From the NCBI GenBank assembly GCA_945897865.1, contig CAMDHJ010000008.1, forward strand, positions 1 through 48,681: 48,681 nt of DNA, read 5' to 3'. Below, piece by piece: positions 1-48,681 of the stretch. The stretch's first letter is position 1; every line of letters starts with the position of its first letter. A program made the position numbers and the translations under genes. The notes under the pieces were generated by a model. It saw only the letters and a list, made by a program, of their open reading frames with translations. It did not search any database and was not told the DNA's origin. Source of the DNA: Tepidiphilus sp. J10. Lineage in GTDB: Bacteria; Pseudomonadota; Gammaproteobacteria; Burkholderiales; Thiobacillaceae.

Positions 1-2561
1 ATCGCCAGGCCCAGGCCGGTGCCGCCATAGCGCCGGGTGGTGGAGGTATCTGCCTGGGTAAAAGCGGCGAACAGGATTTGCTGCTGTTCCGGGGTGATGC
101 CGATGCCCTGGTCGCTGACGCTGAAGTGAAGCTCGACCTCATCCTTGCCGCGCTCGCTCATCCGGATGGCCAGGATGACATTGCCGCCGCTGGAAAATTT
201 CAGAGCGTTGCCGATCAGGTTGACCAGCACCTGACCGAGACGGACTGGATCGCCCACCAGAAGATCGTGAATACTGTGGTCGATCTCATAAGCGATCTCG
301 ATGCCCTGTTCCTCGGCCTTGCGCGCCAGCAGCGTGGTGACGTTGTCGAGTACGCCGTCCAGCTCGAACGGCACCGCTTCCATGCTCAGCTTGCCCGCCT
401 CGATCTTCGAGTAGTCGAGGATGTCGTTGATGATGTAGAGCAACGATTCGGAGGCGGCCTTGATATTGGCGACGTAATTGTGTTGCCTGGCGGTCAGGTC
501 GGTGCCGATGCACAGTTCGGTCATGCCGATGATGGCGTTCATCGGGGTGCGGATTTCGTGGCTCATGTTGGCCAGGAAACTCGATTTCGCCTGGTTGGAA
601 GCTTCCGCGGCGGTTTTGGCCTCCTGCATCGCGCGCTCCGCTTCCTTGCGGTCGCTGATGTCCGACACGAACGCGACGAAATGCGCGGCGGTTTCCGGCG
701 TATCGGCGGTGTAGTAGAGGAAAACCTGAACCGGGATCAGATGGCCATCGCTGTGGCGATGCAGACTGTCGAAACGGGCGCTGCCCTGCGCGATGAGCGG
801 GGCGACGAAAGTCTGGAACGCTGCGGCAGGGATGTTCGGGTCGATGTCGGGCAGCCGCCGGTCGAGCAATTCCTCCTGGCTGTAGCCGAGCATTTCACAG
901 CAACGTTGGTTGACATGGAGGAGCGCGCCGGTTTCGGCATCCACCCATTCGATCGCGATGCCGACCTGACCCATCGCATGCTCGGTCTCTTGCTGGCGTT
1001 GCAGGGTCGCTTGCAGCATGGCGGTGCGTTCGGTTACGCGTTGCTCCAGGTTTTGCCGGTGCTGTTCCAACTCCGCCTCGATGCGCTTGCGCTCCGTGAT
1101 ATTGCGGTCGGTGCCGCGATACCCGAGCAGTTCGCCGTTCCGGCCCAGGATCGGCACACCGCTGGTAGCCAGGTGGCCGATGCCGCCATCCTTGCGCAGG
1201 TTGACGTTCTCCAGGTCGGAAAAGGCCGCCTTGCGTTGAATGATGTCGGCAAACAGGCCGCCCACCCTGGCAGCTTCGTCGGCCGACATCAGATCGAATG
1301 GCGTGCGTCCCAGCAATTCCTCCGGCTGGTAGCCGAGCATGGCTGCCGAGTTGCCGGCGACATAGGTGTAGCGGCCCTGTGCATCCACTTCCCAGACCCA
1401 GTCGGCCAGGGTCGCGACGATGTCATCCAGCTTCCGCCGCTCGGCGTGGATGACGCGCAGGTAAACCAGCGTGCCAGCGACCAGACTGATCAGCAACGCG
1501 CCGACTACAGCCATGGCGCTGAACAGCCAGCGACGCTGAGCATCCAGTTCCAGCAATCCGGGCAGTGGTTGCGCCAGCACCACCCTGATTTCCTGCTCGG
1601 GAATGGCGGCGGAATGCAGCAACAACGGGGTCGGGTCTTCGGATAAACGAAGCAGGCCGGGGTGTTCGGAATCGCCCGAAGCAATCAGGCCGAGGTCGGG
1701 AATCGCATCACGCTGATAGCGGGCGTGGATGTCGGCGTCGCTCAGGCGGCGCACCCCGGCGCCGGGCCGCGCGTGCATTTCCTTGTTCTTGTCGCGCGCC
1801 AGGATGATGACGCCATGGCGGTCGACCAGAAAGACTTGCGCTTGGTCCAGACTCAGCCACAGGGAAAGGAATTTCAGATCGACCTTGGTGACCGCGACAC
1901 CCGTAATCCGACCATCCAGCGGAATCGGGAAGGAAAAATACAGGCCGGGTTTCTTGCTGATGGCGCCGATGGCGAATTCCTTGCCTGGACGGCCAGCCAG
2001 CGCCTCGCGGAAATAGGTGCGAAAGGCGAAATCACCACCGACGAAACTGTCCGCTTCTCCGGCGTTGCTGGAAGCCAGGCAGTGGCCCCGGGCATCCAGG
2101 ATGAACAGCTCGCTGACCATGCCAAACTCTTGCGCGGTGCGCGCCAGTTCGCGGTTGATGTCGGCCAGATCGGGGGCGGCTTGCCAACGGGCGCGGCGTG
2201 CCTCGTCAGAGAGCTTGGTGGCGGGGTCGTTGGCATGCTTCCGCAAAATGTCCCCAACGATCAGACGCCGCGCAAACAGGGCTGACACCCCTTGCGTCTG
2301 GCTCAGGGTCCGTTGCACGCCAAAGGCGATGGTTTCCGCGTGCTGGCTTACTTCCTTGTTGGCCTGGCCCAGCAACGCGGCACTGTCATGGCCGTGCCGC
2401 CATAGTGCGTATTGCCAGGAGAGGCCGATCCAGACCAGTACCACCAAGGCGGTCGCAAGCAACAGGCGCGATTGCGATGTCAGCCTGGTGGCGATTTGGG
2501 CTTTCAGGGTGGAAGGCACCTCACTCCTTGTGGCAGAGGTCAGGGTTGCTGGGAGGCTCAT
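1..2561 (-). CDS. Membrane sensor histidine kinase: N-terminal TM/periplasmic sensor, two PAS domains, HisKA, HATPase (C-terminus runs off the window)
   Basis: Reverse-strand translation from ATG at 2561: [49 protein letters not shown]...; later [20 protein letters not shown] (H-box) and [38 protein letters not shown] (G-box). Absent from the ORF track because it is open at the window edge. Confidence 0.9.
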
Positions 2562-2599
2562 TGGGGACGGCCTCATATCGGATGGAAATGATGAATTCT

Positions 2600-2794
2600 T
2601 TAGCGGGATGGTGGCTGCCGACTTGGCCTGCCGCAATCTAGGTGGCAACGGAATTCACACTCGGTTGCTGCTGGCAAGGTCATCCCGGCGCCGTCATCCT
2701 GAAGCGTCAGCCAAGTCGCCAGATGCGTCTGCATGCTGCGGTAGAGCACGGTGCGTTCAGGCTGGCGGTAAAAATAGGCGGTGGTGCGCGACAT
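2600..2794 (-). pseudogene. Truncated N-terminus of an IS91/IS801-type transposase
   Basis: MSRTTAYFYRQPERTVLYRSMQTHLATWLTLQDDGAG...EFRCHLDCG resembles the N-terminus of IS91-family transposases; it stops before the zinc-binding and catalytic regions. Confidence 0.6.
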
Positions 2795-3187
2795 GGCACT
2801 CGACGGCCGCGGTGGGCATGAGCATCCTGGCCTGGGATCGTGATGAAAAACCGTGGATATAATTTGCGAATAAATTCACACCTACAGTCTGGTTGACCGT
2901 GGTTTTCCGGATCAAATGCTGCAACCGTGGGAAATGCGCTCGGCTCAGCCAGAACGGAACCTTATCAGCCCAAATCCGGCAGTTGTCCGGATTGCAGGAG
3001 CGTCTGCTTACGGCGCGAGCATGGTGGGATCGGCCCGCAAGCAGCGCCTCCTGCAACTTCGTCACCTCACCCGATGGGTGAATGGGAAATTCAGCCTCTC
3101 GTCAGTAACCACGGAGCTTCTCGGGGATGAATCCGCAGTCAACTGAGGTTTCCAGGATCAGCCAGTGCTTTCTTACCAAGCTTGCGG

Positions 3188-5248
3188 CTAAGCCCCCAGC
3201 GCGCTCATCAGGAAAGCTTGCGCGTCAAACCCTTTGCCACGTCGGGCACGGCGACGGAAGGAACCATCCGGCTGCATGTCCCAGGCGCGCATGTTGTCTT
3301 TCAGGCAGGCTTTGAGGCCTTCGTTGATGACCCGCCGCTTCAGCTTGGGGTCGAGCAGCGGAAAACCGGTTTCGATACGGCGGAAGAAGTTGCGGTCCAT
3401 CCAGTCAGCGCTGGCCAGCCAGACATCCTCCTGGCCGCCATTGAGGAAATAGAAGATGCGGTGATGTTCCAGAAAGCGGCCGATCAACGAGCGCACGCGG
3501 ATGTTGTCCGACAAACCGGCGATGCCCGGTTTAAGCGCGCAGACGCCACGCACGACGAGATCGATCTCGACCCCAGCCTGCGATGCTTCATACAAAGCGG
3601 CGATCACGCGCGGTTCTAGCAGCGAGTTCATCTTGGCGATGATCGCCGCCTTTTCGCCCTTGCGCGCCCGTTCGGTTTCATTGCGTATCGCCTGCAACAT
3701 GCGCGGGTGCATCGAGAACGGCGATTGCAGCAGCAGCGTGTGTTCATGCGCCTTGCCGAGGCCGGTCAGCTGCATGAAGACGTCGTTGACGTCCTGGCAC
3801 AGGTCGGGCTGGCAGGTCAGCAGGCCGAAGTCGGTGTACATGCGGGCAGTGCGCGGGTGGTAATTGCCGGTGCCCAGATGCGCATACCGCTTGAGTTTTC
3901 CGCCCTCACGCCGCACCACCAGCGCCAGCTTCGCGTGTGTCTTGTAGCCGACGACGCCGTAAACCACATGCGCGCCGGCCTTTTCCAGCTTTTCCGCCCA
4001 GTTGATGTTGGCTTCTTCGTCGAAGCGCGCCATCAACTCGACCACGGCGGTGACTTCCTTGCCGCGCTGAGCAGCAGAAATCAGCTGCCGCATCAACTCG
4101 GAATCGGTGCCGGTGCGGTAGACGGTCTGCCGGATCGCCAGCACGTTGGGGTCTTCCGCCGCCTGGCGGATGAAGTCGATCACCGGCTGGAACGACTGGT
4201 ACGGGTGATGCAGCAGGATGTCGCCGGCGCTGATTGCCTGGAACAGGTCCGGCTGTTTCACCAGCGAGGCGGGCAAACCAGGCGTAAACGGCGCGAACTT
4301 TAGATCGGGGCGTTCCACCTTGTCCGGCACGCCCATCAAGCGCACCAGATTGACCGGGCCGCGCACCTCGAACAGGTCTTCCCGGCCGAGTCCGAATTGT
4401 TCAAGCAGGAAGGCCGTCATTTCCGGCGAGCAATTGTCGGCGACTTCCAGTCGCACCGCGTCACCGTAATGGCGGTGCGGCAGTTCGCCCTGCAATTGTT
4501 CGCGCAGGTTCTTGTTCTCTTCATCATCCACGAACAGGTCGGAGTTGCGGGTGACCCGGAACTGATAACAGCCGCGCGCTTCCATGCCCGGGAACAGTTC
4601 GCCGACATGGGCATGCAGGATCGAAGACAGAAATACGAAGCCGAATTCGCAGCCGGCGATTTCAGTCGGCAACTGGATCACCCGTGGCAGTGCGCGCGGC
4701 GCCTGCACCACGGCGCGATCCGAATTGCGGCCGAAGGCATCCTTGCCGGACAGCTCGACGGCGAAGTTCAGGCTTTTATTCAATACGTTGGGGAACGGGT
4801 GCGCGGGATCGAGTCCGATTGGCGTCAACACCGGCATCAGCTCGTTGAAGAAAAAATTGCGTATCCACTCGGTTTGCTCCGCACTCCAGTGCGTACGGCG
4901 CAGGAAACGGATGTCCTGCTGCGCCAGCGCCGGCAGCACGTCCTGATTGAACAGGTCGTACTGACGCGTCACCAGCTCATGCGCCACCTTGGCAACCTGT
5001 TTGTAGATCTGGCGGGCGGTCAATCCATCGGAGCCGACATGCAGCGGGTTGAGCTTGATCTGTTCCTTCAAGCCGGCGCCGCGAATCTCGAAGAACTCAT
5101 CCATGTTGCTGGAGAAGATGCACAGGAAACGCAGCCGCTCAAGCAATGGCGTGGCCGGATCATCCGCTTGTGCCAGCACGCGTCGGTTGAACTCAAGAAT
5201 ACCGAGTTCACGGTTGATCAAATGCTCGGGGGCAGGCAGAGAGCTCAT
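3188..5248 (-). CDS. ppk1: Polyphosphate kinase 1
   Basis: MSSLPAPEHLINRELGILEFNRRVLAQADD...SSNMDEFFEIRGAGLKEQ...LLHHPYQSF...KTHAKLALVVRREGGKLKRYAHLGTGNYHPRTARMYTDFGLLT are PPK1 signatures. The ORF is open to 5299; the start at 5248 fits the family. Confidence 0.96.
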   Translation of the reverse strand: MSSLPAPEHLINRELGILEFNRRVLAQADDPATPLLERLRFLCIFSSNMDEFFEIRGAGLKEQIKLNPLHVGSDGLTARQIYKQVAKVAHELVTRQYDLFNQDVLPALAQQDIRFLRRTHWSAEQTEWIRNFFFNELMPVLTPIGLDPAHPFPNVLNKSLNFAVELSGKDAFGRNSDRAVVQAPRALPRVIQLPTEIAGCEFGFVFLSSILHAHVGELFPGMEARGCYQFRVTRNSDLFVDDEENKNLREQLQGELPHRHYGDAVRLEVADNCSPEMTAFLLEQFGLGREDLFEVRGPVNLVRLMGVPDKVERPDLKFAPFTPGLPASLVKQPDLFQAISAGDILLHHPYQSFQPVIDFIRQAAEDPNVLAIRQTVYRTGTDSELMRQLISAAQRGKEVTAVVELMARFDEEANINWAEKLEKAGAHVVYGVVGYKTHAKLALVVRREGGKLKRYAHLGTGNYHPRTARMYTDFGLLTCQPDLCQDVNDVFMQLTGLGKAHEHTLLLQSPFSMHPRMLQAIRNETERARKGEKAAIIAKMNSLLEPRVIAALYEASQAGVEIDLVVRGVCALKPGIAGLSDNIRVRSLIGRFLEHHRIFYFLNGGQEDVWLASADWMDRNFFRRIETGFPLLDPKLKRRVINEGLKACLKDNMRAWDMQPDGSFRRRARRGKGFDAQAFLMSALGA

Positions 5249-5345
5249 GGAGGTGGTGTAACACGGAATAAGACGCTGAATGCTAACCTCTAAGCGCATA
5301 GGCCTTCTATACCGGCCTGCTTAAAAATCTGGCTGGAGCAAAGAA

Positions 5346-6857
5346 ATGGAAATCGAACTGAAACTCGCCCTGCCCCCCGGCCATGCCACCCGCATCCGGC
5401 GACATCCGCTACTTCAGTCAATCAAGCCGGCGAAGCGGACATTGCACAGTATTTATTTCGATACGCCGCAGTTCGACCTGATGCAACGCGGCATTGCGTT
5501 GCGTCTGCGAAAAATCGGCTTTCACTGGGTGCAGACAATGAAGGCAGAGGCGCGCGCGGTCGGCGCCATGTCGAGCCGGCCGGAATGGGAGATGGCGGTA
5601 GCCGGCGGCGCCAGCCCGGATTTTGCGGTGCTGCCGCGAGCCGCACTGGACTTGCTGCAAGGGATTGATCGAACACAGATTGCGCCGACCTTCATCACTG
5701 AATTCCAACGTACTACCTGGCTGGTTTCGCGTGCGGACGATCAGGCTGAGCTGGCTTTGGATATTGGACACATCAAGTCTGGTGACACAACGCAAGCCAT
5801 TTCCGAAGTCGAAATTGAACTCAAGGCTGGCGCGCCGGGTTTTCTGTTCGATTTGGCGACGCAATTGCTCGAACAGACACCGCTGCATATTGAGCCGCGC
5901 AGCAAGGCGGAGCGCGGCTATGGCTTGAGCGGAGCGCAATCTGCCGTACCGCTGAAAGCCGTGCGGCCGGAATTCAGCCCGCACCAATCCGCCGGTGAAG
6001 CCTGGAATGCGGTGATGCAGGCGGCGCTGGCGCAATGCGTGGCGAATGTTCCCGGTTTTCTGGAGCAACCCGACGAGCAGGAATATCTGCATCAACTGCG
6101 GATTTCAATGCGCCGCTTGCGTGTCGGCATCAGCCTGGCGCGTGCGCTGGGCCGCCCGGCGCCAACCTGGGATATCCCGTTGCGTGAATCGTTGCGCGGC
6201 CTCAACTCCGCGCGCGACTGGGATGTGTTTCTGGCCGAGACCCTGCCCAAAACCGGCAAGCTCCTGGGGGCGCTGTCAGCAGCGAATGACGAATTGCAAA
6301 CCGCATTGGCGACCGCCGCGCAGCAGGCGCGCCAGCAAGCGCAAACCCTGCTGCTGGCGCCGACGTTTACTCAACTGATCCTCGATATCGGGCGCGATTT
6401 GTTGTCCGTGCCAGACGCGCCAAAGATGCTGGAGGCACGGCAATGGGCTGCCAAAATCCTCGAAAAGCGCTGGCTGGCACTGCGTAAACGCTGCCGGAAT
6501 TTCTCCAAACTGAATCCGGAAGAACGCCATATGGCGCGCATTGCGGCAAAGAAAATGCGCTATGCGGCAGATGCCTTCATCCCGTTGTATGGCAAACGCG
6601 GCGCCCGCTTCATCAACTCGTTAGCGACGCTGCAGAGCAGCCTGGGCAGCGCCAATGATGCGCATGTCGGTGCATTAATGATGCATACGCTGATCGCCGA
6701 CATGCTTAAACCCCAAGCATGCAAACCTGATGCCGCGCTCGCATTCAACCTGGGCCGTATCGCCGGCACGTTGGAATCCGAGGTCGGACGGCGTGCCCAT
6801 TTGTCCGACACGATCTGGCGACGGCTGGCACAGTCGCGATTGTTCTGGCGTGCTTGA
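5346..6857 (+). CDS. CYTH and CHAD domain protein (inorganic triphosphatase-like)
   Basis: N-terminal MEIELKLALPP (ExExK CYTH motif); C-terminal helical CHAD-like region (LHQLRISMRRLRVGISLAR; MARIAAKKMRYAADAF). Confidence 0.9.
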   Translation: MEIELKLALPPGHATRIRRHPLLQSIKPAKRTLHSIYFDTPQFDLMQRGIALRLRKIGFHWVQTMKAEARAVGAMSSRPEWEMAVAGGASPDFAVLPRAALDLLQGIDRTQIAPTFITEFQRTTWLVSRADDQAELALDIGHIKSGDTTQAISEVEIELKAGAPGFLFDLATQLLEQTPLHIEPRSKAERGYGLSGAQSAVPLKAVRPEFSPHQSAGEAWNAVMQAALAQCVANVPGFLEQPDEQEYLHQLRISMRRLRVGISLARALGRPAPTWDIPLRESLRGLNSARDWDVFLAETLPKTGKLLGALSAANDELQTALATAAQQARQQAQTLLLAPTFTQLILDIGRDLLSVPDAPKMLEARQWAAKILEKRWLALRKRCRNFSKLNPEERHMARIAAKKMRYAADAFIPLYGKRGARFINSLATLQSSLGSANDAHVGALMMHTLIADMLKPQACKPDAALAFNLGRIAGTLESEVGRRAHLSDTIWRRLAQSRLFWRA

Positions 6858-6937
6858 TCAACGTCCCCCGCATTCCGCCCTTCCCCCCTTCCTTCTCACC
6901 GATTAACCTTAACAACATTGTCAACCACGAGCCTGCC

Positions 6938-8353
6938 ATGACCCTCTACCCCGTCATTCTCTCCGGTGGATCCGGTACCCGTCTCTGGCCGATGTCGCGC
7001 GCCGCGCTGCCGAAGCAATTGCTGCCACTGGCCTCCAACCTGAGCATGGTGCAGGAAACCGTGCAACGCCTGGCCGGTCTGCCGGATCAAGGCCAGCCGT
7101 TGATCGTCTGCAACAACGAACATCGCTTCCTGATTGCCGAACAGATGCGCGACATCGGCGTCGAGCCACTCGGCATCTTCCTCGAACCGGTCGGCCGCAA
7201 CACCGCGCCGGCCGCAGCCGTGGCCGCGTTGACCCTGCTCAAGCGCGATCCGGATGCAGTGATGCTGCTGTTGCCGGCGGATCATCTGATTCGCGATATC
7301 GCGGCCTTTCATGCCGCCATCCGCTCAGGCCTGGATGCGGTTGCCGCCGGTTATCTGGTCACTTTCGGCATCGTGCCGGATGCGCCGGAGACGGGTTATG
7401 GCTATATCCAGCGCGGCGAGCCTCTGAGTGCCGGCAGCGCGCATCGCGTCGCGCGTTTTGTCGAAAAACCGAATCTGGAAAACGCCGAGAAATTCCTCGC
7501 CGCCGGCGATTACTACTGGAACAGCGGCATGTTCCTGTTCAATTGCCGGCAGTTCCTTGATGAACTCGAAAGCGTGCGCCCGGACATTCTCGCGGCCTGC
7601 GAGGAATCGCTGACCCAAGGCCAGCACGATCTCGACTTCTGCCGCCTGGACAAGACCGCCTTCGCCGCCTGCCCGTCAGATTCCATCGACTACGCGGTGA
7701 TGGAACACACCCAGCATGCTGCCGTGGTGCCCACCGACATCGGCTGGAACGACATCGGTGCCTGGTCGGCGTTGTGGGATGTCGGCGCCAAGGATGCCAA
7801 CGGTAATGTGGTGCGTGGCGACGTCTATCTCGATGGTGTCGAGGGTAGCCTGGTACGTGCCGAATCGCGCATGGTGGCGGTGATCGGCGCATCGAATCTG
7901 CTCATCGTTGAAACCGCCGATGCGGTGCTGGTGGCGGACAAGAACCGCGCCCAGGACGTGAAGAAGATCGTCGAGTACCTAAAAGCCAGCGGCCGCAGCG
8001 AACACGAATTCCACACCCGCGTGTTCCGTCCCTGGGGTTGGTACGAAGGCATCGACGTCGGCGAGCGATTCCAAGTCAAACGCATCATGGTCAAACCGGG
8101 TGAGAAGCTTTCACTGCAGATGCACCATCACCGCGCCGAACATTGGGTGGTGGTCTCCGGCACGGCGCGGGTGACCCGTGATGGGGTGGAAGAATTGCTG
8201 AGCGAAAACCAGTCCACCTACATCCCGCTTGGCGCCACACACCGCCTGGAAAACCCAGGCCGTTTGCCGCTGCATTTGATCGAGGTGCAATCCGGCAGCT
8301 ATCTTGGCGAAGACGACATCGTGCGGTTTGAGGATATTTATCAGCGCAGCTGA
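6938..8353 (+). CDS. manC: Mannose-1-phosphate guanylyltransferase / mannose-6-phosphate isomerase
   Basis: MTLYPVILSGGSGTRLWPMSRAALPKQLLPL nucleotidyltransferase motif; C-terminal cupin FRPWGWYEGIDVGERFQVKRIMVKPGEKLSLQMHHHRAEHWVVVSGTA. Start moved from the ORF-track 6854 to 6938. Confidence 0.94.
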   Translation: MTLYPVILSGGSGTRLWPMSRAALPKQLLPLASNLSMVQETVQRLAGLPDQGQPLIVCNNEHRFLIAEQMRDIGVEPLGIFLEPVGRNTAPAAAVAALTLLKRDPDAVMLLLPADHLIRDIAAFHAAIRSGLDAVAAGYLVTFGIVPDAPETGYGYIQRGEPLSAGSAHRVARFVEKPNLENAEKFLAAGDYYWNSGMFLFNCRQFLDELESVRPDILAACEESLTQGQHDLDFCRLDKTAFAACPSDSIDYAVMEHTQHAAVVPTDIGWNDIGAWSALWDVGAKDANGNVVRGDVYLDGVEGSLVRAESRMVAVIGASNLLIVETADAVLVADKNRAQDVKKIVEYLKASGRSEHEFHTRVFRPWGWYEGIDVGERFQVKRIMVKPGEKLSLQMHHHRAEHWVVVSGTARVTRDGVEELLSENQSTYIPLGATHRLENPGRLPLHLIEVQSGSYLGEDDIVRFEDIYQRS

Positions 8354-8372
8354 GGTTCAAGGTTCAAGCCCC

Positions 8373-8446
8373 GTAGGATGGGCCAAGCGCAGCGGGCCCA
8401 TCACCGCGCGACGACGAATGAGCCCGCTGCGCTTGGCCCATCCTAC
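8373..8446. repeat. GTAGG...CCTAC palindrome, family A (GTAGGATGGGCC)
   Basis: gtaggatgggccaagcgcagcgggcccatc ... gcccgctgcgcttggcccatcctac; long inverted arms in an intergenic gap. Confidence 0.9.
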
Positions 8447-8531
8447 ACATGCAACAACCGAAAAAACCTTGTCAGGTCCGCGTCAGCTATTGCAGTGCAC
8501 AATAAACACGCCAGCCATAGGAGGAGACACC

Positions 8532-10424
8532 ATGGATTACCAGGCGTTTTATCGTCGTTCCATCGACGATCCGGAGAGCTTTTGGGGCGATCAAGCCGAG
8601 TTGATCGATTGGCATAAACCGCCACAAAAGATACTCGATCAATCGAATCCGCCGTTCCGCAAGTGGTTTGTCGGCGGCGAGACCAACCTTTGTTACAACG
8701 CGGTGGACCGGCATCTCGCCACGCGCGCCGAGCAGCCGGCGCTGATCTATCTGTCCAGCGAAACCGGCGAGGAAAAGCAATACACCTATGCCGAGTTGCA
8801 CCGCGAGGTAAACCGTTGCGCCGCCATCATGCGGAGTCTCGGCGTCAAGCAAGGCGAACGGGTGGTGATCTACATGCCGATGATCGCCGAAGCGATTTTC
8901 TGCATGCTCGCATGCGCCCGCCTCGGCGCGGTGCATTCCGTGGTGTTCGGCGGCTTTGCCGCACACAACCTGGCATTGCGCATCGACGACGCCAAACCCT
9001 GTCTGCTGATCTGCGCCGATGCCGGCATGCGCGGCGGCAAGGCGGTGCCTTACAAACATCTGGTTGACGATGCGATCAAGGAAGCGAAATTTCCACCGCC
9101 GAAAGTGCTGATCGTCGACCGCGGCCTCGACCCTGACATGCACTGGCAGGACGGCCGCGATGTCGATTACTGGGACGCGCGCGACGATTTCCGCGACGCC
9201 GAAGTACCGGTGACCTGGCTGGAAGCCAACGAACCCAGCTACATCCTGTACACCAGCGGCACCACAGGCAAACCCAAGGGTGTGCAGCGCGATGTCGGCG
9301 GCTACGCGGTAGCGCTGGCTTCGACCATGAAGTACGTCTACAACGCCAATCCGGGCGAAGCGATGTTCACCACCTCAGACATCGGCTGGGTGGTCGGCCA
9401 TAGCTACATCGTTTACGGCCCGCTGCTCCACGGCATGACCACCATCGTTTACGAAGGCCTGCCGACCAAACCCGATGCAGGTATCTGGTGGAAGATCGTG
9501 CAGGACCACAAGGTCACCACGATGTTCTCGTCGCCGACCGCTGTCCGCGTGCTGAAGAAACAAGACCCGGCCTGGCTGAAGAAATACGACCTGAGCAGCC
9601 TGCGCTACCTGTTCCTGGCCGGCGAACCGCTCGACGAAACGACCTCGCGCTGGATTTCCGACGGCCTCGGCGTGCCGGTGCTGGATCATTACTGGCAGAC
9701 TGAAACCGGCTGGGCGATGTTGAGCTACCTGCCGGGTGTGGAACTGAAGCCGAACCGCTTCGGATCGCCCGGCTTCCCGGCCTACGGCTTCAACATCCGC
9801 ATCGTCAACGACCTGACCGGCGAAGTCTGCGGGCCGAACGAGAAAGGAGTATTGACCGTGGTGCCGCCACTGCCTCCGGGCTGTTTGAGCACGGTCTGGG
9901 GCGATGACAACCGCTACGTCAACAGTTACTTCGGCCAGTTCGAGAAGCAACTGCTGTATTCGTCCTCCGACTGGGCGTTGCGCGACGCCGACGGCTACAC
10001 CTTCATCCTCGGCCGCACCGACGACGTCATCAACACCGCCGGCCACCGGCTCGGTACGCGCGAAATCGAAGAGGCGCTGCAAGCGCATCCGGCCATCGCC
10101 GAAGTTGCCGTGGTCGGTCTGCACGACGAAGTGAAGGGTCAGGTGCCGGTCGGTTTCTGCACGGTGAAAGATCCGGCGCTGATCGCCGACGCAGCCGGAC
10201 GCGAGGCGCTGGAGAAATCCTGCATCGCCAAGGTGGCGGAATTGCTTGGCGCGGTGGCGAAGCCGTACAAGCTGCACTTCGTCACCGCATTGCCGAAAAC
10301 CCGCTCCGGCAAGCTGCTGCGGCGTTCGATCCAGGCGCTGGCGGAAGGCCGCGAAACCGGCGATCTTTCGACGCTGGACGACCCGAATGCGCTGGAGGAA
10401 ATCCGCAAGGCAGTAGGACGATGA
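8532..10424 (+). CDS. prpE: Propionate-CoA ligase (acyl-CoA synthetase)
   Basis: MDYQAFYRRSIDDPESFWGDQAELIDWHKPPQKILD...YILYTSGTTGKPKGVQRDVGG...KTRSGKLLRR; PrpE-type, first gene of a prp cluster. Confidence 0.93.
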   Translation: MDYQAFYRRSIDDPESFWGDQAELIDWHKPPQKILDQSNPPFRKWFVGGETNLCYNAVDRHLATRAEQPALIYLSSETGEEKQYTYAELHREVNRCAAIMRSLGVKQGERVVIYMPMIAEAIFCMLACARLGAVHSVVFGGFAAHNLALRIDDAKPCLLICADAGMRGGKAVPYKHLVDDAIKEAKFPPPKVLIVDRGLDPDMHWQDGRDVDYWDARDDFRDAEVPVTWLEANEPSYILYTSGTTGKPKGVQRDVGGYAVALASTMKYVYNANPGEAMFTTSDIGWVVGHSYIVYGPLLHGMTTIVYEGLPTKPDAGIWWKIVQDHKVTTMFSSPTAVRVLKKQDPAWLKKYDLSSLRYLFLAGEPLDETTSRWISDGLGVPVLDHYWQTETGWAMLSYLPGVELKPNRFGSPGFPAYGFNIRIVNDLTGEVCGPNEKGVLTVVPPLPPGCLSTVWGDDNRYVNSYFGQFEKQLLYSSSDWALRDADGYTFILGRTDDVINTAGHRLGTREIEEALQAHPAIAEVAVVGLHDEVKGQVPVGFCTVKDPALIADAAGREALEKSCIAKVAELLGAVAKPYKLHFVTALPKTRSGKLLRRSIQALAEGRETGDLSTLDDPNALEEIRKAVGR

Positions 10425-10433
10425 CGGTTTTCT

Positions 10434-10454
10434 TCCCCCTTTGAAAAAGGGGGA
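10434..10454. repeat. CCCCCTTTT/AAAAAGGGGG palindrome
   Basis: tcccccttttgaaaaaggggga read directly; a similar palindrome lies at 10571-10591. Confidence 0.8.
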
Positions 10455-10525
10455 CCGAGGGGGATTTAGCAACGTTTCCAGTATGCAAGCCTCAGCGAAA
10501 TCCCTGATAGAACCTCCAGCCAACC

Positions 10526-10560
10526 GACTAAGCCGCCAAACACCGGCGGCCAAGTCTCTG
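10526..10560 (+). repeat. Conserved 35-nt hairpin, copy 2
   Basis: GACTAAGCCGCCAAACACCGGCGGCCAAGTCTCTG; 31/35 identical to the reverse complement of 36269-36303. Confidence 0.75.
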
Positions 10561-10570
10561 GCTGCCCTAG

Positions 10571-10591
10571 CCCCCCTTTTTCAATGGGGGG
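10571..10591. repeat. CCCCCC/GGGGGG palindrome
   Basis: ccccccttttt-caat-gggggg immediately upstream of prpB. Confidence 0.8.
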
Positions 10592-10619
10592 AACGATGAG
10601 AGACATACGAGGACATGAC

Positions 10620-11504
10620 ATGACGCAACCCATTTCACCCGGCGCCCTATTCCGCGCCGCCGTCGCCACCGAACAGCCGTTGCAAGTGGTCGGCGCGATC
10701 AACGCCTACTCCGCGCTGCTCGCCGAACATTCCGGCTTCAAGGCCTTGTATCTCTCCGGCGGCGGTGTCGCGGCGAGTTCCTGCGGCATTCCCGATCTCG
10801 GCATCACGACGCTGGAAGACGTGCTGATTGACGCGCGCCGCATTACCGATGTGACCCCCCTGCCCCTGCTGGTCGACATCGACACCGGCTGGGGTGGCGC
10901 CTTCAACATCGCCCGCGCGGTGCGGGCGCTGACCCGCGCTGGCGTCGCGGCGGTGCATATCGAAGATCAGGTCATGCAGAAACGCTGCGGCCATCGGCCG
11001 GGGAAAGCCATCGTCACGCAGGCCGAAATGGTCGACCGCGTGAAGGCGGCGGTAGATGCCAAGATCGATTCTGAATTCGTCGTCATGGCTCGCACCGATG
11101 CGTTGCAAGCCGAAGGCCTGCAAGCCGCCATCGACCGTGCCGGCGCCTGCGTCGAAGCCGGCGCCGACATGATCTTCCCGGAAGCGATGACCGAACTGGC
11201 GCAGTACGCAGCCTTCTCGCAAGCGGTCAAGGTACCGATCCTGGCCAACATCACCGAGTTCGGTGCGACACCGTTGTTCACCGTGGATGAGTTGCGCGGC
11301 GTTGGCGTCGGCCTGGTGCTGTATCCGCTGTCGGCATTCCGCGCTAGCGCCAAAGCTGCACTCGGCGTCTACGGAGAGATACGCCAGCAAGGCACGCAAA
11401 AGCATGTGCTCGACAGCATGCAGACGCGCATGGAGCTGTACGACCACCTCGGCTATCACAGCTTCGAGCAGAAGCTGGATGCGCTATTTGCGGACGGCAA
11501 GTAG
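10620..11504 (+). CDS. prpB: 2-methylisocitrate lyase
   Basis: [69 protein letters not shown]...[15 protein letters not shown]. Confidence 0.95.
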
Positions 11505-11555
11505 GGTGCGCCGCGCGCACCGCAACGCTGGATCGGTGCGCACGGCGCACCCTAC
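11501..11555. repeat. GTAGG...CCTAC palindrome, family B (GTAGGGTGCGC)
   Basis: gtagggtgcgccgcgcgcaccg...cggtgcgcacggcgcaccctac; its first four bases contain the prpB stop codon. Confidence 0.9.
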
Positions 11556-11574
11556 CTGAACACAAGGAGACGAC

Positions 11575-12759
11575 ATGAGCGAAACCCAAACAAACCCCGC
11601 CGCCCCCAAACCGAAAAAATCCGTCGCCCTGTCGGGCGTCGTCGCCGGTAATTCGGCGCTGTGCACAGTCGGCCGCACTGGCAACGACCTGCACTATCGC
11701 GGTTACGACATCCTCGACATCGCTGATGTCTGCGAATTCGAGGAAGTCGCGCATTTGCTGATTCACGGCCACTTCCCCAACCGGGAAGAACTCAAGGCCT
11801 ACAAGACCAAACTGAAAGCGCTGCGCGGACTGCCGATGGTGCTGAAGACCGTGCTGGAGCAACTGCCCGCCTCGGCGCACCCGATGGACGTGATGCGCAC
11901 CGCCGTTTCCACGCTGGGCTGCATCCTGCCGGAAGAGGAAAAGCAGCCGATCCTGGGCGCGCGCAACATCGCCGACCAGTTGATCGCCGGCCTCGGCTCG
12001 GCGCTGCTGTACTGGTATCACTACAGCCACAACGGCCGCCGCATCGAAACCGATGGTGATGCAACCCGCGATGACGATTCCATCGGCGGTCATTTCCTGC
12101 ATTTATTGCATGGTGCGAGTTTGCCAGACGGACCCCCGGAAATCTGGGTACGCGCGATGCACACCTCGCTGATCCTCTACGCCGAACACGAATTCAACGC
12201 CTCCACCTTCACCGGCCGCGTCATTGCCGGCACCGGCTCCGACATGTATTCCGCCATCACCGGCGCCATCGGCGCGCTACGCGGACCGAAGCACGGCGGC
12301 GCCAACGAAGCCGCGTTCTGCATCCAGTCGCGTTACGACAACGCCGATGAGGCCGAAGCCGACATCCGCGCCCGCGTCGAAAAGAAGGAAGTCATCATCG
12401 GCTTCGGCCATCCGGTCTACACCGTATCCGACCCGCGCAACGTGGTGATCAAGGCGGTCGCCAAACGCCTGGCCGACCACGCCGGCAACCACAAACTGTT
12501 CAGCGTCGCCGACCGGCTGGAAGCGGTGATGAAGGAAATCAAGAACATGTTCCCGAACCTGGATTGGTTCAGCTCAGTGTCCTACGCCATGATGGGCGTG
12601 CCCACCGCCATGTTCACGCCGCTGTTCATCATCTCGCGCACCACCGGCTGGGCCGCGCACGTCATCGAACAGCGCCTCGACGGCAAGATCATCCGTCCTT
12701 CCGCCAATTACACCGGGCCGGAAGACCAGAAATTCGTGCCGATAGCGCAAAGACCTTGA
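11575..12759 (+). CDS. prpC: 2-methylcitrate synthase
   Basis: [51 protein letters not shown]...[11 protein letters not shown]...[14 protein letters not shown]. Confidence 0.95.
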
Positions 12760-12763
12760 TTTT

Positions 12764-12845
12764 GTAGGTTGGGTTAGGCGCAAGCCGTAACCCAACATCA
12801 CCGACAAACGTCGGGTTACGCGATAAAACCGCTAACCCGACCTAC
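12764..12845. repeat. GTAGG...CCTAC palindrome, family C (GTAGGTTGGG)
   Basis: gtaggttgggttaggcgcaagccgtaacccaac...gtcgggttacgcgataaaaccgctaacccgacctac. Confidence 0.85.
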
Positions 12846-12861
12846 TCAAAGGAACCTCTCC

Positions 12862-14313
12862 ATGTCTGCCCACGATATCCGCTCCGCCGAGCGCCCGCCG
12901 TTCGACACCATCCTGCAAGCCATGACCGATTACGTCATGGACTACGACGCCAGCCAATCGAAACTGGCGATGGAAACCGCCCGTTACTGCCTGATGGATT
13001 CCCTCGCCTGCGGCCTGATGGCGCTCGATTACCCGGAATGCACCAAGCTGCTCGGCCCGGTCGTGCCTGGTGCCAACCTGCCCGGCGGCACCCGCGTGCC
13101 GGGCACGGCGTATGAACTCGACCCGGTCAAGGCGGCGTGGGACATCGGCTGCGTGGTGCGCTTCCTCGATTTCAATGACACCTGGCTGGCCGCCGAATGG
13201 GGCCATCCGTCCGACAACCTCGGCGCCATCCTTGGCATTGCCGACTGGTTGTCACGCAAACGCGTTAGCGAAGGCAAAGCGCCTTTGGTGATGAAAGACG
13301 TACTCACCGCAATGGTGCAGGCGCACGAAATCCAGGGTGTCACCGCGCTGGAAAACGCGTTCAACAGGGTCGGCCTCGATCACGTCATGCTGGTGCGCAT
13401 CGCCTCCACCGTGGTGGCCGCGAAGATGCTCGGCGGCAGCCGCGAGGAAGTGCTGAACGCCGCCTCGCATGCCTGGATCGACGGCTGCTCGCTGCGCACC
13501 TATCGCCACGCGCCGAACACCGGCTCGCGCAAATCCTGGGCAGCCGGCGATGCCAGTTCGCGTGGCGTGCGGCTGGCCTTGATCGCGCTGACCGGCGAAA
13601 TGGGCTACCCGTCGGCGCTGACCGCCAAGACCTGGGGCTTCCAGGACGCGCTGTTCCGCGGCAACGAACTGAAATTCAGCCAGGGCTTTGGCTCGTATGT
13701 GATGGAAAACATCCTGTTCAAGATCAGCTTCCCGGCCGAGTTCCACGCCCAGACGGCCGTCGAATGCGCCATGCAACTGCATCCGGCGGTGAAGGACCGG
13801 CTCGACCAGATCGAACGCATCGAGATCGAAACCCAGGAAGCCGGCTGCCGCATCATCGACAAGACCGGCCCGATGAACAACTACGCCGACCGCGACCACT
13901 GCATCCAGTACATGGTCGCCGTGCCCTTGATCAAGGGCGGCCTGACCGCCGCCGACTACGGCGACGCCGCCGCCGCCGACTCGCGCATTGACGCACTGCG
14001 CGCGCTCACCACGGTCAAGGAAAACCCGCGCTTTTCAACGGAATACCTGGAAGCCGACAAACGCTACATCGGCAACAGCGTGCAGGTTTTCTTCAAGGAC
14101 GGCACGGCCACCGAGAAAGTCAGCATCGACGCCCCAATCGGCCACCGCCAACGGCGTAATGAGGGCATCCCGGTACTGGTAAAGAAGTTCGAAGCCGCCA
14201 TCGCCGCCAAACTTTCGGCCAAGAAATGCGCCGCGTTGAACACCATGTGCGCTGATCAAGCGCGGCTGGAAACCACGCCGGTGCAGGAGTTCATGGGGTT
14301 GTTTGCTGTTTGA
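12862..14313 (+). CDS. prpD: 2-methylcitrate dehydratase (MmgE/PrpD family)
   Basis: MSAHDIRSAERPPFDTILQAMTDYVMDYDASQSKLAMETARYCLMDSLACGLMAL...RFLDFNDTWLAAEWGHPSDNLGAIL. Confidence 0.95.
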   Translation: MSAHDIRSAERPPFDTILQAMTDYVMDYDASQSKLAMETARYCLMDSLACGLMALDYPECTKLLGPVVPGANLPGGTRVPGTAYELDPVKAAWDIGCVVRFLDFNDTWLAAEWGHPSDNLGAILGIADWLSRKRVSEGKAPLVMKDVLTAMVQAHEIQGVTALENAFNRVGLDHVMLVRIASTVVAAKMLGGSREEVLNAASHAWIDGCSLRTYRHAPNTGSRKSWAAGDASSRGVRLALIALTGEMGYPSALTAKTWGFQDALFRGNELKFSQGFGSYVMENILFKISFPAEFHAQTAVECAMQLHPAVKDRLDQIERIEIETQEAGCRIIDKTGPMNNYADRDHCIQYMVAVPLIKGGLTAADYGDAAAADSRIDALRALTTVKENPRFSTEYLEADKRYIGNSVQVFFKDGTATEKVSIDAPIGHRQRRNEGIPVLVKKFEAAIAAKLSAKKCAALNTMCADQARLETTPVQEFMGLFAV

Positions 14314-14823
14314 TCAAGCTTCAATTGCTTCGATTTGGCTGATGACTTCACTTAACAGTGCAGGACGGACATGCAACGTCGTTCGTTCCGGTATGGCGCG
14401 CAGCAAGTCGATAATTTCGTCCTGGCAGCGCTGACCGCGTCTCAAAGAACGAACGATCAGACCCAAAGTGCCATGCACGCGAGCGGAAAGAGTCTGGGCA
14501 GCCAAGCGTGCGGCCGTGTCGTCAGTCAGAAACAGTGCATCGGGGTAACACGACAGCAACGTCATAGCTTCCCGCTCACCTCGGTGCAAGGTAAAAGTCA
14601 GCGAGAGCGTGGCAACTCGAGGGTCGGCCGCTGCCGCCTCTACCTTCTCCAACAACAAACAAGTCAACGCTGTCGGGCGGTGTTTCTCGACTTCACACCA
14701 GACAGCGTCTGGCACCAACACCCGGGGGAAATCACTCAATAAATCCAGGCAACCCAATTCATCCAGATGAATCAGCGGTCCTGCGTCTGCAATAACCAAA
14801 TCGCGGCAATCAGTCGCCACCAT
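14314..14823 (-). CDS. PIN-domain (DUF3368-like) toxin
   Basis: MVATDCRDLVIADAGPLIHLDELGCLDLLSDFPRVLVPDAVWCEVEKH...LHRGEREAMTLL...DALFLTDDTAARLAAQ...VHGTLGLIVRSLRRG; acidic residues in PIN-like positions. Confidence 0.75.
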   Translation of the reverse strand: MVATDCRDLVIADAGPLIHLDELGCLDLLSDFPRVLVPDAVWCEVEKHRPTALTCLLLEKVEAAAADPRVATLSLTFTLHRGEREAMTLLSCYPDALFLTDDTAARLAAQTLSARVHGTLGLIVRSLRRGQRCQDEIIDLLRAIPERTTLHVRPALLSEVISQIEAIEA

Positions 14824-15007
14824 GCAGACCCCACTGCACATCCTCACGCACAAACGCCTCGGCCAGCGCTTCAGGATGGGACTCCAAATAACGTCGCAGC
14901 GCCTCAGTCAACAAGGAATTCATGTCAGGCACCCAACCATTATTGACCAGCTCCTGGCCTTGTCGCGCCAATTGATCGGGTAATTCTGCGTGCACTGAGG
15001 TGGTCAT
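14810..15007 (-). CDS. Antitoxin partner, small CopG/RHH-like protein
   Basis: MTTSVHAELPDQLARQGQELVNNGWVPDMNSLLTEALRRYLESHPEALAEAFVREDVQWGLHGGD; its end overlaps the toxin start by 14 nt. Confidence 0.7.
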   Translation of the reverse strand: MTTSVHAELPDQLARQGQELVNNGWVPDMNSLLTEALRRYLESHPEALAEAFVREDVQWGLHGGD

Positions 15008-15105
15008 AAAATAGCCTCTTCCATGGAAAGCGCGTGGCGCGCCGCTTGCAAGCGAAGATTGCTCTTTGTGGCTTCATCCAAATTGCGGATCATGATGGTT
15101 GCCAT
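15004..15105 (-). CDS. 33-aa FitA/VapB-like RHH micro-ORF (truncated antitoxin N-terminus or leader peptide)
   Basis: MATIMIRNLDEATKSNLRLQAARHALSMEEAIL*; the stop overlaps the next start as ATGA. Below the ORF-track length cutoff. Confidence 0.55.
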   Translation of the reverse strand: MATIMIRNLDEATKSNLRLQAARHALSMEEAIL

Positions 15106-15222
15106 AGAGACTCCAATTTACATTCAATGCTGGCAGTGTATGCAGTCAATGACTTGAGCTCAACAGCGCCTTATTAGCAATCCAATCTCGCTCCCGCTGC
15201 ATCCCTTTTCGCAGTTCCCCCA

Positions 15223-15259
15223 ATAAAAAGGGACGAAGCGGCATGCGCCACTCGTCCCT
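15223..15259 (-). terminator. Rho-independent terminator
   Basis: Minus strand AGGGACGAGTGGCGCATGCCGCTTCGTCCCTTTTTATT downstream of the 15285-16022 gene. Confidence 0.75.
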
Positions 15260-15284
15260 GGCTGGACTAATCACAGGGCGTGAT

Positions 15285-16022
15285 CTATAGCGCCAGTGTC
15301 GCCGTCTCCGGTTTGCCAATCTGCTTCGGCAGCGAGACCGGCTGCTCACTATAGGGCGTGCTTGGTTGGTTGAACCAGGGCGTATTGTCGGGATTGCCAA
15401 GCGACTCAAGCCAGAGGCGAGAGGTCTCGGGATCGGCTGCTTTGGCGAGGAGCGCTTGCGTATTCGGGTCGAATGGGGCGTTGAACCATTTCAGCAAGGT
15501 GTTCGGGTTCAATGCCGTACCGACCACACCCCAGGCACGCTCGTCGAGCGGCAACATCACCCAGCGCATCAGGCGGCCGGGATCGAACAGAATGCGGGTC
15601 ACCGCTTCGTAATACTCCGGTTCAGCGGCCGCTTGCGCCCACTGGCTATAGATTTCCGGATTGGTCCATTCCAGATGATTCTTCGGCGTGCCCGGATCGA
15701 GCATGCTGGACAGGGTGCGAACGTAGGACTGCGGGTCCATGCTGCGGTTGGCGAATTCGAGATAGATCGCCGGATCGGTAAACGCATCCAGCCAGGTCAG
15801 AAAATTACGCGGCGCCTTGAATGCCCAGCCGTTGGTAGAGAAGTCGGTACAGCGGTCGGCGATGCGCTGCGTGGCGGTGGTGTGAGCCGCTTCAGTCGGT
15901 GCTTCAATCGGCGCTTCAATCGGCGCTTCAACTTGCGGTGTAGCCAGGCTATCCAATTCGGCGGCGCATACCGGATTGATGAACAGCGGGAGCAAAACGA
16001 GCGCCAAATATTTTTTTTGCAT
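15285..16022 (-). CDS. Putative secreted protein with EAPI micro-repeats and DP/W-type ~20-aa repeats
   Basis: MQKKYLALVLLPLFINPVCAAELDS signal peptide; VEAPIEAPIEAPTEA; then TDPAIYLEFA / MDPQSYVRTL / TNPEIYSQWA / AEPEYYEAV / FDPGRLMRW / LNPNTLLKWF / FDPNTQALLA / ADPETSRLWL. Confidence 0.7.
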   Translation of the reverse strand: MQKKYLALVLLPLFINPVCAAELDSLATPQVEAPIEAPIEAPTEAAHTTATQRIADRCTDFSTNGWAFKAPRNFLTWLDAFTDPAIYLEFANRSMDPQSYVRTLSSMLDPGTPKNHLEWTNPEIYSQWAQAAAEPEYYEAVTRILFDPGRLMRWVMLPLDERAWGVVGTALNPNTLLKWFNAPFDPNTQALLAKAADPETSRLWLESLGNPDNTPWFNQPSTPYSEQPVSLPKQIGKPETATLAL

Positions 16023-16135
16023 GATGTACTCGCTATAAAAAATTGAATCGGGATGACTGTTGTACCGGACAGAAGTTTCAACTTTGGACAACTTAATTGT
16101 CAATTTGTCCTGTACAAACAATAGACATCATCACC

Positions 16136-16846
16136 TCAAGGCCGCACCTCCACTGTGCCATCCTGCCGCGCGGTGCCTTGCACGATACGTCCGCTAGGGG
16201 TTTTCACGCGCACTCTTTCACCCGGCGCGGCGGTATTCAGCGCAATGCCGTCCTGGCTGACGCTAAAGGTGGGGGTGCTGATTAGCAGGCGCACCTTGCC
16301 GCCGGCCTTGATCACCGTCGGCAGCGACAGCCAACTGATCAGGATCGGCTGACCGGCTGCGAGCGGACGATTGACCTGCGCATCGGCCGGCCAGAGGCGC
16401 GGATACAGATCGGGTGACTGGGTGTATTCGATCAGACGCACCTCGATGTCACTGCCGCGCGGGACTTCGCGCGCCGCAATCGGGCGTGTGGCAACCAGGG
16501 CCGGGCCGCTGAGACGGCTCTGATAACTCAGGTAGAAAGTCCACGGCGATGGCGCATCACAGCGCACGCCGATGCTGCCGCGCCCCCAGAGCAATGCATT
16601 CGAGGGCAGGAAAAATCGCATTTCAGTGCAAGCCGGCAAACGCAGGCGGGCATCCACCTCCCCCACGCTGGCCTGTGCCACGCTGCCCGGAAACGCGGTC
16701 ATTGCCTGCTGCTCCAGCCAGCTCACCGCTTGCAGTTTCAATTCCGGCACATCGAGAAGACGTGCTGTGGCCATTGCAGTCGCCGGCCAGAAGATAATTT
16801 CAGCAAGAAGCAGAAAAAACAGCACTTTCAGACGCATGGCCCCCAC
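16136..16846 (-). CDS. flgA: Flagellar basal body P-ring formation protein FlgA
   Basis: Signal peptide, CxxM-type N-terminal region, then VATRPIAAREVPRGSDIEVRLIEYT...LSLPTVIKAGGKVRLLISTPTFSVSQDGIALNTAAPGERVRVKTPSGRIVQGTARQDGTVEV (SAF/FlgA). Confidence 0.88.
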   Translation of the reverse strand: MGAMRLKVLFFLLLAEIIFWPATAMATARLLDVPELKLQAVSWLEQQAMTAFPGSVAQASVGEVDARLRLPACTEMRFFLPSNALLWGRGSIGVRCDAPSPWTFYLSYQSRLSGPALVATRPIAAREVPRGSDIEVRLIEYTQSPDLYPRLWPADAQVNRPLAAGQPILISWLSLPTVIKAGGKVRLLISTPTFSVSQDGIALNTAAPGERVRVKTPSGRIVQGTARQDGTVEVRP

Positions 16847-16908
16847 TTATCAGCATTTTTGGGCAAAACTACCCGGCAGCCATTTTCCACCGAGTATGTG
16901 CATCCGTC

Positions 16909-18648
16909 ATGAAACATCCGAATCAATCTGCCGCAACGGACGCGCCGACCAAGCCGCCGACCGAGCTTGCACGGGAAGCCATTCGCACGCTGACCGCCAA
17001 ACGCCTACCGCCGACACCGGACAATTTCCGCCAGGCCTACAACGAAGTCGCCGGCTTGCCCAGCCCAGTGGAAATCGCAACCGACTTGCCCGCCAGCCCG
17101 GTCCAGGCAGCGAAACCCGACGAGCCGAAATGGCCTGATCTGTTGCGTGGATTGGTGCGCCAATGGGATCTGCATCAGTCCGGGCTGACACCGTCGCGGA
17201 AGAAGGAAATGCTGGAACGCGTGCTGATCAATTTCGGCAACGACGCACACACACTGCATGCAAAGCTCAGCGCACTGACGGCGTCGTGGGCGCGCGGCGC
17301 GGATGACAAACCGGAAATTGCCACAAAACAGACAGCCAGTGTCGAAGCGGCGGCGGAAGTCTTGGCAGAAGTTGGGACAAAGGCAGCGGCGGCAACCAAG
17401 GCGACAACGCCGGACAACGCTCAACCAGCCGCACCTGTAGCGGCTCGTCAAGCAGTTGACTGCCAACCTCTGATACAAGCGCTTGAAAGCAATTTGCGGC
17501 AATTGGCCGGCACCTGCCAGCCACGTTGGCCGGAGCTTGCTGCACGCGCGGAAAAGCTGGCCATCGCTTTGACCGGTCAGCAGCAGTTGACCAGCCAACA
17601 TTACGAAAGCGGGTCCGCACTTTGGCGCGACCTGCTGATCCATGTCGAAGATGACCACGAACTCGCCGCTGGCCTGAAGCGCCTGATGGGCTTGTTGTTC
17701 CTGAATATCGGCGAACTGGTCGGCGACGAAGACTGGCTATCCGGCCAGCTCGCCGCGATGCATAACCTGATGTCGGGTGAATTACATGCCGAAGTGCTGC
17801 TCGAAGCCGAACGTGGCCTGCGTGATCTGGCCTACAAGCAGGGCGTACTCAAGGGTGGCCTGGAGGAAGCGCGCTCACGCCTGAAGGATCTGGTCTCCAC
17901 CTTTATCGACCGCGTCGGCGAAATGAGCCAGAGCGCGGATGGCTACCATGCTCGCATCGGCGCGTATTCCGAAAAGATCAGCCAGGCGACCGACATCGCC
18001 GAACTGGGCGACGTCGTGGGTGGCCTGTCTGCCGACATCAGTGGCCTGCGCGATGCCTTGCGCGGCAACCATGAGGAACTGGTTGCGGCACGCACGCAGG
18101 CGGAACAAGCCGAGAAACGAGTGCAGGAGCTGCAACAGGAACTGAGCCAGGTCTCCAGCCTGGTGCGTGAAGATCAACTGACCGGCGCGCTCAACCGGCG
18201 CGGCATGGATGAAGCTTTCGAGCGCGAACTTGCTCGCACCGAGCGGCTACAGGCGCCGATGTCCATCGGCATGCTCGACCTCGACCATTTCAAGAAACTG
18301 AACGACAGCCTCGGCCACCAGGCGGGTGATGAAGCGCTGCGCCACCTCACACGCGTCGTGCATGGCATGTTGCGCCCGACCGACACCTTGGCGCGTTATG
18401 GCGGCGAGGAATTCCTGATTCTGTTGCCGAACACCGATCTTGACGAAGCCGAACATGTGCTGAAACGCATCCAGCGTGAACTTACCCGCCAATTCTTCAT
18501 GCATGACAACGAACGCGTGCTGATCACCTTCAGCGCCGGGGTTGCCGCGCTGCGCCAGAATGAAAACCAGACGGCTCTGATCGCGCGCGCCGATGCCGCG
18601 ATGTACGCAGCGAAGAAACTCGGTCGCAATCGGGTCGAACGCGGCTGA
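16909..18648 (+). CDS. Diguanylate cyclase (C-terminal GGDEF, GGEEF variant)
   Basis: VREDQLTGALNRRGMDEAFERELARTERLQAPMSIGMLDLDHFKKLNDSLGHQAGDEALRHL...LARYGGEEFLILLPNTD. Confidence 0.92.
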   Translation: MKHPNQSAATDAPTKPPTELAREAIRTLTAKRLPPTPDNFRQAYNEVAGLPSPVEIATDLPASPVQAAKPDEPKWPDLLRGLVRQWDLHQSGLTPSRKKEMLERVLINFGNDAHTLHAKLSALTASWARGADDKPEIATKQTASVEAAAEVLAEVGTKAAAATKATTPDNAQPAAPVAARQAVDCQPLIQALESNLRQLAGTCQPRWPELAARAEKLAIALTGQQQLTSQHYESGSALWRDLLIHVEDDHELAAGLKRLMGLLFLNIGELVGDEDWLSGQLAAMHNLMSGELHAEVLLEAERGLRDLAYKQGVLKGGLEEARSRLKDLVSTFIDRVGEMSQSADGYHARIGAYSEKISQATDIAELGDVVGGLSADISGLRDALRGNHEELVAARTQAEQAEKRVQELQQELSQVSSLVREDQLTGALNRRGMDEAFERELARTERLQAPMSIGMLDLDHFKKLNDSLGHQAGDEALRHLTRVVHGMLRPTDTLARYGGEEFLILLPNTDLDEAEHVLKRIQRELTRQFFMHDNERVLITFSAGVAALRQNENQTALIARADAAMYAAKKLGRNRVERG

Positions 18649-18662
18649 TTGCGCAACTACGA

Positions 18663-18953
18663 TCAAGACGCGGTTGCTGCAATCAGCGTCAGCTTGGCGG
18701 CCCGATCGAGCGCCTTGATTTCGCGCTCACGCCGCTGCGCCAAACTCCGATTTGCCACCGCTTCCACATACACCAGCACCACCGGACGCCGGCCACTGGT
18801 GTAGCGGGCGCCAGGTGGATTCCCCGCATTGTGTTCCTCGACGCGACGCGCGACATCGACGCTGATGCCGGTATACAACGTGTCGTCGGCGCAACGCAGG
18901 ATGTAGATGTACCAAAGCTTGACGTAAGCATTTTCCTGATTTTTCAAAACCAA
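18663..18953 (-). CDS. GIY-YIG nuclease family protein
   Basis: WYIYILRCADDTLYTGISVDVARRVEEHNAGNPPGARYTSGRRPVVLVYVE. Confidence 0.88.
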   Translation of the reverse strand: MVLKNQENAYVKLWYIYILRCADDTLYTGISVDVARRVEEHNAGNPPGARYTSGRRPVVLVYVEAVANRSLAQRREREIKALDRAAKLTLIAATAS

Positions 18954-19019
18954 CCCTCACACGATTTGCCCGGTAAACTTGCAGCAAAATCATGGGCAGC
19001 AGTAAGGACTTTACCCAGG

Positions 19020-20135
19020 ATGAATGCACAGCACTTGAACAAACAAATCGAAAAATTCGGACTAGGGATCAGCATGCCATCGCACCCATTTCTCGTGCAA
19101 CCAGACGCACTCGACACAACCCACACAGCGGGCCGGCTCGAATTCCAGCCGCAGCGACGCTGGTTTCTTGGCGCAAGCAGCCTGGTACTGGCTGCCGGCT
19201 GCCTCTCGCTGACGAGTTGCGCCAGCAGTGCAGAGCCTGGCTTGCGGATTGCCACCAACCAGTGGATCGGCTATGAGTTGTTGCATCTTGGCCAGGCACT
19301 GGCTGTGGAAAATGCGATGCCAGCGCAGCCCGGCATCCGTCTGATCGAACTGCTGTCGAATACCGATTCTATCCAGGCACTGGCCGCCGGCACCATCGAT
19401 GGTGCCGGCCTGACCCTGGATGAAGCCATTTCCGCGCGCGCCGCCGGGTTGGATCTGAAAATCGTGTTGGTATTCGATTTTTCCGCCGGCGCCGATGTGC
19501 TGCTGGCACGGCCCGGGATTACCCGACTCGATCAACTCAAGGGCAGGCACATTGGCGTTGAACAAACCGGCGTTGGCGCGCTGATGCTGGATGCGGCGAT
19601 GAAACAGGCGGGTCTTGCGCGTGGCGAAGTCCGCGTCATCAGCATGACTGCCGACCAACATCTGGCCGCATTTGAACAAGGCAAGGTGGATGCACTGGTC
19701 ACCTTCGAACCGATCGCCAGCCAGATCATCGCAACTGGCGGGCAAGCACTGTTCGACAGCCGCGCCATCCCAGGCAGCATCGTTGATGTGCTGGCGATTT
19801 CCAGCCGCGCACTGGCCGACAACCCAAACACGCTGCGCACCTTGCTGTCCCGCTATTTCAGCGCCCTCGACCATCTACGCCTGCATCCGGACGACGCATC
19901 CCGCCGCATGGCGCCCCGCCTTGGCCTGACGCCTGCCGCCGTGCAAGCCGGCTACACCGGCCTGGTCCTGCCTGATCTGGCCGAGAACCGCCGTTTGCTT
20001 GGCGGCAAGCCAGCACCGCTGGAAGCCACGGCAACGCATCTGGCAGCGCTGATGCTGCGTGAGAAGCTGCTTGTCCGGGAAATCGACGTCAGCCAATTCG
20101 TCGTGCCCGACAGCCTGCCGGAGCTTGCCACATGA
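19020..20135 (+). CDS. ABC-type (NMT1/SsuA-like) substrate-binding lipoprotein
   Basis: RRWFLGASSLVLAAGCLSLTSCASSAEPGLRIATNQWIGYELLHLGQAL...LDQLKGRHIGVEQTGVGALMLDAAMKQAGL...AFEQGKVDALVTFEPIAS. Confidence 0.85.
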   Translation: MNAQHLNKQIEKFGLGISMPSHPFLVQPDALDTTHTAGRLEFQPQRRWFLGASSLVLAAGCLSLTSCASSAEPGLRIATNQWIGYELLHLGQALAVENAMPAQPGIRLIELLSNTDSIQALAAGTIDGAGLTLDEAISARAAGLDLKIVLVFDFSAGADVLLARPGITRLDQLKGRHIGVEQTGVGALMLDAAMKQAGLARGEVRVISMTADQHLAAFEQGKVDALVTFEPIASQIIATGGQALFDSRAIPGSIVDVLAISSRALADNPNTLRTLLSRYFSALDHLRLHPDDASRRMAPRLGLTPAAVQAGYTGLVLPDLAENRRLLGGKPAPLEATATHLAALMLREKLLVREIDVSQFVVPDSLPELAT

Positions 20136-22981
20136 TCCAGCCGAAATTCAGACAAAGGCTGACTCTGCAGACCGTGCTGCCGTTTGGCTTGCTGGCGTTG
20201 TGGCTGACCAGTCTTGCGCTTTCGATCGGCGTCACGCTTTGGCAACGCAGCGCCTTCGAATTCACGCGCGCACGAGCAGAGTTGATGAGCGAGGCATCAG
20301 CGCTGGCGCGGCTGGCTGAACGCGGTCTGGCGGATGCGCCACATCTGGTCGAATCCAGCATCACGCATGCCGGCGCGCATCGTCTGGTCAATATTGCCGC
20401 CGTCCTCGATACGGAAGGACGTGTGATTTTCGCCAACCATCTGGCCTGGAAGGGCAATCTGGCGGCGGAGGTCATTCCCGGCTTCGATCGCCGCCGCTTT
20501 CAACGCAGCGCCCAGAGCCGCCTACCCGACCTGCTGCCACAAACGGACAGTCTTTACCCGTCGGCGCTGATGGCCTACACACCGCCGCTGGCCGGGCTGG
20601 GCGTGCGCAACCTGAAGCAGGGCGCGGTGTATCTGGAATACGACCTGAACGAACGCCAGCAGCAGGCAAAAATCGATGTATTGAAGGCGCATACACCGCA
20701 GTTTGTCGCCGCCCTGATCCTGACCTTGCTGTTGATCTGGCTGCTGCAACGCCAGGTCAGCCGGCCGCTGAACGCGCTGATTCGCGGCAGTCAGCAAATC
20801 GCGCGTGGCAATTTCAGTCACCAGGTACCGGCAAGCGGCCCGCGCGAGATCGCCGATCTGGCCGATGCCTTCAATCAGATGAGCGAGCAACTGCAAAACG
20901 CCGTCGCCAATCTTCAAGCCAGTGAAGAACAGCTGACGGTCACCCTGCATTCGATCGGTGATGCGCTGATTTCCACTGATCTTGCCGGCCAGGTCACGTT
21001 GATGAACCCGGTTGCCGAAGATCTGACTGGCTGGAGTCTGGCGGCCGCGCGCGGCAGACCAATCAACGAGATTTTCCAGATCGAGAACGCACACACCGGC
21101 GCCGCCGCTGAAATTCCGATCGAGCGGGTACTGATGGAAGGGGTGATTGTCGGTCTGGCCAACCATACCGTGCTGATTTCGCGCAGCGGCAGGCGTTACC
21201 ACATCGCCGACAGCGCGGCGCCGATTCGCGACAGGAGTGGCCAGCTGAACGGCGTCGTCATGGTGTTCCACACGGTAGACGAGGAGTACCGGTTGAACGC
21301 CGCGCTGGCCGAAAGTGAGCAGCATTTCCGTACCCTGGCGGATGCCGGCCAAGCCCTGGTCTGGACCTCCGGCCTGGACAAGAACTGCGACTACTTCAAC
21401 CAGGTCTGGCTTGACTTCACTGGCCGCACCCTGGAACAGGAACGCGGCGACGGCTGGGCGCAGGGCGTGCACCCGGACGACTACCAGCGCTGCCTCGACA
21501 CCTACATCACCGCTTTCGATCAACGCCAGACGTTCAGCATGGTGTATCGCTTGCGGCGGCATGATGGCGAATACCGCTGGCTGCTCGACGATGGCAAGCC
21601 CCGCTATGACACGCAGGGCAAATTCCTTGGCTACATTGGTCACTGCCTGGACATTACCGACCAACGCCAGGCCGAGGCGGATATCCGCCGCCTGGCCTAT
21701 TACGACGAACTCACCGGTCTGGCGAATCGACGCCTGTTCATGGACCGGCTCAGCCAGGCGCTGGCTGCGGCCCGGCGCAGCAGCCAGATTGGCGCCCTGT
21801 TGTTCATTGATCTCGACCAGTTCAAACGTGTCAACGACGCACGCGGACACAGCATCGGCGATGCACTGTTGCAGCAGGTGGGCGGTCGCCTGAAACGTTT
21901 CCTGCGCGATGAGGACACCGTGGCGCGGCTGGGTGGCGATGAGTTTGTCGTGCTGCTGATCAACCTGGCCAACTCAGCCGAAGCCGCCGCGCGGCAGGCG
22001 ATGGGCGTCTCGGAGAAAATTCGCGGCGTGATGGCAACCCCTTTCCAGGTGGCAGGCACCGATTTCCATATTGGCGCCAGCATCGGCATCACGGTATTTC
22101 CGAAAGGCGGCGAAAACGAGGACGATCTGGTGCGCGAAGCCGATACCGCGATGTATCGCGCCAAGGATGCCGGCCGCAATGCCGTGGTCTATTTCGAAGC
22201 CGCGATGCAGGAAAACGTGCGCGCCCGCTTGGCGTTGGAACAAGACCTGCATCAGGCGATCAGCCAGAACGAACTGAGCCTCTACCTGCAACCCCAGGTC
22301 AACAGCCAGCGTGCCCTGGTCGGCGCGGAAGCGCTGTTGCGCTGGCATCACCCGACAAAAGGTCTGATTTCACCGCTCGCCTTCATCCCGGTGGCGGAAG
22401 AGTCCGGCCAGATTCTGGCTTTGGGCGAATGGGTGCTGCGTGAAGCAGCGCGTCTGCTGAAGCAGTGCGACGACATCGGCCGGCCGTTGCGCCTGGCGGT
22501 GAATGTCAGTCCGCGCCAGTTCCGCCACTCCGGCTTCGTTGCACAGGTCAGCGCCATCCTGCGCGACGCCGGCGCCGACCCGACGCATCTGGTGCTGGAA
22601 GTGACCGAAGGCCTGGTGATCGAAGACATCCACGACACCATCGCGAAAATGGAAGAACTCAACAAGATCGGCATCCATTTCTCGATCGACGACTTTGGCA
22701 CCGGCTATTCCTCGCTCGCCTATCTGAAACGCATGCCGCTGCATGAACTGAAGGTCGACCGCACCTTCGTGCAGGACGTGCCGCACGATCTCAACGATGT
22801 CGCGCTGGTGGAAACCATCCTGTCGGTCGCCGGACACCTGAACCTTTCCGTCGTCGCCGAGGGTGTCGAAACCGAAGCCCAGTTCGCCTTCCTGCAGTCG
22901 CGCGGTTGCGATGTTTTCCAGGGTTATCTGTTCGACCGCCCGCTACCGATGGAAGAATTCAAGGCACGCTGGCGCGGGTGA
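20132..22981 (+). CDS. Membrane HAMP-PAS-PAS-GGDEF-EAL c-di-GMP enzyme
   Basis: N-terminal TM and periplasmic loop, HAMP, PAS; RLGGDEFVVLL; VGAEALLRWHHP and DDFGTGYSSLAYLKRMPLHELKVD; the start overlaps the preceding stop (ATGA). Confidence 0.93.
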   Translation: MIQPKFRQRLTLQTVLPFGLLALWLTSLALSIGVTLWQRSAFEFTRARAELMSEASALARLAERGLADAPHLVESSITHAGAHRLVNIAAVLDTEGRVIFANHLAWKGNLAAEVIPGFDRRRFQRSAQSRLPDLLPQTDSLYPSALMAYTPPLAGLGVRNLKQGAVYLEYDLNERQQQAKIDVLKAHTPQFVAALILTLLLIWLLQRQVSRPLNALIRGSQQIARGNFSHQVPASGPREIADLADAFNQMSEQLQNAVANLQASEEQLTVTLHSIGDALISTDLAGQVTLMNPVAEDLTGWSLAAARGRPINEIFQIENAHTGAAAEIPIERVLMEGVIVGLANHTVLISRSGRRYHIADSAAPIRDRSGQLNGVVMVFHTVDEEYRLNAALAESEQHFRTLADAGQALVWTSGLDKNCDYFNQVWLDFTGRTLEQERGDGWAQGVHPDDYQRCLDTYITAFDQRQTFSMVYRLRRHDGEYRWLLDDGKPRYDTQGKFLGYIGHCLDITDQRQAEADIRRLAYYDELTGLANRRLFMDRLSQALAAARRSSQIGALLFIDLDQFKRVNDARGHSIGDALLQQVGGRLKRFLRDEDTVARLGGDEFVVLLINLANSAEAAARQAMGVSEKIRGVMATPFQVAGTDFHIGASIGITVFPKGGENEDDLVREADTAMYRAKDAGRNAVVYFEAAMQENVRARLALEQDLHQAISQNELSLYLQPQVNSQRALVGAEALLRWHHPTKGLISPLAFIPVAEESGQILALGEWVLREAARLLKQCDDIGRPLRLAVNVSPRQFRHSGFVAQVSAILRDAGADPTHLVLEVTEGLVIEDIHDTIAKMEELNKIGIHFSIDDFGTGYSSLAYLKRMPLHELKVDRTFVQDVPHDLNDVALVETILSVAGHLNLSVVAEGVETEAQFAFLQSRGCDVFQGYLFDRPLPMEEFKARWRG

Positions 22982-23018
22982 GACCTGCCTAGGCGGGCCG
23001 GCCCATGAGTGAGTGACG

Positions 23019-23092
23019 GTAGGATGGGCCAAGCGTAGCGGGCCCATCAATGTACTGAGCGTGATGGGCCCGCTGCGCTTGGCCCATCCTAC
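23019..23092. repeat. GTAGG...CCTAC palindrome, family A
   Basis: gtaggatgggccaagcgtagcgggcccatca...tgatgggcccgctgcgcttggcccatcctac. Confidence 0.9.
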
Positions 23093-23107
23093 GATCAGGC
23101 TCCTAGC

Positions 23108-24505
23108 CTACAGGTCAGGCAGTTTCTTGCCCGGATTGAGCCGTCCGAGCGGATCGAACAGCCGCTTCACATCGCGCATCATCGCCAGCGTCGAAGCATC
23201 CAGTTCGCGGCCGACGTAATGCCGCTTCTCGCTGCCGATGCCATGTTCGCCGGACAGGCTGCCGCCAAGGCCAAGCACGGCCTCGATCAAGGCATCGCGA
23301 CAAGCGCGGGCGCGCGCCATTTCTTCGGCGTCGTCGGCATGCACCATCAGATTGACATGCAGATTGCCGTTGCCGGCATGGCCGAAGCTGACGATCGGCA
23401 CTTGATGATATTTGCCCAGCGCGTCGATCGCGTTGACCAGACTGGCCAGCCGCGCCACCGGCACCACCACGTCTTCATTGATCTTCAACGGCGCGATCTT
23501 CTTCACCGCGAAGGACAGCGACTTGCGCGCCACCCAAAGCGCGGCGATGGTTGCGGCGGTAAAGCCGCTCTGAATTTCCAGCAAGCCCTCGCCCGCCAGC
23601 GCCTGTTCCAGTGCCGCGATCTGGCGCGGCAGATCGTCGGCATCACCGTCGGCTTCCACCATCAACACAGCTTGAGTTCCGTCCGGCAGACCTTCCGCCG
23701 CGCCATATTCGCGGATGGCATCAATTGCGCGGCGATCCATGAATTCGAGCGCGCTGGGCAGCACCGGATGCGACATCGATTTGCCCATGATCCGGCTCAC
23801 CGCCGCGCAAGCCGAGGCGTTGCTGGCATAGCAGACGCGCAGGGTGGCGACGCTTTGCGGCGCCGGAACCAGCTTCAACGTGGCTTCGGTGATCAATGCC
23901 AGCGTGCCTTCCGAACCGACCAGTAAACGGGTCAGATCGTAGGCAGTCGCATATTTGGTGGTGCGGCCGCCGACCCGAATCTCGCGTCCGTCGCCGGTCA
24001 CCGCGCGCAACCCCAGGACATGATCGCGCGTCGCACCGTACTTCACGCAACGCGGCCCGGCGGCGTTCATCGCCAGGTTGCCGCCGATGCGGCAATAAGC
24101 GCCGGAACCGGGATCGGGCGCATACATCAGGCCCACCGTCGCCGCCAAGGCATCGATGTCGTCAGTCACCACGCCCGGCTCCACCACCACCAGCCGGTTG
24201 GCGGCATCGAATTCGACGATTCGGCGCATGCACTCGAAACTGACCACCAGACTGCCCGTCACCGGCATCGCGCCGCCGACATTGCCGGAACCGGCACCGC
24301 GCGCCACCAGCGCCAGCCGATGCCGGTTGGCGAGGCGCACGATAGCGACGACATCGTCATGACTGGTTGGAAACAGCACCGCATCCGGCAGACAGGATTT
24401 CGGCGTTTCATCGCTGGCGTACAACGCCAGCGTAGCGGCATCGGCAAACACCCGGTCTACGCCGAGCAGCGCCTGCAATTCGGTGAGGATTTCGCTGTTC
24501 AGCAT
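23108..24505 (-). CDS. glcD: FAD-binding oxidase, glycolate oxidase GlcD / D-lactate dehydrogenase-like
   Basis: PTSHDDVVAIVRLANRHRLALVARGAGSGNVGGAMPVTGSLVVSFE...YCRIGGNLAMNAAGPRCVKYGATRDHVLGL...SFGHAGNGNLHVN...SGEHGIGSEKRHYV. Confidence 0.88.
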   Translation of the reverse strand: MLNSEILTELQALLGVDRVFADAATLALYASDETPKSCLPDAVLFPTSHDDVVAIVRLANRHRLALVARGAGSGNVGGAMPVTGSLVVSFECMRRIVEFDAANRLVVVEPGVVTDDIDALAATVGLMYAPDPGSGAYCRIGGNLAMNAAGPRCVKYGATRDHVLGLRAVTGDGREIRVGGRTTKYATAYDLTRLLVGSEGTLALITEATLKLVPAPQSVATLRVCYASNASACAAVSRIMGKSMSHPVLPSALEFMDRRAIDAIREYGAAEGLPDGTQAVLMVEADGDADDLPRQIAALEQALAGEGLLEIQSGFTAATIAALWVARKSLSFAVKKIAPLKINEDVVVPVARLASLVNAIDALGKYHQVPIVSFGHAGNGNLHVNLMVHADDAEEMARARACRDALIEAVLGLGGSLSGEHGIGSEKRHYVGRELDASTLAMMRDVKRLFDPLGRLNPGKKLPDL

Positions 24506-24511
24506 CAGACC

Positions 24512-24566
24512 GTAGGGTGCGCCATGCGCACCGATTCAGATGCAACGGTGCGCATGGCGCACCCTA
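24512..24566. repeat. GTAGG...CCTAC palindrome, family B
   Basis: gtagggtgcgccatgcgcaccg...cggtgcgcatggcgcaccctac. Confidence 0.9.
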
Positions 24567-24590
24567 CGAGATCAGGTGTCATCGCGCCCA

Positions 24591-25124
24591 TCACCCCAGC
24601 GCAGGCTCAACCACTTCGGCAACGCTGGCCAGCGCGTCGCTATCGGCATAGCGGCTGTACACCTCCTGCACGGCGGCTTCGTAGATGATCCGGTTGAACG
24701 CCGAACTGGCCTGATCCGCCATGGTGTGCTTGACCGCCTGAGTCATCACCTTGTCGAGCGAAACGATGCGTTTGGCGCGAATCACACCGTCTTCAGCATC
24801 GACCAGAATCATCCGCATGCGTGCCCGGTCGCCCGCTGTTTCGTTCGGCAATGCGCGCTGCGCTTCCGGCACCAGATGGATATTGAAGGCCACGTCGGAC
24901 CATTCGCAAACATCCTTGATCTTGTAGAGCAGAAACGCCGCCGGGCCGTGCGTGAAAAGGCCGACATCCATCGGCTGCAAGCGGAAACCTTCAACTTCAC
25001 CTGGCGTCGGGCTGCTCCAGAACAACACCAGTTCGTGCGCACCGCCCGTGTAGATATAGCGAGCGCCTTCATCGTAACGGGCATGTTCCGGGCTGTAGAC
25101 CTCGCCCACCTGACGTGTGGTCAT
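24591..25124 (-). CDS. Hypothetical protein
   Basis: 177-aa ORF; its start overlaps the upstream stop by 4 nt (ATGA). Confidence 0.75.
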   Translation of the reverse strand: MTTRQVGEVYSPEHARYDEGARYIYTGGAHELVLFWSSPTPGEVEGFRLQPMDVGLFTHGPAAFLLYKIKDVCEWSDVAFNIHLVPEAQRALPNETAGDRARMRMILVDAEDGVIRAKRIVSLDKVMTQAVKHTMADQASSAFNRIIYEAAVQEVYSRYADSDALASVAEVVEPALG

Positions 25125-25540
25125 TGATCCTGCTCCGGCAGCAGCGAAGCCAGCATCGACACCATGTCGGCGTCAAAGTCAAAGCCGGGATCCTGGCCGG
25201 GATTGATCGACAAGCCCATGTCGGCCCCCATGCGCTGCACGATCCAGGACACCTCGGTCAGCAGACCGCCGCTGTAACCGGGGAATTCGCTGGTGAACTC
25301 CTTGGCGCGCTCGGGCGACGAAAAGACGATGAAAACGCGGTTGCCCTCCTCGTCCTCAATCACCAGCGGGTCTGCCTTGGTGGAGAGCTGGAAACCGGCA
25401 ATCTGATGCTTTTCATCCTTGATCGGCATGAAAACCTGATGGTCAAGCAGCTGGCGGGCAAAGGTTTCCGGGTCAAGACTGCCCTGCTCCATTTCAGACA
25501 GCAGGCGTTCAACTTCATTTCGTGCGGTGATAGCGTTCAT
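25121..25540 (-). CDS. SseB-like N-terminal domain protein
   Basis: QLLDHQVFMPIKDEK...FQLSTKADPLVIEDEEGNRVFIVFSSPERAKEF resembles the SseB N-terminal domain. Confidence 0.7.
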   Translation of the reverse strand: MNAITARNEVERLLSEMEQGSLDPETFARQLLDHQVFMPIKDEKHQIAGFQLSTKADPLVIEDEEGNRVFIVFSSPERAKEFTSEFPGYSGGLLTEVSWIVQRMGADMGLSINPGQDPGFDFDADMVSMLASLLPEQDQ

Positions 25541-25633
25541 GGAATGTGCTGCAATGCGGGAGAACGGGCAGGATACCACCGCCCCCGCGCCCCGGAAACG
25601 GCCGCGACAACCAATCTACATCAAGGAAAAACC

Positions 25634-26536
25634 ATGCTCAGACTAGGCATCGACCTGGGCGGCACGAAAATCGAGATCGCCGCCTATGACGCCAACGGAC
25701 GCGAATGCCTGCGCCACCGCGTCGCCACGCCGCAAGGTGATTACCGCGCCAGCATCGAAAGCGTCGCCAGACTGGTAGAAAACGCCGAAAGCGAACTGCA
25801 GGCGCGCGGCAGCGTCGGCATCGGCATGCCCGGCGCCGAATCAAGAAACAGCGGCCTGATCAAGAACGCCAACTCCACCTGCCTGATCGGCCAACCACTG
25901 CGGCACGATCTGGAACAGCGCTTGCAGCGCGAAGTGCGATTGACCAACGACGCCAACTGCTTTGCCTTGTCGGAAGCCGTCGATGGCGCCGCCGCCGGCG
26001 CTGAAGTGGTGTTCGGCGTCATTCTCGGCACCGGCTGCGGCGGTGGCATCGTCGTGCGTGGACAGGTGCTCACCGGCACCAACGCCATCAGCGGCGAATG
26101 GGGCCACAACCCGCTGCCCTGGCCGACCGACGCCGAACGCCCCGGCCCCGCCTGCTACTGCGGCAAACACGGCTGCAACGAAACCTGGCTGTCCGGCCCC
26201 GGCCTGGCGCGCGACCACCACGCCCACAGCGGCCAGACGCTGACCGCCGATGCCATCGCCAGCATTGCCAACCAAAACGACCCCGCCTGCCAGGCCAGCC
26301 TGGCGCGCTACGAAGACCGCCTCGCGCGTGGCCTGGCGAATGTCATCAACCTCCTCGACCCGGATGTCATCGTCCTCGGCGGCGGGCTATCCAACATCCA
26401 GCGCCTGTACGACAACGTACCGCGTTTGTGGTCGCGCTACGTCTTCTCCGACCATGTCGCCACCCGCCTGGTCGCGCCGATGCACGGCGATTCCAGCGGC
26501 GTGCGCGGCGCGGCGTGGTTGTGGAATACGGCTTGA
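25634..26536 (+). CDS. ROK family sugar kinase (fructokinase / NagK-like)
   Basis: MLRLGIDLGGTKIEIAAYD...SGEWGHNPLPW...PACYCGKHGCNETWLSGPGL...DPDVIVLGGGLSN. Confidence 0.92.
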   Translation: MLRLGIDLGGTKIEIAAYDANGRECLRHRVATPQGDYRASIESVARLVENAESELQARGSVGIGMPGAESRNSGLIKNANSTCLIGQPLRHDLEQRLQREVRLTNDANCFALSEAVDGAAAGAEVVFGVILGTGCGGGIVVRGQVLTGTNAISGEWGHNPLPWPTDAERPGPACYCGKHGCNETWLSGPGLARDHHAHSGQTLTADAIASIANQNDPACQASLARYEDRLARGLANVINLLDPDVIVLGGGLSNIQRLYDNVPRLWSRYVFSDHVATRLVAPMHGDSSGVRGAAWLWNTA

Positions 26537-26725
26537 GCGGCATGCCGGGAGCTGCGTAGTTGTTCATACGCCCGACTGAGCGAAGCTTTCCAGCGCGGAT
26601 AAGGAGAAAGAGCGGAACCAGCGGAAACAGCTGAACCAGCAAGGGCGCGCGAGCATTTTTGCAATATCCGGGTTAGCTTCAGCTGGCTGGTTTTTCGGCT
26701 TCCGGCTAGCATTGAGGCGCAGCCA

Positions 26726-27040
26726 ATGCTAACGACCGCACGGCGAAAAACACCAACTCAGGAGAGTGAATTGAAAAACCAGAGCGAAGATCAGGACACC
26801 TGTGTATGTCAGGAACGCCGAAAATATCCGCATCTAAGGGCCATCTATGATGAGTCGAGAAAATATATCGACCACCTGTTTCAAGGTAACCGGGAGCCGA
26901 TTTCAGGTCCGATGGACCATATCGCTCACCGCATCATCGAGAAGCAATACCCAAACCTCAGCAGCGAAGACATCCGCATCCTGGTTGGCGCTATCGAACG
27001 TGTACATCAGGTGTTTGCCACCGCCGGCAAGCGGGGGTGA
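26726..27040 (+). CDS. Small hypothetical protein
   Basis: 104-aa ORF (may start nearer 26771); EKQYPNLSSEDIRILVGAIERVHQ. Confidence 0.5.
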   Translation: MLTTARRKTPTQESELKNQSEDQDTCVCQERRKYPHLRAIYDESRKYIDHLFQGNREPISGPMDHIAHRIIEKQYPNLSSEDIRILVGAIERVHQVFATAGKRG

Positions 27041-27193
27041 TCGCCTTGGGCATTTATAAAATCAAGAATCGGGCCAATGCCAGCGTTTTCGTAGTCGATG
27101 TCATCCAGGCTGCAACTGGACAGCTGCGAGTTGCGCCTTCTGGTCGACGCGATCGAACGCGTGCATGCCAGTAACGTCAAAAAGCAAGAAAGC

Positions 27194-27219
27194 AAAAAGC
27201 CGGGCATGCCCGGCTTTTT
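27194..27219. terminator. Bidirectional-looking intrinsic terminator
   Basis: aaaaagccgggcatgcccggcttttt. Confidence 0.85.
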
Positions 27220-27237
27220 CTTGGTGTTGTCCAGCGC

Positions 27238-27666
27238 TCAGGGACGCAGATAGGCGTAACCCTTTTGCTGTTGCTGCATGATCTGAATGACCCCGGCGGG
27301 GACATAGCCGATGCTGGACAGCATGTCGTCCTTGTTCAGCTTTTGATTGCGCATGGTGTTCTGGCAGGCAAGCACCTTGACGCCGGATTCAACTGCGTCA
27401 TTGATTCGGTTGCCGACTTCGGATTCGGCTTTCAGCATGTTGATGCCGGGGCCGAAAGCGATGATTTCCAGTTCCACATTGGCGTTGCCGAGGTCTTTCT
27501 GGATGTTCTTGGCATTGTTCAGTGCCAGGTTCCATTTGGCGGAATCGTTATCACTGACCTGAATCACCATTTTTGATTTTTCCATTGCCAGCGCTGGGGT
27601 GGCCATGGCGCCGAACATCAGGGCACTACTCAACAAAATACCGGCGATTGTGTGCATTTTTTTCAT
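27238..27666 (-). CDS. Exported DsrE/DsrF-like family protein
   Basis: MKKMHTIAGILLSSALMFGAMATPALA signal; MVIQVSDNDSAKWNLALNNAKNIQKDLGNANVELEIIAFGPGINMLKAES...VKVLACQNTM. Confidence 0.82.
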   Translation of the reverse strand: MKKMHTIAGILLSSALMFGAMATPALAMEKSKMVIQVSDNDSAKWNLALNNAKNIQKDLGNANVELEIIAFGPGINMLKAESEVGNRINDAVESGVKVLACQNTMRNQKLNKDDMLSSIGYVPAGVIQIMQQQQKGYAYLRP

Positions 27667-27876
27667 TGAAATCTCCTCGGGGTGTGGGAAAACAGGGAAT
27701 GAAACGGCACGAATCAAATGCCATTCGCGCTGTAAGACGTGGCCGGTTTCCGTTTTATTCCATCCCGCGCGGAGAAAAGTGCGCGCCCACCCCGAACTTC
27801 AACCTGCGCTTATCCGGTTGTCACCTGAACCCAGCACGGCGCGCGATTCAAACTCATGTGAAACGAACGCCACCCC

Positions 27877-27953
27877 GTAGGATGGGCGAAGCGTAGCGCG
27901 CCCATCATTCCTGCGTTGGATGATGGGCGCGCCTTCGGCTTCGCCCATCCTAC
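27877..27953. repeat. GTAGG...CCTAC palindrome, family A
   Basis: gtaggatgggcgaagcgtagcgcgcccatc...gatgggcgcgccttcggcttcgcccatcctac. Confidence 0.9.
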
Positions 27954-27988
27954 GACTCAAGCCAAGTCAACCCAAGCCCAACCCAGGT

Positions 27989-28450
27989 TCAACCGAAAAA
28001 CCGTGCCAGCACGCCCAGTGTGCAGGTGATCAATCCCAAGCTCAGATTGATCGCGACGATCTGTCGAATCCGGTTCTGCGCCGCCGCCGCCGCTGGGATG
28101 TCACCTGCCGCCAGGTTGGAACGCAACGCGGCATAGGGCTTGAAATAGAGATAGGCGAACAATGCAGCCATCACCCAGCCGATCACCGTCATCGTCAGCA
28201 CCGTATGCGAGCCGCGTCCGGCGCCCATGCCGGTAAGGCCGTGGCCGGTGACCAGCAAGGTGACGACGCAGACCCAGACCAACGGGAAGAAGCGCGAAAA
28301 CACGCGTTGCCACAAAGCCAGTCGCACGGGGGGCTCCAACGCCATCGCACTGGGCCGCAACGCCATATGCGCGAACAACATGCCACCCACCCAGCCGATG
28401 GCGGCCAACAGGTGCAGAACCAGAAACAGGGGGATCAACCAGGTCATCAA
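27989..28450 (-). CDS. CopD-like integral membrane protein
   Basis: PLFLVLHLLAAIGWVGGMLFAHMALRP...LVTGHGLTGMG; four predicted TM helices. Confidence 0.75.
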   Translation of the reverse strand: MMTWLIPLFLVLHLLAAIGWVGGMLFAHMALRPSAMALEPPVRLALWQRVFSRFFPLVWVCVVTLLVTGHGLTGMGAGRGSHTVLTMTVIGWVMAALFAYLYFKPYAALRSNLAAGDIPAAAAAQNRIRQIVAINLSLGLITCTLGVLARFFG

Positions 28451-28543
28451 CCTCTCCAGAAATATTTATTGGGCGAACCATGCAGCAAGCTCGCTGAATC
28501 GGCAAGCCGGGTGCGACGGAAACAGCACCGAATCAACCTAGGT

Positions 28544-31500
28544 TCAATCATATTCAACGCTGTAGTAGGTATCGAAACTGCTGCTCTGCTCGCCTGCCTG
28601 GGCTTCCAGGCGGACATGCGGCGTCAGTTGATAAATCACTTTCACCACCTGGCTCAGGCCATCCAGGCTTTGCTCGTAACTGAGCAAGGTGCGCGATGAC
28701 AGTCTCTTGCCGACGCTGACCACACTGCTGGCGAGATCCTGGCTGTCGCCGGCGCGCACGTCGAAGGTATCGATATTCAGGGCCTCGGCCAGCTTCGACT
28801 GGAAGTTCACCGAATCGGCCTGGCTCATCAAGGTGCCGGCGGCGATTTGCAACAGGGCGAAATCCTGTTGGACTCCAGAGTTCAAGCCGTGCCCAAGAAC
28901 TAGCCAGGACAACTTTTCGGTATCCGGCAGCGCCGGGTCGGAATACAGCGTTGCCACCGGCCGTTGCACCGTGCCGCGAACCTGCACGCCGGCGGTCACC
29001 GTGGCGGTCTTGCGCACGGCGAGCACATCAAGGCCCGGGTTGTCGATCGGGCCGATGAAGCGCAGCACGCCGCGTTCGATATTCAGTGTCTGGCCGTAGG
29101 CGGCGTAGCGGCCCTCCTCGACCCGGATGCTGCCGTCACCACGCAACTGGTTGTTGACGGTGTAGACGCGCAGTTGGCCACCCAGACGGGCATCGAATCC
29201 GGCGCCCTTGAAGAGAAAATCCTTGCCCAGGTTCAGTTTCAGATCCAGCGCCAACGGAAAGCGCTGGCTGGCCGATGGCGGGCGTGTCGGTTGGCCGACG
29301 ATCACGACGTCCGATGACAGCTGCGGCCGACTGCTGGCCGGCATTTCCAGGCGGGCGCGATCAGCGGTGAGTTCGCCGCTGAGTTGCAGGCGTTTCTGAT
29401 CCAGATTGAGCTTGGCATTGCCCGACACGATGACGCGGCGATCACTCCGGTTGTTGGCGGCGAACTTCTCGAAGCTCAACTTCAGGCCGGCGCGCGGGTT
29501 CTTCCATTCCGCTTCGCCACTGACTACAACGCGTCCGCTGCCGCCGTTCAGCACCCCTTCCTGGACACGAATCCGGTCATCCGCAAGCACCAGTTTGAGA
29601 TTGCCATCGTTGATCAAGATGCCCTCTTCCGGCATCGCGAAACGAATCCGGCTGGCATCGATGCGGCCTTCGATTTTCGGGGCTGCCAGGCTGCCGCTAC
29701 CGCTCAAAACGGCATTGAGGCTGGCATCGGCACGCATGCCGAGCGGCAGGAACGGTTTCAGCTGACGCAGATCGGCCAAATCGAATTGCGCGTTCCAGGC
29801 CAGCGGTGCGCTGCGCGGGAATTCAAAACCAACACTTGAATCACCTGCCGCACGTAACAGCGTGCCACGCGCATCGGCGTGCAACTGCCCAAGTTCGGCG
29901 CTGATTGCGTCGAGCTTGGCGGTGAGGTGATTGGCAGCCGCGTTGAGTTCGAGGCTGAGGCTGGTCAAACCCAGGTTCAATACCGGGTCGTTCAGCCGCA
30001 GATCGCCCGCTTGCCGGCGCAACCGAAACTGGCCGTCCAGCGTCTCGCCCAGGCTCAGATTCCAATCTCCATTCAGCCGCAGGTCGGTGGTGAACGGCGG
30101 CAGACTGGCTGTTGCACTTTTCAGCATCGCCAGCAACGGCGCCACCGGCAGGTTGGTCAGCGTGCCGCGACTCATGATGCGGCCTTGCTGATGGCTGAAC
30201 TGCGCCAGATTCAACTGGCCGCCGGCCAGGCTCAACGCCAGATTGTTGACCTGCTGTTGTTGGCCGGAAAGCAGCAGGCTGGCGGGTGCGGTCAGACTGA
30301 CTGGCCAATCCGCCAGCAACTCGGCACGCGTCAAGTGACCACGCCAGACCAGACTCCGCCAGGCCGAATCACGCCAAACCGGGTTAGCCAATTTGACCGG
30401 CAGGTCATCAATACCGCCAGTCAGACCGGCGCTCAAACGCCAATCGCGCCGGCGGGCGTCGAGCGACAACGTATGCGCCGAGCGCAGGCCTTTGGCGGCG
30501 ACGTCGATCTGGTCAAAAAACTGCTCCGCTAGCGCAACCCCGCGCGCTTCGATGGCGGCATTGAAAGCCCCGTTGGCGCTGGCTTGCAGGTTGAGCTGAA
30601 GATTCAGCCTGTCGGCGGCCAAGCCCCCCGGAAGCTGCAGTTTTTCGGCATCCAGCGAGGCTTCAATTGCCGGCTTCAACGGATCGCCGCTGGCGTTGCC
30701 GCTGCTGCGCACACGCCCGGCCAGACCGAGACCGCGGTTGATGTTTAAGCGCGCCAGCGCGGGCGCTTCAATCTTCCACGCCAGACGGTCGCCGGCACGA
30801 CCATAGGCACCGCTGAAGCGGGCCAGATTGCCGGCCAGATCCAGATCGATGTCGGCATCGACCAGATGCTGTTGTTCATACCGGATACGGCCGCGGCCCT
30901 TCACCGGCCGTCCTTCGAGTTCTCCCGGCGGCAAGGTGAACTCGGCAAGCAACCGCAAATCGGGCAGCAACGCGCCGCTGATCTTGCCGCGCGCATTCAA
31001 GTGCGCGGCAGGGAATTTGCCGATCCGCGCCGGGTTGATCCGGGCGGCATCGAAGCTGACGGAAATAGCGCGACTGGCATCGAGCAGCAAGCGCCCATTC
31101 GCCGCAATTTGCCCGGCCTGGCCACGGAAATCGAGACTTTCCAGATCCAGTGCAGCATCGCTGTGGGTCAGTTTGAAGTGGCCCTGACTCCAGCCCTGGC
31201 TGACATCGCCACTGATTTCAGCGCTGAGTTGCTGTCGCTCGGCATCACCGCTGAATTGCAAACCGGTCTTCAATTGCGTGGCATTCAGCGAGCCATGCAA
31301 CTCGGCCAGATTCAGCTTCTGGCTGACCAGATTCAACATCACCCGCGCACCCCGCCAACTGCCATCACCGGTCAATTGGCCGGCCGCACCCAGATCAATC
31401 AACAGAGCACTGAATTCAGCCTGGCTTGCATCGCCCACCACCGCGCCGGTCAGGTTGACCAATGGCAGACGCTGCTGGTCAAGACGGCCGGCGAGCTGAT

Positions 31501-32410
31501 TGCTCAGGCTAAAGGTGCCGAACAGGCTTTCGGCTCCTTGCGTTGCCGTTGCGGCGTTGCTTTCAACCTTGCCAGCAACCCGGCCTTCAAACAAACCGGA
31601 AAAGGCCAGGTCCGCAATCGGCGCGGCTGCGGAAAAATGGCGTGGATTGATGCCCTGCCCGCTGACCAGCAAATGCGGCAGCCGCACTTGGGCAAACGGC
31701 GCTGCTTCGCCCTGGGCCATGAACTGCATCCCCTCGGCCTTGGCCTGCAAGTTGAATGCCGGCGCCGCCAATGTGCCGCTCAATTGCACGCCCGCCCGTA
31801 CCGACAAAGGCTGCTCGCGGACCGCATCGAGCCGGCCTTGCAGCCTGAACGGCGCATCCTGACCAAGTTCGATCTCACCACGCACCGCCGCCCAGGGTGT
31901 CGTCACACTCGCCCGCGTCAGCCGATAGCGCGCATCCATCGCAGCGAGGCTGGCGCGCAGATCGTGAAATTTCAGGCTTTGCCCGGCCTGTACGATTTCC
32001 AGGCTGGCGATATCAAGTGTTCGCAGCTGCAACTCGAAGGGCAATCGCAAACTGCGCGGCAGCTCGGGCGGCGTCGGGTCGGGCTTCAGCCGGGTCAGTT
32101 GTATCGATTGCGCCGCCAGCAAATCCATGTCGACACGGCGTTGCCAGAGCGCCTGCGGCTGCCATTCAAGACGCAGATTCTCGATCTTAATCCGCTGTTG
32201 GTCGGTCGCCACGATCAATTTTCCGATACTCAGCGAACCGCACAAATCCCCCTTGACGTCGGTAAAGGCCAGACGATCCTGGCTCAGCACGCTGGCGGTT
32301 CGAGTCAGCCAGAGAAAGCCGCTTGGGCTGCTGATCATCCAGGCGACGGCGGCAAGCAACACCGTCAACAGAATGAACAACCCGGCAACCCACCAGACCA
32401 TGCGCTTCAA
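28544..32410 (-). CDS. tamB: Translocation and assembly module subunit TamB
   Basis: 1288 aa, one N-terminal TM, beta-rich body; C-terminus ...LSWLVLGHGLNSGVQQDFALLQIAAGTLM...LAEALNIDTFDVRAGDS...VVSVGKRLSSRTLLSYEQSLDG (TamB domain). Confidence 0.93.
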   Translation of the reverse strand: MKRMVWWVAGLFILLTVLLAAVAWMISSPSGFLWLTRTASVLSQDRLAFTDVKGDLCGSLSIGKLIVATDQQRIKIENLRLEWQPQALWQRRVDMDLLAAQSIQLTRLKPDPTPPELPRSLRLPFELQLRTLDIASLEIVQAGQSLKFHDLRASLAAMDARYRLTRASVTTPWAAVRGEIELGQDAPFRLQGRLDAVREQPLSVRAGVQLSGTLAAPAFNLQAKAEGMQFMAQGEAAPFAQVRLPHLLVSGQGINPRHFSAAAPIADLAFSGLFEGRVAGKVESNAATATQGAESLFGTFSLSNQLAGRLDQQRLPLVNLTGAVVGDASQAEFSALLIDLGAAGQLTGDGSWRGARVMLNLVSQKLNLAELHGSLNATQLKTGLQFSGDAERQQLSAEISGDVSQGWSQGHFKLTHSDAALDLESLDFRGQAGQIAANGRLLLDASRAISVSFDAARINPARIGKFPAAHLNARGKISGALLPDLRLLAEFTLPPGELEGRPVKGRGRIRYEQQHLVDADIDLDLAGNLARFSGAYGRAGDRLAWKIEAPALARLNINRGLGLAGRVRSSGNASGDPLKPAIEASLDAEKLQLPGGLAADRLNLQLNLQASANGAFNAAIEARGVALAEQFFDQIDVAAKGLRSAHTLSLDARRRDWRLSAGLTGGIDDLPVKLANPVWRDSAWRSLVWRGHLTRAELLADWPVSLTAPASLLLSGQQQQVNNLALSLAGGQLNLAQFSHQQGRIMSRGTLTNLPVAPLLAMLKSATASLPPFTTDLRLNGDWNLSLGETLDGQFRLRRQAGDLRLNDPVLNLGLTSLSLELNAAANHLTAKLDAISAELGQLHADARGTLLRAAGDSSVGFEFPRSAPLAWNAQFDLADLRQLKPFLPLGMRADASLNAVLSGSGSLAAPKIEGRIDASRIRFAMPEEGILINDGNLKLVLADDRIRVQEGVLNGGSGRVVVSGEAEWKNPRAGLKLSFEKFAANNRSDRRVIVSGNAKLNLDQKRLQLSGELTADRARLEMPASSRPQLSSDVVIVGQPTRPPSASQRFPLALDLKLNLGKDFLFKGAGFDARLGGQLRVYTVNNQLRGDGSIRVEEGRYAAYGQTLNIERGVLRFIGPIDNPGLDVLAVRKTATVTAGVQVRGTVQRPVATLYSDPALPDTEKLSWLVLGHGLNSGVQQDFALLQIAAGTLMSQADSVNFQSKLAEALNIDTFDVRAGDSQDLASSVVSVGKRLSSRTLLSYEQSLDGLSQVVKVIYQLTPHVRLEAQAGEQSSSFDTYYSVEYD

Positions 32411-34215
32411 AACAACACTCCGAGCGAGAAATGCAGACGCAGTTCATCGGTCGCCTCGCCATAGGCCAGGTCGAGGTTGATCGGCCCGACGGGCGAACGG
32501 TAGCGCGCGCCGACGCCATAACCGAATACTGGCGCCAGGTTTTCCGGACGATCGGCGGCATCGCCGGCATCGACGAACAACGCCATGCCCCAGTTACCGG
32601 GAAAGAAATAGTTGTATTCGACGCTACCGGTGACCAGATGCCGCACCGACGCGACACCGCCGCCTTCGGCGCGGCCCAGGCTCTGGTAAGCGTAGCCACG
32701 CACCGAGTTGTCACCGCCGGCACGGAACAGAAAGTCGGTTGGAATGCCGTCCACCGTGTCAGCCAGCACACTGCCCAGCTCACCGCGCAGAATCAGGCGA
32801 CCATTTTCACCCGCCCGAAAGTAACGGGTGTAGCGTCCTAGCAGGCGCAAAAATGAGGTATCCGACAGCACGGCTTCACTGGCGCCGCCAAGCTGTGCAT
32901 TCAGCACATCGCCTTGGCGGGGATAAAAATTGCGTCCCACCCGCCGCCGCGTCCAGCTCCAGTTGGCGCTCAACGCCTGGTTGCGCGAACTCAACAGACC
33001 ACCAACGCGTTGCTTTTCGGTCTGATATTGCAACGCGTGGGTGATTTCTATCTCACCGCCGGCATTGCTGCGCTGATTTCCCTTGATTCGGCTGCGTTTG
33101 GCAACCACCAGCGAGGTCAGCGTTTCCTGGCCTTCGATGTCTTCCTGTTCGACCTGTACACCGAGACTGTTGTCGTAGCCGTCACTATTGCGCGGCCAGG
33201 CCAGTTCGGCTGAACCATCCTGACGCTTTTCTTCTAGTTGCGACTCCAGTTTCAAGCGCAGCCCACGCTCCCGGATATTTCGATGCAGCCACGACACCTG
33301 CGCCCGCGCGCCCTGGTCGGTGCTGACACCGGCGCCGACGCTGAACAATTTCAGCGGACGTTCCACCACCTCGACCCGAATCGGCACCGCAGCCGCCAAT
33401 GCCGGGTCCGGCTCGATGCGGACCGTCGCCTGGATGTAATAGCCGCTTTCTTCCAATGCCAGCTGAAAATCGAGCAGATCCTGTTGCCGCACCGGTTGCC
33501 CCGGCTTGAGCGGGTTCAGTTTCCGAATGATCGATACCGGGTAACGTTGTTGCCCGCTGATCTGCGGCGTGCCGTAATAAAAAGCTGGGCCGCTGTCGAT
33601 GGTCAGGCTCAGATCAGCAGTTTGCGTGGCTGGGTCGATCAGCGCCTGACTCCGGCTCAACTGTGCCGCCGGATACCCCGCCGCCGACAATGGCCGCAGC
33701 ACAGCAGCTTTGGCCGCATCCCAGTCGGCCTGGCGAAACGGCATTGGCGGCTGCAAGGCGAACTGGCGTTCGATACGCGCCCGACGCCGCTGGCTGGCTT
33801 CCGCCGCTGCCGCCAAGGCACCGGAAAATTCGATGTTCACCGCGCGCACCCGCGTCAACGGCCCGGGCGATACGCTGAAACGCAACAGACTGTCGTGATC
33901 CGTGCGCGTCAGCGTGCTGTCGATCTGGGGCGAAAAATAGCCTTCCGTCGCCAGCAGTTCGCGCGCGGTTTCGAGACTTTCAGCCCGCAGCCGCACCTGT
34001 TCTTCCTCACTCAGCACCTCCCCTGAAGCCACCGCCAAACGCGCCGCGCGCGCCGCTTCAAGTTGCTGCGTCAGCAGCGGTTTGACTGCATCCGGCGCGT
34101 CAATCTCCACCGTCAGCGCGGATGCGGAACCGGCGCTGATCAACGCAAAAAGGAAAAAAAAGGAAGTACGACGCAAGGATACTGTTGTAGCAAACAGGTT
34201 CGACACGGTACGCAC
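32407..34215 (-). CDS. tamA: Outer membrane TamA (POTRA plus Omp85 barrel)
   Basis: POTRA-like repeats; FLFRAGGDNSVRGYAYQSLGRAEGGGVASVRHLVTGSVEYNYFFPGNWGMALFVDAGDA...GYGVGARYRSPVGPINLDLAYG. GTG start at 34215. Confidence 0.92.
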   Translation of the reverse strand: MRTVSNLFATTVSLRRTSFFFLFALISAGSASALTVEIDAPDAVKPLLTQQLEAARAARLAVASGEVLSEEEQVRLRAESLETARELLATEGYFSPQIDSTLTRTDHDSLLRFSVSPGPLTRVRAVNIEFSGALAAAAEASQRRRARIERQFALQPPMPFRQADWDAAKAAVLRPLSAAGYPAAQLSRSQALIDPATQTADLSLTIDSGPAFYYGTPQISGQQRYPVSIIRKLNPLKPGQPVRQQDLLDFQLALEESGYYIQATVRIEPDPALAAAVPIRVEVVERPLKLFSVGAGVSTDQGARAQVSWLHRNIRERGLRLKLESQLEEKRQDGSAELAWPRNSDGYDNSLGVQVEQEDIEGQETLTSLVVAKRSRIKGNQRSNAGGEIEITHALQYQTEKQRVGGLLSSRNQALSANWSWTRRRVGRNFYPRQGDVLNAQLGGASEAVLSDTSFLRLLGRYTRYFRAGENGRLILRGELGSVLADTVDGIPTDFLFRAGGDNSVRGYAYQSLGRAEGGGVASVRHLVTGSVEYNYFFPGNWGMALFVDAGDAADRPENLAPVFGYGVGARYRSPVGPINLDLAYGEATDELRLHFSLGVLF

Positions 34216-36173
34216 TATGACAGCTGGGCTTTCATTTCCGCCATCAGGGTGGCCGATTCAATCGGTTTCAACAACACTTTCCACTGCGACGATGTCGCGC
34301 TATTGAGCTTTACCAGATGGGTTTCCCCGGTCAGCAAGGCGGCCTTGATCGGCTGTTGGATCTGCTTTTGCAGGGCATCAAGGAACTGCAAGCCGTTCAT
34401 GCCCGGCAACCGAAAATCGACAAAGTAGAAATCCGCCTGCGCAATATCCCGGTCGGCCAGAGCTTGCTCAGCATTGCCGAACAGGGTGACGGAGATGCCA
34501 TGCGCGCCAAGAAGAATCGCAAGCGCATTGGCGGCCATTTCATCATCTTCAACCACGACCACGCGTAGCCCGGCAACACCATAGACATCTCCTGTTTGCA
34601 GCGCTGTAACCAGCGTATCGATCGCCGCCTGCTGATCAGCCGTCTTAACCGGTACAGCCGACGCAGCCGCCAACGGTACGCAGATCTCAAAGCGGGAACC
34701 GGTATTCGGGCGGGAATTGCAGCGAATCCGGCAATCCAGAATATTGGCCAACCGCTTGACGATGGATAAACCGAGGCCGAGGCCTTGCGACCTGTCGCGC
34801 TGCGGGTTGCCGATCTGGACGTATTCATCGAACACCGATTCCAACAGGTTGGGCGCGATGCCGATTCCGGTATCCCAGACCTGGATCAGGACATGCTCGC
34901 CGCGGCGACGGAAGCCGACCAGCACACCGCCGGTCTCGGTGTACTTGATGGCATTGTCGATGATGTTGCGCAGCAGGCTGTAGAGCAACTTGGCATCGGT
35001 GAACAGTTTCAGTTCGTTTGCAGGGAAGAAGAACTTGAAGCGCAAGCCCTTGGCCATTGCCAGTGGCGCAAACTCCGCTTCAATTTGGCTCAGCAGAACG
35101 TCCGCGCCAACGATTTGAGGATGCGGCTGCACCTGGCCGCCGTCCAGCCGCGAGACATCAAGCAATGCGTTCAGGATATCCGCCAGACTGCGGGTCGACA
35201 GCGTCAGGTAGTTGGCAATGCGGCGCTGCTCGTCATTCAACGCCGAACTGACCAGAGTTTCCAGAAACAGGCGCATGGCATGGATCGGCTGCCGCAAGTC
35301 ATGGCTGGCGGCGGCGAGAAAACGTGTCTTGGCGGCATTCGCCGTATCCGCCGAATCCTTCGCCGCGAGGAGTTCCGCCGTCCGCTTTGCAACCAGACGT
35401 TCCAGTTCTTCATGTTGTCTTTGCAGCAAAGACCTGCTGGCTCCGACCTCCGCCAGCAAGGCGTTGAAATTGCGCACCAGGTCGCCAATTTCATTGTCCG
35501 CGATGGGAATTTCACGCGGCGTGAAATCATGCTGCAGACGCGCATCGTTAGCCGCCTCCTCCAGCATGCGAACCGGCAGAATGATGCGATTGAGAAAACG
35601 CATCGCCAGCACCAGGGCGAATCCGCCCGCAATGATGGCAATTAAAAAAGTGCTCGCAATGGAAGTGAAATAGCTCTGCCAATAGCGGCCAAGCTGCGCC
35701 TTGATAAAGATGCTGCCAACCTGCGCGGCGTCAACCACGATCGGCAACTGCATCGTCGCGGTATCGGCCAGCATCGCGATCTGGCTTGGTGGTGAGGTGC
35801 TTGGGGGTGCGTTGATGACGGGCACACTGATGGGAAGCTGCTTTGCATCGCCATACACGGCAAGGCGCACGCCGGCGTCGGTGAACAGTGCGGCGGCTTC
35901 GACTTCCGGGTAAGCCTCGAACATGCGCAACACGGTTTGCGCAACTCGCTGGTCCTTGAACACAACCGCCGCGCTGGCGGCCGTTCCCGCCGCATTGGCG
36001 GCGCTCGACAAATTTCGCTGGATGTCCTCGCGCAAACTGTCCAACCGCAACACCGCATTGCTCAGCAGCCCAAGTACGATGCCGATCAGAATCGCCGCAA
36101 TGATCAGTCTGGCCAGCGGATAACGGATCGAGCGTCGATCGAACAAGGAACGCTGAGTGGAACGGCTATTCAA
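34215..36173 (-). CDS. Hybrid sensor histidine kinase with C-terminal REC; CHASE8/YfiN-like sensor region
   Basis: LREDIQRNLSSAANAAGTAASAAVVFKDQRVAQTVLRMFEAYPEVEAAALFTDAGVRLAVYG; HAMP; FLAAASHDLRQPIHAMRLFLETL; WDTGIGIAPNLLESVFDEYVQ; REC VVVEDDEMAANAL...FVDFRLPGMNGLQFL...LLKPI. A TTG start at 36173 is plausible. Confidence 0.88.
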   Translation of the reverse strand: MNSRSTQRSLFDRRSIRYPLARLIIAAILIGIVLGLLSNAVLRLDSLREDIQRNLSSAANAAGTAASAAVVFKDQRVAQTVLRMFEAYPEVEAAALFTDAGVRLAVYGDAKQLPISVPVINAPPSTSPPSQIAMLADTATMQLPIVVDAAQVGSIFIKAQLGRYWQSYFTSIASTFLIAIIAGGFALVLAMRFLNRIILPVRMLEEAANDARLQHDFTPREIPIADNEIGDLVRNFNALLAEVGASRSLLQRQHEELERLVAKRTAELLAAKDSADTANAAKTRFLAAASHDLRQPIHAMRLFLETLVSSALNDEQRRIANYLTLSTRSLADILNALLDVSRLDGGQVQPHPQIVGADVLLSQIEAEFAPLAMAKGLRFKFFFPANELKLFTDAKLLYSLLRNIIDNAIKYTETGGVLVGFRRRGEHVLIQVWDTGIGIAPNLLESVFDEYVQIGNPQRDRSQGLGLGLSIVKRLANILDCRIRCNSRPNTGSRFEICVPLAAASAVPVKTADQQAAIDTLVTALQTGDVYGVAGLRVVVVEDDEMAANALAILLGAHGISVTLFGNAEQALADRDIAQADFYFVDFRLPGMNGLQFLDALQKQIQQPIKAALLTGETHLVKLNSATSSQWKVLLKPIESATLMAEMKAQLS

Positions 36174-36468
36174 CCTTGATTCCTCTGTTGAACGAGTCCG
36201 AGTGTGGGCCTGCCAGGTTGGCAGGCAAGGCGCGACGACGCGCGGGGCCGCTCCCCGCAAGGATCAGCAGGGACTTGGCCGCCGTCTTTTGGCGGCTTAG
36301 TCCTTCGCTTAGTAGTTTCATCAGGAGCAACGCGGCCAGACGACATGGCAGACCCGCAATCGGACGCGTAGCGGGGCAATCTGATTGGTGAATTTGACCG
36401 GAGGCGCTAACGCTTGTATTCATGGGACGTCTCGAAGGCGAGAAGCGGTCGCGAGAGGATTCAAGGTT
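36169..36468 (-). mobile_element. ~300-bp ORF-poor hairpin-rich element with near-terminal inverted repeats (MITE-like or mobile structured RNA)
   Basis: Inverted arms aaccttgattcctct (36172-36186) and agaggattcaaggtt (36454-36468), 14/15 match; four strong stems between 36208 and 36303; outer 36 nt repeated exactly at 46775-46810. Confidence 0.65.
36268..36303 (-). repeat. Conserved 35-nt hairpin, copy 1
   Basis: Minus strand GACTAAGCCGCCAAAAGACGGCGGCCAAGTCCCTG; GCCGCC/GGCGGC stem plus GAC/GTC outer stem. Confidence 0.75.
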
Positions 36469-37003
36469 CATGAACATTGCGCGCCAGACGCAACATTTGC
36501 GGCGAAAAATGGAAACCTGCGCGGCGTGCCTGGGCAAGGTTGATATCAAACCGGATGCCGTCATCCTGCCGCACGATTTCGATCATCCCGTCTTCCTCGG
36601 CAAAGCCGGCATAGGTGCTGATGGTCAGCGCACCACGCAACGCCGGATGCATCGCCAGCGCGTTCCAACGCTGGCGTGAATCGACGTAAAACACCTGGCA
36701 GTCGCCATTGCGCAGCGCGAAATCGATGACGCGCAATTCACGGCCCGCCACCTTGCGGCCAGAAAGCGCGGCCAAAGCTTCCGCCTGGCGGTTGTCGCGG
36801 ACACCAAAACAAACCTGGATAACGCCTGATTTTTCGACGCCTTGGCCGGGAAATTCAGTGAACTTGAGGAAGTTGAACAGCATCGCGCTGCGCATTGACT
36901 GTTCGCCGGGCAATTCATCGGCGGCGGCGGGCCGAAGCACGCTCAAGCACACGCCAAGCATGATCAAGGCAATCCTGCGGAAGCGCTTCATGAGACCGGA
37001 CAT
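36461..37003 (-). CDS. YfiR/DUF4154-like periplasmic protein
   Basis: MKRFRRIALIMLGVCLSVLRPAAADELPGEQSMRSAMLFNFLKFTEFPG...VCFGVRDNRQAEALAALSGRKVAGRELRVIDF...FYVDSRQRWNALAMHPALRGALTISTYAGFAEEDGMIEIVRQDDGIRFDINLAQARRAGFHFSPQMLRLA. Confidence 0.87.
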   Translation of the reverse strand: MSGLMKRFRRIALIMLGVCLSVLRPAAADELPGEQSMRSAMLFNFLKFTEFPGQGVEKSGVIQVCFGVRDNRQAEALAALSGRKVAGRELRVIDFALRNGDCQVFYVDSRQRWNALAMHPALRGALTISTYAGFAEEDGMIEIVRQDDGIRFDINLAQARRAGFHFSPQMLRLARNVHEP

Positions 37004-37005
37004 GC

Positions 37006-39000
37006 CTAGAACGCGTACTTTGTTTCCAGGTAGAAACTCCGTTCAGGTAACGGCAAACCATCCAGAAGCGGCGCGCTGAGCTCGCGTGCATCCTCATCAA
37101 ACAGGTTCCTGATGGAAGCCGAAAAATCCCAACGCTTGTGTGCCGAATAGTGCAGCGTGGTATCAACCAGGTTGTATGCGCTCAATCCAGCCCGCTTGCC
37201 GATCATGTTGGCCTGCAGGTTCCAGCTCCATCCGGGCGAAAAAGCCCAATCTGCGCGCAAATAGGCCTTTTCCCACGGTACCGACTTGGGAAAGGTTGTA
37301 TCCGACTCATTGATATGCGCCAGATTGCCGGCCAACCGCAGTGTCTTGGCAGCCTGCCACTGCGCTTCCAGTTCAACGCCCCGTGAAGTCCGGTTACCCG
37401 AATTATGGAATTTTCCAGCCACTGCATGTGTGATCAGGTTGGTCTGTTTGAATTGATACAGGACGAGTCCGAGTTTGAAACTCTTTGCTGCCGCGTAATT
37501 GAAAGACAAATCCCAGGTATTTGAACGCTCCGGCGTCAGGTTCGGATTTGGCGTGGTGGCTGCGGTTTGCGCATAAAGCTCAAGATACGATGGTGCCCGA
37601 AAAGCCTGGCCATACATCAGCTTGGTGGTGAGCCGCTCCGAGCTCTGCCAGAGCAGCGCCAGACGCGGGTTCAGGCTGTCGCCGAAATCGGAGTAATGAT
37701 CGTAGCGCGCACCTGCGGTCAGCTCCCAGTCCGGCGCCAGGTTCCAGATATCCTGCAGGTAGAGGTAGCTGACCTGGCGGACTTTTTCCGGCGCAAAGGC
37801 ATACGGCGAATCCGTAAGATCGACCAATGGTGAGCCGGGCGGCAGCGTATTTCCGTCTGGTCCGATGCCGAAATTAACCTGCTGCTCGACCGCATACAAA
37901 TCCTTCACGCCAAAACCGCCCCCCAAACGGATGGCATGCTGTTGAAAGCCGGTATACAGGCCACTGACTTCAGCTCGCAGCCCGCGTTCGCTCGATTGCA
38001 TGCGGTTGATTTGCCCGGGACTTTCCTGAAATCCATCGCCCGAACTGTAGTCAAGGTTGGAATAACGCAACTCGGCATTCAGCCCCCAATCCCGGCTGAA
38101 AGACTCATCGTTGAACAGCAGTGCGACATCAAATCGGTTGTCGCGCGCATGGGTAAGCGGGTCCAGCACCCCGTAGCCAGACATTCCGGTTTCCAGATTG
38201 CGGTGGCCCATGTAGTCGGCCAGCAAACGCCAGTTCTGTCTGGCCATGGAGAAACGAATATCCTGGCCTTGCCAGCCATACCCCGCTGTTCCGCTTGCCG
38301 CCAAACCGTCCCTGGAGATGAAGGGTGCGTGACCGTCAGTGCGCGAGAGTTCGGCGGTCAATCCAATGTCAAAACCGTTCCACGTTCCGCCACGCCGCAC
38401 CCAGCCCGCTTGCGTGTCGAAACTGCCCGCCCGCAAACCCGCCTCGGACTGTTCGATGCGGCCGGCGGTCCGGGTAATCACATTGATCACGCCGGCAGAG
38501 GCATCCGAGCCGAACAATGCGGTACCCGGGCCGCGAATGATCTCGACGCGTTCGATCATGCTGGCCGGCAATCCCTTCCAGAAGGCGCCGGATGACCAGA
38601 CCAGATCACGCATCGGCTCGCCATTCACCATCAGCAAGGTGTGGGTACCCGCCGCACCGCGAAACGTCACTTGCGGCCGAAATGCGAACAGATTGGCCCT
38701 GACATAAATGCCGGGCACGCTTTGCAGAATTTCCGCCAGATTGGTCGCCCCGGTGGCCCGGATGTCTTCCGCCGTGATGACGGACACCACGGAGGGCGCT
38801 TTCGAAAGTGTCTGCTCGGTATTGGTGGAAATCCGGATCTTCAGCGACAGCAGGTCTTCCATACTCAGCGCCAACAATCGATCGAGTTCCGTCTCGGCAT
38901 GCACCGGCGCACTCAACAGCAGGCAGGTTGCCAGGAGTCGGGTCACGGCTGTGGTCACGACTGGGGTCACGGCTAGAGACACTGTTGCACGCTTGTTCAC
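37006..39000 (-). CDS. TonB-dependent outer membrane receptor
   Basis: SKAPSVVSVITAEDIRATGATNLAEILQSVPGIYVR plug; IERVEIIRGPGTALFGSDASAGVINVITR; C-terminal barrel ending FYLETKYAF. GTG start at 39000. Confidence 0.93.
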   Translation of the reverse strand: MNKRATVSLAVTPVVTTAVTRLLATCLLLSAPVHAETELDRLLALSMEDLLSLKIRISTNTEQTLSKAPSVVSVITAEDIRATGATNLAEILQSVPGIYVRANLFAFRPQVTFRGAAGTHTLLMVNGEPMRDLVWSSGAFWKGLPASMIERVEIIRGPGTALFGSDASAGVINVITRTAGRIEQSEAGLRAGSFDTQAGWVRRGGTWNGFDIGLTAELSRTDGHAPFISRDGLAASGTAGYGWQGQDIRFSMARQNWRLLADYMGHRNLETGMSGYGVLDPLTHARDNRFDVALLFNDESFSRDWGLNAELRYSNLDYSSGDGFQESPGQINRMQSSERGLRAEVSGLYTGFQQHAIRLGGGFGVKDLYAVEQQVNFGIGPDGNTLPPGSPLVDLTDSPYAFAPEKVRQVSYLYLQDIWNLAPDWELTAGARYDHYSDFGDSLNPRLALLWQSSERLTTKLMYGQAFRAPSYLELYAQTAATTPNPNLTPERSNTWDLSFNYAAAKSFKLGLVLYQFKQTNLITHAVAGKFHNSGNRTSRGVELEAQWQAAKTLRLAGNLAHINESDTTFPKSVPWEKAYLRADWAFSPGWSWNLQANMIGKRAGLSAYNLVDTTLHYSAHKRWDFSASIRNLFDEDARELSAPLLDGLPLPERSFYLETKYAF

Positions 39001-39052
39001 GTCATTTTTCCCTGTACTTTTGCCACATTTTCCCTGAAAAACGTCAGATTCC

Positions 39053-39108
39053 GTAGGGTGAGCCGTGCGCACCATCCAGCGTCAAGCGGTGCGCACGGCG
39101 CACCCTAC
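39053..39108. repeat. GTAGG...CCTAC palindrome, family B
   Basis: gtagggtgagccgtgcgcacc...ggtgcgcacggcgcaccctac. Confidence 0.88.
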
Positions 39109-39163
39109 CGTGTTGCTCGTCATTCTGCTTGTCAGACAATGACATCGTTACACACATATAACG

Positions 39164-40651
39164 TCAGCCGTCCCGTCGCCGGACCGCCGGCTGATATTCA
39201 CGCTGCTGTGCATCACCGCTGACTTCCAGAATACGCACCTTCACCGTCTTCCCCTTCACTTTGCCCTCCGCCAGCCGGCGTTGCGCTTCATGCGCGATGC
39301 GGCGATCGACCGCGACGTAGGTGGTGGTTTCAGTGACCGTGATCTTGCCGACCTGGGCGCTGGTGAAACCCGCCTCGCCGGTGAGCGCGCCGAGCACATC
39401 ACCAGGGCGGATTTTCTCTTTCCGGCCGCCGAGTATCTGCAGCGTGGCCATCGGCGGCAACAACGGTTTCTTGCTCGCAGGCTGCAGTTCGTCGAGCGGA
39501 TGCCACTCGACTTCGGTGCCAATTTCCTTGGCGATGGCATCGACCCGCTTCATCTGGTTTTCGCTCGCCAGACTCAACGCCCAGCCGTCCTGATCAACCC
39601 GGCCAGTGCGGCCGATGCGGTGGATGTAGACCTCCGGATCGGGCGTCACATCGACGTTGATCACCGCTTCCAGCTTGTCGATGTCGAGGCCGCGCGCGGC
39701 GACGTCGGTCGCCACCAGCACCGAGCAACTGCGGTTGGCGAACTGGATCAGCACCTGATCGCGTTCGCGTTGTTCCAGCTCGCCGTGCAACGCCAGCGCC
39801 GCGAAGCCCTGCGCGCGCAGCACTTGCAGCAAGTCGCGGCATTGCTGGCGGGTGTTGCAGAAGGCCAGCGTGCTGACCGGGCGAAAATGATTCAGCAGCA
39901 ACGCCACCGCCTGCAGTCGCTGGTCCTTTTCGATCTGGTAGAAACGCTGGCGAATCTTGTCGCCGGCGTGCAGTTCCGGCAGTTTCACTTCCTGCGGCTG
40001 GCGCATGAAGCGTTTGCTCAATTCGCCGATTTCCGGTGGGAAGGTGGCGGAAAACAGCAGCGTCTGGCGTTTCTTCGGGCACATCTTGCCGATCGCGGCA
40101 ATCTCGCCGTAGAAGCCCATGTCGAGCATGCGGTCGGCCTCGTCCATCACCAGCGTATTCAAAGCTTCCAGCGTCAGACTGCCGCGTTGCAGGTGGTCCA
40201 TGATGCGGCCCGGCGTGCCGACGACGACATGCGCACCGTGTTCCAGACTGAGCATCTGCGGCCGCATCGGCGAGCCGCCAACCAGCGCCAGAATCTTGAT
40301 GTTGTCCTCGCTGCGCGCCAACCGGCGTAGTTCCTGGGTAACCTGGTCGGCCAGTTCACGTGTCGGGCACAACACCATCGCCTGCACGTTGAAGCCACGC
40401 GGATTCAGATTGGCCAGCAACGGCAAGCCGAATGCCGCCGTTTTGCCGCTGCCGGTTTTGGCCTGTGCGATCAGGTCGTGCCCGGCCAGCGAGATCGGCA
40501 GGCTGGCGGCCTGGATCGGCGTCATATTGAGGTAGCCAAGCTGGTCCAGATTGGCCAGCACAGCGGGCGCCAGCGGCAACTGGTTGAAGGCGGCGCTCGC
40601 TGACAGGGTGGCAGGCGGAGTATCTTGCGGGGGAGGCGTTTGATCAGGCAT
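39164..40651 (-). CDS. dbpA: ATP-dependent RNA helicase DbpA
   Basis: AQAKTGSGKTAAFGLPLL, VMDEADRMLDMGF, HRIGRTGR; C-terminal MATLQILGGRKEKIRPGDVLGALTGEAGFTSAQVGKITVTETTTYVAVDR (DbpA RNA-binding domain). Confidence 0.94.
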   Translation of the reverse strand: MPDQTPPPQDTPPATLSASAAFNQLPLAPAVLANLDQLGYLNMTPIQAASLPISLAGHDLIAQAKTGSGKTAAFGLPLLANLNPRGFNVQAMVLCPTRELADQVTQELRRLARSEDNIKILALVGGSPMRPQMLSLEHGAHVVVGTPGRIMDHLQRGSLTLEALNTLVMDEADRMLDMGFYGEIAAIGKMCPKKRQTLLFSATFPPEIGELSKRFMRQPQEVKLPELHAGDKIRQRFYQIEKDQRLQAVALLLNHFRPVSTLAFCNTRQQCRDLLQVLRAQGFAALALHGELEQRERDQVLIQFANRSCSVLVATDVAARGLDIDKLEAVINVDVTPDPEVYIHRIGRTGRVDQDGWALSLASENQMKRVDAIAKEIGTEVEWHPLDELQPASKKPLLPPMATLQILGGRKEKIRPGDVLGALTGEAGFTSAQVGKITVTETTTYVAVDRRIAHEAQRRLAEGKVKGKTVKVRILEVSGDAQQREYQPAVRRRDG

Positions 40652-40758
40652 GCCGGATTATCGTTGATTCCTCGCTGCAAGGTATCCGGTGGAGAAGTAC
40701 GTATCCCCCTGACGTAACTCCCTGTGCCACAACCCTGTATTTTCCGGAACGAAAATCT

Positions 40759-40838
40759 GTAGGTTGGGCTAACGAAAGGAAGCCCAACAGTCTTACGCGG
40801 GGGCTCATGTTGGGCTTCCTGACGTCAGCCCAACCTAC
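40759..40838. repeat. GTAGG...CCTAC palindrome, family C
   Basis: gtaggttgggctaacgaaaggaagcccaac...gttgggcttcctgacgtcagcccaacctac. Confidence 0.88.
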
Positions 40839-40871
40839 GTGTGTTACGCAGCCTGTGCCATTGTTCTGAAC

Positions 40872-42233
40872 CTACGCAAATGCATCCGCCATCACGTTGC
40901 GCAGCCAGCCATCGGCATATTCCACTTCCAGCCTGCGGTAGATGCGCGGCACCGGTTCCGGTTTTTCCTTGGTCCCGAAGGTAACCGGCGAAATACCGCT
41001 GCCTTCCTTGATGTACACCCACTGACCATCACGCACGCGATACAGGTGCACCACCGAGAAGCCCCAGTCATGCGCTACCACGCTATAGCAGGTGTTGGTG
41101 TAGATCGCCTGCGGCGCGGGCAAGGCGTTGAACTTGGCGACCAGGTTAGCGGCCACCACCTTGGCTTGCGACATCGCCATGTGCGCCGATTTCGGGAACG
41201 CGTTGTTACTGGCCAGTTCCCCGCCGATGCAGGCATCGCCGATGACGTAGATGTCCTTCGCCTTTAGCGATTCCATGCTGTCCGGCTTTACCTCGCACCA
41301 TCGGTCCTTGAACGAAGCCAAGCCGAGGTTTTTCGCGATCTTGCCGGCGTGATGCGGCGGGATGATGTTGACCACATCGCCCTTGAACTCGCCAAAGCCG
41401 GTGAAGCAGGTCTTCGATTCTGGATCAACCCGCTCCACCTTGCCGTCGTTGGAACCGGACACCCATTCGATCATGCCGCCTTCGCCGTAGCCGTAGAGTT
41501 CCTTCCAGGCCTGTTCGAACAACGCTTTTTTCGAGAAGGAATCATTGGCGTCGAGGATCAGTACCTTGGCCTTTTTCTTACCATGGTGTTTGCAATGCAA
41601 CGCCACCTGCGCAGCGCGTTCATACGGGCCGGGCGGGCAGCGGAACGGGCCCGGCGGCACAGCGATGATGAAGGTGCCGCCATCCGGCATCGCGGCGAGC
41701 TGCTTTTGCAGGATCAACGTTTGCGGGCCGGCCTTCCAGGCATGCGGCAGCGTCGTCTGTGCCAACGCTTCAGTTAACCCGGCCACTGCGTCGAAGTGGA
41801 AATCGACGCCGGGCGACAGAACCAGCGCGTCGTAGCTGAAGCTTTTGCCGCTGGCGGTGGCGACAGTTTTCTTGACCGGATCGATCTGGGTGACTTCGTC
41901 GCGCACGACTTTGATGCCGCGCTTTTGCAAGCCTTTGTAACCAACTTGCAGCGTCTTGATGGCGCGATCGCCAGAAATCACCTCATTCGACAGCGGGCAC
42001 GAGGTATAGACCGCCTCGCGCTCGATCAGCGTCACATCAATGCTTGCATCGAGCAGGCGCAGGTATTTGGCGGCGGTGGCACCACCAAAGCCGCCGCCGA
42101 CCACGACCACACGCGCCTTGGTCTTGGCGGCATGCGCCCCTGGAATGCTCAGAATGGAAGCCGTGGAAGCGGCGGCAAGTGCCTTGATAAAACCGCGACG
42201 ATCGATGGCATGCATGGCTGTCTCCTGGCTCAT
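40872..42233 (-). CDS. fccB: Flavocytochrome c sulfide dehydrogenase, flavoprotein subunit
   Basis: Tat-like DRRGFIKALAAASTASILSIPGAHA; ARVVVVGGGFGGATAAKYLRLLDASIDVTLIEREAVYTSCPLSNEVISG; PYERAAQVALHCKHH; overlaps the cytochrome gene (ATGA). Confidence 0.9.
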   Translation of the reverse strand: MSQETAMHAIDRRGFIKALAAASTASILSIPGAHAAKTKARVVVVGGGFGGATAAKYLRLLDASIDVTLIEREAVYTSCPLSNEVISGDRAIKTLQVGYKGLQKRGIKVVRDEVTQIDPVKKTVATASGKSFSYDALVLSPGVDFHFDAVAGLTEALAQTTLPHAWKAGPQTLILQKQLAAMPDGGTFIIAVPPGPFRCPPGPYERAAQVALHCKHHGKKKAKVLILDANDSFSKKALFEQAWKELYGYGEGGMIEWVSGSNDGKVERVDPESKTCFTGFGEFKGDVVNIIPPHHAGKIAKNLGLASFKDRWCEVKPDSMESLKAKDIYVIGDACIGGELASNNAFPKSAHMAMSQAKVVAANLVAKFNALPAPQAIYTNTCYSVVAHDWGFSVVHLYRVRDGQWVYIKEGSGISPVTFGTKEKPEPVPRIYRRLEVEYADGWLRNVMADAFA

Positions 42234-42799
42234 TTGCGTTGTGCACCGTAGTAATGCGCGGCGGCCGGTACATCAGCCTGATTCATCTTGCGGGCGGTTT
42301 TCTTCATTTTCCGGTGCGGCATCTTGAAGCCGTCGTCACGGTATTTTTCCAACTCCAGTTGCATGTACTTCGCCCACTGGCCGTTGATCTTGGGCGCATC
42401 TTCATCCGGATCGCTACCGGTGAGTCCGTGGCAATCCTCGCAGTTTTCCGAGATCGCGGCCTTGCCCTTGGCCAGCAGCTTGGCGCTGACGCTCTGCGGC
42501 ACCGGCACCCAGCGCTTTTTGGAGAAGTAGACGGCCAGCGCATCGATTTCATCATCGCTGAAGCCCTTGACGATGCGGTTCATCGTCGCCGCGCCGCGCT
42601 CGTCGTACTTCCACTGCTTCATCACGGTTTTCAGGTATTCCTTCGGCAATCCGCCGATGGAGGGCATCGAATGACCGACACTGACGCCGCTGACGCCATG
42701 ACAGTTGTTGCAGGTGCGCGCCAACACTTCGACATCCAATGCCGCCGTTGCCACACCGCTGACCCAAAACAGGGCCGCAGCCAAAACCACCTTGCGCAT
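42230..42799 (-). CDS. fccA: Diheme c-type cytochrome subunit of flavocytochrome c
   Basis: Signal peptide, two CXXCH motifs (CNNCH, CEDCH), translationally coupled to fccB. Confidence 0.87.
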   Translation of the reverse strand: MRKVVLAAALFWVSGVATAALDVEVLARTCNNCHGVSGVSVGHSMPSIGGLPKEYLKTVMKQWKYDERGAATMNRIVKGFSDDEIDALAVYFSKKRWVPVPQSVSAKLLAKGKAAISENCEDCHGLTGSDPDEDAPKINGQWAKYMQLELEKYRDDGFKMPHRKMKKTARKMNQADVPAAAHYYGAQRK

Positions 42800-43178
42800 C
42801 GACTCCTCCAGTTCTCAGAAAAATTCAATCAGGATCGTTGTTGGTCTTGATTCGGAAAGCGCCGGGTCCGCCATCGCTGCAACCCTGTTCGCTTCATGAC
42901 TTTCCGCACTTGTAACCCGTCAAGAGGATGAACGCAAGCGCGTCAAGCACTCATTTTGCAGCGCAACATATTGATTATTAACATATTCTTATTTAGTTGT
43001 TTAGCAAAAATGGGATTGCGATACCCCTATCAACATCGTAGTCTACGCCGCGATTTTGGTAAAAACGTACCGAACCCAGCGCATCAAACAGCGGTTTTCG
43101 GTGCATCTTTTTGGTATATCTCTTAAGCAAGTAAGAATGTCGCTTGGGTACAAGCGCATACATGGATGGAGACAAAAA

Positions 43179-45149
43179 ATGGCCAGTTTCACCTGGAAGT
43201 CGCTTGTCGGGGTGATCGCATCCTTTCTGCTGCTATCCCCACTCTCGCCTCTGGCTTACGCCAGCCTCGACACGACCGACAAAACGCTGGACGCGGCAAG
43301 CGCCCAGCCGGCGCAACCGGAGATCGCCAATTTCCGCTGCCTGCGCTGTCACGCCGACCCGGAAGAAAAAGTGAGGGTACGCAGCGACGGCAGCAAGAAC
43401 TTCATCTTCATCGACAACAAGGTATTCGAGCACAGCGTGCACGGCAAACAACCTTGTACCGGCTGCCACAACAACGTCACCAAACTTCCGCATGCCAAGC
43501 CGCTGCCCAAGAGCGTCGGCTGCATTGAATGCCACAAACAGAAATTCGCCGTGCTGAAGGACAGCAGCGACCCGCAGCACAAACGCCTGGCCAATGTGGT
43601 CGAACAGATGGAGGGCTATCTGCATTCCGTCCATGCCCAGCCCAACAAGCAGGACATCTCCAAGATCAACGCCACCTGTTACGACTGCCATGACGCGCAC
43701 AACATCGGTGCCCTCGGCAGCCTGCAACGAGCGGAACACCGCCTGAAGAATCCTGAAGTCTGCGGCCGTTGCCACAGCAAGGAACTGGACGAATACAAGG
43801 TCTCCATGCACGGCAAGGCGGTGCTGGAAAAGAAAGACACCAAGAGCGCGGTCTGCTCCGATTGCCACAGCACGCACAACATCAGTTCTGCCAAGGGCGA
43901 TCCGATGAAGCTGACCATCACCAAAAACTGCGGCAATTGTCACGAGAAGGCACAGGCAACCTATTTCGCCTCCTACCACGGCCAGGTCAACAAACTCGGC
44001 TACACCAACACCGCCAAGTGTTACGACTGCCACGGCGGCCACAACATCAAAAACGTTGACGACCCCACCTCAACGATCCACGTCAACAACCGGCTGAAGA
44101 CCTGCAATACCTGCCACAAGGACGCCAAGGAAGGCTTCCTCACCTTTCATGCGCACGGCGATGCCTCGAATTTCGAGAAATACCCGGACATGTTCATCGT
44201 CAGCAAATTCATGGAGTACCTGATCTACGGCGTCATGCTGTTCTTCTGGACGCATGTGCTGCTTTGGTTCTATCGCGAACTGATGGACCATCTGAAAGGC
44301 TGTGGCCACCGCGAGGACGTAGAGCATCCGGATGCCGTCTTCTTCCGCCGCTTCAGCAAGGTCTGGCGCTGGATACACGTTCTGTTCGCGATCAGCACGA
44401 TGATTCTGGTGATCACCGGTACCACCCTGCTGTTCTCACATACCGACTGGGCGAAAGCGGTGATGACCCTGCTGGGCGGACCGATCTGGGAAGGCGTCAT
44501 CCACCGCACGGCAGCGCTTATCTGGGTAACCGTATTCCTCAGCCATGTCGGCATCGCCCTGTTCAACATCTGGCGCACTCGCAAGACCTTCCGCTGGTTC
44601 GGCCCCACCTCGATGATTCCGAACTGGCAGGACATGAAAGATATCGTCCGCATGTACAAGTGGTTCCTCGGCTTCACCTCCCGGCCCAAGTTCGAACGCT
44701 GGACCTACTGGCAGAAATTTGACTACTGGGCACCGTTCTGGGGTGCGATGGCGATCGGCATGAGCGGCGCGATGATGTTCAACCCGACCCTCACCTCACA
44801 GTTCCTGCCGGGCTGGGTGTTCAACATCGCCACCATCGTGCATGCCGAGGAAGCCTTGCTGGCCACCGTGTTCCTGTTCTCGGTGCACTTCTTCAACGTC
44901 CACTTCCGGCCGGAGAAATTCCCCTTGAGCACCACCATCTTCACCGGCGCCGTGCCACTGGAAGAGTTCAAGTACGAACACACCCAGGAATACGACCGCC
45001 TGGTGGCCAGCGGTGAACTGGAAAAATACCTGGTCAAGCGCCCGACCCGCACGGTGGAAAGCCTTGCTACCATCCTCTCCGCGCTGTTGATCCTGGCCGG
45101 CTTCCTACTGCTATCGCTGGTGTTGATCGGTTACACCAGCATGCCTTGA
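43179..45149 (+). CDS. Nine-heme c-type cytochrome fused to a membrane cytochrome b-like domain
   Basis: CXXCH motifs: CLRCH, CTGCH, CIECH, CYDCH, CGRCH, CSDCH, CGNCH, CYDCH, CNTCH; then several TM helices with conserved His (IHVLFAISTMILVITGTTLL, HRTAALIWVTVFLSHVGIALF). Confidence 0.9.
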   Translation: MASFTWKSLVGVIASFLLLSPLSPLAYASLDTTDKTLDAASAQPAQPEIANFRCLRCHADPEEKVRVRSDGSKNFIFIDNKVFEHSVHGKQPCTGCHNNVTKLPHAKPLPKSVGCIECHKQKFAVLKDSSDPQHKRLANVVEQMEGYLHSVHAQPNKQDISKINATCYDCHDAHNIGALGSLQRAEHRLKNPEVCGRCHSKELDEYKVSMHGKAVLEKKDTKSAVCSDCHSTHNISSAKGDPMKLTITKNCGNCHEKAQATYFASYHGQVNKLGYTNTAKCYDCHGGHNIKNVDDPTSTIHVNNRLKTCNTCHKDAKEGFLTFHAHGDASNFEKYPDMFIVSKFMEYLIYGVMLFFWTHVLLWFYRELMDHLKGCGHREDVEHPDAVFFRRFSKVWRWIHVLFAISTMILVITGTTLLFSHTDWAKAVMTLLGGPIWEGVIHRTAALIWVTVFLSHVGIALFNIWRTRKTFRWFGPTSMIPNWQDMKDIVRMYKWFLGFTSRPKFERWTYWQKFDYWAPFWGAMAIGMSGAMMFNPTLTSQFLPGWVFNIATIVHAEEALLATVFLFSVHFFNVHFRPEKFPLSTTIFTGAVPLEEFKYEHTQEYDRLVASGELEKYLVKRPTRTVESLATILSALLILAGFLLLSLVLIGYTSMP

Positions 45150-45408
45150 ACGTTGGCACCGAACAGGCTGGCAACGGAGGCATAGACCCGCGTTCCTTCT
45201 GAACCTTCACCCCAACAGGTTGAAGGTCGGGAGGAGCGACTACACCCGCCAGACCTGCAGAACACCTCCAAGGTCCACTAACTGGCAGGGCGACAACCCG
45301 GCAGACCCCCACTCGGATTGCTGCCGTTCGACTTCGTATTGCTGGATGGCGGCATTCGACCCGGAGCGGAAGTAACCGGACAGCAAAAGTGGCCACACAA
45401 CGTTTTGC

Positions 45409-46194
45409 TTAATCAGCTAGCGGCGCTCCGCTATTCCCAAAGTGGGGCAACACTTTTTCTTTATCTGATTTTTGGTCCGGGCCACGCTCGACATAATACG
45501 AATAACCATATTCCCCTTCGGCCAGGGCCAGCAGTTTTGCGCCTGTGCTTTTACATAAATACTCAATATCGTTGACTGAACCCGGGTCGATAGTAACGAT
45601 TTCGAGTATTTCTCCGACCGACAATCGACGCAGTGAACGGGCGGTATGGATCAGCGGAAGTGGGCAACCCATGCGCCTGGCATCAAGAGAATCTGCGATC
45701 TGTGGATGTTTTGGCGCGGTCGGCAGGTGTTTGCCTAAGCCGTGATTTTGAAATTTTGGCGATGTCTTTTCACTGGCAGCGAGTTGCGCCGCATCCATGC
45801 TTGAAATGACCCAACTCGGGGCGGGTGTATTGCCATAGATATTGCACATCGAGGTGAGGAATTTGGGGTCAAAAATCCGGATTAATGTCGGCACTGTTAA
45901 TGAGTCGGTGAATACGAGTCCACAGTAGTTTCGTGGATGTGCCTGTCGAAGGTAGGCATTAAGTGATTGCAGAGAAGACGCGAGGTCACCGCTGGTATCG
46001 ACAGCGTTGGATCGTTTATCACCAGGCAGAGGTGTGTCATGACTATAAAGATGCCACTTTGAGTCATCCGAATGCTGGATGCGGCTGAAAATCTGTTCGA
46101 GGACTTGCCAGTCAATAATTCCCGCAAGTGTGCCGGGCATTAATTCAACAGACTGATTGGATGCGCTATTTTTTCCTGGCACGGTAAAAGTCAT
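45409..46194 (-). CDS. Protein with unrecognised N-terminal region and C-terminal TusA/SirA-like sulfurtransferase domain
   Basis: C-terminus LDARRMGCPLPLIHTARSLRRLSVGEILEIVTIDPGSVNDIEYLCKSTGAKLLALAEGEYGYSYYVER matches the TusA CPxP pattern. Confidence 0.8.
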   Translation of the reverse strand: MTFTVPGKNSASNQSVELMPGTLAGIIDWQVLEQIFSRIQHSDDSKWHLYSHDTPLPGDKRSNAVDTSGDLASSLQSLNAYLRQAHPRNYCGLVFTDSLTVPTLIRIFDPKFLTSMCNIYGNTPAPSWVISSMDAAQLAASEKTSPKFQNHGLGKHLPTAPKHPQIADSLDARRMGCPLPLIHTARSLRRLSVGEILEIVTIDPGSVNDIEYLCKSTGAKLLALAEGEYGYSYYVERGPDQKSDKEKVLPHFGNSGAPLAD

Positions 46195-46277
46195 ATTGTT
46201 TTATTGCCACTCATTTGAGATTGCACACTTTTGACCTATGGCTTCCATATCCCCTTGTCGCTTTAATCCTGTAGCAA

Positions 46278-46598
46278 TCAAGAGGAGAAATAGGGCGAGC
46301 CCATGTCCTTGCTAGCGTCGGCCACCACGTCACCATCAAACAACTTGACGGTGAGGCTGGCACCCGCAGCTTTGGCGAAGTCGGCCAGCATGCCCACGGC
46401 ATAGTCCCGTGCGTTCTGTAGGCAATCGAACTCGTAGAAGCCGCCGACGGAGTGGGTGTTGATGCCGCTCAACCAGGTTTTGCTGCGCAGTCCCGGCACG
46501 GTGTGCATGGCGGGATTAGCCTCTCGCCAGACTCCCTCGCTGAAGGGTACGGATACTTGGAATTCGGCATACAGAAAAACACGGCTTGGCTGGGTCAT
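46278..46598 (-). CDS. YdhR-like putative monooxygenase (dimeric alpha/beta barrel)
   Basis: MTQPSRVFLYAEFQVSVPFSEGVWREANPAMHTVPGLRSKTWLSGINTHSVGGFYEFDCLQNARDYAVGMLADFAKAAGASLTVKLFDGDV. Confidence 0.75.
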   Translation of the reverse strand: MTQPSRVFLYAEFQVSVPFSEGVWREANPAMHTVPGLRSKTWLSGINTHSVGGFYEFDCLQNARDYAVGMLADFAKAAGASLTVKLFDGDVVADASKDMGSPYFSS

Positions 46599-46707
46599 GG
46601 AGGGCTCCTTGGTTGCGTCTTGTTTCAACAAGACACATCTTCTATTATCTTTTTCAAATTGATAATCAATTGACTGATTAACACAATATTTCCGTTTTAT
46701 TGAGAAT

Positions 46708-46767
46708 ATGCTGATTGAGAACATCTCAGACTTGCTGGTGTTTACCCAGGCGGTGAAGGGGTGTTAG
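46708..46767 (+). pseudogene. LysR-family regulator N-terminal stub (19 codons)
   Basis: MLIENISDLLVFTQAVKGC* resembles the LysR HTH N-terminus (xxLLVFTQAVKxGSF); divergent from the YdhR-like gene; followed at once by repeat sequence. Confidence 0.6.
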
Positions 46768-46774
46768 CGGCGCT

Positions 46775-46810
46775 CACTCGGACTCGTTCAACAGAGGAAT
46801 CAAGGTTGAA
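46775..46810 (+). repeat. 36-nt exact copy of the end of the 36.2-36.5 kb element
   Basis: CACTCGGACTCGTTCAACAGAGGAATCAAGGTTGAA; identical to the reverse complement of 36169-36204. Confidence 0.9.
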
Positions 46811-46934
46811 ACGTATCGACTTCCTTCAGATTCGCAGTTACCCGTGACGCCCTTGCCGTTCAGCAAACAATTCCCCTTGTCGGGCGAGTAGAGGACTTTC
46901 ACCTCCAAGTAAGAGCGCCCCGCCGGGCCCACCA
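46811..46934 (-). mobile_element. Truncated group II intron (domain I-like) fragment
   Basis: Minus strand GGGCGCTCTTACTTGGAGGTGAAAGTCCTCTACTCGCCCGACAAGGGGAATTGTTTGCTGAACGGCAAGGGCGTCACGGGTAACTGCGAATCTGAAGGAAGTCGATACG; resembles bacterial group II intron domain I (GGTGAAAGTCCTCTAC...GAATCTGAAGGAAG). No RT ORF. Confidence 0.55.
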
Positions 46935-46935
46935 T

Positions 46936-46960
46936 AAAAAAAGGGCGGCTTGCGCCGCCC
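46936..46960 (-). terminator. Intrinsic terminator of erpA
   Basis: Minus strand GGGCGGCGCAAGCCGCCCTTTTTTT. Confidence 0.9.
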
Positions 46961-46980
46961 CGTCAGGCTGTCGGAGTAAC

Positions 46981-47328
46981 TCAGACAGAGAAAGAAGAAC
47001 CACAGCCACAGGTTGATTGGGCGTTCGGATTCTTGATCACAAACTGCGCACCTTCCAGGCCTTCGGTGTAATCGACTTCAGCGCCCATCATGTACTGCAT
47101 GCTCATCGGATCGACCAGCAGCGTAACGCCGTTCTTTTCCATGATCATGTCGTCTTCGTTGGTCACTTCATCGAAAGTAAAACCGTACTGGAAACCGGAA
47201 CAACCACCGCCGGTCACAAAAACGCGCAGTTTCAATTCGGGATTGCCTTCTTCCTCAATCAACGCCTTGACCTTGTTGGCGGCACTGTCGGTAAAGTTGA
47301 AGGGGCTCATTTCGGTAGCGGCATTCAT
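46981..47328 (-). CDS. erpA: Iron-sulfur cluster insertion protein ErpA
   Basis: [44 protein letters not shown]...CGCGSSFSV (A-type carrier C..CGC). Confidence 0.95.
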
Positions 47329-47425
47329 AGGGTGTTCCTTTCAGTTCAAATCAGTATACGGGCCATTATTGGCGCCGCGAGGGGCATCGTCAACCACGCC
47401 GTAGGTGGGGATTCACACTAAATAA

Positions 47426-48466
47426 TCAAGGCATTACCGGAATCTGGGTAAGCGCAATGTTTTCCGGCAGATCAAACAGGATATTCATGTTCTGCACCGC
47501 CTGACCAGCCGCGCCCTTGACCAGGTTGTCGATCACCGACAGTACGACCACGGTGTTGTCACCCGCCAGACTACCCTGAGGCCGATGCACGGCAATCCGG
47601 CAAATGTTGGAAGCGCGCACCGAACGGGTTTCCGGATGCGACTTGGCCGGCATCACGTCAACAAAATATTCGTTGGCATAACGCGCTTCAAACAAGGCCT
47701 GCAAATCGACATCCTGGTTCAACCTGGCATACAGCGTGGCCTGAATGCCGCGGATCAGCGGCGTCAAATGCGGCACGAAGGTCAAGCCGACCTCTTGCCC
47801 AGCCATGCGCGCCACACCCTGGCGAATCTCCGGCAGATGGCGATGGCCTGGCACTGCGTAGGCCTTGAACGAATCTGAGGTTTCTGCAAACAATGCGCCG
47901 ATCTCGGCTTTGCGGCCTGCGCCGGAAACACCAGATTTGCAATCGGCAACCATCCAGCTGGTATCGATCACGCCGGCTTCCACCAAGGGAAGAAAACCAA
48001 GCTGCACCGCAGTCGGGTAGCAACCGGGATTGGCGATCAGGCGTGCGCCCTTGATCTTGTCGCGATTGATTTCCGGCAGTCCGTATACCGCCTCCGCCAC
48101 CAGATCCGGGCAGGCATGTTCCATGCCGTACCACTTTGACCACTCCGCCACATCCTGAATACGAAAATCGGCCGCCAGATCGATGACTTTCACACCGGCT
48201 TCAAGCAGCTCGCGCGTCTGCTGCATCGCGACGCCATTCGGTGTAGCAAAGAACACCACATCGCACGCCTTCAGCGGCGCCTCATCCGGCGTTGAAAAAG
48301 CCAATGCAACCCGGCCACGCAAGGACGGGAACATGTCTGCCACCGGCATCCCCGACTCTTTGCGTGAGGTAATGGCGGTCAACTCGACCTCGGGATGTTG
48401 CGCCAAAAGCCTGAGAAGCTCGACACCGGTATAACCAGTACCACCGACGATACCTACCTTGATCAT
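47426..48466 (-). CDS. argC: N-acetyl-gamma-glutamyl-phosphate reductase
   Basis: [35 protein letters not shown]...[18 protein letters not shown]...GHRHLPEI. Confidence 0.96.
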
Positions 48467-48487
48467 CCAATCTCTCCTTGAAGAAAA

Positions 48488-48516
48488 CAAAAAGCCGCCT
48501 GAAAAGGCGGCTTTCT
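48488..48516 (-). terminator. Intrinsic terminator of rpsI
   Basis: Minus strand GCCGCCTTTTCAGGCGGCTTTTTG. Confidence 0.85.
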
Positions 48517-48535
48517 GAAAAGCTGTTGCATTGAT

Positions 48536-48681
48536 TAACGCTTGGAGAACTGCTTGCGCCGACGTGCCTTGTGAAAGCCGACTTTCTTACGTTCAACTTC
48601 ACGCGCATCGCGGGTTACAAAACCAGCCTTCTTGAGTTCGCTCTTCAGGCCTGAATCATATTCGATCAATGCACGCGTAAT
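48536..48681 (-). CDS. rpsI: 30S ribosomal protein S9, C-terminal part
   Basis: [48 protein letters not shown]; truncated by the window edge. Confidence 0.96.

Follow-up and report, generated by a model that had tools for sequence, protein, structure and literature searches.

The interval at positions 36174-36466 of the window is one copy of a 234-bp family of miniature inverted-repeat transposable elements (MITEs). The window is the whole stretch that was analysed, 48,681 nucleotides of contig C8 in the draft genome of Tepidiphilus sp. J10 (3.89 Mb, 86% complete). Most likely, the MITE was inserted by an IS1380-like reaction at the point where the stop codon of a yfiR-like gene overlapped the start codon of a hybrid kinase gene, both signals were retained, and a 60-bp element was later nested in it. 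The locus is a natural case, with the states before, between and after in related genomes, of a transposon that breaks an overlapping gene pair and itself supplies the missing signals. An earlier note, made from the sequence alone, had proposed a single structured mobile element at this place; the present analysis refines it, in that two nested elements are present, the target was the overlapping stop/start, and the duplication and the terminal inverted repeat (TIR) together kept the signals of both genes.

The genes are arranged on the minus strand in the order TonB-dependent receptor, yfiR, CHASE8 hybrid kinase, tamA and tamB (Table 1), and the junctions other than yfiR/kinase are overlapping or a few bases apart. 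The gap between yfiR and the kinase gene, its inverted arms and its hairpins were all found at the positions given before, and the arms turned out to be the outer portion of 17-bp TIRs. The ORF at 36166-36564, which had been suspected to be spurious, found no support. Neither a sigma-70-like promoter nor an intrinsic terminator was seen in the yfiR/kinase interval, thus transcription probably runs through it.

Table 1. Features of the window around the MITE copy and related repeats elsewhere in it
Feature	Position	Strand	Remark
TonB-dependent receptor gene	37006-39075	-	
yfiR-like gene (DUF4154)	36461-36991	-	stop within right TIR, one proline codon added
Right target-site duplication TTCAT	36467-36471	+	ATGAA on minus strand
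Right TIR CGCGAGAGGATTCAAGG	36450-36466	+	contains yfiR TGA stop
MITE copy, 293 bp (233-bp element and 60-bp nested insert)	36174-36466	+	same-end copies across genome and genus; empty orthologous sites
Nested 60-bp hairpin element	36264-36323	+	at MITE position 90; without target duplication
Left TIR CCTTGATTCCTCTGTTG	36174-36190	+	AGAGGA (Shine-Dalgarno-like) on minus strand
Left target-site duplication TTCAA	36169-36173	+	minus strand TTGAA holds kinase TTG; ancestral ATGAA
CHASE8 hybrid histidine kinase gene	34215-36173	-	likely start TTG at 36173
Omp85/TamA gene	32407-34215	-	
TamB gene	28544-32410	-	
Lone left-end fragment belonging to this MITE family	46769-46810	-	
Second copy of the 60-bp hairpin family	10504-10565	-	beside CCCCCC..GGGGGG hairpin; covariance model E 7.6e-19

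The MITE family and the yfiR/kinase junction

A sequence search with the interval returned dozens of dispersed matches in the own genome, matches in 20 of 22 genomes of the same genus, and thin matches in the wider family. Aligned copies had 17-bp TIRs with precise common ends and were flanked by 5-bp direct repeats. Among 48 full-length copies with the common TIR type, taken from the own and related genomes, the 5-bp flanks were identical in 29 and agreed at four or more of the five positions in 42, compared with 6% and 31%, respectively, in a null of mismatched flanks. The consensus of the 5-bp target duplication was WTNAW. The family occurs in lengths of 234 and 294 bp, with no transposase gene and no supported internal ORF. 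In the window, the two duplication copies differ by one base (TTCAA/TTCAT), and the right TIR is mutated in its inner 4 nt, which read CGCG instead of the CAAC that is intact in the orthologue of the sister genome G018.

In six congeners, all of which have retained the two genes, the orthologous kinase/yfiR junction lacks the element. With the dispersed copies, TIRs and target duplications, these empty junctions bear out the non-autonomous element that had been proposed; the opposite picture, the same sequence in place in distant relatives and no copies elsewhere, does not apply. In most congeners, the empty junction reads CATGAATAG, where yfiR ends with CAT GAA TAG and the kinase gene starts with ATG AAT AGC, an overlap of 8 nt. 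The orthologous site of G018 has the same MITE, inserted after the duplicated ATGAA, without the nested 60 bp. In the window, yfiR now ends with CAT GAA CCT TGA, that is, with one added proline and a TGA in the TIR. The duplicated ATGAA on the kinase side reads TTGAA in both the window species and G018, so the kinase most likely starts at this TTG. The earlier note had placed the stop and the start codon inside the arms: the TGA (36461-36463) is in the right arm as described, but the TTG (36171-36173) is in the left duplication, just outside the element. A Shine-Dalgarno-like AGAGGA on the minus strand of the left TIR precedes the TTG by 7 nt, and is a candidate ribosome-binding site of the kinase.

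The following course of events best explains these observations. The MITE entered a 5-bp target, TTCAT (ATGAA on the coding strand), probably by a transposition reaction of the IS1380 kind, and did so at the exact spot of the overlap between the stop codon of yfiR and the start codon of the kinase gene. The insertion duplicated ATGAA on both sides, so that yfiR kept its last codons and the kinase gene its start codon, while yfiR came to end at the TGA borne by the TIR, gaining one proline. The kinase start, originally ATG, had become TTG by the time the window species and G018 split, and AGAGGA in the TIR, upstream of the start, would swap translational coupling for independent initiation. Later, and in the window lineage only, the 60-bp hairpin element would have been inserted near the tip of the MITE palindrome.

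The nested 60-bp hairpin element

The hairpins had been positioned rightly, but the one at 36268-36303 was reassigned from the MITE to a separate nested element, and the single element pictured before is resolved into two, since the G018 orthologue has no such 60 bp. Outside the insert, the MITE copies of the window and G018 differ at 1/90 and 5/143 positions. The 60 bp consist of a hairpin, TAAGC..GGACT..GCCGCC / GGCGGC..AGTCC..GCTTA, and a tail ending TTTCATCA, and are a repeat family of their own, found by DNA search in 16 of 23 genomes of the genus. With a covariance model, up to 42 copies per genome were found in the genus; outside it, two further genera of the family had a few copies, and one genome from another family of the same order had 29. 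The pairs of the stem covary (40 two-sided cells compared with 15.4 after shuffling, 0/500), a comparison to which a caveat of relatedness applies.

Full-length 294-bp copies have the insert at MITE position 90 without exception. When its presence was mapped on a tree built from 34 MITE cores, 11 changes were required, of which supported branches force at least 8, and the number of changes was no smaller than with shuffled labels. Other repeats (GTAGCCCGGATGCAGCG..CGGAATCCGGG) also carry the 60 bp, which further occur adjacent to CCCCC..GGGGG hairpins, within copies of themselves and, in one MITE, twice; many copies have a small hairpin immediately on their 5ʹ side. The pattern is most simply read as repeated insertion that favours one nucleotide and makes no target duplication. 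An ancestral 294-bp MITE that lost the insert precisely many times, or ectopic gene conversion between MITE copies, could instead account for the constant position in the 294-bp copies, and repeat copies in one genome can recombine. Precise loss, however, finds no flanking direct repeat that would allow it. Moreover, the inserts are 97% alike while their host MITEs are 80% alike, with the insert being the more similar part in 136/136 pairs; the window copy matches the empty G018 copy right up to the insertion point; and the occurrence in unrelated repeats and within itself also argues against loss or conversion, which we therefore regard as rather improbable. A copy with an insert in the own genome (L002) was considered as a conversion donor and judged unlikely, because its insert is less like that of the window than are inserts of other genomes. 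On the reading of repeated insertion, the 60 bp of the window would have been gained, and a very short hairpin, present in well over 150 copies within a single genus, would land time and again at the same nucleotide of a different repeat; how minimal palindromic repeats move in bacteria becomes directly testable.

The notion that the element inserts into hairpin loops was dropped as a visual impression, since the two flanks of the insert paired above the 95% level in 4 of 34 contexts, which is not clearly more than mismatched flanks do. RAYT genes are unsupported as its mobilisers: 30 RAYT loci, searched by BLAST and the covariance model, gave a single weak hit (E 0.003). In genome G010 (L206, L207, L204), the 60-bp hairpin forms nested arrays, in which copies were inserted at the same internal point of others.

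The probable transposase family and the strong fold

The MITE ends, CCTwGAwTC, with the 5-bp duplication match the pattern of the IS1380 family, in comparison with elements of the same order and with ISEcp1. The IS1380-family elements that we delimited in the order have ends of the form CC[CT]nGA[AT]T and duplications CTAA, CTAG, TTAA, TTAAT, TTCAT and CTCAT; ISEcp1, a member of the family, has the IRL CCTAGATTCTACGT (PMC7864471) and makes 5-bp duplications (PMC2887853). These likenesses suggest that the MITE was derived from, or is moved by, an IS1380-type transposase. No IS1380 gene was found in the own 86% complete genome, none of the IS1380 loci read in the genus and order had the TIRs of the MITE, and a GTDB-wide scan with an IS1380 alignment yielded five loci, none with the same TIR. 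This lack of an autonomous partner speaks for mobilisation by a transposase from outside the IS1380 family, such as a Tn3-like or an unclassified enzyme, as does the fact that further families also make duplications of 5 bp. The ends of Tn2/Tn3 are, however, 38 bp long and start with GGGG (PMC7864471), whereas those of the MITE fit the IS1380 pattern and lack the 38-bp ends starting with GGGG by which Tn3-derived TIMEs are recognised; we consider a transposase of another family unlikely. At locus L126, an IS1380 gene apparently ending in a MITE end was rejected as a candidate, since about 100 bp separate the end of the transposase remnant from a 53-bp mini element that is distinct from it, with conserved gene sequence between the two.

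The other question is whether the interval was retained for its fold. The MITE is one long palindrome. Folding and covariation were analyzed: the 293 bp as single-stranded DNA folded better than 200/200 dinucleotide shuffles (z -4.64), and two-sided changes were seen in 27/62 predicted pairs across MITE copies. Both results would agree with a structured regulatory RNA or a leader of the kinase. Such a role is nevertheless very unlikely, because congeners with both genes have the same junction without the element, unrelated loci also hold copies, any element with TIRs is inherently palindromic, and the interval had no family match in Rfam, the only hit being at chance level (E 4.8). The fold fits hairpin-forming mobile DNA and alone is no argument for a functional RNA. 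The mobile structured RNA that the earlier note had entertained is neither shown nor needed.

MITE ends as possible translation signals, and related elements

We asked how often MITE junctions open genes. A start codon in the duplication opened an ORF of at least 150 codons in 9/56 usable sides, compared with 6-7.5% of comparable sites; with ATG starts only, the count was 6/56 sides compared with about 3.7%. The enrichment is modest and the sample is small. Several of these ORFs are real proteins with fitting N-termini, among them a phosphonate-binding protein (signal-like N-terminus), a response regulator with PAS domains and a bacterial sugar transferase. Nothing direct was found in the literature on MITEs supplying ribosome-binding sites. 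It is possible, and we propose it tentatively, that the ends of the host MITE act as a putative cassette of stop, Shine-Dalgarno and start signals, which would allow entry into overlapping operon junctions without breaking either gene (WTNAW includes ATGAA and ATGAT), and that the covarying 60-bp hairpin is a mobile element in its own right, which makes no target duplication and enters the MITE palindrome close to its tip, at a single fixed nucleotide, as well as sites next to other hairpins and within its own copies.

The MITE resembles IS1380 elements such as ISEcp1 and IS-derived MITEs in its ends (CCTAGATTC.. and CC[CT]nGA[AT]T), in AT-rich duplications of 4-5 bp, and in the existence of non-autonomous copies with common TIRs. 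It differs in that no transposase with identical TIRs was found in the own draft or among the IS1380 loci read in the genus and order, and in that the interiors here are long palindromes, some with REPINs or the 60-bp hairpin. ERIC elements are reportedly, after Wilson and Sharp in 2006, found with insertions of about 70 bp at specific internal sites. They are likewise palindromic intergenic repeats that take a short insert at fixed internal positions, but their sequence and lineage are different, and the insert of the MITE forms a repeat family independent of its host, which has classical TIRs and 5-bp duplications. REP/REPIN elements, which are moved by RAYT transposases (PMC3116915), share with the 60-bp hairpin the nature of short multi-copy hairpins without target duplication, and RAYT genes are present in the genus. 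The 60-bp hairpin, in contrast, has no constant GTAG foot, the position reading TAG, GGG, AAG, TTG and others, and apart from the one weak hit it was not found next to the RAYT genes of the 30 loci searched. QMITEs of Coxiella burnetii extend a gene and supply or precede its stop codon (PMC5896051), as the MITE does for yfiR; the MITE of the window, in addition, came between a stop and a start that had overlapped, and the duplication and TIR kept both signals.

Some further mobile elements were noticed. Genome G019, in which the yfiR/kinase junction is empty, has another member of the MITE family in this same locus, immediately downstream of the kinase gene (L093, 1110-1344). A sibling MITE family of 141 bp (L031-L047 of the own genome and others) has ends and duplications of the same type and a REPIN interior; this REPIN is a true RAYT-associated one, as two congeners (L246, L252) have RAYT genes flanked by the same REPs. 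A hybrid MITE in the own genome (L058, 1836-2040, contig C46) combines one end of the window's family and some of its body with an internal REP pair of another, GTAGGAGCGCCTTCC, type. In G010, an inverted repeat CTGGCAGCCTGTCGGACTTTGG of about 160 bp (L123, about 1800-1975) lies beside an IS1380 remnant, and is possibly another small mobile element. In each of the five occurrences seen, a group II intron starts immediately behind the AGG that terminates an IS1380-like end of MITE type, at loci that were picked for MITEs and hence are biased (L043, L044, L045, L065 and L069, on own-genome contigs C99, C117, C150, C190 and C170; Rfam RF02005 on L044 and L069).
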